NCBI GenBank assembly: GCA_017559445.1
Contig: JAFYSJ010000018.1
Location: forward strand, 1-42,224
Reading direction: 5' to 3'
Length of the DNA stretch: 42,224 nucleotides
Origin: Clostridia bacterium
GTDB lineage: Bacteria; Bacillota; Clostridia; RGIG7378
Within the stretch, counting starts at the first letter, position 1. Each line of letters begins with the position of its first letter. Below the pieces are notes generated by a model, which made no database searches, had not been told where the DNA came from, and saw only the letters and a program-made list of their open reading frames with translations. Shown here one piece after another: positions 1-42,224 of the stretch. A program made the translations under genes and the position numbers.

Positions 1-14
1 AAATGTTTGCTCAT
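1..14 (-). CDS. Possible gene start running off the left edge
   Basis: On the minus strand an ATG at 14-12 is preceded by AAGGAG (positions 27-22) with a seven-base gap, which is a well-formed start. Only four codons (M-S-K-H) and part of a fifth lie inside the window, so nothing can be said about the product. The call rests on the ribosome site alone. Confidence 0.35.
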
Positions 15-271
15 TTGTCTGCTCCTTTCTGGTCAGACAGCCATGAACATTATCAAATAAATAAAAAAGTTTGTAAAACTAAATGCACGATTGTAAGAGT
101 AAAAGTAAGGTAAAAATTGCATTTAATTTTACAATTAACCTTTAGCCCCAGTCACGCAAAGTACTGATTAAGGGACTTTGCCCCTTGTATTATGGTGTTG
201 TAAGAAAAATCATCATTGTTTGTAAGATTTGCTCGAGAATGAGCATAAAGGAGTACAAGGAGGTAAGAAAT

Positions 272-520
272 ATGTCTCAGGTAAGAATTAAAGCATTAAA
301 TACACAGGAAACAGCTCGTCACACATTGCCCTCTATTGAGGAGTTCGCTGTAGTTCTCTTTTCTCTCATTGTTGGATCTCTTTTGGTTCTCTTGTGCCTT
401 GGAGACGTTGTTGCTGCAATTGGTTTGCTGGTTCTCCTGTGTCTTGGATTGGCTATTTGTGCAGGAGTTGCAGGTCTTGTATATGCATGCGTTGGAATTG
501 TGAAGAAATTGTCTCGTTAG
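272..520 (+). CDS. Small two-helix membrane protein, function unknown
   Basis: This 82-residue protein starts at the ATG at 272, which has AAGGAGG at 257-263 eight bases upstream. An in-frame ATG at 185 has no such site and would add 29 unlikely residues. After a polar N-terminus of about 24 residues, two hydrophobic stretches (about residues 25-45 and 48-75) look like transmembrane helices joined by a very short turn, ending in a basic tail (KKLSR). I do not recognise the family. It stands alone, divergent from the possible gene at the left edge and facing the MATE gene. It could be a small accessory membrane protein or a toxin-like peptide; nothing in the sequence decides. Confidence 0.6.
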   Translation: MSQVRIKALNTQETARHTLPSIEEFAVVLFSLIVGSLLVLLCLGDVVAAIGLLVLLCLGLAICAGVAGLVYACVGIVKKLSR

Positions 521-735
521 AGGTTAATGTATGTCCATTACTTTGGAACGACCCAAAGTAATCAAAAGTCGCCCGCTACTTCCGAAGCGCGGGAGGCACG
601 GTTTGCAAACTTCGTTTGCATTGGTTAGCGATTAGTGGTTAGTGTTTAACGAAGGAAACATGTTCCTATAATGACCATTGGAACATAGTGACCAGCACTC
701 AACACTCAACACCAAACACTAGATGCGAAGCATCA
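521..735. repeat. Intergenic tract of hairpins and degenerate CTAG-type repeats
   Basis: This gap between convergent genes holds several small inverted repeats: TTACTTTGG/CCAAAGTAA at 538-561, TGCAAAC/GTTTGCA at 604-620 with a TTC loop, and ATGC-GAA-GCAT at 723-733 flanked by CACTAG on both sides. The segment around 623-648 (TTAGCGATTAGTGGTTAGTG and onward) resembles the reverse complement of the CACTAA/CACTAG spacer motif seen at 20005-20328 and 35036-35140. The last CTAG (736-739) contains the stop codon of the MATE gene. It may also terminate transcription from either side; no strong T-run was seen. Confidence 0.6.
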
Positions 736-2118
736 CTAGTTTTTCATTTTCGCATTAGTAAGCTTGTACTTTTCCCAATGACCGAACTTATAATACAAGA
801 ATCCCAATGTACTTGCCAAAATCCATCCCAATGGGTAGCTGAAGATTGTCCAGATTACAGAATCTGTCAAGCTAGAAACAATTGCCAAATAAATCTGTCT
901 AAATACTACGAAGGATGACAACATAATTCCCATGGCAACCATGGATGCGCCAGCTCCTCTAAGTGCTCCTGCGTAGATCTGGTTAACACAGCAACAAAGG
1001 TAGAATGGCGACAGAACACGGATGATCAAAACTGCGTACTCTACTACATTTGGATCCGGGTTAAATACTGTAGCCAAAGGCTTTGTCCAGATCATAAGAG
1101 GCAACAACAAAATAGCTGTACTTACCAAGGACAATCCCAAGGAAATCCTTACACCCTTCTTGGATCTTTCTAGGTTTCCTGCGCCAAGATTTTGGCCTAC
1201 AAAGGTTGTTGATGCCATACCTATACTCATCATAGGAATCAAGGCAAAAGAGTCCAATTTGCTATATGTTGTCCATCCAGCCATAAGAGCGGAACCAAAC
1301 GCATTGATATATGCCTGTACGAAAACGTTGGAGAAAGAGGTTACTGCCTGCTGAAGTGCAGAAGGCATACCAACCTTAATAACCTGTCTCAATGTGGGCA
1401 AGTTAAATCCAACCTTGGACCAATGCAACTGGTAAGGTCCATTTGCACGCATAAGAGTAATTACTACCAAAATAGCAGAAATAAGCTGGGCAATAACTGT
1501 GGCAAGAGCAACGCCCATTACGCCCAAGTCGAATACAATTACAAACAACAAATCCAATGCTGTATTAAGCAATGCTGTGATTACCAAGAAAACAAAAGGT
1601 CTAGTGGAATCTCCGATAGCTCTAAGCACACCTGCACCAGCGTTATAAACCATAAGACCAATACATCCTGCAAAGTATGTAACCAAGTACACCTTAGCCT
1701 CTGCATGCACTTCAGGATCGAGAATTTTCATAAAGTCAAGCATGGGCTCAACCAATGCAATACCAGTCAAAGATACAATAACACCCATAACGAGAGTCAA
1801 TGCCATAAGGGTATGAACAACCTTACCAACCTTATCATGGTCACCTGCGCCATAGAACTGAGAAAGCACTACACCTGCACCTGTGGCAAGACCCATAAAC
1901 AAACCGATGAGCATGTTAATAATAGGGCCTACGTTACCTACTGCTGCATAAGCATTTGTGCCAACGAAATTGCCTACTACGTATGTATCTACTGTGTTAT
2001 ATAGCTGTTGGAAAACATATCCAAGGGCCAAAGGAGCAGCAAACTTAAGCAACAAAATCCAAATGTTGCCCTGTGTCATATCCTTATTCTTTTTGCCACC
2101 TAGCTTGAATCTTGACAT
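736..2118 (-). CDS. MATE family multidrug/sodium antiporter
   Basis: A 460-residue polytopic membrane protein of the MATE family, which exports drugs or metabolites in exchange for sodium or protons. The N-terminal part shows the typical pattern MTQGN followed by the first helix with PLALGYVFQQLYNTVD, and the whole protein repeats as two six-helix bundles, matching the usual 440-470 residues. The chosen start is the ATG at 2118, with AGGAGG (2133-2128) nine bases upstream; the reading frame extends 19 codons further but without a ribosome site. The gene is monocistronic. It is divergent from the S51 peptidase gene and its stop codon lies inside a repeat tract. The substrate cannot be told from sequence. 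Confidence 0.93.
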   Translation of the reverse strand: MSRFKLGGKKNKDMTQGNIWILLLKFAAPLALGYVFQQLYNTVDTYVVGNFVGTNAYAAVGNVGPIINMLIGLFMGLATGAGVVLSQFYGAGDHDKVGKVVHTLMALTLVMGVIVSLTGIALVEPMLDFMKILDPEVHAEAKVYLVTYFAGCIGLMVYNAGAGVLRAIGDSTRPFVFLVITALLNTALDLLFVIVFDLGVMGVALATVIAQLISAILVVITLMRANGPYQLHWSKVGFNLPTLRQVIKVGMPSALQQAVTSFSNVFVQAYINAFGSALMAGWTTYSKLDSFALIPMMSIGMASTTFVGQNLGAGNLERSKKGVRISLGLSLVSTAILLLPLMIWTKPLATVFNPDPNVVEYAVLIIRVLSPFYLCCCVNQIYAGALRGAGASMVAMGIMLSSFVVFRQIYLAIVSSLTDSVIWTIFSYPLGWILASTLGFLYYKFGHWEKYKLTNAKMKN

Positions 2119-2214
2119 TGCCAGAAACCTCCTGCCCATTAAAATCCATTCTACTACTTTGGCATGCAATGGCAAGAGTATTTTTCAACATATATTTTTG
2201 CCGTTATTTTCTTT

Positions 2215-2223
2215 TGGTATAAT
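2215..2223 (+). promoter_or_regulatory. Extended -10 promoter for the S51 peptidase gene
   Basis: TGG-TATAAT at 2215-2223 is a perfect -10 box with the TGn extension. A fitting -35 box is not obvious, as expected for extended -10 promoters. It lies about 45 bases before the start at 2267. The same arrangement (TGGTATAAT) occurs before the gene at 28397. Confidence 0.65.
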
Positions 2224-2266
2224 GGATGAAAATACGCACAAAGTAGCGATTTCAGTCGAGGTGTTT

Positions 2267-3025
2267 ATGCACATTTTTCTCACAAGCAGCATGGGTGGAA
2301 ATAAAGAAGTAAATGGAGTAAAAATCCCATGCCATTACGACAACCGAAATCATTTCGTTGACTTACTTAAATCTGCATGTGGAACATCTCCTAAGGTTAT
2401 GGCCATTAGCTCCATGCCAGATAGCTACGAGATCAACGACATGTATCGCGATATTTACATTGGCGCTTTTAAGTCCAGTGGTTTTGATATTCCTGAACTT
2501 GTATATGTGGATTTGAGAAATGTGGGCCAGCTGGACAGACTTCCAGAATTCGACCTGATTATCCTATGTGGTGGCCATGTCCCTACACAAAACAAGTGGT
2601 TTAAGGACATTAATCTTCGTAGCAGAATTGCCAATTGGGATGGCACCATTGTTGGAATTAGTGCAGGCACCATGAACGCAGCAGAAGTCGTATATGCTCA
2701 GCCAGAATTAGAGGGAGAAGCTGCAGATCCAACCTTCGAAAGATATCTTACTGGCCTTGGTCTTACTGACATAAACGTACTGCCCCATTTCAGCGAAGTT
2801 CGTCGCTTTAGAATCGATGGATACCATGTGGAAAAGGACCTTACTCGCACAGACAGCTGCACTAGACCTATTCTTGCCTTAAATGATGGTTCCTTTGTAT
2901 ATATAACAAAAACAACTGCCCATTCGGACAGTTGCATTTCTCGATACGTATATGGCAACAGCTGGATATTCAAGGATGGTCGTCGCCGCCGTTATTGCTT
3001 TAACGGATTTAAGCGCAAGATTTAA
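2267..3025 (+). CDS. Peptidase S51 (dipeptidase E-like)
   Basis: A 252-residue cytosolic protein with the class I glutamine-amidotransferase-like fold of the S51 peptidases, which in dipeptidase E cleave Asp-X dipeptides. Visible hallmarks are the N-terminal MHIFLTSS strand, the loop LILCGGH, the nucleophile elbow GISAGTMNA (Ser as catalytic residue) and the LPHFS segment that carries the family histidine. The start at 2267 has only a weak GAGGTG site, but the frame upstream is not protein-like and the promoter is at 2215-2223. The stop overlaps that of tcdA by four bases (convergent). Exact specificity (dipeptidase, cyanophycinase-like or other) is not decided by sequence. Confidence 0.85.
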   Translation: MHIFLTSSMGGNKEVNGVKIPCHYDNRNHFVDLLKSACGTSPKVMAISSMPDSYEINDMYRDIYIGAFKSSGFDIPELVYVDLRNVGQLDRLPEFDLIILCGGHVPTQNKWFKDINLRSRIANWDGTIVGISAGTMNAAEVVYAQPELEGEAADPTFERYLTGLGLTDINVLPHFSEVRRFRIDGYHVEKDLTRTDSCTRPILALNDGSFVYITKTTAHSDSCISRYVYGNSWIFKDGRRRRYCFNGFKRKI

Positions 3026-3747
3026 TTTCTTGTAACTTGTGCCAGGTCCATAATAACCTCGCCAGCGATAATTAAACCTGCAACAGATGGAACCCATGCG
3101 TTACTTCCACTAACCCAATGTTTACCATCTACAGATTTGCCACCTTCTTCAACTGCTTTACGTGGCAATTCCTCTGAATACACACATTTGAGGGAATCAA
3201 TTCCCCTGGTCTTAAGCTCCCTGCGCATAATTCTTGCCAGGGGGTCTACTTTTGTCTTAAAAATGTCTGCTACCCTAAAGGCTGTGGCATCTACCTTGTT
3301 GCCTGCACCCATGGAGCTAATTACTGGAATACCTGCTGTCTTTGCCCTCTCCACAATAGAAAGCTTTGCAGACATTGTATCCACCGCATCTACAACGTAA
3401 GTGTATACGGAAAAATCGAAGAGATTCTCTGTGTCGGGACCATAGAAAACAGGATGGACTGTTACCTGACAATCTGGATTAATATCTAGAATTCGCGCCT
3501 TGGCAACTTCCACCTTGGACTTACCCAATGTGGAGTGAAGGGCCACAATCTGCCTATTTAAATTGCTCTCTTCCACAGAATCACTGTCGCAGAGCACAAT
3601 ATGTCCAATACCACTTCGAGCAAGAGCCTCAACCACGTAACCACCTACGCCACCTACACCAAAAACGGCAACACAACTGGAGCGAAGTCTCTCAACTCCC
3701 TCTGCGCCGATCATATTCTGCAATCTAGATAATTCTAAGTTTGTCAC
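3022..3747 (-). CDS. tcdA: tRNA threonylcarbamoyladenosine dehydratase
   Basis: A 241-residue E1-like (ThiF/MoeB superfamily) enzyme that converts t6A37 of tRNA to its cyclic form using ATP. The N-terminal nucleotide-binding motif GVGGVGGYVVEALARSGIG, the LCDSDSVEESNLNRQ segment and the CVYSEELP strand are those of the TcdA/CsdL branch, and the length fits TcdA rather than the longer MoeB. The start is taken as GTG at 3747; its ribosome site is weak, and an ATG twelve codons on is possible. The gene is convergent with the S51 peptidase and lies upstream of no other gene in its direction. Confidence 0.88.
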   Translation of the reverse strand: MTNLELSRLQNMIGAEGVERLRSSCVAVFGVGGVGGYVVEALARSGIGHIVLCDSDSVEESNLNRQIVALHSTLGKSKVEVAKARILDINPDCQVTVHPVFYGPDTENLFDFSVYTYVVDAVDTMSAKLSIVERAKTAGIPVISSMGAGNKVDATAFRVADIFKTKVDPLARIMRRELKTRGIDSLKCVYSEELPRKAVEEGGKSVDGKHWVSGSNAWVPSVAGLIIAGEVIMDLAQVTRN

Positions 3748-3826
3748 TGGTTTCCATACTCCATTTTTGATACTACAAAGTTTGCATCATTTCCAAGCAA
3801 CTTGTCAATAGCGCTCCCAAAGAGAA

Positions 3827-3854
3827 AACCCCGCATCCTTTAAGACACGGGGTT
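3827..3854 (-). terminator. Terminator after alkaline phosphatase 1
   Basis: On the minus strand AACCCCG (3854-3848) pairs with CGGGGTT (3833-3827) across a 14-base loop and is followed by TTCTCTTT. It sits 20 bases past the stop of the phosphatase gene. Confidence 0.75.
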
Positions 3855-3874
3855 CAATATCATTAACTAATTAA

Positions 3875-6607
3875 TTATTTCTTCTTGCGAAGGAGCACTA
3901 CTGCTGCAATTGCGCCGCCGACAACCACTACGGTTGCTACAACGATCACTACAACAATCTTCGAATCAGGACCCTCAGACTTATCCTCATCTACAGGCTT
4001 CTCTGTTGGTGCCTGTGTAGGTGCATCTGTCGGAGCTGGTGTTGCTGTAACTTCTGGAGCAGCTGTAGGTGTAGCCTCTGGAGTTGCTGTTGGTGCCTCT
4101 GTAGGTGCTGGAGTAGGTGTTACCTCCTCTGTCACATCTACTGTTACATCCTCAGTTACATCAACTGTTACATCTGGAGTAGGTGTAGGTGTTACTGTTG
4201 GCGCTGGAGTTGCTGTTGCGCTTGGCTTAGGTGTAGCTGTTGGCTTTGGTGTTGCTGTTGGCTTTGGTGTTGCTGTTGCTGCTGGCAAGTTAGTTGTTGT
4301 GTAAACCTGAACTGTTGCAGGTCCAGAAACAACTGTTACATTGGATGTGTTATATCCATCGAATGTGATATTATTACTTGCAATTGTCAAGTTATCAACC
4401 CAAACCTCATCACCCTTCTTAATGCTACCTGTGAACTCAAATGTCAACTGTGTTGCATCCTTAGTAGGCTTAAATGTAAGGAAATAATAATTGTATTTCT
4501 CTACATAGTCCAAGGACTTGTCGAGATTCTGCTCTGCCACAACTTCACCAGTGTTTGTTGTGATCTTAACCTTTGTTGCACCTGCTGGTACCTCAATAGC
4601 TACAGAAACCATGTCATGAACCTTAATAGACAAGTTCTTCAATGTGAAAGACAACTTGGATACAGCAGAATCTGCTCTTACGTGCAATACTTGACCTGTA
4701 ACCTTATCCTCTACTGCTGCAGGAGCATCAGGGATTTCGTTCTTAATACCAGCAATAATATTGTCGATGCTATATGTGGACTCTGTTGAACCAAACTCCT
4801 TAATACCGAAAAGGTATGCTGTTACCTTAGCAACCTGGCAGTTATACATTACCTGGTTGTTAAATACATTTGCGTTCTTACCAATTGCATAAATTGCAAC
4901 GTCCTGCTGAGAGTGACCAGATGTTGTGAACTTACACTTAGTCTTATCTGTCTCCCAACCAGAATTAAGTGTCATTCCACCTGTGTCATGGTCAGCTGTT
5001 ACAACAACAACTGTATCTGGGTTCTCGCAAGCAAACTTAAGAGCAATAGCAACTGCCTCATCTGTTGCATTAGTTTCGCCAACCATCTGTGTCCAATCCT
5101 TGTTATGACCAGCATCGTCTGTCATACCATTCTCAAACATAAGGAAGAAACCTGCATTGTTGTTATTGTCAGATGTCTTCTGGAGCCATGTAAGAGAGAA
5201 TGCCATCATCTGAGAAATTGTAGGTCTAGATGTGGACCAACCATTGTCATATCTTACGTCATCATCAGAACTTGTGGAGTCATCTGCAATATCAATCCAA
5301 ACCTTCTTGTTTGTCATCTTAACAGCAGAGGACCAGTTGGAAGAAATACCAATGTCCTGTCCACTTGGCTTATAGCTATAGTCTGTGAGACCAGGGCCGA
5401 TAAACAAATCAGGAGCAAATGTTCTCATCTCCTGAGCAATCTCAGAGCTGTTGCCACGAACTGCGTGTGCACCACCGTATGTAGCAGGAGTTGCATCGTA
5501 TGCCCAACCTGTTGTAACTACACCGATAATCTTGCCAAGTCTCTCGCGGAGAACCTCTGTAATCTGAGGAATATCCTTGCCATCCTTATCCAAACCCTCG
5601 TAGGAATAACGTGTCTTAAAACCGGAGGAAAGAGCTGTACCTGCAGCTGCAGAGTCTGTTGTTGTCCAGCTATTGCCTTCACCTGGCTTTGGATAAGATA
5701 CTGTCTTATGCTGACCGTAATATGGCATATCGTTCATAATAAGATTGCCAGTATACTTTTCTGTCATTTTAATATCATTCTGGCCCAAACCATCAGAAAT
5801 GATAAAAATCATATTATTCATGTCAACAAATGTTGTTGTCTTAAGAGCTGCAATAAGCTTATCGTTTACATTTGTAACATTAGAGTACATACCTGTAGCT
5901 GCAAGGTTAACCGCAGGCAAGTTCTGTGCACCGCCCAAAGCAGCATTAACCTTCCATGTATAGTACTGTGTATCGTATGTAGGAAGTGTGCCTGTATACT
6001 CATTAGTACCAGGAGTACCTGAAGCTCCTGGAGCTGGTGTTGGATCTGTACCTACGCCAGTATTATCACCAGGCACATAATCTGGAGCGCCCTCTGGCTC
6101 TTCAATTGTAGTTGTTGTAAGAGTTGCTGACTTCCATGCAACTACACCAACCTCGATATCATTAATGCTTACACCGGCAATCAATGAGTCTGGAGAAACA
6201 TTGCCGCCATTTACGTCAATAGAAAGCTCATACTCACCAGCAGCAGCGCTAGACTTTGCAACGCATCTAATGAAATACCAGCCATCTGCAGAAACTGCAA
6301 GAGCGTTATCTGCGATTCTCTTACCAGAGTAAACTTCCTTACCTGTTTCGTTGCCATCTTCATCAAGGTACACAGCCTTTGTACCACTGCTTCTAGCGTA
6401 CATATCAGCGTGACCATTAGATACACCAACAGGCTTTACCCAGAAAGAGATAATGTCTCCTTCTCTAACTGCAGACTTAATCTTTACGCTAACTCTGCTT
6501 GAGTTCTGTGCTTCGAGATTTGTGCAGCTAATTGTACCTGCGTATGCCACTGACATGCAGGATACGATTACTAAAACCGCAACAAGAACTGCCAAAAGTT
6601 TCTTCAT
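3875..6607 (-). CDS. Surface-anchored alkaline phosphatase 1
   Basis: A 910-residue secreted phosphomonoesterase of the PhoA superfamily. Residues 1-23 are a signal peptide; about 25-165 a beta-rich module; 203-620 the catalytic core; 638-770 a second beta-rich module ending in DEVWVDNLTIAS; 776-880 a Thr/Pro stalk with TATPKP repeats; 884-906 a membrane helix followed by RKKK. The core keeps the PhoA ligands: D272 (SDGLG), nucleophile S319 (TTDSAAAG), R384 (HAVRG), E492, D497 and H501 (ENGMTDDAGH), D539/H540 (TADHDTGG) and H565. The E-x4-D-x3-H spacing equals that of E. coli PhoA. There is no LPXTG signal, so it is held by the C-terminal helix. It has its own promoter and terminator; its core is nearly identical to that of phosphatase 2. 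Substrate preference is unknown. Confidence 0.93.
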   Translation of the reverse strand: MKKLLAVLVAVLVIVSCMSVAYAGTISCTNLEAQNSSRVSVKIKSAVREGDIISFWVKPVGVSNGHADMYARSSGTKAVYLDEDGNETGKEVYSGKRIADNALAVSADGWYFIRCVAKSSAAAGEYELSIDVNGGNVSPDSLIAGVSINDIEVGVVAWKSATLTTTTIEEPEGAPDYVPGDNTGVGTDPTPAPGASGTPGTNEYTGTLPTYDTQYYTWKVNAALGGAQNLPAVNLAATGMYSNVTNVNDKLIAALKTTTFVDMNNMIFIISDGLGQNDIKMTEKYTGNLIMNDMPYYGQHKTVSYPKPGEGNSWTTTDSAAAGTALSSGFKTRYSYEGLDKDGKDIPQITEVLRERLGKIIGVVTTGWAYDATPATYGGAHAVRGNSSEIAQEMRTFAPDLFIGPGLTDYSYKPSGQDIGISSNWSSAVKMTNKKVWIDIADDSTSSDDDVRYDNGWSTSRPTISQMMAFSLTWLQKTSDNNNNAGFFLMFENGMTDDAGHNKDWTQMVGETNATDEAVAIALKFACENPDTVVVVTADHDTGGMTLNSGWETDKTKCKFTTSGHSQQDVAIYAIGKNANVFNNQVMYNCQVAKVTAYLFGIKEFGSTESTYSIDNIIAGIKNEIPDAPAAVEDKVTGQVLHVRADSAVSKLSFTLKNLSIKVHDMVSVAIEVPAGATKVKITTNTGEVVAEQNLDKSLDYVEKYNYYFLTFKPTKDATQLTFEFTGSIKKGDEVWVDNLTIASNNITFDGYNTSNVTVVSGPATVQVYTTTNLPAATATPKPTATPKPTATPKPSATATPAPTVTPTPTPDVTVDVTEDVTVDVTEEVTPTPAPTEAPTATPEATPTAAPEVTATPAPTDAPTQAPTEKPVDEDKSEGPDSKIVVVIVVATVVVVGGAIAAVVLLRKKK
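4224..4277 (-). repeat. Three 18-bp tandem repeats in the stalk of phosphatase 1
   Basis: Three consecutive 18-base units (GGCTTTGGTGTTGCTGTT and variants on the plus strand, at 4224, 4242 and 4260) encode repeated TATPKP hexapeptides at the start of the stalk. Two of the three are identical to each other and to units in phosphatase 2, so length change by slippage or recombination is plausible. Confidence 0.85.
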
Positions 6608-6637
6608 AATTCCTCCTAATTTTTGTTATGCCTATCC

Positions 6638-6658
6638 ATTATATTTATCATATCCTAA
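6638..6658 (-). promoter_or_regulatory. Promoter element of alkaline phosphatase 1
   Basis: Reading the minus strand, GATATGATAAATATAAT forms most of a 21-base segment that recurs without change before phosphatase 2 (9538-9518). It offers two overlapping -10 boxes (TATGAT and TATAAT); the -35 region is weak. It lies 30 bases before the ATG, which has AGGAGG. The weak -35 box would fit a need for an activator, but no PhoP-type direct repeat was recognised. Confidence 0.6.
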
Positions 6659-6681
6659 CGTTTAATTAAAATTTTTACAAC

Positions 6682-6718
6682 AAAAAAGAATGCCATCCTA
6701 AAATTAGAATGACATCCT
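6682..6718 (-). terminator. Terminator after alkaline phosphatase 2
   Basis: On the minus strand a 13-pair stem (6718-6706 with 6699-6687, three G-U pairs) with a six-base loop is followed by TTTTTTG. It separates phosphatase 2 from the promoter of phosphatase 1. Confidence 0.8.
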
Positions 6719-6782
6719 TTTATAAATCTAATCAAATATTGTTACGTCTTAAGTTTAAACACTCATTACCTTAACTATTTAA

Positions 6783-9488
6783 TTATTTCTTCTTGCGAAG
6801 GAGTATTACTGCTGCAACTGCGCCACCTACAACCGCTACGGTTGCTACAACGATTACTACAACAACCTTAGAATCAGGACCCTCAGACTTATCCTCATCT
6901 ACAGGCTTCTCTGTTGGTGCCTGTGTAGGTGCATCTGTCGGAGCTACTGTAGGAGTTGGTGTTGCTGTAACCTCTGGTGCTGCTGTAGGAGCATCTGTCG
7001 GAGCTGGTGTAGCTGTTGCCTCAGGAGTTACTGTTGGCTCTACTGTAGGCTCAGGAGTTACTGTTGGTTCTGCTGTAGGCTCTGGAGTAGCAGTTACTGC
7101 AGGAGCTGGTGTTGCTGTTGGCTTTGGTGTTGCTGTTGGCTTTGGTGTTGCTGTTGGTTTAGGTGTAGCTGTTGCACTTGGCAGGTTAGATGTTGTATAA
7201 ACCTGAACTGTTGTATTAGCAGAACCCTTTGCATTTGCTACATTGTAGCTATCAAATGTAATATTTGTGCTTGCAATCAACAAGTTATCGATCCAAATCT
7301 CATCATTCTTCTTAAGACTACCTGTGAACTCAAAAATCAACTGTGTTGCATCCTTAGTAGGCTTAAATGTTAAATAGTAATATGTGTATCTCTCTACGTA
7401 GTTAAGCACACCATCAAAGTTCTGCTGTGCTACAACTTCACCGGAGTTAGTTGTAATCTTAACAGCTGTTGCGCCAGCTGGCACCTGGATAGCAACGGAA
7501 ATCATGTCATGAGACTTCATGGAAAGACCAGACAATGTAAGTGTTACCTTGGATGTTGCTGCATCTGCTCTTACATGTAATACATTGCCAATAACCTTAT
7601 CCTCTACTGCCTCTGGAGCTTCGCCAATGTCATTCTTAACACCAGCAATAATATTGTCGATGTTGTATGCAGACTCTGTAGAACCAAACTCCTTAATACC
7701 AAAGAGATATGCTGTTACCTTACCAACCTGGCAATTCTCCATTACCTGGCCGTCAAATACGTTAGCATTCTTACCAATTGCATAAATTGCAACATTCTGC
7801 TGAGAGTGACCTGTTGTGGACCACTTACACTGAGACTTGTTTGTCTCCCAACCAGACTTAAGTGTTAATCCACCTGTATCATGGTCAGCTGTTACAATAA
7901 CTACAGTATCTGGGTTCTCACATGCAAACTTAAGAGCAATAGCCACTGCCTCATCTGTTGCGTGAACCTCACCGATCTTCTGAATCAAATCATTGTTATG
8001 ACCTGCATCATCTGTCATACCATTTTCAAACATGAGGAAGAAGCCTGCATTATTGTTTTTATCAGATGTCTTCTGAAGCCATGTAAGAGAGAATGCCATC
8101 ATCTGAGAAATTGTAGGTCTAGATGTGGACCAACCATTATCATATCTTACGTCATCGTCAGAGCTTGTAGAGTCATCTGCAATATCAATCCAAACCTTCT
8201 TGTTTGTCATCTTAACGGCAGAGGACCAGTTAGAAGAAATACCAATATCCTGTCCACTTGGCTTATAGCTATAGTCTGTAAGACCGGGGCCGATAAACAA
8301 ATCTGGAGCAAATGTTCTCATCTCCTGAGCAATCTCAGAGCTGTTGCCACGAACTGCGTGTGCACCGCCGAAATCAGCAGGTGTTGCATCATATGCCCAT
8401 CCTGTTGTAACTACGCCGATAATCTTGCCAAGTCTCTCACGGAGAACCTCTGTAATCTGAGGAACATCCTTGCCGTCCTTATCCAAACCTTCGTAGTAAT
8501 ATCTTGTCTTAATACCAGAAGCAAGAGCAGTACCTGCAGCTGCAGAGTCTGTTGTTGTCCAGCTAAGTCCGCCTTCCTTTACGTAGGACAATGTCTTATG
8601 CTGACCATAATATGGCATATCATTCATAATAAGATTGCCAGCATACTTTTCTGCCATTGTAATATCATTCTGACCCAAACCATCGGAGATGATAAAGATC
8701 ATATTATTCATGTCCACAAATGTTGTTGTCTGAAGAGCTGCAATAAGCTTATCGTTTACATTTGTAACGTTAGTATATTTACCTGTAGCAGCAAGGTTAA
8801 CTGCGGGCAAATTCTGAGCACCACCCAAAGCAGCATTTACCTTCCAGGTGTAATACTGTGTATCGTATGTAGGAAGTGTACCTGTAAATTCGCTTGTTCC
8901 AGGAACATTAGCGGAATCGCCATTACCGGAACCATTATTTTCATCGTGTTTTGCCCAATCATATGTCAATGCTGTGTCTGCAACAGTAATAGACTTTTTA
9001 GCTGCATTAATTGTTGGCTTTGCATACCAATCAGCACAATTTGAAACGGCTGCACTAATATCAGTAGCTGTACCATTAATTGCAATGCCTCTTACATAAA
9101 CTACATCGCCTGTCTTAGATGAAGATGTAAGCTTAATAGCCCACATGGAACTGTCAGCAGAAGCCTCTGCTCTAACTGCATACCAGCCATCACCAAGAGA
9201 TACTGTTCCATCTCCATTGCCAAACTTTTCACTCAAATATGTGTTAGATCCATCTCTAACCTGAATTGTACAGTTAGCATCATAAGGCTTAATATAAAAT
9301 GTGATTATATCGCCGGACTTTACGGACTGATTAAACAAAAACTGGAATCTGCCACTATCTGCAGAACAATCCACTGCTTTAATCTCTACACAATCTACAG
9401 TTGCTGCAGATGCACAGAGTGGAACAGCTACCATAGCAATTGTAAGCACCAGTGCCATAACAAGAGCTCTAATTGAAAGCTTCTTCAT
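6783..9488 (-). CDS. Surface-anchored alkaline phosphatase 2
   Basis: A 901-residue paralogue of phosphatase 1 with the same order: signal peptide (1-28), N-terminal beta module (30-160), catalytic core (200-620), C-terminal beta module (636-765), Thr/Pro stalk (770-870), membrane helix (874-897) and RKKK end. Active-site residues are D269, S315, R380, E488, D493, H497, D535, H536 and H561. The core, the second module and the juxtamembrane DEDKSEGPDSK are almost the same as in phosphatase 1, while the first module differs and is closer to that of phosphatase 3. That points to recent duplication with exchange or divergence of the first module. It is monocistronic, with AGGAGG at the start and the shared promoter element. 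It would act outside the membrane, releasing phosphate from organic esters. Confidence 0.93.
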   Translation of the reverse strand: MKKLSIRALVMALVLTIAMVAVPLCASAATVDCVEIKAVDCSADSGRFQFLFNQSVKSGDIITFYIKPYDANCTIQVRDGSNTYLSEKFGNGDGTVSLGDGWYAVRAEASADSSMWAIKLTSSSKTGDVVYVRGIAINGTATDISAAVSNCADWYAKPTINAAKKSITVADTALTYDWAKHDENNGSGNGDSANVPGTSEFTGTLPTYDTQYYTWKVNAALGGAQNLPAVNLAATGKYTNVTNVNDKLIAALQTTTFVDMNNMIFIISDGLGQNDITMAEKYAGNLIMNDMPYYGQHKTLSYVKEGGLSWTTTDSAAAGTALASGIKTRYYYEGLDKDGKDVPQITEVLRERLGKIIGVVTTGWAYDATPADFGGAHAVRGNSSEIAQEMRTFAPDLFIGPGLTDYSYKPSGQDIGISSNWSSAVKMTNKKVWIDIADDSTSSDDDVRYDNGWSTSRPTISQMMAFSLTWLQKTSDKNNNAGFFLMFENGMTDDAGHNNDLIQKIGEVHATDEAVAIALKFACENPDTVVIVTADHDTGGLTLKSGWETNKSQCKWSTTGHSQQNVAIYAIGKNANVFDGQVMENCQVGKVTAYLFGIKEFGSTESAYNIDNIIAGVKNDIGEAPEAVEDKVIGNVLHVRADAATSKVTLTLSGLSMKSHDMISVAIQVPAGATAVKITTNSGEVVAQQNFDGVLNYVERYTYYYLTFKPTKDATQLIFEFTGSLKKNDEIWIDNLLIASTNITFDSYNVANAKGSANTTVQVYTTSNLPSATATPKPTATPKPTATPKPTATPAPAVTATPEPTAEPTVTPEPTVEPTVTPEATATPAPTDAPTAAPEVTATPTPTVAPTDAPTQAPTEKPVDEDKSEGPDSKVVVVIVVATVAVVGGAVAAVILLRKKK
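7120..7173 (-). repeat. Three 18-bp tandem repeats in the stalk of phosphatase 2
   Basis: Units at 7120, 7138 and 7156 match the 18-base units of phosphatase 1 at 4224-4277, two of them exactly. They encode TATPKP repeats. The tracts are short enough to vary in copy number between strains. Confidence 0.85.
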
Positions 9489-9517
9489 AATTCCTCCTAA
9501 ATTTATGTTATGTGAAA

Positions 9518-9538
9518 ATTATATTTATCATATCCTAA
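9518..9538 (-). promoter_or_regulatory. Promoter element of alkaline phosphatase 2
   Basis: The same 21-base element as at 6658-6638, 30 bases before the ATG; the flanks have diverged while this block has not. TATAAT at its 3' end is the likely -10 box. Confidence 0.6.
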
Positions 9539-9561
9539 TGCAAAATTAAAACATACACAAC

Positions 9562-9587
9562 AAAATAGTGCCTTTCGGCACTATTTT
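9562..9587 (-). terminator. Terminator after alkaline phosphatase 3
   Basis: AAAATAGTGCC and GGCACTATTTT form a perfect 11-pair stem with a four-base loop. The T-run is inside the stem, so it can work in both directions. It lies 8 bases past the stop of phosphatase 3. Confidence 0.85.
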
Positions 9588-9594
9588 GCATAAT

Positions 9595-12312
9595 TTATTT
9601 CTTCTTTCTATAGGCTCTTGCGACAAATATGGAAAGAGCTGTTCCAAATCCTATAACAATAACAACTATTGGCACTGTCTTTCCCACATTTATATTGCTA
9701 CTCTGCTCCGCAGGTTTCTCTGTCGGCTTCGGTGTGGCCGTTACTTCTGGGGCTGTGGTAGCAGTAGGTTCTGCTGTAGGCACTTCAGTAGGAGCTGGTA
9801 TAGCTGTTGCCTCAGGTGTAACTGTTGGCTCTACTGTAGGCTCTGGAGTTGCTGTGGGCTCCGGTGTAGGTGCTACCGTTGGCTCTGGTGTAGCTGTAGG
9901 TACAGGAGTAGCTGTCACCGTCGGCTTTGGAGTAGCTGTTGCTGCTGGCTTAGGCGTAGATGTTGGCTTAGGTGTTGGTGTTGCAAGTGGAGGCAAACTA
10001 TTTGATGGGTATACCATAATAGTATTTTTTCCTGTTGCAGCAACCTTCTTTACATCATATCCGTCAAAAGGCGTCTTGGCGGTGCCAACCTCCATATTAT
10101 CAAACCAAACCTCATCATTTAATGCAAAAGATCCTGTAAATACAAACACCATCTTAGTTGCACTAGTGGGAGCCTTAAAGGAAACACGATAAAAGCCTCC
10201 ATCTGCTACATAGTTCATGGCCTTGTTCAAAGTTTGCTCTACCAATACAGTTCCATTTTCATTTGTAATCTTCAAAGTTTTTGCACCGGATGGCACCATA
10301 ATTGATATTGCAACCATGGTATCTTTAGCAAAACTCACATCATTAAATGTAACTGTCAAACCTGTAGCTGCAGCATCTGTTCGAACGTGGAGAATCTGGC
10401 CTGCTGGCTTATCATTTTTAGTCTCCATTTCACCAAGATCATCAACCTTAACTCCCTTAAGGATTTCGTCCACATTGTACTTCTCATCTGGATCACCAAA
10501 TCCTGTAATACCAAGAACGCGAGTTAAAATCTTAGGAATTTGACAATTGTGCAATGTCTGTTCGTCAAAAAGCTCACCGTACTTACCAATTGCTCTAATA
10601 GCAACAAGTTGCTGAGAATGGCTTGTAGTTGTAAAAGTACATCTATTAATGTTTGTCTCCCAGCCTGACTTTAATATCATACCGCCTGTGTCATGGTCTG
10701 CTGTAACCAAAACCAGTGTGTCCGGATTTTCACAAGCAAACTTAAGAGCAACAGCCACTGCCTCATCTGTGGCCTGTACTTCAGTAACTACTAAGTTAAA
10801 GTCATTGCTATGACCTGCCCAATCTGTTACTGCATTTTCGAACATAAGGAAGAATCCAACATTGTTATTTGCGTCAGATTTTGCCTGAAGCCATTTAAGA
10901 GAAAATGCCATTGCCTTTGAAATTGTAAGAGTACTACTGGAAATTTCACTTGTGGAACCTGAAGTGCCTACAGAAATCCACAACTTATCATTTTTAGATG
11001 TCAAAGCAGCATCCCATGATGTATAAAGTCTAATGTCCTGTCCTGCTAAATAATCCTTTTTCAAAGATGTAAGGGTTGCATTGTAGGAAGAAATTCCGCT
11101 TCCAATCCACAGGTCTGGAGCAAATGTCATCATATCGTGAACGATTTCATCGTTATTTCCACGGATTGCGTGAGAACCTCCAAAGCATGCAGGAGTTGCA
11201 TCGTAGGCGGATCCTGTGGTGTATACACCTATAATCTTTCCAAGCTTTTGTCTAAGAGCTTCTGTAATCTGAGGAATTGTCTTTTGCTTAACGTCAATTC
11301 CCTCATATCCATTTATGGTCTTATAGCCAGAGGAAAGGGCTGTAGCACCTGCTGCAGAATCTGTTGTTGCAAAAGTATCTGTTGTACTGCCTGCTCGAGA
11401 CAATGTGGAAGACTGGCCATGATATGGCATCTGATTCATGATTAAGCTACCACCAAATTTCTCAGAAACTTTCATTCCATTTTGGCCCATGCCGTCAGAA
11501 ATAATGAAGATAATATTATTGGGGTCCACAAATGTTGTTGTGCTAAGGGCCGCAATAAGCTCCTCATTAACATTTGTCACATTTGAGTAACGTCCTGTTG
11601 CTGCCAAGTTAACTGCAGGCAAATTCTGGGCTCCACCTAAGGCTGCATTAACCTTCCATGTATATGGAGCTGCATTGTTTGTGGGCAATGTACCTTCGTA
11701 AATTTCTGGGGCAAAAATACTTACGTCCTCTGCTGGCCATTCATACTCAACGGTATCAGAATCAATATCCAATGTGGTTTCTTCTACAATAATAGCTGGT
11801 TTTTTGTCGTTCACTATCATTGCTGCCAATTCACTGTTTGTCTTTTCAACACCATTTACTGTGAAATTACGGAGGCAAACCACATCTCCTGGATTTGTGG
11901 GTGTAGTGAGGGTGATGAAGCTCTTTGACTTAGAATAGCTTTCATTCAGTTCTCCCGTAGTAGAATCGTAAAGTTCAACAACAACCTTAATGGCATACCA
12001 TCCATCACCAAGAGAAACTGTAGATATTCCTTTTCCAAGGGTCTCGTCAGCAAGAGCTTCTCCGCTGGAGTAACCCCTATATCTAAAACGAATATTATCT
12101 GCTGGAGACTTTAAATAAAAAGTAATTACATCCCCATTTTTTATAGGCTGATTCAATATAAACTGGAATCTTGCCCAGTCTTCGGATGTTTCGCCGGCAG
12201 TAATCTTAACAACATCTACAGATGTAGTGTCCGCCAGGGACATAGTTGGAATAGCCACCAAAAGGGCAGCTAAAATGAGAATTGTTGTAAACGCTCTTAC
12301 TATCTTTTTCAT
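9595..12312 (-). CDS. Surface-anchored alkaline phosphatase 3
   Basis: A 905-residue paralogue: signal peptide (1-27), N-terminal beta module (30-170, with RFQFILNQPIKNGDVITFY and GDGWYAIKV), catalytic core (205-620), second beta module (638-772), Thr/Pro stalk (775-868), membrane helix (878-899) and YRKKK. Ligand residues are all kept (D273, S319, R384, E492, D497, H501, D539, H540, H565), but the surroundings differ from 1 and 2: ENAVTDWAGH replaces ENGMTDDAGH, and TSHSQQ replaces TGHSQQ. It lacks the DEDKSEGPDSK juxtamembrane piece. This is clearly an older branch and may prefer another substrate. No clear promoter was found in the 125 bases upstream. Confidence 0.92.
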   Translation of the reverse strand: MKKIVRAFTTILILAALLVAIPTMSLADTTSVDVVKITAGETSEDWARFQFILNQPIKNGDVITFYLKSPADNIRFRYRGYSSGEALADETLGKGISTVSLGDGWYAIKVVVELYDSTTGELNESYSKSKSFITLTTPTNPGDVVCLRNFTVNGVEKTNSELAAMIVNDKKPAIIVEETTLDIDSDTVEYEWPAEDVSIFAPEIYEGTLPTNNAAPYTWKVNAALGGAQNLPAVNLAATGRYSNVTNVNEELIAALSTTTFVDPNNIIFIISDGMGQNGMKVSEKFGGSLIMNQMPYHGQSSTLSRAGSTTDTFATTDSAAGATALSSGYKTINGYEGIDVKQKTIPQITEALRQKLGKIIGVYTTGSAYDATPACFGGSHAIRGNNDEIVHDMMTFAPDLWIGSGISSYNATLTSLKKDYLAGQDIRLYTSWDAALTSKNDKLWISVGTSGSTSEISSSTLTISKAMAFSLKWLQAKSDANNNVGFFLMFENAVTDWAGHSNDFNLVVTEVQATDEAVAVALKFACENPDTLVLVTADHDTGGMILKSGWETNINRCTFTTTSHSQQLVAIRAIGKYGELFDEQTLHNCQIPKILTRVLGITGFGDPDEKYNVDEILKGVKVDDLGEMETKNDKPAGQILHVRTDAAATGLTVTFNDVSFAKDTMVAISIMVPSGAKTLKITNENGTVLVEQTLNKAMNYVADGGFYRVSFKAPTSATKMVFVFTGSFALNDEVWFDNMEVGTAKTPFDGYDVKKVAATGKNTIMVYPSNSLPPLATPTPKPTSTPKPAATATPKPTVTATPVPTATPEPTVAPTPEPTATPEPTVEPTVTPEATAIPAPTEVPTAEPTATTAPEVTATPKPTEKPAEQSSNINVGKTVPIVVIVIGFGTALSIFVARAYRKKK

Positions 12313-12390
12313 ATTTTGTTCCTCAGCGCTTTTTCTTTTATTATCTCTTTTTTAGGATTCTATGTCTACAAATCATTTCCTTATGCAAAT

Positions 12391-12420
12391 AAAAATGCTG
12401 CCCCATTTCTGAGACAGCAT
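12391..12420 (-). terminator. Terminator after alkaline phosphatase 4
   Basis: On the minus strand ATGCTGTCTC (12420-12411) pairs with GGGGCAGCAT (12404-12395), including G-U pairs, with a six-base loop and TTTTTATTT after it. It lies 18 bases past the stop codon. Confidence 0.8.
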
Positions 12421-12437
12421 AAAAACTAAATCAAATA

Positions 12438-14378
12438 TTACTTTTTCTTCTTAGATACCAAAACTACTACAACTACAATTGCTACAACTGCTACTGCGCT
12501 AATACCAATCCAAAGGCCTGTATTGTTGCCTGGCTTAATCTCATCTGTTGCATCCTCTGGAAGAGCTGTCTGACCTGCTACCTTAACTGTAACGCCCTCG
12601 GAAGTTGTAACCTTGGAAACGTCATAACCTGTGAAGTCTGTATTATTTGCTGCTACTGTAAGATTATCTACCCAAACCTCATCCTTTGCCTTAATATCGC
12701 CAGCAAACTCAATAGTCAATGTATCTGTATCTGCTGTAGGCTTAAATGTAAGGAAATAGAAGTCATAATCTGCAACGTAGTTAAGTGCCTTGTCGAGCTC
12801 CTGATCAATAAGAATCTCATTTGCTCCAGTAATCTTAATAGATGTTGCGCCTGCAGGAACCTTAACTGCAATTGTGATCATGTCGTGAACCTTAGCGCCA
12901 ATACCGGAGAGAACAACCTGCATGGATGTCATATCCTTGTCAGCTCTAATGTGAAGAACATCATCTACCAAAGCGTTCTCAACTGTTGTCTGGTTACCAA
13001 CGTTAACCTTGATACCCTTAACAATATCTGTAATGGAGTACTCCTTGGACTGATCGCCAAATTCCTCCTCTGTAATACCCATAAGGTATGCTGTAATCTT
13101 ACCAACCTGTACGTTGTGGATTTCCTGACCGTGGAATACTTCTGTATTCTTACCAATTGCACTTACAGTAACTGTCTGCTGAGAGTGACCTGTTGTTGTC
13201 CACTTAGCCTTAGTAATATCTGTATCCCAACCATCGTTAAGTGTAAGTCCACCTGTATCATGGTCAGTTGTTACGATAACGATTGTGTCTGGATTCTCAC
13301 ATGCAAACTTAAGAGCAATAGCAACTGCCTCGTCTGTGGCGTGTGTCTCACCAATCTTCTGTGCAATGTCATTGTTGTGACCTGCATCATCTGTCATACC
13401 GTTCTCAAACATGAGGAAGAAACCAACATTGTTTCTGTTGTCAGACTTCTGCTGAAGGAACTTAAGGGAGAATGCCATCATCTGAGAAATTGTAGGTCTA
13501 GATGTGGACCAACCGTCTGTGTATCTTACATCTCCGTTTTCGCTTGTGTCATCATCCTCGATGCTAATCCAAAGGCTCTCGTGACCGGAAGCAATAGCTG
13601 TGTTCCAATCTGTATGAATCTGCTCTACACCCTTGCAAAGCATCTCTACAACATAGGAATTAAATGTGGAGTTATAGTCATTAACGCCCTGACCAATGAA
13701 CAAATCTGGTACGAAGCCTCTGATAATGTCTCTAGCAATCTCAGAACTATTGCCTCGAACAGCATGTGCGCCAGCGTAGTCAGCAGGAGTTGCATCGTAT
13801 GCCCAACCTGTTGTTACAACACCGATAATCTTGCCAAACTTCTCACGAAGAATCTCTGTGATCTGAGGGATGTCGTTGCCATCCTTATCCAAGCCTTCGT
13901 AAGAATAGCGTGTCTTAAATCCAGATGCCAACGCTGTACCTGCAGCTGCAGAGTCAGTTGTTACCCAACCATCACCCTCACCAGGCTTAGCATAAGAAAG
14001 TGTTGTGTGCTGACCTACGTTGGGCAAGTTATTAAGAATGAGCTCATCACCATACTTCTCAGAAACTGTAATATCGTTATTACCGAAACCGTCTGAGATG
14101 ATGAAAATCATATTGTTTGCATCTACAAAAGTAGTTGTTGTAAGTGCAGCCATAAGCTCATCGTTAACGTTTGTTACGTTAGAGTACTTACCAGTAGCTG
14201 CCAAGTTAACTGCTGGAAGATTAGTTGCACCACCCAATGTTGCGTTAATCTTCCATGTATAAAGAGACTCGTCATATGTAGGAATATCGCCTTCATATGT
14301 CTCTGCCATAGCACCCATGGGAACAACAATAAGTGCCACTACCAAAAGTACCAATGGAATCAATCTTTTGAAATTCAT
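12438..14378 (-). CDS. Short surface-anchored alkaline phosphatase 4
   Basis: A 646-residue family member reduced to signal peptide (1-25), catalytic core (28-460), one beta module (473-605) and a C-terminal membrane helix (619-641) with SKKKK. It has neither the N-terminal module nor the Thr/Pro stalk, so its active site should sit close to the membrane. D96, S143, R208, E325, D330, H334, D372, H373 and H398 complete the PhoA-type site; TTDHDTGG replaces TADHDTGG. The core is close to those of 1 and 2 (ENGMTDDAGHNND). The start has a GGAG site and an extended -10 box upstream. Confidence 0.92.
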   Translation of the reverse strand: MNFKRLIPLVLLVVALIVVPMGAMAETYEGDIPTYDESLYTWKINATLGGATNLPAVNLAATGKYSNVTNVNDELMAALTTTTFVDANNMIFIISDGFGNNDITVSEKYGDELILNNLPNVGQHTTLSYAKPGEGDGWVTTDSAAAGTALASGFKTRYSYEGLDKDGNDIPQITEILREKFGKIIGVVTTGWAYDATPADYAGAHAVRGNSSEIARDIIRGFVPDLFIGQGVNDYNSTFNSYVVEMLCKGVEQIHTDWNTAIASGHESLWISIEDDDTSENGDVRYTDGWSTSRPTISQMMAFSLKFLQQKSDNRNNVGFFLMFENGMTDDAGHNNDIAQKIGETHATDEAVAIALKFACENPDTIVIVTTDHDTGGLTLNDGWDTDITKAKWTTTGHSQQTVTVSAIGKNTEVFHGQEIHNVQVGKITAYLMGITEEEFGDQSKEYSITDIVKGIKVNVGNQTTVENALVDDVLHIRADKDMTSMQVVLSGIGAKVHDMITIAVKVPAGATSIKITGANEILIDQELDKALNYVADYDFYFLTFKPTADTDTLTIEFAGDIKAKDEVWVDNLTVAANNTDFTGYDVSKVTTSEGVTVKVAGQTALPEDATDEIKPGNNTGLWIGISAVAVVAIVVVVVLVSKKKK

Positions 14379-14409
14379 CCGTTTTCTCCTTTTTATCTTT
14401 GATTTCGAT

Positions 14410-14418
14410 ATTTTACCA
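14410..14418 (-). promoter_or_regulatory. Likely extended -10 promoter of alkaline phosphatase 4
   Basis: On the minus strand TGG-TAAAAT lies 31 bases before the ATG at 14378 and directly after the terminator at 14454-14427. The -35 position overlaps the terminator hairpin. Confidence 0.45.
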
Positions 14419-14426
14419 TAACATGT

Positions 14427-14454
14427 AAAAAGGCACGTGTAGAAAACACATGCC
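14427..14454 (-). terminator. Terminator at the end of the aro operon
   Basis: On the minus strand GGCATGTG (14454-14447) pairs with CACGTGCC (14439-14432), one G-U pair, with a seven-base loop and TTTTTA following. It is about 170 bases past the aroQ stop; the bases between show no gene. Confidence 0.7.
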
Positions 14455-14622
14455 CTAATTTGTATACATTGTACAATTTTTATTAATATTTTTTTGTCAT
14501 AATCCTTGGACTACTAGAATTATACATAACCATTCTTAATTCCGCGCCAACATACCTACTCTACCCATATGGTATTAGAGTGAGTGTTACATATTTTCGA
14601 CGCAGTTCACTATTCCTAATTT

Positions 14623-15054
14623 TTATTTTCTCATATTAGCCAAAAGGTCCATGGCCTCGAGATATCCTGGCAAACCCTTGCCCTTAACTGTTGCAACGCA
14701 GCCCTCTCTAATATAAGAAATACGTCTAAAATCCTCGCGTGTGTCTGGATCAGAGATGTGCACCTCAACTGTTGGAATGCCCACTGTCTTAACTGCGTCC
14801 AAAAGTGCCACACTTGTGTGTGTATATGCACCTGGGTTAATTACGATACCCTGTGCATCTCCGAAGGCTGCTTGAATTGCATCCACCAATGCGCCCTCGT
14901 GATTTGACTGGAAGAACTCTACGTCTACGCCAATTTCCTTAGCGTGTGCCTCAATCATGTCGCACAAATCCTGGTATGTATTTGAACCATATATTGCAGG
15001 CTCTCTAATTCCCAGCATGTTAAGGTTAGGTCCATTAATAATCAGTATTTTCAA
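14623..15054 (-). CDS. aroQ: Type II 3-dehydroquinate dehydratase
   Basis: A 143-residue cytosolic enzyme of the dodecameric type II class, which dehydrates 3-dehydroquinate to 3-dehydroshikimate. The family marks are NGPNLNMLG at the N-terminus, FFQSNHEGALVDAI, INPGAYTHTSVAL and the EVHIS strand with the catalytic histidine. Length is normal. The start lies 20 bases inside the preceding aroE-aroK gene, so translation is probably coupled. It is the last gene of the aro operon, with the terminator at 14454-14427. Confidence 0.95.
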   Translation of the reverse strand: MKILIINGPNLNMLGIREPAIYGSNTYQDLCDMIEAHAKEIGVDVEFFQSNHEGALVDAIQAAFGDAQGIVINPGAYTHTSVALLDAVKTVGIPTVEVHISDPDTREDFRRISYIREGCVATVKGKGLPGYLEAMDLLANMRK

Positions 15055-16267
15055 GGTAGTCCTCCCAAATTATCTCGGCGCAGTCAACGCTTTCGCCGTT
15101 ATTGTCTGCCTGAATGTCGCAAACTGCCATGTATGCAGCCTTGCGATTTTCCCACATCTGGTCTAAATCTGCATTTGCAGAAAGTGGTCTTCCGCCTCGT
15201 GCCAACTTACCTAAATCTCTTTCAAGCAAGTAAACTCTGCTGTTGCAACGGATAACCCTGCGATTCTCTGGTCTAAGTGGTGCTCCGCCGCCTGTGGAAA
15301 TTATCTGGCCGCTTTCTTTGCAAACTTTCTCCAAAACTAAAGTCTCAACCTGACGGAATTTCTCCTCGCCAAACTGTGCAAAAATCTCTGGAATAGACAT
15401 GCCCATTTCCTTGACGATTTCTGCGTCCGTATCCACAACATTTCTTCCGGAAATAGTAGCCAAATGCTGAGAAACTGTGCTTTTTCCACTGCCTGGCATA
15501 CCCACCAGCACGATGTTTGTCTTGCTGGTAACCAGATTTCCATAGATTTCTTCCACGTTATCTGGCATTTCACCTGTCCAAAGCTTACATGCCTCGGCAG
15601 CCTGTGCCACCAACATGTAAAGTCCGCCTGCACATGGGATGCCCCTATCCTGTGCCTGCTGAATAAGTCCAGTTCTAATAGGGTTGTACACCACGTCCAA
15701 AACTCCCTTTAAGTTGGGGAATTTGCTAAGGTCCATGATCTCGTCCTGAATATTTGGGTACATTCCAACTGGAGTTGTGTTAACGATGATCTCCACATCC
15801 TCCATGGTATGTACTACATCGTATGTAACAACGTCTTCTCCACTTCGGCGGGATGCGTGAACAACCTCTCTTGCGCCTGAGTTTCTAGCTGCTGCCTCAA
15901 TGGTCATGGAAGTTGCGCCTGTTCCAAGGATCAAAACCTTGCGTCCCTCAAAACTTACGCCTGCCTTCTTTGCCAATCCCAAGAATCCCATGTAATCTGT
16001 GTTATACCCATGGAGCTTACCATCTTTTCGCACAATTGTATTTACACAACCAATGGCCTCTGCGCTTTCGTGAATCACATCAAGAAATGGCATAACATCT
16101 CTTTTGTAAGGAATTGTGACATTAAGTCCCTGCCAATCCCCCTCCAAGATGTATTTTTCCAACTCCTCCGGCTCCAAACTCTTAAGCTCATAGTCGTACT
16201 TACCAAAGGCCGGGTGTATTACTGCGGAGTAGCTATGTCCCAGTTTGCGACCAATTAGCCTATACAT
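15035..16267 (-). CDS. aroE-aroK: Fused shikimate dehydrogenase / shikimate kinase
   Basis: A 410-residue bifunctional protein. Residues 1-245 are AroE, which reduces 3-dehydroshikimate with NADPH: GHSYSAVIH near the N-terminus, catalytic K55 in VTIPYK, D91 in NTDYMGF and the nucleotide loop GTGATS. Residues 250-410 are shikimate kinase: Walker A GMPGSGKS (256-263), DTDAEI, EEKFRQVE, GGG (326-328) and the lid arginines in ARGGRPL. Steps four and five of the pathway are thus joined. It begins one base after the aroC stop. Both halves appear complete, so both activities are expected. Confidence 0.94.
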   Translation of the reverse strand: MYRLIGRKLGHSYSAVIHPAFGKYDYELKSLEPEELEKYILEGDWQGLNVTIPYKRDVMPFLDVIHESAEAIGCVNTIVRKDGKLHGYNTDYMGFLGLAKKAGVSFEGRKVLILGTGATSMTIEAAARNSGAREVVHASRRSGEDVVTYDVVHTMEDVEIIVNTTPVGMYPNIQDEIMDLSKFPNLKGVLDVVYNPIRTGLIQQAQDRGIPCAGGLYMLVAQAAEACKLWTGEMPDNVEEIYGNLVTSKTNIVLVGMPGSGKSTVSQHLATISGRNVVDTDAEIVKEMGMSIPEIFAQFGEEKFRQVETLVLEKVCKESGQIISTGGGAPLRPENRRVIRCNSRVYLLERDLGKLARGGRPLSANADLDQMWENRKAAYMAVCDIQADNNGESVDCAEIIWEDYLENTDY

Positions 16268-16268
16268 A

Positions 16269-17615
16269 TTAGTCCTCCCTTAACTGGTCCTCGTACTCAC
16301 GAGTTATTCTCATGATTTCCTGGAAAATCTGAGCCATGGCCTCGCCCTTGCCTGCATCTATTGTTTCTGCCAAGGACTTTACCTTGTCCAAAACAATCTG
16401 CTCTCTTGCAGGGTCAAAAGTTGGCAAACCAAGCTTATCCTTTTCCTCTGCGATTTTGCCTGCCAATGCCATTCTCTGGCAAAGGAGTTCAACAAGTCTA
16501 TTGTTTATACTGTCAATGGCCTTGCGACACTGTGCCATATCTCCTGCCTCGCCGTCCAACATGGCGTCCAACATAACAATAGCTGTAATTGCCTCTACGC
16601 AAGGAACTGCTCTTACTGCGATGCATGGATCGTGTCTTCCGGAAATCGCAATAGTTGTCTCCTCCTTTTGGGAAAGGGAAACTGTCTTTTGCTCCATGGA
16701 AATAGAAGCTGTTGGCTTAAAAGCACATCTAAACACAATGGGCATGCCATTTGTAATGCCTGCCTGAATGCCGCTGCTGTAGTTTGTCTCTGTGGCAACC
16801 TTGCCGTCCTTGATCACAAATGGGTCATTGTGCTGGCTACCTCTCATGGAAATAGCATCGAAGCCTGCGCCAAACTCAACACCTCTCAATGCGCCCAAAA
16901 CGTAAAGAGCAGATGTGAGACGATTTTCAATTCCGTTACCCAAGGGTGAGCCCACGCCTGCAGGCATACCAACTACTGCGCACTCAACCATTCCTCCAAT
17001 GGAATCTCCGTCCTTGGCTGCTGCCTGGATAATTTCGTCCATGGCCTGACCTGCTACCTGGTCCAAAACTGGCATTCCTTCTGCCAAAACAAAGTCTGCC
17101 TTTGTCACATTTACAAGGTCAAAAGCCTTATCCTTTGCTGTGCCAACCTGTGCCAAGTGAGCTCCGATTGATACACCCTTTTCCTTAAGGGCACACATGC
17201 AAACATAGCCAATTGCACAAAGAGGTGCTGTAAGTCTAGCAGAAAAATGGCCGCCACCTCTCAAATCGCAACCGGGGAATCTCAATCTAGATGTATAGTC
17301 TGCATGAGATGGTCTAGGTGTATCTGCAAATCCGTTATAGTCGCCAGAGCGCTGGTTAAGATTGGGGATGTTTACCACCAAGGGAGTGCCATCTGTGACA
17401 CCGTCCTTAAGACCAGACAAAAACTCTGGAATATCTGCCTCTTTGCGAGGAGTTGTATTGCGCTGACCGCCTCTGCGTCTAGCCATAAAGGCCATGAGGC
17501 CATCCATATCCACTGTGATTCCCTGTGGAATACCTGTGGCTGTACATCTTACGTAATCTCCGTGAGACGCGCCTTCCATGGTTATTCTAATGTTAGTTCC
17601 AAAGGTAGACTTCAC
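16269..17615 (-). CDS. aroC: Chorismate synthase fused to chorismate mutase
   Basis: A 448-residue protein. Residues 1-358 are chorismate synthase, which uses reduced FMN to convert EPSP to chorismate: MKSTFGTNIRITMEGASHG, RPSHADYT, FSARLT, ENRLTSALY and SGRHDPCIA are family segments. Residues 359-448 are an all-helical AroQ-class chorismate mutase (QCRKAIDSINNRLVELL, then an arginine in CQRM, a lysine in EEKDK and PAREQIV as binding residues) that makes prephenate. The two are joined with almost no linker. The start is GTG at 17615, overlapping the aroA stop as GTGA. The fusion places the branch-point enzyme beside its substrate source; TyrA downstream in metabolism is encoded in the same operon. 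Confidence 0.93.
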   Translation of the reverse strand: MKSTFGTNIRITMEGASHGDYVRCTATGIPQGITVDMDGLMAFMARRRGGQRNTTPRKEADIPEFLSGLKDGVTDGTPLVVNIPNLNQRSGDYNGFADTPRPSHADYTSRLRFPGCDLRGGGHFSARLTAPLCAIGYVCMCALKEKGVSIGAHLAQVGTAKDKAFDLVNVTKADFVLAEGMPVLDQVAGQAMDEIIQAAAKDGDSIGGMVECAVVGMPAGVGSPLGNGIENRLTSALYVLGALRGVEFGAGFDAISMRGSQHNDPFVIKDGKVATETNYSSGIQAGITNGMPIVFRCAFKPTASISMEQKTVSLSQKEETTIAISGRHDPCIAVRAVPCVEAITAIVMLDAMLDGEAGDMAQCRKAIDSINNRLVELLCQRMALAGKIAEEKDKLGLPTFDPAREQIVLDKVKSLAETIDAGKGEAMAQIFQEIMRITREYEDQLRED

Positions 17616-18889
17616 TTTACTTGGCCTCCAATTTTCTCAAAATCCTTAAAAAAGTCTGGGTAAGACTTGGCGCAACACTCTGCGCCCAAAACTGTAACGG
17701 GCTCCTGGCAAATCAAAGATGCAACCGCTCCGCTCATGGCAATTCTATGATCTGCAAAGGAATCCACTATGCCACCCTTTAGCTGACCATTGCCCTCTAC
17801 GTAAACCGTGTCGCCCTCTACTACCATGCTACCACCTAAGGAAGCAAGCAACTGACGAACTGTCTCAACTCTGTCGCTTTCCTTGATTCTAAGGCGTGCC
17901 ACATTGTGGAAAGTAGATGTACCAACAGCTCCTGCTGCCAAAACTGCCAAAATAGGGAACAAATCCGGAATGCCAGAAACGTCCACCTCAAAGGGTTTAA
18001 GCTGTGTCTCTGGAGCAACTACCTCATATCTTCTATCTCCCAAATATGTAACCTTTGCTCCTGCCATGGCGATAATATCTGCAACTGCCTTGTCTCCTTG
18101 ACGAGATTCTGGATCCAAGCCATTCAAAATCACACGTCCTCCAAGGGCTCCTGCCACCAATGGGAATGCGGCTCCGGACCAATCACCCTCCACCTGATAT
18201 TCCTTAGGCTCCTTTGTTGCCGCATGGTCCTCGGAAAGCTCATAAACTGTCTCTGTTTCGGACTTCTTGCACTGCCAATTAAGGCCATAATATGCCAAAG
18301 TATCCACAGTCATATCCACATATGCTACAGACTCCAATTTTCCGGGGATAACCACCTTGCTTGCGCCGGGCTGACTGGCCATTGCCATAAGAAGGCCTGA
18401 AATAAATTGGGAGCTAATGTTGCCAGGAATTGTGTATGTGCCTGCAGACATCTTGCCTGACAATGTCAAGGGCAGCTTATCACCTGTGGCACTAACTCCA
18501 TGGTCCTTCATTTCGTCGATAATAATAGAAATAGGCCTTTCGGGTAATCTTCCCTGGCCTGTAAATGTGCGAGTAAGTCCGAGAGCAGAGCAAACTGGTA
18601 GCAAAAATCTAAGCGTTGAACCACTTTCGCGACAATTTACTTCGCCTTCTGTTTTAGAATCGTCCCATCCTGTATAGCAAAGAGTTTCTCCGTCCCTTGT
18701 AAAAACTGCTCCCAAGCTGCCCAATGCCTCAATAGTTGTCTCCACGTCAATGGAATTACCAACATGGGAAACCTTTGCACCATTGCCACAGATTGCAGAG
18801 CAAATCAAAGCTCTATGAGCATCTGACTTAGATGCAGGAGCCTGCAAAGAACCGTTTATTTTACTTTTTGCCACAATTGTTACGTTCAT
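17612..18889 (-). CDS. aroA: 3-phosphoshikimate 1-carboxyvinyltransferase (EPSP synthase)
   Basis: A 425-residue cytosolic enzyme joining PEP to shikimate-3-phosphate. Family motifs seen in order are APASKSDAHRALI, RESGSTLRFLLPV, LRIKESDRVE and SFADHRIAMS. The start is the ATG at 18889, eight bases after the aroB stop, behind GGTGG; the frame is open for 54 more codons upstream but that is aroB sequence read out of frame. It overlaps aroC by four bases. The length is usual for the family. Confidence 0.96.
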   Translation of the reverse strand: MNVTIVAKSKINGSLQAPASKSDAHRALICSAICGNGAKVSHVGNSIDVETTIEALGSLGAVFTRDGETLCYTGWDDSKTEGEVNCRESGSTLRFLLPVCSALGLTRTFTGQGRLPERPISIIIDEMKDHGVSATGDKLPLTLSGKMSAGTYTIPGNISSQFISGLLMAMASQPGASKVVIPGKLESVAYVDMTVDTLAYYGLNWQCKKSETETVYELSEDHAATKEPKEYQVEGDWSGAAFPLVAGALGGRVILNGLDPESRQGDKAVADIIAMAGAKVTYLGDRRYEVVAPETQLKPFEVDVSGIPDLFPILAVLAAGAVGTSTFHNVARLRIKESDRVETVRQLLASLGGSMVVEGDTVYVEGNGQLKGGIVDSFADHRIAMSGAVASLICQEPVTVLGAECCAKSYPDFFKDFEKIGGQVK

Positions 18890-18897
18890 TTCCACCA

Positions 18898-19986
18898 CTA
18901 AACCAAAATAAAATCTGCCAAACTGTCCATATCCACGAGAACGATGGAGCAAAGCCCCTGATTGTCTGGCACTACAATGCTGATCATCTGACCAGCGCGC
19001 TTTTTGTCTGCACGAATGGCTTGCAAAACCTCTTCCTTGGAAACAGGGCAAACTGTAGGAAGTCCAAGACCATCCAAAATGCGAATCAAATTATCTGTAT
19101 ATCCTGCTGGACACATACCCTTTGCCTCTGCGGAACGGGCCATAACCACCATGCCGATGGCAACGCCCTCGCCGTGCTGTACCTGACCTCCTGTGGCCTT
19201 TTCGATGGCGTGGCCAACTGTGTGTCCAAAGTTAAGGAGCATGCGCTCACCTGTATCTCTTTCGTCCGCCTCAACTACCTGTGCCTTAATGGAAACGCAT
19301 GCCTCGATGAGCTGCTCCAAAATCTGGTGAACCATTTCGCTCTGCTCACCAAAGCTAGGTGTCTTTGCTACCTCGGCCAACTCGTCGGAAAGTTCCATAA
19401 TCTTGGGGTCACGAATGCAACCATACTTAACAACCTCGGCCATGCCACAGGCAACTTCTCTGCCTGGCAATGTGTCCATCGTTGCTGGGTCGATGATAAC
19501 CATGGAAGGTTGCCAGAATGTGCCGATCTGGTTCTTGTGACCACCCATGTTTACGCCAGTTTTGCCGCCAACTGATGCATCTACTGCAGAAAGCAATGTT
19601 GTTGGAATCTGCACGAAACGGATGCCTCTCAAATAGATGGATGCAGCAAAGCCTGCCATATCGCCTGTGATACCACCACCAAGTGCGATGATAATGTCGG
19701 AGCGGGTCATTTCAGATCTCTTAAGCTCGGAAAGAATGCTCTCCACTGTCTTCATGGTCTTGGATTCCTCGCCTGGAGCAAAGGAAAGGGAGCGAGTCTC
19801 AATATGAGCCTCTCTAAGAGCTCTAATTACCTGAGCTCCGTAAATACTCATAACGTTAGCATCGGACACAACAAAACACTTGGCGCCAGGAAATCTTCTG
19901 CCAATTAAGTTGCCCAAGTCTGCCAGCAAACCTGTGCCAACTAAAACGTCATATGGTGTTGATGTATTTACGTGTACGATGTTCAT
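18898..19986 (-). CDS. aroB: 3-dehydroquinate synthase
   Basis: A 362-residue NAD- and metal-dependent enzyme converting DAHP to 3-dehydroquinate, step two of the pathway. GGGITGDMAGFAASIYLRG, the metal and NAD region around SVGGKTGVN, and the histidines of NFGHTVGHAIE are clear. The start at 19986 has AGAGGT upstream, immediately after the CTAG repeat array that separates it from tyrA. Because the array lies between aroB and the operon promoter at 22246-22274, aroB and all genes after it depend on reading through the array unless a promoter lies within it. Confidence 0.96.
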   Translation of the reverse strand: MNIVHVNTSTPYDVLVGTGLLADLGNLIGRRFPGAKCFVVSDANVMSIYGAQVIRALREAHIETRSLSFAPGEESKTMKTVESILSELKRSEMTRSDIIIALGGGITGDMAGFAASIYLRGIRFVQIPTTLLSAVDASVGGKTGVNMGGHKNQIGTFWQPSMVIIDPATMDTLPGREVACGMAEVVKYGCIRDPKIMELSDELAEVAKTPSFGEQSEMVHQILEQLIEACVSIKAQVVEADERDTGERMLLNFGHTVGHAIEKATGGQVQHGEGVAIGMVVMARSAEAKGMCPAGYTDNLIRILDGLGLPTVCPVSKEEVLQAIRADKKRAGQMISIVVPDNQGLCSIVLVDMDSLADFILV

Positions 19987-20004
19987 GTGATACCTCTTTT
20001 TTTA

Positions 20005-20328
20005 GTGTTCCGTTCGTTTCACTCACTAACAATCCGCTCGATTCTCTCGCTAGTGGTCCGAGTGCAAGCACTCTAGTAATCGCTCGCGTTGCTCACTAGC
20101 GCAGCGGTTCACTAGCGAATGCGGCTCACTAGCCGAAGGCGGTCACTAGCGAATGCAATGAGCGGCCACTAGCAAGCTCTGCTTGCGGTTCACTAGCGCA
20201 GCGACCTACTAGCGTAGCGGCTCACTAGCGAATGCAATGAGCGACCACTAGCCGAAGGCGGCCACTAGCAACGCAGTTGCGGCCTACTAGACGAAGGCGG
20301 CCACTAGCAAGCTCTGCTTGCGGTTCAC
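20005..20328. repeat. CTAG-phased hairpin repeat array
   Basis: Fourteen CTAG tetranucleotides occur between 20050 and 20307 at spacings of 23, 23, 16, 17, 17, 23, 24, 16, 16, 23, 17, 22 and 17 bases. Most units begin CACTAGC and contain a small palindrome: GCAAGC-TCT-GCTTGC, GCAAC-GCA-GTTGC, GCCG-AAGG-CGGC or short GCGCAGC/GCGTAGC forms; CGAATGCAATGAGCGG recurs with little or no change. The array abuts the tyrA stop codon at 20329 and ends just before the aroB ribosome site. No open frame of note crosses it. It could act on mRNA folding, stability or transcription between tyrA and aroB, or be a mobile repeat. Confidence 0.85.
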
Positions 20329-21180
20329 TTAATTTCTCCTCGGTCCTGGCTTTGAAATCTCACGCTTTGTGGCTGTGCTCTCTGCCATGAGTGCCTTCAA
20401 AGTGTCCTTGTCCTCTTCCAATATCGCTGTTCTATACTTCTGCAGGTCTGCAATAAGTCTATCTACCTCAGGAATCAAATAATCCTTGTTTTCCACAAAG
20501 ATATCGCTCCACATCTGGCCATTAATAACAGCAACTCTAGTCATGTCCCTAAAGGAACCAGCAGAAAGTCCTCTGTGCTCCCTAGCTGTAGGGCTCATTA
20601 CGTATGCAGATGAAAGTACGTGAGCCAACTGAGATGTGTAGGCAATAATCCTATCGTGCTCAGCAGGTGACTTAAGGGTAACTGTGCCAAATCCAATTTC
20701 TAAGAAAAACTTTTTAATATCGGACAAAAGCAACAGGTCCACGTCGCTTTCTGGTGTCAAAATCATGGATGCTGAATTAAACAAGTTTGCATTGGCTGCT
20801 GTGTAACCCCAAACCTCTCTACCTGCCATGGGGTGACCGCCGATAAATGTCCAGCCATACTTTTCACCAAGGGCTCTTCCCTTTTGACAAATGGCGCGCT
20901 TAATACCGCTACAGTCAATAACAACAGTCTTGGGGCTAATAGATGGAGCCATTTCCTCGATTACCTTAAGGCAAACCTCAGGGTAAACTGCGATCATCAA
21001 AATATCGCAATCCTTCAAGTTTTCGTCAGTCAAAGGGCCATCAACATAGCCAAGGAGCATGTCTCTCTCCAAAGCCTCTGGATTAATGTCCTTTGCATAA
21101 ACTGTATGCTGAGAATTTTTCTTAATGGCACCGGCCATGGAGCCGCCAATGATACCTAATCCAACAATTCCTATTTGCAT
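20329..21180 (-). CDS. tyrA: Prephenate dehydrogenase
   Basis: A 283-residue NAD(P)-dependent enzyme that oxidatively decarboxylates prephenate to 4-hydroxyphenylpyruvate for tyrosine. The N-terminal GLGIIGGSMAGAI is the Rossmann dinucleotide loop; GGHPMAGRE and the TSQLAHVLSSAYV helix are typical of the family. There is no C-terminal ACT domain, so feedback control by tyrosine probably falls on another enzyme, such as AroF. It starts two bases after the aroF stop. The stop codon is joined directly to the repeat array. Arogenate use instead of prephenate cannot be excluded. Confidence 0.93.
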   Translation of the reverse strand: MQIGIVGLGIIGGSMAGAIKKNSQHTVYAKDINPEALERDMLLGYVDGPLTDENLKDCDILMIAVYPEVCLKVIEEMAPSISPKTVVIDCSGIKRAICQKGRALGEKYGWTFIGGHPMAGREVWGYTAANANLFNSASMILTPESDVDLLLLSDIKKFFLEIGFGTVTLKSPAEHDRIIAYTSQLAHVLSSAYVMSPTAREHRGLSAGSFRDMTRVAVINGQMWSDIFVENKDYLIPEVDRLIADLQKYRTAILEEDKDTLKALMAESTATKREISKPGPRRN

Positions 21181-21182
21181 GG

Positions 21183-22208
21183 TTATTCTCCTGTGTACCT
21201 ATTAGGAAGTATTGCGTTAAGCTGCTTAACGAGCTTGTCGAATGCCTCTGGAGTGAGAGCCTGTGGTCCATCGCAAAGAGCCTTTGCTGGGTTGTTGTGC
21301 ACCTCGATCTCCAAACCGTCTGCGCCACATGCTGCAGCTGCCAAAGACATTGGATGTACCAAGCTAGAAATACCGCAAGCATGGCTTGGGTCAACTACAA
21401 CTGGCAAGTGTGTAATCTTGTGAAGCAATGGAATTGCAGACAAATCCAATGTATTTCTAGTTGCTGTCTCAAATGTACGAATACCTCTCTCGCAAAGGAT
21501 AACCTTTTCGTTACCACCTGCCATGATGTACTCTGCGCTCATAAGGAGCTCCTGAAGTGTATTTGCAAGACCTCTCTTAAGGAGAACTGGCTTGTCCTGA
21601 CGGCCAACTTCCTTGAGAAGCTCAAAGTTCTGCATGTTTCTTGCACCGATCTGGATGATGTCCATATCCTCGAAAAGCTCAAGCTGGGATGGATCCATAA
21701 CCTCAGTTACAACTGGAAGTCCTGTCATCTCCTTTGCCAAAGAAAGAAGGCGGATACCCTCGCCCTTCATGCCCTGGAAAGCATAGGGTGATGTTCTTGG
21801 CTTAAATGCGCCACCTCTAAGGAGTGTTGCTCCGCTCTGCTTAACAGCCTTTGCTACTTCGCAAATCTGCTCCTCGCTCTCAACGGAACAAGGGCCAGCA
21901 ATAATATTAAAAGTACCACCACCAATAACAACGGGGTCGCCGTTCTTAGTGGGGATCTCGATAACTGTGTCGTCTGGATGGAACTTGCGGTTAGCCTTCT
22001 TGTAGGGCTCCTGAATACGCTTAACATTTTCTACGCAGTCCAAAGCCAACAACAAATCGATGTCGATTGTTGTTGTATCACCTACGAGTCCCAAAATTGT
22101 GTTATTTTCACCAACACTTCTATGAATAGCAATACCCTGAGAAGCCAACCATTTCTCTAAATTCTGCTCCTGCTGAGGGTTTGCATTTTGCTTTAAAAGA
22201 ATAATCAT
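21183..22208 (-). CDS. aroF: 3-deoxy-7-phosphoheptulonate synthase (type I beta)
   Basis: A 341-residue enzyme condensing PEP and erythrose-4-phosphate, the entry step of the pathway. Residues 1 to about 70 form the ferredoxin-like regulatory domain known from Thermotoga-type enzymes, where it mediates inhibition by tyrosine or phenylalanine. The barrel follows, with AGPCSVES, RGGAFKPRTSPYAFQG, QIGARNMQNFELL, LLKRG, CERGIRTFE and DPSHACG supplying substrate and metal residues. It is the first gene of the leftward aro operon, 38 bases from its -10 box. The N-terminal domain is not a chorismate mutase. Confidence 0.95.
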   Translation of the reverse strand: MIILLKQNANPQQEQNLEKWLASQGIAIHRSVGENNTILGLVGDTTTIDIDLLLALDCVENVKRIQEPYKKANRKFHPDDTVIEIPTKNGDPVVIGGGTFNIIAGPCSVESEEQICEVAKAVKQSGATLLRGGAFKPRTSPYAFQGMKGEGIRLLSLAKEMTGLPVVTEVMDPSQLELFEDMDIIQIGARNMQNFELLKEVGRQDKPVLLKRGLANTLQELLMSAEYIMAGGNEKVILCERGIRTFETATRNTLDLSAIPLLHKITHLPVVVDPSHACGISSLVHPMSLAAAACGADGLEIEVHNNPAKALCDGPQALTPEAFDKLVKQLNAILPNRYTGE

Positions 22209-22245
22209 AAATTTCTCCCATTTTAATAAAGGTACAATTTCATGT

Positions 22246-22274
22246 ATTCTAGCCCATTAACCTGGCTTATGCAA
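22246..22274 (-). promoter_or_regulatory. Promoter of the aro operon
   Basis: On the minus strand TTGCAT (22274-22269), a 17-base spacer and TAGAAT (22251-22246) form a good sigma-A promoter. The resulting leader would be only about 30 bases, leaving no room for a T-box or attenuator before aroF. Confidence 0.7.
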
Positions 22275-22351
22275 ACAAAAGTCCAATTTTTACTTTTTAT
22301 ATAGGCATAAACATGATACTCTATTGCTATAAATTATCGGAGGTGCATACT

Positions 22352-22819
22352 ATGCCTGACATGTTGGTTAAACTATACGACTTACCTAGTGAAAATGCTC
22401 TTTTGGAGTCTCTTAAAAACGAAGGAATCAGCATCCATAGAGTTCTTGCTCCCGATATGTTAAATGTGCTGGACTTTGTGAGAAACAACTTCTCCGAGCA
22501 CTGGGTTTCCGAGTGCACAGTGGCTCTGTCCTCCACTCCTACTAAGTGTTTTATCGCTGTAAAGGATCGACAAGTTGTTGGTTTTGCTTGCTACGATGCC
22601 ACTTCCAAGGGTTTCTTTGGTCCCACAGGTGTTGACTCCAGTTTAAGAGGAAAGGGCATTGGCCGTGCACTGCTTAATATTACTCTCCAACAAATGCGAA
22701 ACGATGGATACGGATATGCCATAATCGGCTCCACAGAGGTAACTGGTTTCTACGCCAAGTGCGTTGGTGCAACTAGCATTCCAGATTCAGATCCTGGTGT
22801 ATACGCAGACATGATATAA
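22352..22819 (+). CDS. GNAT family N-acetyltransferase
   Basis: A 155-residue acetyl-CoA dependent acetyltransferase. The core shows VGFACYDAT, the strand FFGPTGVDSSLRGKGIGRALL containing the acetyl-CoA loop R-G-K-G-I-G, and the final strand VTGFYAKCVGA. The start at 22352 has CGGAGG nine to fourteen bases upstream; an in-frame ATG at 22313 has none. It is divergent from the aro operon and followed by a terminator. The acetylated substrate is unknown. Confidence 0.85.
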   Translation: MPDMLVKLYDLPSENALLESLKNEGISIHRVLAPDMLNVLDFVRNNFSEHWVSECTVALSSTPTKCFIAVKDRQVVGFACYDATSKGFFGPTGVDSSLRGKGIGRALLNITLQQMRNDGYGYAIIGSTEVTGFYAKCVGATSIPDSDPGVYADMI

Positions 22820-22825
22820 CGACAA

Positions 22826-22855
22826 AGACCGACGGAAAATTCCATCGGTCTTTTG
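22826..22855 (+). terminator. Terminator between the GNAT gene and the converging gene
   Basis: AGACCGACGG (22826-22835) and CCATCGGTCT (22842-22851) pair with one mismatch on the plus strand and with a G-U pair instead on the minus strand, with a six-base loop and TTT after it. It probably serves both converging genes. Confidence 0.7.
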
Positions 22856-22860
22856 ACTTT

Positions 22861-23508
22861 TTAAAAAAGTTTAATATTTAGTTCTGCTAAAGATTCCTTA
22901 CACTCTTCGCAAATAGCATCTTCAGAAATTATATCTTGCTGTTCCTTTGTTAAAGTTATCTCCGCTCCAAAATCATCTTTCTTATGTTCATACAATTGCA
23001 TAAGCAAATCTACAGCGGCATCATCCATTTCATAGTACTTCTTCCAATACTCTGTTACCTTGTCATCTGTTAATAGAATACCTTCCAGTAATTGCAGCTC
23101 TGCTTTTATGTCCTTTGAAGCAAGTCCCTTTATCAAATGTATTCCTTCGCTGTCTATCCAAAGAATACTGGTAACACAAGGTGCTTTTCCCTTTCTTCCT
23201 TCCACAAGCAAATACTGTAGTGTTTCTTCTGTTGCTGTTTCTTGCACATGGTCCGGCATCTTTTTCAGTGCTTTCTGAAGCTTTCTTCCCGATAACACCT
23301 TTCTCGATTTATCATTTCGAATAGCAACTACACAACACTCTTTTGTAAATGTTATTGTTCCTTTCACACCTTCAGAGTTGTTCAAAGATAAATTCATCCC
23401 GTCCCAAGATTGTTCATATGATAACTCTGGGTATTTATTCGTCATTATGGCATGGGAAATAGAAGCAATAAGGCTGTTCTTAAAGATAATCTGGTTGTCA
23501 AAAAACAT
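22861..23508 (-). CDS. Hypothetical protein
   Basis: A 215-residue soluble protein that I do not recognise. It begins with FFDNQIIFKNSLIASISHAI, has a mixed alpha/beta look in the first half (YEQSWDGMNLSL, TITFTKECCVVAIRN), a central stretch LWIDSEGIHLIKGLA, and an acidic helical C-terminus with CEECKES. There is no signal peptide or membrane segment. GAGGTAG stands eight bases before the ATG. It is separated from the TPM gene by 48 bases and is probably transcribed with or after it. Confidence 0.65.
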   Translation of the reverse strand: MFFDNQIIFKNSLIASISHAIMTNKYPELSYEQSWDGMNLSLNNSEGVKGTITFTKECCVVAIRNDKSRKVLSGRKLQKALKKMPDHVQETATEETLQYLLVEGRKGKAPCVTSILWIDSEGIHLIKGLASKDIKAELQLLEGILLTDDKVTEYWKKYYEMDDAAVDLLMQLYEHKKDDFGAEITLTKEQQDIISEDAICEECKESLAELNIKLF

Positions 23509-23556
23509 GTTTTCTACCTCATTTCACTAAAAAACAGGAAATCCATAGTCTATACT

Positions 23557-24294
23557 TTAAAATCCTCTACCACCAACATGGCCGCCGCGGCTACCACTGC
23601 TGCTGGAGCTCTGCACCACTGTCTTAACCACATTACGTGACAAGAACACGTCATCACGATCCTTTAACTCAAGCTGTGTAAACTCATCCAAAGGATAATT
23701 TGCAGGTGTTAACTTCATCTTGTATCTGAGAGTTACAACTCCTACAAATATTCCGGCTGTTATCAACCCAACTGCTACAGCAATAAAAACATACACCTGA
23801 AGATCGCTTGCTTCATCATCTGGATTAGCAAGATTTTCTGCATAGATGTCTTCCAAGGTACCGATAAAGTTACGCACCGCTCCGTCATAATTTCCTGAGC
23901 GCATGTTACTTTCCATATCGTCCAAAATGCGGTTAACCTGCTTTTGACTAATGCTACCGTAAGGCTCGCCCCATAAGAATAGATCGTACATACGGTCCGA
24001 CATGTTAATAACAAGCAAAACCACGTCGTCTTCCAAGTAGCTAAGACCGGCCTCGTAACAATATTTGCGACCCTCTGCCTCTATGTTGTCACCATAAGGT
24101 GTATTGGTTGTAGCCACAACAACATAAACTCCCAATTCTTCTGTCGCATTCTGCAGGATCATCTCCAATGCAGCTTTCTGATCTAGAATATCAGCCTTAT
24201 CCCTTAAGTATTCCACATTTCCTGCCATGGTAATTGTTCCAAAGGAAACGACCATAACAAGCACAGTCAATGCTACAAAAACCTTTTTCATCAT
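23557..24294 (-). CDS. TPM-domain membrane protein
   Basis: A 245-residue protein with a signal peptide (1-24), a TPM domain (about 28-155, with KADILDQKAALEMILQ, LGVYVVVATTNTPYGDN and DDVVLLVINMSDR), one membrane helix (about 168-190) and a cytoplasmic tail ending in a Ser/Gly-rich segment (SSSSSGSRGGHVGGRGF). TPM domains are found in photosystem II repair phosphatases and in many bacterial surface proteins of unclear role. Its start overlaps the stop of the zinc-ribbon gene as ATGA, so the two are translated together and probably act together at the membrane. Confidence 0.83.
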   Translation of the reverse strand: MMKKVFVALTVLVMVVSFGTITMAGNVEYLRDKADILDQKAALEMILQNATEELGVYVVVATTNTPYGDNIEAEGRKYCYEAGLSYLEDDVVLLVINMSDRMYDLFLWGEPYGSISQKQVNRILDDMESNMRSGNYDGAVRNFIGTLEDIYAENLANPDDEASDLQVYVFIAVAVGLITAGIFVGVVTLRYKMKLTPANYPLDEFTQLELKDRDDVFLSRNVVKTVVQSSSSSGSRGGHVGGRGF

Positions 24295-25367
24295 AGGCCT
24301 GCACCTCCCAAAAGAAGGCCAAGGAGCGGCAACCCAAAGCCTGCCAACAATCCAACTGCCACGCCTACAATACCAGCCACAATAATAAGCTTCTTCCAGT
24401 CAATTGGCATCTCGCCATAAGTCTTACCTGTGTAACCATTCATGGCAAAGGTGTATCTGCGCTTAGGAGTGTTATATGTCAAAATCCAAATAGGCATGAG
24501 ACAGTACTCCCAGTTGCTGTGCTTAATGTACACTTTTCTATCAAGTACAGTGACGTTATTATATCCGTGAACTGTATTTTTCAAAATTTGATCAGCATAT
24601 CCATAAATGCGACGCTTTACCTCATCCTGAACTGCTTTTTTCTCCAAATTTCTCTTTTTTGTAACAAAACCAGACAAATACTTCATGGAAAACTCTTCGT
24701 GGCAAGTGGCTGGGAATGGCAAAATACCCTCAAGCATGGCCTTATCTGCCTCTGAAAGTGCAGCTGTGCTCAAATCCTCAAAATGGATGTCTCCCTTTCG
24801 ATAAATAGAATATTTTGAGGTTTCGGTGTATCTGGTATCTCCATGTCTCCATGTACGAACCTTAGTTGCTACGCCATCTATAGCACAATCTGTATCTGCA
24901 TCTGCCACCCAGAATGGATAGTAAATGCCCTGAATCTGCTCTAAGTGAGCAGGGGCTAAAAAGTCCTTGGGCAAAAACCACTTTTTAGACATGGATTCAA
25001 GAAATTTTTCCTTGGCCGCCTTGGAATCATACTTGAATGGCACCACTGTGTCTGGTCTAAGAGCGCCAGAAAGCTTGCCCTTGGCCGCAACGGGATTATG
25101 ACAATATGGGCAAATGTCGGCTGCTGTATTTTCGTCAGCCAAAATCTCGGCACCACAACTTGGGCATGTATACTCCAGCATATGTTCATTAAATTCGTCC
25201 TGCTTATGCTGATCTTCTTCTGCCTGCTGATGGGCCTTCATACCCTGCAATTCAGCCTCGGTAAACTTAGACTCACAGAAAGGACAGCCCAATTGGTCTG
25301 TGCCTGGCAAGTATTCGAGTCCGCCTGAACAGTTGGGACACTTGTATGTTATTACTGTCTGTGCCAT
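24291..25367 (-). CDS. Zinc-ribbon membrane-associated protein
   Basis: A 358-residue protein with two zinc ribbons at the N-terminus (CPNC...CPFC in residues 10-31 and CPSC...CPYC in about 69-93), separated by an acidic coil. A conserved central domain follows (GIYYPFWVADADTDCAIDG, LPFPATCHEEFSMKYLSGF, WEYCLMPIWILTYN), then a YTFAMNGYTGKTYGE segment and a hydrophobic glycine-rich C-terminus (about 328-357) that should enter the membrane. Such proteins are often named TFIIB-type zinc-ribbon proteins but have no known link to transcription. The ribosome site AGGAG is clear. It is the first gene of a pair with the TPM protein; its own promoter was not identified. Confidence 0.8.
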   Translation of the reverse strand: MAQTVITYKCPNCSGGLEYLPGTDQLGCPFCESKFTEAELQGMKAHQQAEEDQHKQDEFNEHMLEYTCPSCGAEILADENTAADICPYCHNPVAAKGKLSGALRPDTVVPFKYDSKAAKEKFLESMSKKWFLPKDFLAPAHLEQIQGIYYPFWVADADTDCAIDGVATKVRTWRHGDTRYTETSKYSIYRKGDIHFEDLSTAALSEADKAMLEGILPFPATCHEEFSMKYLSGFVTKKRNLEKKAVQDEVKRRIYGYADQILKNTVHGYNNVTVLDRKVYIKHSNWEYCLMPIWILTYNTPKRRYTFAMNGYTGKTYGEMPIDWKKLIIVAGIVGVAVGLLAGFGLPLLGLLLGGAGL

Positions 25368-25583
25368 TTTATCTCCTGTAGGTTTTGTTCGTAAAACCCT
25401 CTCATCTACTTTACGAAAAAAGGAGCTGAAATATACTTCAAAACCTCCTCAAATTCACCTCTTTTTTATACCACGAAAGGCCGGTTATGTTAAGACATCT
25501 CTACCAAAAGGCGTCTTATCCTATATACGCGCGCGTACTCACACGTGTTTATTAAAAATTTTTAACAATTTATAGGGAATTCC
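25368..25583. other. Intergenic region between divergent genes
   Basis: This stretch separates the zinc-ribbon gene from phosphatase 5. It must hold the promoter of the zinc-ribbon gene, but no convincing -10/-35 pair was found on that strand. An imperfect inverted repeat (AGGAG...TGAA/TTCA...CCTCCT, about 25420-25449) and a CG-rich step (TACGCGCGCGTAC at 25525-25537) are visible. No gene is apparent. Confidence 0.5.
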
Positions 25584-25613
25584 TTGGACATTTTTTATGC
25601 ACCGTGTTAGTAT
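25584..25613 (+). promoter_or_regulatory. Promoter of alkaline phosphatase 5
   Basis: TTGGAC (25584-25589), an 18-base spacer and TAGTAT (25608-25613) preceded by TG at 25605-25606. The leader of about 50 bases ends in TAGGAGG. It shares no obvious sequence with the promoters of phosphatases 1 and 2. Confidence 0.6.
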
Positions 25614-25669
25614 ATCTTTGCGTAGGGTCCAAATTTACCTATCGCATAGCATTTTAGGAGGAATTTCAT

Positions 25670-28306
25670 ATGAACAAACTTTCACGTATCGTGATTACAG
25701 TTCTTGTTCTGGCACTTGTTGCTTCTTCTGTTTTTGCTTTCTCTACATCAGCTTTTGCTGCTGAGACAAAGGATACAGAAGTTGTTACAATGACAGCTAC
25801 AAACTGTGACGATTCTTACTGCGAAAGCAGATGGCAGTTCAAGATTAACAAGTCTATCAAGAACGGCTATACAGTTTCTTTCCTTATTAAGCCTCAGACA
25901 ACAGCAGCAGAGACAACTTTGGCTGTTGTAGGTGCAGCTAAGGAAAATGTAGGCGTTGCTTCTGACCCATCTTTCTTCTCCGAGGTTCTCGGTGCAGAGG
26001 GTAACACATACGTTACAGACGTAGGTGAGGGCTGGTACAACGTAACTATCGAGGTAGAGGCATACACAGATGCTGGTGAAGTTGCTGAGAAGTACACATC
26101 TTCTTACTTCTACATCAAGATTGGTGCTGCTTCCACAGTTGGCGACAAGGTTTCCATCTGCAACCTCACAATCACTAAGGACGATGGCACAGCTACAACA
26201 TACAACGGTAACGATCTTAAGAAGGTTACTCTCGTTCTCTACGATAGACCTATCTTCGACGTTACAACAGAGACAGTTGCAGTTCCTACAGCAGGTCTTA
26301 ACTTCGTAGGCAACACAGGTTCTGACAACAACTCTGGCAGCGACGAGCAGCCTAAGTGGGCAGGCGTTGATGCTGGTCAGTTCTGGAATCCAGATGCAAC
26401 AGCATACACATGGAAGGTTAATGCTACACTTGGCGGCGCTACTAACCTCCCTGCAGTAGTACTTGGTGCTACAGGTGGTAACACAAATATCACAAACGTT
26501 AACGATGAGCTTATTGCAGCTCTCACAACAACAACATTTGTTAAGCCAAACAACTTGATTTTCGCTTTCTCCGATGGTTACGGACCTCAGGAAATCAAGC
26601 TTGCTGAGTCTTACTATGACAACCTTATCGTAAACGAGCTTCCTTACTACGGTCTTTCTAAGACAAACTCTCTTAACGAGAGCACAGGTAAGGACAACGT
26701 AACAACAGACTCCGCTGCTGGTGGTACAGCTCTTGCTACAGGTTTCAAGACAATTTATGGTTATGAGTCTATCGACAAGAACAAGAATCCTATTCCATGT
26801 ATCTCTGAGGTTCTTCGTGAGAAGTTCGGCAAGATCATCGGTGTAGTTACAATCGGTTGGGCATACGACGCAACACCTGCTGACTTCGGTGGTGCACACG
26901 CAGAGCGTGGTGACTCCGGCACAATTGCTAAGCAGATGCTTTCCTTCGCTCCTGACTTGTTCATTGGTGAGGCTCTCACAGACTACCAGTCCACATACAA
27001 CACCCTCAAGAAGGACGTTCTTGCAGATCAGGATATCGGCTTCTGCACATCTTGGTCCAAGGCTATCGGCGCAACAAACGATAAGCTCTTCATCAACCTT
27101 AGCTCTTCCGAGGGTTACGAGGTTTACTACTCCACAACATATGACAAGCTCCAGAAGGTTGATAACCCAACAATCTCCATGGTTACAGCATTCTCCTTGA
27201 CATGGCTTCAGGCTAAGTCCGAGGCAAACAACAACGTTGGTTTCTTCATGATGTTTGAGAACGGTCAGACAGACGCTGCTGGTCACGACAACAGCCATGA
27301 CGACATGATCGGTGAAGTTAACGCAACAGACGAAATGGTAGCTATCTGCCTTAAGTTCGCTTGCGAGAACCCAGACACAATCGTTGTATTCAGCTCTGAC
27401 CACGAGACAGGCGGTCTTACACTTAGAGAAGGTTGGGAGACTGACCTTAAGAAGGCTAAGTTCACAACAACTGGTCACTCTAGACAGGATGTTCCGATTT
27501 ACTCTGTAGGTTACACAGAGTATGCACAGCTCTTCGGTTATAAGATGTACAACGCTCAGCTTGGTAAGCTTCTCGCTTACGTTATGGGCGTAGATCCTTC
27601 CGAGTACGGTGCTCAGGCTGATGAGTATCCTCTTTGGAGCTCTATTCAGGAGTTCATCGATGGTACAGCTGAGAAGGTAGGCGAGGAAACTAATAACGGC
27701 ACAACAACACCAACAGAACCAGTAGTTGAGGAAACAGCTAAATTCACAGGTACAACTCTTAAGGTTGAGCTCGATCCTACATTGACAACTCAGAAGATCG
27801 TTCTTTCCGGTCTTACAGTTGCTAACCACGACATGATGACTCTTGCTTACTCCGTACCAGCTGGTGCTACTAAGCTTGTTATCTACGGTGGTGACGGTGC
27901 TACAATGGCTAAGATTCTCGACGTAAACTGTGATGGTGAGACAAACTTCCAGGCTACTCTTGGTCACTACTGGGCAACATTCAAGGCTGTTGAAGACTTC
28001 ACTCAGCTCGTTATCGAGATTACAGGTACATTCGCTGAGGGCGACTTCGTTCAGATGGATAACCTTGTTATCGCAACAGCTCCAGTTATCACATTCGACG
28101 ATTACGATTTGACAACAGTTTCTGGCGGCAACGCAGTATTGCTTGACGCTGAAGGCAATGTTATTAAGACAACAGAGGCAGACAAGAGCGAGCCTAAGAA
28201 GAACGACTTGATTCTTCCTATCGCTGTTGGCGCTGGTGCAGTAGTTATTATTGCAGTAGTTGTAGTTGTTGTTCTTAAGAAGCCTGCTAAGAAGGACGAG
28301 GAATAA
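25670..28306 (+). CDS. Surface-anchored alkaline phosphatase 5
   Basis: An 878-residue paralogue on the opposite strand from the other four: signal peptide (1-31), N-terminal beta module (33-200), catalytic core (240-665), a short acidic Thr-containing linker, second beta module (695-830), membrane helix (848-869) and a charged end (KKPAKKDEE). D302, S348, R413, E530, D535, H539, D577, H578 and H603 complete the active site, though contexts differ (SDGYG, HAERG, ENGQTDAAGH, SSDHETGG). There is no TATPKP stalk. Codon choice is strongly restricted (for example ACA for Thr, AAC for Asn), and the gene has a full promoter, AGGAGG and a strong terminator, which suggests high expression. It is the most divergent of the five. 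Confidence 0.92.
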   Translation: MNKLSRIVITVLVLALVASSVFAFSTSAFAAETKDTEVVTMTATNCDDSYCESRWQFKINKSIKNGYTVSFLIKPQTTAAETTLAVVGAAKENVGVASDPSFFSEVLGAEGNTYVTDVGEGWYNVTIEVEAYTDAGEVAEKYTSSYFYIKIGAASTVGDKVSICNLTITKDDGTATTYNGNDLKKVTLVLYDRPIFDVTTETVAVPTAGLNFVGNTGSDNNSGSDEQPKWAGVDAGQFWNPDATAYTWKVNATLGGATNLPAVVLGATGGNTNITNVNDELIAALTTTTFVKPNNLIFAFSDGYGPQEIKLAESYYDNLIVNELPYYGLSKTNSLNESTGKDNVTTDSAAGGTALATGFKTIYGYESIDKNKNPIPCISEVLREKFGKIIGVVTIGWAYDATPADFGGAHAERGDSGTIAKQMLSFAPDLFIGEALTDYQSTYNTLKKDVLADQDIGFCTSWSKAIGATNDKLFINLSSSEGYEVYYSTTYDKLQKVDNPTISMVTAFSLTWLQAKSEANNNVGFFMMFENGQTDAAGHDNSHDDMIGEVNATDEMVAICLKFACENPDTIVVFSSDHETGGLTLREGWETDLKKAKFTTTGHSRQDVPIYSVGYTEYAQLFGYKMYNAQLGKLLAYVMGVDPSEYGAQADEYPLWSSIQEFIDGTAEKVGEETNNGTTTPTEPVVEETAKFTGTTLKVELDPTLTTQKIVLSGLTVANHDMMTLAYSVPAGATKLVIYGGDGATMAKILDVNCDGETNFQATLGHYWATFKAVEDFTQLVIEITGTFAEGDFVQMDNLVIATAPVITFDDYDLTTVSGGNAVLLDAEGNVIKTTEADKSEPKKNDLILPIAVGAGAVVIIAVVVVVVLKKPAKKDEE

Positions 28307-28329
28307 TTCCTACTAAAACGCATTTTTAG

Positions 28330-28359
28330 GAAGACTCCCAATTGGGAGTCTTCTTTTTT
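28330..28359 (+). terminator. Terminator after alkaline phosphatase 5
   Basis: GAAGACTCCC (28330-28339) and GGGAGTCTTC (28344-28353) form a perfect ten-pair stem with an AATT loop, followed by TTTTTT. It lies 24 bases past the stop. Confidence 0.93.
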
Positions 28360-28360
28360 G

Positions 28361-28369
28361 TGGTATAAT
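28361..28369 (+). promoter_or_regulatory. Extended -10 promoter of the Pcp fusion gene
   Basis: TGG-TATAAT at 28361-28369 lies directly behind the terminator and 28 bases before the ATG. No -35 box fits because the terminator occupies that position. Confidence 0.65.
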
Positions 28370-28396
28370 ATACGCAATCTTTTTTAGAGGTGCTAA

Positions 28397-29980
28397 ATGA
28401 AGTTTTTACTAACAGGGTTTGAACCCTTTAACAAAAATAACATTAACCCTTCCTGGGAAGCCGTGTCTGCTCTGCCGACAAAATTCGACGATAACGACCT
28501 TGTAGCAGTTTGCCTACCCGTTGTATACGATAAATGCTGGGAGGCTTTAGAAGAGGCTATTGTTTGTCACAAGCCCGATGTGGTTATATGTTGTGGTCTC
28601 GCTAACAAGAGAACTGCTATTTCTCTAGAAAAACAGGCCCTTAACATTATGGATGCCATAATTCCAGACAACGCAGGAGTTTTGTATTCTGGACAAGCTA
28701 TTTGCGAAAATGGTTCTAATTCCTTAGAAACATCTCTTAACCTAGAGATTTTATTCAACCAACTTAACAAGTCCCGTATTCCTACAGAGATTTCTCTTTC
28801 TGCCGGAAAGTACGTATGCAATAACTTGTATTATCACCTATTGTCCAATCAGCAAAAATATGGCTACAAAGGACTTTTTGTGCATGTTCCTGATACTTCC
28901 GTCCTTTCAATTAGCGATATGTCTAATGCTATCCTTAAATTAATCTCTGCTATTTTTGCTACGGATTATTGCGAGAAAGACTTCCTTGTTCACGTAGATA
29001 TTCTTGAAGCTCTCCGCTCCAAGGACTTGCATATTGTATACAGTGGCCCCAAGGGCTTTTTATCCGCACACACTGAGGCCTATGACTATTTCTACATGTC
29101 TGCTCCAAACCTAGAATGTGCAAGATACCTTTGCTCCCTTTTGCCCAAGGAGTGGGATTGTGTAAACACACATCACTTGTACGAAATAGATGCCCTTAAC
29201 GAAATTGCCCCCATGGCATGTAACTACAAGTGTTGTTTGGCAACTTACCAGCATAAGGAACTTTTGCCACTTAACAACAACTGTGACATCCGTCCCCTCA
29301 CATTGGAGAACTTAGACTATGCTGCCATGAGATATCACTTGTTCCGAAACAAAGACTATTTGGCAGAAAGAATTTCCGAAGGCGAAATGTGGGGCGCTTG
29401 GGTAGATGGAAAGCTTTGCGGATTTATTGGCCTTCACGACGAAGGCGCCATGGGTATTTTAGAAGTAGATCCTGATTCCAGACGCTTGCACCTCGGCACA
29501 GAGTTAGAGTCATGGCTCATTAACTACAGAGTAAGCAACGGTGCATACGCATATTGCCAAATTGTAGAAGGAAACAACGCATCCATGGGATTACAAGGTC
29601 GACTTGGCTTAACCTTCTCCGACTTCCAGGTATGCTGGGTAAGACGCAAGGAAAAGGCTCGCCCTGTTAAATTAAGTTTCTATAGCAAGGTGTACCAGAT
29701 TGTTAAGGCTATTCCTTGTGGAAAAGTTGCCACATATGCCCAAATTGCCGAAATAGCAGGATCACCTAAGGCCATTAGGGCCGTAGGAAATGCTCTACAT
29801 AATAATCCTGATCCTAATACAATTCCATGCTGGAGAGTTGTGTCTTCCAAAGGAAAGCTTTCTTCAAACTATGCCTTTGGTGGTGCTCAAGCCCAAGCTT
29901 CACTTTTGGAAAAGGACGGTATTTCCATTTCAAAGGACACTATAGATTTGGATAAATTCCAATGGAGGATAACACGATGA
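28397..29980 (+). CDS. Pyroglutamyl peptidase / GNAT / MGMT-like three-domain fusion
   Basis: A 527-residue protein made of three recognisable parts. Residues 1-190 are pyroglutamyl-peptidase I (family C15), which removes N-terminal pyroglutamate: LLTGFEPF, E78 in SLEKQALN, C141 in GKYVCNNLYY and H163 in FVHVPDTS complete the triad. Residues 195-417 resemble a GNAT acetyltransferase with its N-terminal half; the acetyl-CoA loop is in DSRRLHLGTELESWL. Residues 425-527 are an O6-alkylguanine-DNA transferase-like domain: VATYAQIAEIAG, the arginine-finger helix RAVGNALHNN and the active-site segment IPCWRVV with C478, where the family usually has PCHRV. The frame is continuous with no stops. AGAGGTG precedes the start. 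Why these activities are joined is unknown. Confidence 0.9.
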   Translation: MKFLLTGFEPFNKNNINPSWEAVSALPTKFDDNDLVAVCLPVVYDKCWEALEEAIVCHKPDVVICCGLANKRTAISLEKQALNIMDAIIPDNAGVLYSGQAICENGSNSLETSLNLEILFNQLNKSRIPTEISLSAGKYVCNNLYYHLLSNQQKYGYKGLFVHVPDTSVLSISDMSNAILKLISAIFATDYCEKDFLVHVDILEALRSKDLHIVYSGPKGFLSAHTEAYDYFYMSAPNLECARYLCSLLPKEWDCVNTHHLYEIDALNEIAPMACNYKCCLATYQHKELLPLNNNCDIRPLTLENLDYAAMRYHLFRNKDYLAERISEGEMWGAWVDGKLCGFIGLHDEGAMGILEVDPDSRRLHLGTELESWLINYRVSNGAYAYCQIVEGNNASMGLQGRLGLTFSDFQVCWVRRKEKARPVKLSFYSKVYQIVKAIPCGKVATYAQIAEIAGSPKAIRAVGNALHNNPDPNTIPCWRVVSSKGKLSSNYAFGGAQAQASLLEKDGISISKDTIDLDKFQWRITR

Positions 29981-30495
29981 GCAAAAATTATTCTTCCCCA
30001 CTTTTGTACCAGAAGAAAAGGCAGCGAATTATCTCATCAATATCTACAGTTCTCAGCATTCTGCTTGGTTTAGTATTAGCGTACGCCTATTTCTTTTTCT
30101 ACATGTACTCTAATCACTATGCCACTATAAGATACCATTCCCATACCAATGCGCTATGGTCCTTGATTGCAAGAGTTGCCGAATATGACATTATCCTCAT
30201 GTGGTATACACTAACGGACTCCTTTTTATTCTCTGGTGGTGTTATTACACTCCTTTGGTTCTTCTTTAGACTTATTCAAGAAGAATCTGGCGATCGACTT
30301 GTAGCCTTTTGGAACATATTCCCCTATTTCATTTTGCCAAAATATAAAGGCAGACGATTAGAAGGCTGGTGGAACTATAGAATAATTAAAGAGACATCGG
30401 ACTTTAACTCATTTCTTCCGGTAATTCTCTCAGCCTTGGGTTTCTTTTTAGTTAGCGGATTATGTTGGCTCAAATATTGTTCCTATTTCTTATAA
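29977..30495 (+). CDS. Membrane protein of unknown function
   Basis: A 172-residue protein with three to four hydrophobic segments (about residues 21-45, 72-100, 105-120 and 147-167) and basic loops (YQKKRQR, KYKGRR). I do not recognise the family. The ATG at 29977 overlaps the stop of the fusion gene (ATGA) and has GGAGG at 29964-29968; an upstream in-frame ATG at 29962 would consume that site. It is therefore translationally coupled to the fusion protein. A terminator follows at 30599. Confidence 0.7.
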   Translation: MSKNYSSPLLYQKKRQRIISSISTVLSILLGLVLAYAYFFFYMYSNHYATIRYHSHTNALWSLIARVAEYDIILMWYTLTDSFLFSGGVITLLWFFFRLIQEESGDRLVAFWNIFPYFILPKYKGRRLEGWWNYRIIKETSDFNSFLPVILSALGFFLVSGLCWLKYCSYFL

Positions 30496-30598
30496 AAGTT
30501 TTATAAAGTATCGAACTTTTTCTGAAACCTGCCGTCTTACTTAACGAGAGAAACGTTTTTAAAACTTCTCATGTTTGTTCCCCTTATATAAAAAGATA

Positions 30599-30631
30599 AC
30601 GGGCCTGCCAAGTGGTAGGTCCGTTGTTTTA
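30599..30631 (+). terminator. Terminator between converging genes
   Basis: ACGGGCCTGCC (30599-30609) and GGTAGGTCCGT (30614-30624) form an eleven-pair stem with two G-U pairs on the plus strand and a four-base loop, followed by TGTTTTA. In the other direction two pairs become mismatches, but a T-run follows there too, so it may also end the cca transcript. Confidence 0.75.
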
Positions 30632-31960
30632 TCTGTGCTTATTTAAGTATTTAATAAGTTCTTCCTTTGTGTTAGACAAATCACCTTCGATGACCAGGTC
30701 CAAAAGTTTTTCTAATGTCTTGCCCATTTGTGGTCCAGGCTTAAACCCTAACTCCATCAAATCCGCTCCGTTTACTGCCAGCTGATTCAACTTATATGGT
30801 TTCTCATTTGCTAGGATTTCTTCCTTAACAAGGCAAACTCTTTCAAGATTTGGGATTCTGTTGCTTCTTTCCCTGTTCTGGCCCAGATTATCTGCTTTCT
30901 TAAGATGCATAAGGTGATCAAAAGCGTCTTCACCTAATCTGCCAAGCATTCTCCTGATACCGGCCTCTGTTATGCCATCCACGTTATCGTCATGATGCTT
31001 AATCAAAGTCACCACTTGCTGAATTGTGGATCTATCTAGACGAAGATTTTCTAGAATTCCCTGGGCTACTTCTGCCCCCTTTGCCTGATGTCCCTTGTAA
31101 TGGGCTATACCCTTTTCGTCCACTGTGCGACAAAGTGGCTTTGCTATGTCGTGCAAAAAAGCTGCCAATCTATCCACTGTGGTTGGTGGCACATTTTTCA
31201 CAACCGTAGCTGTGTGCTCAAGCAATGTGTAGCAGTGGTATGGATTCTGTTGGTCATAGCCTTCCATTCTGCCTATGCCTGGAACAACTACATCTAAAAC
31301 TTGCGGATACTCCATGATTATCCTAAATGCTCCGGGTCCCTTCAAAAGCTTAACTAACTCCACTGCGCATCTTTCTCTAGATACCTTATCCAATGTTGGA
31401 GCCAACTCTCTAATTGCCTTATCTGTATCCTGGTGAATCTGACCATCCAGTACAGATGCAAATCTAAGGGCTCTCAAAATTCTCAGCGCATCCTCAGAAA
31501 AACGTTCCCATGGATTGCCAACGCATCTAATTACTGGCACTTTCAAATCCTGTTCTCCACCGAACAAATCAACAAGTCCCTTCTTAGGAGACCAGCACAT
31601 GGCGTTAATGGTAAAATCTCGCCTCTTTAAGTCCTCGGCAAGCTCCGCTCCTAAAGACACCTGGTCTGGATGTCTACCATCGCTATATGTGCCATCGTTT
31701 CGATACGTAGTAATCTCTACCTGCTGACCCTGTATCCAAACAGAAACTGTACCATGCTTAATACCTGTGTCCACCTGATGGTATCCTGCAAAAGCTTTTT
31801 GCGTTTCCTCAGGCATGGCGCTGGTATTAATGTCGTAATCTCCAGGCTCACGTCCCAACAAAATGTCACGGAGACAACCACCCACCAAATTGGCACTATG
31901 ACCATGGGCTTCCAAAACTTCTATTGCCTCCAATGCAAATTGTGGAATCTTGTTAATCAC
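30629..31960 (-). CDS. cca: CCA-adding tRNA nucleotidyltransferase with HD domain
   Basis: A 443-residue class II nucleotidyltransferase that builds or repairs the CCA end of tRNA. The head domain has LVGGCLRDILLG and the paired aspartates of GDYDINT, then RRDFTINAM; the neck has the arginine-rich stretch EDALRILRALRFA; the C-terminal half carries an HD phosphohydrolase domain (FLHDIAKP, IKHHDDN), which in E. coli Cca removes 2',3'-cyclic phosphates. I place the start at the GTG at 31960, because AGGAG (31970-31966) is five bases before it. The ATG at 31987 lies inside a hairpin and has no ribosome site. A poly(A) polymerase role cannot be excluded. Confidence 0.9.
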   Translation of the reverse strand: MINKIPQFALEAIEVLEAHGHSANLVGGCLRDILLGREPGDYDINTSAMPEETQKAFAGYHQVDTGIKHGTVSVWIQGQQVEITTYRNDGTYSDGRHPDQVSLGAELAEDLKRRDFTINAMCWSPKKGLVDLFGGEQDLKVPVIRCVGNPWERFSEDALRILRALRFASVLDGQIHQDTDKAIRELAPTLDKVSRERCAVELVKLLKGPGAFRIIMEYPQVLDVVVPGIGRMEGYDQQNPYHCYTLLEHTATVVKNVPPTTVDRLAAFLHDIAKPLCRTVDEKGIAHYKGHQAKGAEVAQGILENLRLDRSTIQQVVTLIKHHDDNVDGITEAGIRRMLGRLGEDAFDHLMHLKKADNLGQNRERSNRIPNLERVCLVKEEILANEKPYKLNQLAVNGADLMELGFKPGPQMGKTLEKLLDLVIEGDLSNTKEELIKYLNKHR

Positions 31961-31978
31961 TTTTTCTCCTAATAATAT

Positions 31979-32000
31979 GGGGAGCATATTTCAGCTCCCC
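31979..32000 (-). promoter_or_regulatory. Hairpin between YdbC-like gene and cca
   Basis: GGGGAGC and GCTCCCC form a seven-pair stem with an eight-base loop. Only ATATTATT follows on the minus strand, so it is at best a weak terminator of the YdbC-like gene; it ends eight bases before the AGGAG of cca and could modulate its expression. Confidence 0.5.
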
Positions 32001-32020
32001 ACAAATATCTCAATGTATAA

Positions 32021-32242
32021 TTAAACGTTGATCTCGCCAAGAATATCGCGAAGGATTGCAACCTCTTCCTCTGTAAGAGTGATGCCCTTACCCATCTTCT
32101 CATCGTTGGGTGCCCAATCACGGATATCGATCTTAGCCTTGCCGCCATTCCAGCTAACTAAGCGAACCTCGCGAGTCCAGCCCTTAGCGCTCTCAGAAAG
32201 CACACCATATTTTTCTTTGATTTCATAAGTAAACTCTGCCAT
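32021..32242 (-). CDS. YdbC-family PC4-like DNA-binding protein
   Basis: A 73-residue protein of the YdbC family, related to the eukaryotic coactivator PC4. It has the compact pattern of a curved beta-sheet followed by one helix: YEIKEKYGVLSESAKGWTREVRLVSWNGG, then KIDIRDW and LTEEEVAILRDIL. YdbC of Lactococcus binds single-stranded nucleic acids. The start has AGGAG eight to nine bases upstream and a promoter at 32274-32302. A hairpin and the cca gene follow. Confidence 0.85.
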   Translation of the reverse strand: MAEFTYEIKEKYGVLSESAKGWTREVRLVSWNGGKAKIDIRDWAPNDEKMGKGITLTEEEVAILRDILGEINV

Positions 32243-32273
32243 TTTTGTCTCCTAAAGAAATAATATAAATATA

Positions 32274-32302
32274 TATAATAATTATTATTATATAGTAGTC
32301 AA
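32274..32302 (-). promoter_or_regulatory. Promoter of the YdbC-like gene
   Basis: On the minus strand TTGACT (32302-32297) is a near-perfect -35 box. The -10 lies in the AT-rich stretch that follows: ATTATA at a 17-base spacing or TATATA at 19. Leader about 30 bases. Confidence 0.6.
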
Positions 32303-32316
32303 GTCCTAAGGAGCTT

Positions 32317-32514
32317 TTATCCAAATAAGCTATTCATAAGATTATTTATGTTCTTTTTTCTTCTGGTGGTTTCTTCTTGATCAACAAAGATATTAATCAC
32401 ATCACCTTCTTTTGCCTCAGCTGGCAAAAGTTCCCTTGGCATATTAACCATTTTCCCTGACTCAATTTCCACTACAGCGAAACCTTCTTCGAATCTGTCG
32501 ATTATTACCTGCAT
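32317..32514 (-). CDS. DUF3006 family protein
   Basis: A 65-residue protein starting MQVIIDRFEEGFAVVEIESG, with the LLPAEAKEGDVINIF segment typical of DUF3006, predicted to be a small beta-barrel. It starts nine bases after the stop of the metallo-beta-lactamase gene, behind AAGGAG. DUF3006 genes commonly accompany ComEC-like hydrolases, and the two probably work together; the role is unknown. Confidence 0.85.
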   Translation of the reverse strand: MQVIIDRFEEGFAVVEIESGKMVNMPRELLPAEAKEGDVINIFVDQEETTRRKKNINNLMNSLFG

Positions 32515-32523
32515 GTTTTCTCC

Positions 32524-33615
32524 TTAATCTGCTGGCTTGCATGTGCCACATGTTGTGTATCCCTGATTGATCAGCTCTGCAATGGAATCTGTAGATTCTG
32601 CGTAGTTGCTAGGGTCTATCTTCTCCACGCTACTACAGTCTGAACAATGAATCTTTTTACTGCCTGTGTTCAAAATCCACTTATTTGTGGTCTGACCCAC
32701 ATCCTGAGTATTGTCTACTGTAACGTCACCCTTGGAAGTGGAAATGTGGAAATTAGTTCCGTCTGTACTAATTACAATATTTCCGTCCAGATCAGTTCTC
32801 AAAATTGTGGCGCCTGCGTTCTCCCATCTCTCCACAATCTTTTCCTTGGGATGACCATAGTCATTGCCTGTACCAACCTGAATGATCGCATACTTTGCGC
32901 CTGTTGCCTTTACAAAGGATGAACCGGAGGAAGTTGTACTTCCATGATGTCCTACTTTTATGAAATCGCAACTTACATCTGCTGTAATTTCCTTTTCGGA
33001 AGTTGTCTCCGCATCTCCCATGAACAAGAATCTATGCTGACCATATGTGAGCTTTACAACTGCGGAGTAATCGTTAAGACTTTCGTAATCTGTGGAATTT
33101 GGTGCCAATATGTCGATTAGCAAATTTGTTTCCTTAAGAATGTTAACTCCTGCCTTTGCCACAACAACAGGGCATCCCTCTTCCTGAATAGCCTTTACCA
33201 TATTCTCAAAGGCCTTGGTAGAGTTAGTCGCATTTGGCATGTAAACCTTTTTTATAACAAGACTTTCAATTACATGTTGCATTCCACCCATATGGTCTGT
33301 GTGAGGATGTGTAATTACCAAAATATCTATGGAGCTGTAACCCAATTTATTAATATAACCAACAACTGTAGGACCATATTCTTTTTCGCCTGCATCTATT
33401 AACATACAGCGGCTATCTGGCAATTCAATGAAGATGGAATCTCCCTGCCCTACGTCTATGTAATGAACCTTTATTCCAGATGTGATTGGATTAGGAACTG
33501 GCGTTGTGGTAGGCTCAGGATTTGCATCGAACCATCCTTCTGTATACAAAAAAATTCCAACAGCAACTACGCATATTAATAACAAAACTAAGAATATCTT
33601 TTTTTGATTCTTCAT
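32524..33615 (-). CDS. Membrane-anchored ComEC-like metallo-beta-lactamase fold hydrolase
   Basis: A 363-residue surface protein. An N-terminal membrane segment (about 6-24) acts as signal anchor, followed by a Pro/Thr linker, then a ComEC-type hydrolase domain: HYIDVGQGDSIFIEL, LIDAG, metal motif THPHTDHMGG, FMGDAE and KVGHHGS. The last 50 residues form a separate cysteine-containing piece (WILNTGSKKIHCSDCS ... CGTCKP) like that seen in many such proteins, possibly a metal-binding or DNA-contacting knob. I start at 33615: the in-frame ATG four codons earlier itself forms the GGAGG ribosome site (33625-33621). Related proteins are predicted nucleases; the substrate here is unknown. Confidence 0.86.
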   Translation of the reverse strand: MKNQKKIFLVLLLICVVAVGIFLYTEGWFDANPEPTTTPVPNPITSGIKVHYIDVGQGDSIFIELPDSRCMLIDAGEKEYGPTVVGYINKLGYSSIDILVITHPHTDHMGGMQHVIESLVIKKVYMPNATNSTKAFENMVKAIQEEGCPVVVAKAGVNILKETNLLIDILAPNSTDYESLNDYSAVVKLTYGQHRFLFMGDAETTSEKEITADVSCDFIKVGHHGSTTSSGSSFVKATGAKYAIIQVGTGNDYGHPKEKIVERWENAGATILRTDLDGNIVISTDGTNFHISTSKGDVTVDNTQDVGQTTNKWILNTGSKKIHCSDCSSVEKIDPSNYAESTDSIAELINQGYTTCGTCKPAD

Positions 33616-33690
33616 TTTGTCCTCCATGTGTCTTTTTATACCATTGTACCCTTTTACCCAATGTCGGTAAACATCGTTTATTGTCTAAAA

Positions 33691-33719
33691 TTGCATTTCT
33701 TCTTAACCTTAGTTATTAT
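33691..33719 (+). promoter_or_regulatory. Promoter of the first M29 aminopeptidase gene
   Basis: TTGCAT (33691-33696), 17 bases, then TATTAT (33714-33719) is a good sigma-A promoter with a short leader of about 20 bases before AGGAG-containing TTGGAGG. Confidence 0.7.
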
Positions 33720-33747
33720 GGTACATATACCAAATTGGAGGACACAC

Positions 33748-34965
33748 ATGTACAAAAAATACGCTGATTTACTTACTCGCGTTGGTGCCAACGTTCACCC
33801 CGGTGACCAAGTTGCCATTAACGCCGATGTTAACAACGCTTTCTTCGCTAGACTCGTTCAGGAATCTGCATATCAGGCAGGCGCCACTAGAGTTACTATT
33901 CTCTGGAGAGATGAGCTGGCTTCTAAGACTAAATATACATACGAAACAGCAGAGACTCTTGCCGACATCCCAGCATGGGTAGCCGAGTCTCGCAACACAA
34001 TTGCAGACAACCATATGGCATATATCTGCATCCTTTCCGATGACCCAGATATTTACGCAGATGTAGATCCTGCTAAGCTCATTGCTTCCTCTAGAGCAAA
34101 CCGCAATGCATGCAAGAGATTCTACGATGCTTCCATGATTAACGACATCCGTTGGTGCCTTGCAGCTATGCCAACACCTGCATGGGCTAAGAGAGTATGT
34201 CCTGGCATGAACGAAGCAGCAGCTATGGAGGCTCTTTGGAATAAGATTGCTACAGCAATGCGTCTCGATTCTGAAGATCCTGTGCAGGCTTGGAAGGACC
34301 ATTTGGAAGAAATGGCATCTAACGCATCTAAACTTAACTCCATGGATTTAGTTGAACTCCATTTCACAAACTCCATTGGCACAGATCTCGTAATTGGTCT
34401 CCCCGAAAACTATCACTTCGTTTCTGCAGGTGAAGAGGCAACTGACGGATACTCCTTTATTGCAAATATGCCTACAGAGGAAGTTTTCTCCGCTCCTCAC
34501 TGTTTCAAGGTAGACGGTAAGGTTGTTGCTTCCATGCCACTTATCCACAACGGTTCCTTGATTGACAACTTTGGCATGACATTTAAGGATGGTAAGGTTG
34601 TGGACTACTATGCTGAAACTGGTTACGACAATCTTAAGGGTATTATCGACACAGACGAAGGTGCTGCTAGACTTGGTGAGGTTGCTCTCGTTCCATACAA
34701 CAGCCCAATCTCCAATATGAATACATTGTTCTACAACACTCTCTTTGATGAAAACGCAAGCTGTCACCTGGCTCTTGGCAGAGCCTATGCTTCCTGTGTA
34801 AAGGGTGGAGAAACTATGAACGAGGACGAAAAGAAGGCTGCTGGCATTAACAGCTCCGCAGAACACGTTGACTTCATGATCGGCACAAAGGACCTTAGCA
34901 TCGTTGGTAAGGACAAGTCCGGCAAGGAAATCCAGATCTTTGTTGACGGAAATTTCGCAATCTAA
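33748..34965 (+). CDS. M29 family metallo-aminopeptidase
   Basis: A 405-residue cytosolic aminopeptidase of family M29 (AmpS/PepS type). The metal and catalytic residues sit in MPTEEVFSAPH (Glu), RLGEVALVP (Glu), NASCHLALGRAY (His and Tyr) and HVDFMIG (His and Asp), all intact. The start is the ATG at 33748, with GGAGG six bases before it; 48 further codons upstream are open but overlap the promoter. It is monocistronic, divergent from the DUF3006 pair, and ends at a strong terminator. A second, distant M29 gene lies at 36106-37221. Confidence 0.93.
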   Translation: MYKKYADLLTRVGANVHPGDQVAINADVNNAFFARLVQESAYQAGATRVTILWRDELASKTKYTYETAETLADIPAWVAESRNTIADNHMAYICILSDDPDIYADVDPAKLIASSRANRNACKRFYDASMINDIRWCLAAMPTPAWAKRVCPGMNEAAAMEALWNKIATAMRLDSEDPVQAWKDHLEEMASNASKLNSMDLVELHFTNSIGTDLVIGLPENYHFVSAGEEATDGYSFIANMPTEEVFSAPHCFKVDGKVVASMPLIHNGSLIDNFGMTFKDGKVVDYYAETGYDNLKGIIDTDEGAARLGEVALVPYNSPISNMNTLFYNTLFDENASCHLALGRAYASCVKGGETMNEDEKKAAGINSSAEHVDFMIGTKDLSIVGKDKSGKEIQIFVDGNFAI

Positions 34966-34980
34966 TTTTACTAATACAAC

Positions 34981-35020
34981 AAACGCTCGTCTCCAAACGG
35001 AAACGAGCGTTTTTGTTTTT
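34981..35020 (+). terminator. Terminator after the first M29 gene
   Basis: AAACGCTCGT (34981-34990) and ACGAGCGTTT (35003-35012) pair perfectly over a twelve-base loop and run into TTGTTTTT. Confidence 0.9.
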
Positions 35021-35035
35021 ATAAAAGACTTTCCA

Positions 35036-35140
35036 TCACTAGCAACGCAGTTGCGGCCACTAGCCGCAGGCGGCTCACTAGCGAATGCAATGAGCGGCCA
35101 CTAGCAAGCTCTGCTTGCGGCTCACTAACGTAGCGTCTTC
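35036..35140. repeat. Second CTAG-phased repeat tract
   Basis: CTAG occurs at 35039, 35060, 35078 and 35101 and CTAA at 35125, giving steps of 21, 18, 23 and 24 bases. The units GCAACGCAGTTGCGGC, GCGAATGCAATGAGCGGC and GCAAGCTCTGCTTGCGG are the same as units in the array at 20005-20328. The tract touches the stop codon of the aldo/keto reductase gene (35141), as the larger array touches that of tyrA. Confidence 0.85.
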
Positions 35141-36061
35141 CTAAGGCAAAATATGTCCTGCATCTAAGTAAAGCTTGTACCAATCTTGTCTAGACAACTG
35201 CACCTCGGATGCCTTTACTGCAGAAGCAATTCTATCAAGCTTAGTTGTTCCGAGTACTACCTGCATGTTAGCTGGGTGTCTCATAATCCATGCTGCACCC
35301 AAACCAGTTACATCCAAGTCGTACTTAGGAGCCAACTCCTCCATTGTCTCGTTAAGCTTTGCATACTGGCTGCTGCCAATATAACAACCACCCCAATTGG
35401 GCATCTGGAATGGAGACCATGCCTGAATTGTCACATTATTCATTCTGCAATAATCCAAAACTGCTCCATCTCTATCTGCAGAACCCTCTGTATCCATATC
35501 CACCTCAAGACCTGCTGCTACCATATTAGACACAGGAATACTGAATTGGAGCTGATTTGCATGCAAAGTCTGTTTAACGCTTGTATTAAGAAGCTGCATC
35601 TGGCTAGGTCTGTGGTTAGAAACACCGAAATACTTAACCTTTCCACTAGACTCCAAAATATCAAAAGCTTCAGCAACCTCATCTGGCTCTACCAATGCAT
35701 CTGGTCTGTGAAGCAAAAGTGCATCCAAATAATCTGTCTGAAGTCTAGACAAAATGTTATCTACAGACTCCAAAATATACTCCTTGGATTGGTCATACAT
35801 GCCTAAGCGAATACCACACTTGGACTGGATGAACATATCCTCTCTATGCAAGGACTTATCGTTTGCCAAAAGCTGACCGAAGTGCTCCTCGCATCTTCCA
35901 CCATCGTAAATATCTGCATGGTCAAAGAAGTTTGCACCTAAATCCATTGCTCCATGAACAAACTTGCCAAGCTCCTGCTGGTCCATATTTCCAATACGCA
36001 TGCAACCTACAACAACTGCAGGCACCTTAATTCCTGTTTTACCAAACAATACCTGTTTCAT
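35141..36061 (-). CDS. Aldo/keto reductase
   Basis: A 306-residue NADPH-dependent oxidoreductase with a TIM barrel, close to the E. coli YdhF type. The catalytic tetrad is present: Asp and Tyr in FFDHADIY, Lys in IQSKCGI and His in LLLHRPD; the cofactor loop SNHRPSQ and WSPFQMPNWGG are typical. The start is placed at 36061; the in-frame ATG four codons before it forms part of the GGAGGG ribosome site. A terminator sits between it and the M29 gene, so its own promoter is expected nearby but was not seen. The substrate is unknown. Confidence 0.88.
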   Translation of the reverse strand: MKQVLFGKTGIKVPAVVVGCMRIGNMDQQELGKFVHGAMDLGANFFDHADIYDGGRCEEHFGQLLANDKSLHREDMFIQSKCGIRLGMYDQSKEYILESVDNILSRLQTDYLDALLLHRPDALVEPDEVAEAFDILESSGKVKYFGVSNHRPSQMQLLNTSVKQTLHANQLQFSIPVSNMVAAGLEVDMDTEGSADRDGAVLDYCRMNNVTIQAWSPFQMPNWGGCYIGSSQYAKLNETMEELAPKYDLDVTGLGAAWIMRHPANMQVVLGTTKLDRIASAVKASEVQLSRQDWYKLYLDAGHILP

Positions 36062-36071
36062 GTTTCCCTCC

Positions 36072-36099
36072 AAAAAAGTCCCGCACTAAAGCAGGACTT
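36072..36099 (-). terminator. Terminator of the SDR-to-M29 operon
   Basis: On the minus strand AAGTCCTGC (36099-36091) pairs with GCGGGACTT (36084-36076), one G-U pair, six-base loop, then TTTT. It lies 7 bases past the M29 stop and directly before the ribosome site of the reductase, so some read-through may feed that gene. Confidence 0.75.
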
Positions 36100-36105
36100 A
36101 ATAGT

Positions 36106-37221
36106 TTAGATTAAATTCTCTGGGTTCAAGCAATCCAACTCTGGGATTACAAATCTACCATCCTTGCGGATAAGTACATCGTCAAACCAAATCTCACCGC
36201 CACCGTACTCAGGTGTCATAATGAGAACAAGGTCCCAGTGCAAAGCAGACTTATTGCCATTATCGCAATCGTCATAGCTGTTGCCTGGTGTAAAGTGGAT
36301 GGAACCTGCAATCTTTTCGTCAAAGAGAGTGTCAAGCATAGGCTTGTTAATGTATGGGTTTACACCAATTGCAAACTCACCAACATATCTTGCTCCATCA
36401 TCCACATCAAAAATCTTGTTAATTGTCTCTGTATCGTTTGCTGTAGCCTCAACAATCTTACCATCCTTGAATACAAGGCGAACGTCCTCAAACTTCTTGC
36501 CCTGGTTCATGGAAGGTGTGTTGTAATGGATAACACCATTTACAGAATTCTTAACAGGGGCAGAATAAATCTCTCCATCTGGAATGTTAAGATTACCTGC
36601 GCATTTAATAGCAGGCATTCCCTTAATGGAGAATGTGATATCTGTATCCTGAGCAACAAGTCTTACCTTGTCTGTTCTCTCCATGAGATCCTTAAGTGCA
36701 TCCATTGCTCTGTCCATCTTGGAATAATCCAAGCAGCAAACATTAAAATAGAAGTCCTCAAAAGCCTCTGTGGACTGACCAGCAGACTGTGCCATGCCAG
36801 GATTTGGCCAACGCATAACGCACCACTTTGTGTGGTTAAGACGAATGTCCATGTGAACAGGCTTAGAATAGCCAAGCTGATAAGCCTTTCTCTGCTCTGC
36901 TGGAACATCTACTTCCTCAAAGAGATTGTCTCCGCCGCGGATTCCAATATATGCATCCATGTCAGCCATACGATATGCATCGTACTTTGCCATAAGCTCT
37001 GCCTGCTTGTCTGTCATGCCCATCATAAGAGCACGCTTAACGCCAGGATCAACAGTCACAACAAAAGGATGACCGCCTACTGCATATGTCTCTTCTGCAA
37101 TTGCTTTACCAATCTCAGGATTTATACCTGTCATCTCAACCAAAAGCTTTTCTCCTGGCTGAATCTTGCATGAATAATTGACCAAATTATGGGCCAATGT
37201 CTGAATTCTACTATCTCTCAT
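36106..37221 (-). CDS. Second M29 family metallo-aminopeptidase
   Basis: A 371-residue aminopeptidase of the same M29 family as the gene at 33748 but only distantly alike. Metal and catalytic residues appear in IPDGEIYSAPVKN (Glu), YVGEFAIG (Glu), GSIHFTPGNSY (His) and ALHWDLV (His and Asp). The N-terminus (YSCKIQPGEKLLVEMTG) is the usual substrate-binding domain. It is the last gene of the leftward operon, nine bases after pepF, with GAGG before its ATG. Two M29 enzymes next to an oligopeptidase fit a route from oligopeptides to free amino acids. Confidence 0.9.
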   Translation of the reverse strand: MRDSRIQTLAHNLVNYSCKIQPGEKLLVEMTGINPEIGKAIAEETYAVGGHPFVVTVDPGVKRALMMGMTDKQAELMAKYDAYRMADMDAYIGIRGGDNLFEEVDVPAEQRKAYQLGYSKPVHMDIRLNHTKWCVMRWPNPGMAQSAGQSTEAFEDFYFNVCCLDYSKMDRAMDALKDLMERTDKVRLVAQDTDITFSIKGMPAIKCAGNLNIPDGEIYSAPVKNSVNGVIHYNTPSMNQGKKFEDVRLVFKDGKIVEATANDTETINKIFDVDDGARYVGEFAIGVNPYINKPMLDTLFDEKIAGSIHFTPGNSYDDCDNGNKSALHWDLVLIMTPEYGGGEIWFDDVLIRKDGRFVIPELDCLNPENLI

Positions 37222-37230
37222 GTTTACCTC

Positions 37231-38913
37231 TTACAAAGTCCTAAGCTTTTCAATAATGTTATCGATAACCTTTGCCAAAGCGCCTTCCTCAAATGGGCTT
37301 GCCAAACCTGCCTTCTTAACAAGTGTGTTAAATGCAAACATACCACCACGTGCTGCATGGTCCATGTATCTCTTGAGTGCATCGTCATAATCCTGAAGAG
37401 AATCAGACAAGAACTCCAAAGCTACAACCTGTGCCAAGCAGTAATCAATGTAATAGAAGGGGCTCTCGTAGATGTGCATCTGATACTGCCATCTTGTACC
37501 CTGCTCCAAATAAGGAATTCCCTCGTAGGAAATGTAAGGTCTATACTTTGCCTCCAACTCAAGCCATACCTGCTTTCTCTCTGCAGGTGTCATCTCTGGC
37601 TTTTCATAAACTCTGTGCTGGAACTCGTCAACGATTACACCATAAGGAATAAATGTAAGTGCATCTGTCAAATGCTTGCGGCAATATGCCTGTGCATCCT
37701 TAAAGAACAAGTTCATCCAAGGCCAGCTAAAGAACTCCATACTCATGGAATGAGTTTCTGCTGTCTCCATGGAACCAACGTCTGTCTCCATATCTCCCTC
37801 GTGGAGAGCCTTGTACATTGCCCATGCATGACCAAACTCGTGAGTCATAACGTCAATATCTCCAGAGGAACCGTTGAAGTTAGCCAAAATGAAGGGCTGC
37901 TTATACTTTGCGAAAGCTGTGCAGTATCCGCCACCCCACTTGCCGATTCTAGGCTCTACGTCAAAGGCCTCTGCCTCCTGCATAGCTTCCATGAATGCGC
38001 CAATTTCAGGATTCATTTCGTTATACATCTTCTTTGCTGCTTCGAAAATCTCTTCTTTTGTTCCAAATGGACGAGGGTTGCCCTCAGCAGAAACGATGTC
38101 GTTATCGTAGATCATGATCTGGTCAATACCAAGCTCATCTGCGATTTTTGCCTTAATTTCCTTAACTGCAGGAACGATGGACTCCAAAACGTTTGCGCGG
38201 AACTTCTCAACCATTTCCTTGTTGTAGTCGATTCTGCCCATGCGATAGTAACCAAGCTCGATGTAGTTTTCGTAGCCCAACTTCTTAGCCATGCGGTCAC
38301 GAACCTTAACAAGATCATCATAATACTTGTCCAACTGATCTGCTACGGACTCCATTCCCTTGCCAATTGCCTCAGCTGCTGCACGACGAACGTTACGATC
38401 CTCATCCTCCAAGAAACCACGTACATAAGACATTGGTTTCTTCTCACCATTCCAGTCAAGCATAAGACCGCTCATAAGCTGGGAGTATCCTGTAGTCAAA
38501 GCATTCTCTTCCTGCTGATCCTCAATAATAGCCTCGCTGTGAGACTTCTTAGCAAACTCATAGTTCAAAAAAACTGGTTCTGGCAATGCCTTTTCCAACT
38601 CTGCTCTAAATGGGCTTGTGAGCATGTAGTCTGCCATCTTAACCATAAGGTTAGATACCAATGGACCTACTTCGTCATAATAATCCTGCTCAGCCTTATA
38701 GAACTCGTTGCTCATATCCAATGTAAATCTACACTGAGCCAAAGCGGAATTTGTAAAATACTCGCATGCGCCGCCTTCCATAAACTCCTTACGAGCCTTA
38801 AGCACATCCTCTGCACATGTTGCAACCTTAACTGCTTCATCAAACTTGTTATACGCAGCTGTAAAGTCCTCAATGGTCGCTCTCTGATAAGGCAAATCCT
38901 TAACTTTTGTCAT
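37231..38913 (-). CDS. pepF: M3 family oligoendopeptidase F
   Basis: A 560-residue cytosolic zinc peptidase of family M3 (thimet/PepF), which cleaves short peptides. The zinc site is THEFGHAWAMY, with the third ligand in SMETAETHSMSMEFF, and the substrate-binding YESPFYYIDYCLAQ segment is near the C-terminus. Length is normal for the M3 oligoendopeptidase branch. AGGAGG precedes the ATG. It follows the DUF3877 gene by nine bases and precedes the M29 peptidase by nine. Confidence 0.94.
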   Translation of the reverse strand: MTKVKDLPYQRATIEDFTAAYNKFDEAVKVATCAEDVLKARKEFMEGGACEYFTNSALAQCRFTLDMSNEFYKAEQDYYDEVGPLVSNLMVKMADYMLTSPFRAELEKALPEPVFLNYEFAKKSHSEAIIEDQQEENALTTGYSQLMSGLMLDWNGEKKPMSYVRGFLEDEDRNVRRAAAEAIGKGMESVADQLDKYYDDLVKVRDRMAKKLGYENYIELGYYRMGRIDYNKEMVEKFRANVLESIVPAVKEIKAKIADELGIDQIMIYDNDIVSAEGNPRPFGTKEEIFEAAKKMYNEMNPEIGAFMEAMQEAEAFDVEPRIGKWGGGYCTAFAKYKQPFILANFNGSSGDIDVMTHEFGHAWAMYKALHEGDMETDVGSMETAETHSMSMEFFSWPWMNLFFKDAQAYCRKHLTDALTFIPYGVIVDEFQHRVYEKPEMTPAERKQVWLELEAKYRPYISYEGIPYLEQGTRWQYQMHIYESPFYYIDYCLAQVVALEFLSDSLQDYDDALKRYMDHAARGGMFAFNTLVKKAGLASPFEEGALAKVIDNIIEKLRTL

Positions 38914-38922
38914 ATTGTCCTC

Positions 38923-39447
38923 CTAAATATTATATATATCTTGAAAATCTTTCTTTGAAAGTCTGTGATATGTGGCACCCAATCCGTCTAGGCAAATGCA
39001 ATACCTATAGTCATCAGGCTGGCCGTCTCCAAACCAAATTACAAAATCCATGCCGCTTTCATCTGTAGCCTTGCACATAACCTGGTCTGAATATTTATTG
39101 AACACATCTTTAATTTGATCCATTGTAACCAAGGGTTTCTTAATTAACTCAATTAAATCCCTTAAGTGTGGCTTTTCTGGAACATTTTCGGCCACGTACT
39201 TAACTCCCTCCGCAGGAACTGTAACGCGAACCTGATTTTCCTTAAATCTAAAGGTTAGCTCGCCTAACATAGGGCTCGCAAAAACCTTAAGCTCCTCCAG
39301 TGCAACTTTCATATCGCTATCGCCAATCAAATGACATAAACTGCGCTTCTGATAATTCAAGCTAATGGCCGATTCGGAATAACCCAACTTAAGATGGGCC
39401 TCCTTGATGTTATCCAATATGTTGTTATAAAGTTCCTGAGAAACCAT
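38923..39447 (-). CDS. DUF3877-like protein
   Basis: A 174-residue soluble protein that looks like the DUF3877 family of Clostridia, judged from memory of the pattern ESAISLNYQKRSLCHLIG and FRFKENQVRVTVPAEGV. The second half (FVIWFGDGQPDDYRYCICLDGLGATYHRLS) suggests a beta-rich domain. No function is known. Its start overlaps the YitT stop by one base (TAATG), so it is coupled to it. Confidence 0.6.
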   Translation of the reverse strand: MVSQELYNNILDNIKEAHLKLGYSESAISLNYQKRSLCHLIGDSDMKVALEELKVFASPMLGELTFRFKENQVRVTVPAEGVKYVAENVPEKPHLRDLIELIKKPLVTMDQIKDVFNKYSDQVMCKATDESGMDFVIWFGDGQPDDYRYCICLDGLGATYHRLSKKDFQDIYNI

Positions 39448-40325
39448 TAAAGCTCCTCATGGTGTGCATTCTTAAATCCAACACCAAAAACTTCTGTTGC
39501 ACTAGTAACAATCATGAAAGCCTGTGGATCAACTTCCTTAACAACGTCCTTAATCTTGGGGAAGTTTTGCTTCTTAGAAACAGTCATGAGTACACGCTTA
39601 TCCTCTCTAGTATAAGCACCCTCTCCCTCAAGGAAAGTTACGCCAACACTAATTTCCTTAAGCAGTCTGTCTGCCACTTCCTCATGATGATTACTTACAA
39701 TATAAACAAGTTTTGCCTCGTCTGTACCATAAAGTACAAGATCAAATACCATACTATTAACAAACAAAGCAACTATTGCATACAAACCAATTTCAATATT
39801 CTTAAGGGCAATTACAGAAGCTGTAATAATCGTGAAGTCAATAATCAACAAAATAGTACCTGTTCTAACATGTCTATACTTAAGGTGAACAAGCTTGATA
39901 ATTACATCAACACCACCTGTTGTACCGCCGCATCTGAAGACAATGCCCATACCAACAGCAAGACAAACGCCACCTGCAAGAGCAGCCAACATTCTGTCCT
40001 GTGTAAGTGCCATCTCATGGTTCCACTCTCTAAATACGTCCATCAGTATGGAAATCAAAATTGTAGAATAACAAGTAGAGAACAAAAATTCCTTACCAAA
40101 CTTCTTAAGACCCACAACTAAAATTGGAACATTAAGTATAAATACAATGATACCAGGTCCCAAGGGGATGAAGTTATCTAAGATAATACCAATACCTGTA
40201 AGTCCACCTGGAGCTAAGTCCAAGGGATCTAGGAAATAAGCTACACCTAAAGCATATATAACTGAACCAACTGTCAGCATTAGAAATATCCACAAAAAAC
40301 GCATCACTTTATGATCTTTACGCAT
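39447..40325 (-). CDS. YitT family membrane protein
   Basis: A 292-residue protein with five to six membrane helices (about 10-180: DUF161-type, with YALGVAYFLDPLDLAPGGLTGIG and GIVFRCGGTTGGVDVI) and a C-terminal soluble DUF2179 domain (about 205-285, with LVYIVSNHHEEVADRLL and KRVLMTVSKKQNFPKIKD). YitT proteins are common in Firmicutes and of uncertain transport or sensing role. GAGGAG stands nine bases before the start, which lies inside the end of the EamA gene (8-base overlap). Confidence 0.9.
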   Translation of the reverse strand: MRKDHKVMRFLWIFLMLTVGSVIYALGVAYFLDPLDLAPGGLTGIGIILDNFIPLGPGIIVFILNVPILVVGLKKFGKEFLFSTCYSTILISILMDVFREWNHEMALTQDRMLAALAGGVCLAVGMGIVFRCGGTTGGVDVIIKLVHLKYRHVRTGTILLIIDFTIITASVIALKNIEIGLYAIVALFVNSMVFDLVLYGTDEAKLVYIVSNHHEEVADRLLKEISVGVTFLEGEGAYTREDKRVLMTVSKKQNFPKIKDVVKEVDPQAFMIVTSATEVFGVGFKNAHHEEL

Positions 40326-41226
40326 TGTCTTTGCTCCTCGAAAATTTCTGGATTCCCCATACGGAGGTCATTATAACTAAGGCCGCAACTATTGTCACCC
40401 ATGAATAGGGGTCGTGCAAAATGAATATTCCTGCCATAACAGAAACAATAGTTGTTATGTTAGAGAAAGCTGTGGACTGTACCACTGGCAAATATGTGTT
40501 AGCGTAATTAACACCAAAGAATGCCACCACGCTAGATGCAATGCCCAAGTACAAAATATCCACTACATAACTTGTATGCTTAAATGGTTCCACAAAAGCC
40601 TGCAGGTTAGTACTATTTTCAACAGTAGCCAACACCAAAAAAGAAACTGCCGCTACCGCAAACATTCCAAAGGTTCTCTCAAAGGCTGTAAAGTCCTCGC
40701 GACTACCTCTGCTAATCAAGTTAAAGGTTCCCGCTGCAATGGATGAAACCACTAAAAGCACAACACCCAAAACGGTAGTTGTTCCACCAGATGTCTCAGA
40801 CACAGATAAAATAGAAACTGCCACAACGGAAATGCCACACAACAGGTACTGTATCCAAGAAGGTCTTTCCTTCAGGAAAATGGTTGCCTCCAAGGTGCCA
40901 ATAACTGGAACCAACGCAATCATAATCGCACTAAAAGTAGAGGTGGACATCAAAAGTCCATAGTTACCAGTAATGAAATAAATAACTGGCTGGCAAAGGC
41001 CCAACAAAATCAGCTTATACCAAGGTCTACCTTTAAACTTAAGCTTTTGCCTAGTCACCAAAGAAATTAACCACATTACAATGGTGGCAAGCAAAAATCT
41101 GTGTGTCAAAAAAACCATATTTGAGACGCCCAAGGTGCCAATAGCGTCTGTTGTAAACACAAAACTAAAGCCGAAAATCACATTGGATAGCACACCAATG
41201 AATATGGCTAACTTACGCTTGTCCAT
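40318..41226 (-). CDS. EamA/DMT family transporter
   Basis: A 302-residue ten-helix membrane protein of the drug/metabolite transporter superfamily, formed of two EamA repeats. Helix-rich segments such as GVLSNVIFGFSFVFT, ALVPVIGTLEATIFLKERP and the second-half match NITTIVSVMAGIFILHDPYS mark the repeats. I start at the ATG at 41226, which overlaps the SDR stop as TAATG, the same junction used between YitT and DUF3877; ATGs at 41259 and 41253 are alternatives and none has a strong ribosome site. It probably exports amino acids or metabolites. Confidence 0.87.
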   Translation of the reverse strand: MDKRKLAIFIGVLSNVIFGFSFVFTTDAIGTLGVSNMVFLTHRFLLATIVMWLISLVTRQKLKFKGRPWYKLILLGLCQPVIYFITGNYGLLMSTSTFSAIMIALVPVIGTLEATIFLKERPSWIQYLLCGISVVAVSILSVSETSGGTTTVLGVVLLVVSSIAAGTFNLISRGSREDFTAFERTFGMFAVAAVSFLVLATVENSTNLQAFVEPFKHTSYVVDILYLGIASSVVAFFGVNYANTYLPVVQSTAFSNITTIVSVMAGIFILHDPYSWVTIVAALVIMTSVWGIQKFSRSKDNA

Positions 41227-41990
41227 TAATAAAGTTTCTGCATCTTTCCCCATACCCACATTACAAAACTCTTAGGCATAATGCGAGCAGTAATATGCAA
41301 CAATTTAGCATAAAGGCCTGGTACGCAAACGTCTCTCTTGCCCTTTGCCATACACTTCATAGCCTTTTCAACTACAAATTCTGTAGTATATACCTTATCA
41401 AATTTAGTGAAATTCTTTTTATCATTTGCTCTATCAAAGAAAGCTGTCATTACCCAATATGGACAGAATGCAATAGAACGAATGCCTCTTGCCTTAAGTT
41501 CCACATTAAGAGATCTGCTCCAGCTTAGAACAAAAGCCTTAGATGCAGCATAAATAGATGCATGTGGAAGTGGCATAAAGCTAGACATGGAGTCAATATT
41601 CAAAATAACTCCGCTACGATTCATATAAGGAAGTACTGTCTGGGCCATAGCAACATAAGCGCGGCAGTTAAGGTCGATCATGCCAGTGTTATCTGCCATG
41701 GAAATCTCCTCAAATGCACCAAACTTACCATAACCGCTACCATTTACAAGGATCTGAACCCAAGGCTGTTCCTCTGCCAGAGCCTGTGCGATTACATCGA
41801 TGCTGGCCATATCAGTGAGATCTAAAGAAAAAGTTCTAATAGGAGTTGTAGTCCAGGAACTAAGCTGATCCAATCTCTCCTGATTACGAGCAATAGCCCA
41901 AATCTGATCTAACTTATACTCCTTATCTATACGCAAAAGGAACTCTCTGCCCATGCCGGAAGAAGCTCCTGTAATAATAGCAATCTTCAT
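41226..41990 (-). CDS. Short-chain dehydrogenase/reductase
   Basis: A 254-residue NAD(P)-dependent oxidoreductase of the classical SDR type. The cofactor loop TGASSGMG, the NGSGYG variant of the NNAG motif, catalytic Ser in NIDSMSSF and Tyr/Lys in YAASKAF are visible. A basic, partly hydrophobic C-terminus (about 225-250) could touch the membrane. The start at 41990 has AGGAGG nine bases upstream. It is the first gene of the six-gene leftward operon. The substrate is unknown. Confidence 0.9.
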   Translation of the reverse strand: MKIAIITGASSGMGREFLLRIDKEYKLDQIWAIARNQERLDQLSSWTTTPIRTFSLDLTDMASIDVIAQALAEEQPWVQILVNGSGYGKFGAFEEISMADNTGMIDLNCRAYVAMAQTVLPYMNRSGVILNIDSMSSFMPLPHASIYAASKAFVLSWSRSLNVELKARGIRSIAFCPYWVMTAFFDRANDKKNFTKFDKVYTTEFVVEKAMKCMAKGKRDVCVPGLYAKLLHITARIMPKSFVMWVWGKMQKLY

Positions 41991-42026
41991 TAATATGTAC
42001 CTCCTGTACATTATAAATCACCTTAT

Positions 42027-42035
42027 ATTGTAGCA
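42027..42035 (-). promoter_or_regulatory. Likely extended -10 promoter of the SDR operon
   Basis: On the minus strand TGC-TACAAT lies 37 bases before the ATG at 41990. No good -35 box was found at 16-18 bases. Confidence 0.5.
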
Positions 42036-42088
42036 CAAAAAGGCCAAAAATTAAGCAAAAAATAAAGGAAATGGATATAAAATTGATA

Positions 42089-42224
42089 TGTACCCTCTTT
42101 ACTGGACAAACCAGTAAGGAGGGTATTTTTATGCGTTACTCATATGAGTACAAATTGAAATGTGTCGAAATGTATCAACAAGGAGAATGGCCAAAGACTC
42201 CAGAAGGAATAAAAAACAAAGAAT
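42089..42224 (+). mobile_element. Left end of an insertion sequence, probably IS3-like
   Basis: The presumed end begins TGTACCCTC at 42089, directly before a transposase-type gene. TACCCTCTTTACTGG (42091-42105) and CCAGTAAGGAGGGTA (42111-42125) form a 15-pair hairpin (one G-U pair) with an ACAAA loop and a T-run, and the second arm contains the ribosome site of the gene. The true end and any target duplication cannot be fixed because the element leaves the window. Confidence 0.6.
42131..42224 (+). CDS. Transposase OrfA-like protein, partial
   Basis: Thirty-one codons are visible, beginning MRYSYEYKLKCVEMYQQGEW, then PKTPEGI. The pattern 'Y-E-x-K-L-K-C-V-x-x-Y' is that of the helix-turn-helix N-terminus of IS3-family OrfA proteins. 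AAGGAGG lies seven to fourteen bases upstream, inside the hairpin. It runs off the right edge, so it is not known whether the element is intact. Confidence 0.65.
   Translation, partial: MRYSYEYKLKCVEMYQQGEWPKTPEGIKNKE

Follow-up and report, generated by a model that had tools for sequence, protein, structure and literature searches.

Arrays of linker-joined mini-hairpins between the genes of a Clostridia bacterium: a probable species-specific repeat family

In the 42,224-nucleotide stretch of a Clostridia bacterium genome analysed here (hereafter the window), tyrA and aroB are separated by an array of mini-hairpins that is probably one member of a species-specific family of hairpin arrays scattered through the intergenic DNA. 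The arrays are dispersed across the genome, are absent from orthologous sites in a sister species, have duplicated blocks of units locally and contain units in near-random assortment from one array to another. By analogy with REP/BIME elements or mitochondrial GC clusters, we consider it moderately probable that they constitute a recent, selfish or near-neutral hairpin family, restricted to this species and acting as single-stranded DNA; its recent spread would have involved copying on one DNA strand folded in hairpins. A conserved regulatory role at the aro operon is not supported, and a host function of the arrays is unproven.

The array between tyrA and aroB

A sequence-only reading of the window had drawn attention to 14 copies of CTAG, a tetranucleotide usually rare in bacteria, within 258 bases at steps of 16–17 or 22–24 bases, and each part of this description was confirmed. 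The 14 sites lie at 20050–20307 with steps of 23, 23, 16, 17, 17, 23, 24, 16, 16, 23, 17, 22 and 17, and the Poisson chance of at least 14 in 258 bases is ~3e-18 against the background of 1.34 CTAG per kb in the window outside arrays. CTAG is scarce otherwise (74 found versus 145 expected from shuffles). The array begins, as had been described, directly after the tyrA stop codon (TAA, 20331–20329, minus strand) and runs up to the ribosome site of aroB, its units being co-oriented except for one head-to-head junction at ~20091. The features are as follows:

20329–21180, minus strand: tyrA-like gene, identified as prephenate dehydrogenase from similarity and from its synteny with aroF and aroB; its stop codon adjoins the array
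20091–20328, plus strand: main half of the array, 12 co-oriented ACTA–hairpin–linker units running 5′ to 3′, with CTAG at 20096 to 20304
20127–20143, plus strand: example of a type B unit, GCC-GAA-GGC mini-hairpin with a GNA loop
20144–20166, plus strand: example of a type K unit, GC-[GA]-AT-GCA-AT-[GA]-GC hairpin with tandem G.A pairs
20167–20190, plus strand: example of a type G unit, GCAAGC-TCT-GCTTGC hairpin plus linker
20002–20096, minus strand: array half of opposite orientation, head to head with the main half; its 3′ end (CACTAA) abuts the ribosome site of aroB
20096–20082, 20073–20060, 20050–20036 and 20026–20012, minus strand: hairpins of this half, GTGAGCAACGCGAGC, GAGTGCTTGCACTC, GCGAGAGAATCGAGC and GTGAGTGAAACGAAC, respectively
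18898–19986, minus strand: aroB-like gene, which follows the array in the direction of the operon
35037–35136, plus strand: second array in the window, 4–5 units between two convergent genes, beside a terminator-like hairpin at ~34984–35015

Each unit is 15–24 bp long and consists of ACTA, a mini-hairpin and a short linker (commonly GGYTC or GGCCT). The view of a CTAG-phased array of interchangeable units stands as regards the array, now resolved into at least 11 hairpin types, and is corrected as regards its phasing: the constant element is not CTAG but a linker ending in ACTA, and this ACTA comes after, for example, GGCTC, GGTTC or GGCCT. CTAG is a by-product: it appears when the first base of the next hairpin is G, and is missing from type H units (ACTA-ACGAGC...). 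Among the units parsed, 418 of 428 fall into the 11 types, with the same linker and the same orientation throughout: GC-NNN-GC; GCC-GAA-GGC (type B); GGC-GNA-GCC; GCAAC-GNA-GTTGC; GGACC-GAA-GGTCC; GCACC-NNN-GGTGC; GCAAGC-TYY-GCTTGC (type G); ACGAGC-TTT-GCTCGT (type H); GCGC-GNNA-GCGC; GAACGC-AAC-GCGTTC; and type K with its tandem G.A pairs. Change per site is 1.2% in stems versus 13.9% in loops, a comparison in which assignment by stems favours a low figure for stems, with only 10 units unassigned.

A CRISPR had already been dismissed from the sequence, and rightly so, since the units measure 15–24 bp, the same hairpins recur and there are no unique spacers. We also rejected a cluster of intrinsic terminators, as no hairpin followed by a U-tract occurs within 19950–20400 and neither a terminator nor a promoter was found in the aro array, and coding potential, as the linkers contain stop codons and the units do not have lengths divisible by three. 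A scan of the window matched no Rfam family, and the window contains no tRNA genes. Elsewhere in it (3875–12312), three adjacent genes of ~900 codons each carry low-complexity tandem repeats towards their 3′ ends.

Dispersal in the genome and comparison with the sister species

The sequence-only reading had proposed searching the genome for units with CACTAGC, and had made its view depend on related arrays elsewhere and on a conserved position or structure in close relatives. Related arrays turned up at other places in the genome; a conserved position in the sister species did not. CACTAGC occurs 475 times in the whole 1.68-Mb genome versus 41 times for the reversed control. We parsed 45 arrays from 370 kb of stretches that hold 248 of the 475 sites, so that by extrapolation ~85 arrays are expected genome-wide; the stretches were chosen by way of the CACTAGC places listed first and of type G units, so that the sample is skewed towards arrays with a G unit. 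The species is represented by one genome, 96% complete. With genes called by a codon-score script rather than taken from annotation, the arrays are intergenic, one overlapping a called ORF, and they range from 3 to about 20 units in length.

Adjoining arrays of opposite orientation stand head to head with their 3′ ends outwards to the genes (window 20091, L019 9395–9423, L037 4445–4452), and the stop codon of a neighbouring gene is in places apparently supplied or overlapped by an array (L035 4255, L017 441, L024 4895, L011 15171). Minisatellite-like AACACTAAACACCAAACACT sequence and an element of GGAACATAGG lie on the 5′ side of several arrays (L016 640–780, L009 15010–15060, L019 9395–9425); the CACTAA word in these flanks is similar to the linker of the arrays, which may derive from it. 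A terminator-like 5′ flank of ~45–53 bases is common to both arrays in certain pairs from separate loci (L018 14810–14860 with L020 11290–11343; L015 ~285 with 3955), which suggests that an array occasionally takes its flank along when it moves. Another family of intergenic repeats, GAACCGTGCCTCCCGCGCTTCGGAAGTAGCGGGCGACCTTTGGTTACTTTGGGTCGTTCCAAAGTAAT, occurs in the window at ~500–620 (minus strand) and at L009 4718, L011 14976, L012 4144, L014 3043 and L021 5533; it is common, in diverged form, to the sister species (G001 L044 9824, L054 1761) and sometimes abuts arrays.

In the genome of the sister species, the only congener compared, CACTAGC is at chance (18 versus 32 for the reversed control), and no array is present at 11 orthologous loci (ten inspected loci plus tyrA–aroB). 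The sister gap between tyrA and aroB reads TAA TTGGCAGGAGGTAGACC ATG (17 nt), and that of the window TAA, ~310 bases of array, then AAAAAAAGAGGTATCAC ATG. By comparison of the two gaps, the aro array is an insertion of about 310 bp that sits cleanly between the stop codon of tyrA and the ribosome site of aroB. Empty orthologous sites are seen, yet the sister genome is too diverged for reading any target-site duplication. In 49 other loci with the same gene order, mostly from Clostridia, the tyrA–aroB gap is mostly <100 bases. The array takes the distance between the two genes from ~20 to ~340 bases, and the expression of aroB is probably affected little or modestly. Beyond the sister species, 390 other genomes of the class yielded no arrays, only unrelated matches and repeats, and none was found in the GTDB collection, viral contigs, plasmids or phages with a pattern that occurs 43 times in the stretches of this genome.

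Loop rule, folding strand and possible functions

The loops follow a narrow rule. Perfect units of types A–E have a GNA loop in 223 of 237 cases (first base G in 223, last base A in 232), with the middle base freely C, A or T, and all 22 four-base loops of perfect type I units are GNNA. Loops of either kind occur in 187 of 200 units with stems of 2–4 bp versus none of 67 with 6-bp stems, as if weak stems needed strong loops. Among the 391 hairpin units that are not of type K, 245 carry such loops on the array strand, compared with 19 on the other. Type K, unpaired at first sight, folds as GC-[GA]-NN-GNA-NN-[GA]-GC, a hairpin that includes two tandem G.A pairs; the inner pairs of type K vary as GT/AC, AT/AT, GA/TC or AC/GT and its outer pairs as GC/GC or GT/AC, and these are compensatory changes. 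This fold with a GNA loop is found nowhere in 612 kb of gene sequence, both strands included. These patterns show a constraint on single-strand hairpins with compensatory changes.

The chemical literature describes GNA and GNNA loops on at least two G-C pairs as extraordinarily stable, nuclease-resistant DNA mini-hairpins, of which GCGAAGC melts at 78 °C (PMC4686876). Their loop rule is identical to that of the arrays, which contain the heptamers GCGAAGC, GCGCAGC and GCGTAGC themselves; in the portion of that source at hand, such hairpins are known from chemistry and as parts of aptamers, and are not described as a genome-wide natural repeat family. We take the claim of stability from this literature, because in a ViennaRNA comparison of the two strands the energy tables give three-base GNA loops no bonus, and because the DNA folding energy of the whole array is no better than shuffled (z 0.30).

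Folding of the transcript, which the sequence-only reading had suggested, put the RNA of the transcribed strand somewhat ahead of shuffled RNA (z −2.2). This bears on an RNA-level function, in which near-palindromic hairpins, active either way, would protect mRNA 3′ ends, trim them or tune expression between cistrons, as has been proposed for REPs. The 3′ end of the array is the gene-nearer end in 30 of 39 cases (P = 0.001), with stops (26) ahead of starts (17), and the aro array sits inside an operon, both of which, like the better-than-shuffled fold, speak for such a role. Array orientation, however, is unbiased: the arrays split 20:25 by main coding strand and 21:24 by GC skew, and their position is not conserved in the sister genome. 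The four-base loops, moreover, are mostly GATA, GACA or GTCA (21–22 of 23), fitting the GNNA of DNA and rarely the GNRA of RNA. These points, together with the missing U-tract terminator, weaken the earlier proposal of a modular RNA structure affecting 3′ ends, and we regard an RNA-level function as unlikely. From the GNNA rather than GNRA loops and the lack of orientation bias, we infer that the folded strand is DNA.

A function for the host could also lie at the level of DNA, with arrays binding gyrase, a nucleoid protein or a hairpin-binding protein, or extruding cruciforms that absorb supercoiling between transcription units. The constant linker and the strong structural constraint across many arrays would suit this, and a parallel may be drawn with BIMEs, which bind gyrase and IHF (PMC2817692). 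We nevertheless hold it to be rather improbable, as the arrays are not conserved in position, are wholly absent from the sister species and vary widely in length. Under the preferred reading of a selfish or near-neutral family, arrays would be tolerated in intergenic DNA, frequently directly at a stop codon, since their linkers carry stop codons and they hold no terminator.

Array change, modes of spread and known hairpin repeats

Identical units recur within arrays at lags of 2 to 6 more often than in shuffles (lag 4: 15 versus 2.4), which indicates that blocks of 2–6 units have been duplicated locally in tandem. Neighbours with the same hairpin are avoided (6 versus 20.6 expected), to which the collapse of exact tandem units in short-read assembly could contribute. 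Unit order is near random between loci; exact tracts of at least 50 bases (50–74 nt) number 8 versus 0–4 in shuffles, an excess so slight that we rejected block transfer between arrays as the main mode of change. Single-unit insertions between matching neighbours show no excess (8 versus 10.3), and single units outside arrays are nearly absent, neither of which supports insertion unit by unit.

Local duplication invites a simpler account, that the arrays are a by-product of replication and repair, with hairpin-driven slippage and template switching in a genome without detectable SbcD and no identity as an element. The block duplications, the few multi-unit tracts common to different loci and the result for SbcD, which is below the cut-off or absent in both this genome and the sister, are in keeping with it. 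The sister, however, is also without clear SbcD and yet has no arrays, and the same 11 hairpins, linker and orientation at unlinked loci make slippage alone insufficient; we consider this account decidedly improbable.

A search for a mobiliser found no domain above threshold in this genome for Y1 transposases (RAYT), reverse transcriptases, tyrosine or serine recombinases (resolvase), IS110 or TnpB-type proteins, the families that it covered. PF01797 (Y1_Tnp) is absent from this genome and the sister and present in the 5 control genomes, and PF00589 (Phage_integrase, the XerC/XerD family) was not found in either genome and was found in 14 of 14 controls. As this tyrosine integrase was not detected in the genome, we discarded an integron cassette (attC) array. 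A quite improbable possibility is that selfish, nuclease-resistant mini-hairpins of single-stranded DNA spread without a transposase, with selection acting directly on hairpin stability: fragments ending in GNA-loop hairpins would outlast exonucleases, and, while DNA is being replicated or repaired, the survivors would anneal to other arrays through the common linker and be copied into them. Among the interpretations offered from the sequence, a new class of small mobile repeat fits best, given the dispersal, the restriction to one species, the empty sister sites and the REP-like anatomy.

In size, REP units usually span 20–40 bp and the units here 15–24 bp. The arrays resemble REP/BIME elements in being intergenic, hairpin-forming and species-specific, in hundreds of copies, with mosaic clusters and compensatory stem changes (PMC2817692, PMC3733652). 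They differ in that their units are smaller, with stems of 2–6 bp and 11 stems sharing one linker; the foot is ACTA(G)/CTAG on the array strand instead of the GTAG or CGTC of REP; units are co-oriented, head to head only between whole arrays, whereas BIME units alternate; and REP/BIME are associated with RAYT, for which no gene was found in this genome.

Yeast mitochondrial GC clusters, in the part of their description available (PMC4478555), likewise have an unknown mobiliser, and elements of this mitochondrial type share with the arrays stems that are more conserved than loops. They are organellar, however, and their units, of ~40 nt, do not form long arrays in which many types have one linker; the GNA/GNNA loop rule is not mentioned in that part. 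Accounts of sponge mitochondrial hairpin elements and of LIMP from the alga Lobosphaera (PMC2800124, PMC4524435), again as far as their accessible portions go, report tandem double or multiple hairpins and lineage-specific invasions, with conserved stems and variable loops in the sponge elements; these too are organellar, and those portions describe no long arrays in which one linker joins many hairpin types. Because the arrays fail the RAYT, tag and orientation tests of REP/BIME and are not organellar like GC clusters, we file them under ‘repetitive hairpin-forming element’.

If this reading is true, the genome would hold a natural, genome-wide collection of a class of DNA mini-hairpin known mainly from chemistry, and the family would be the bacterial equivalent of the GC clusters of mitochondria, having spread with no recognisable transposase. 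How hairpin repeats without a transposase multiply is an old question, and this one genome, with its estimated 85 independent arrays, would allow it to be tested.
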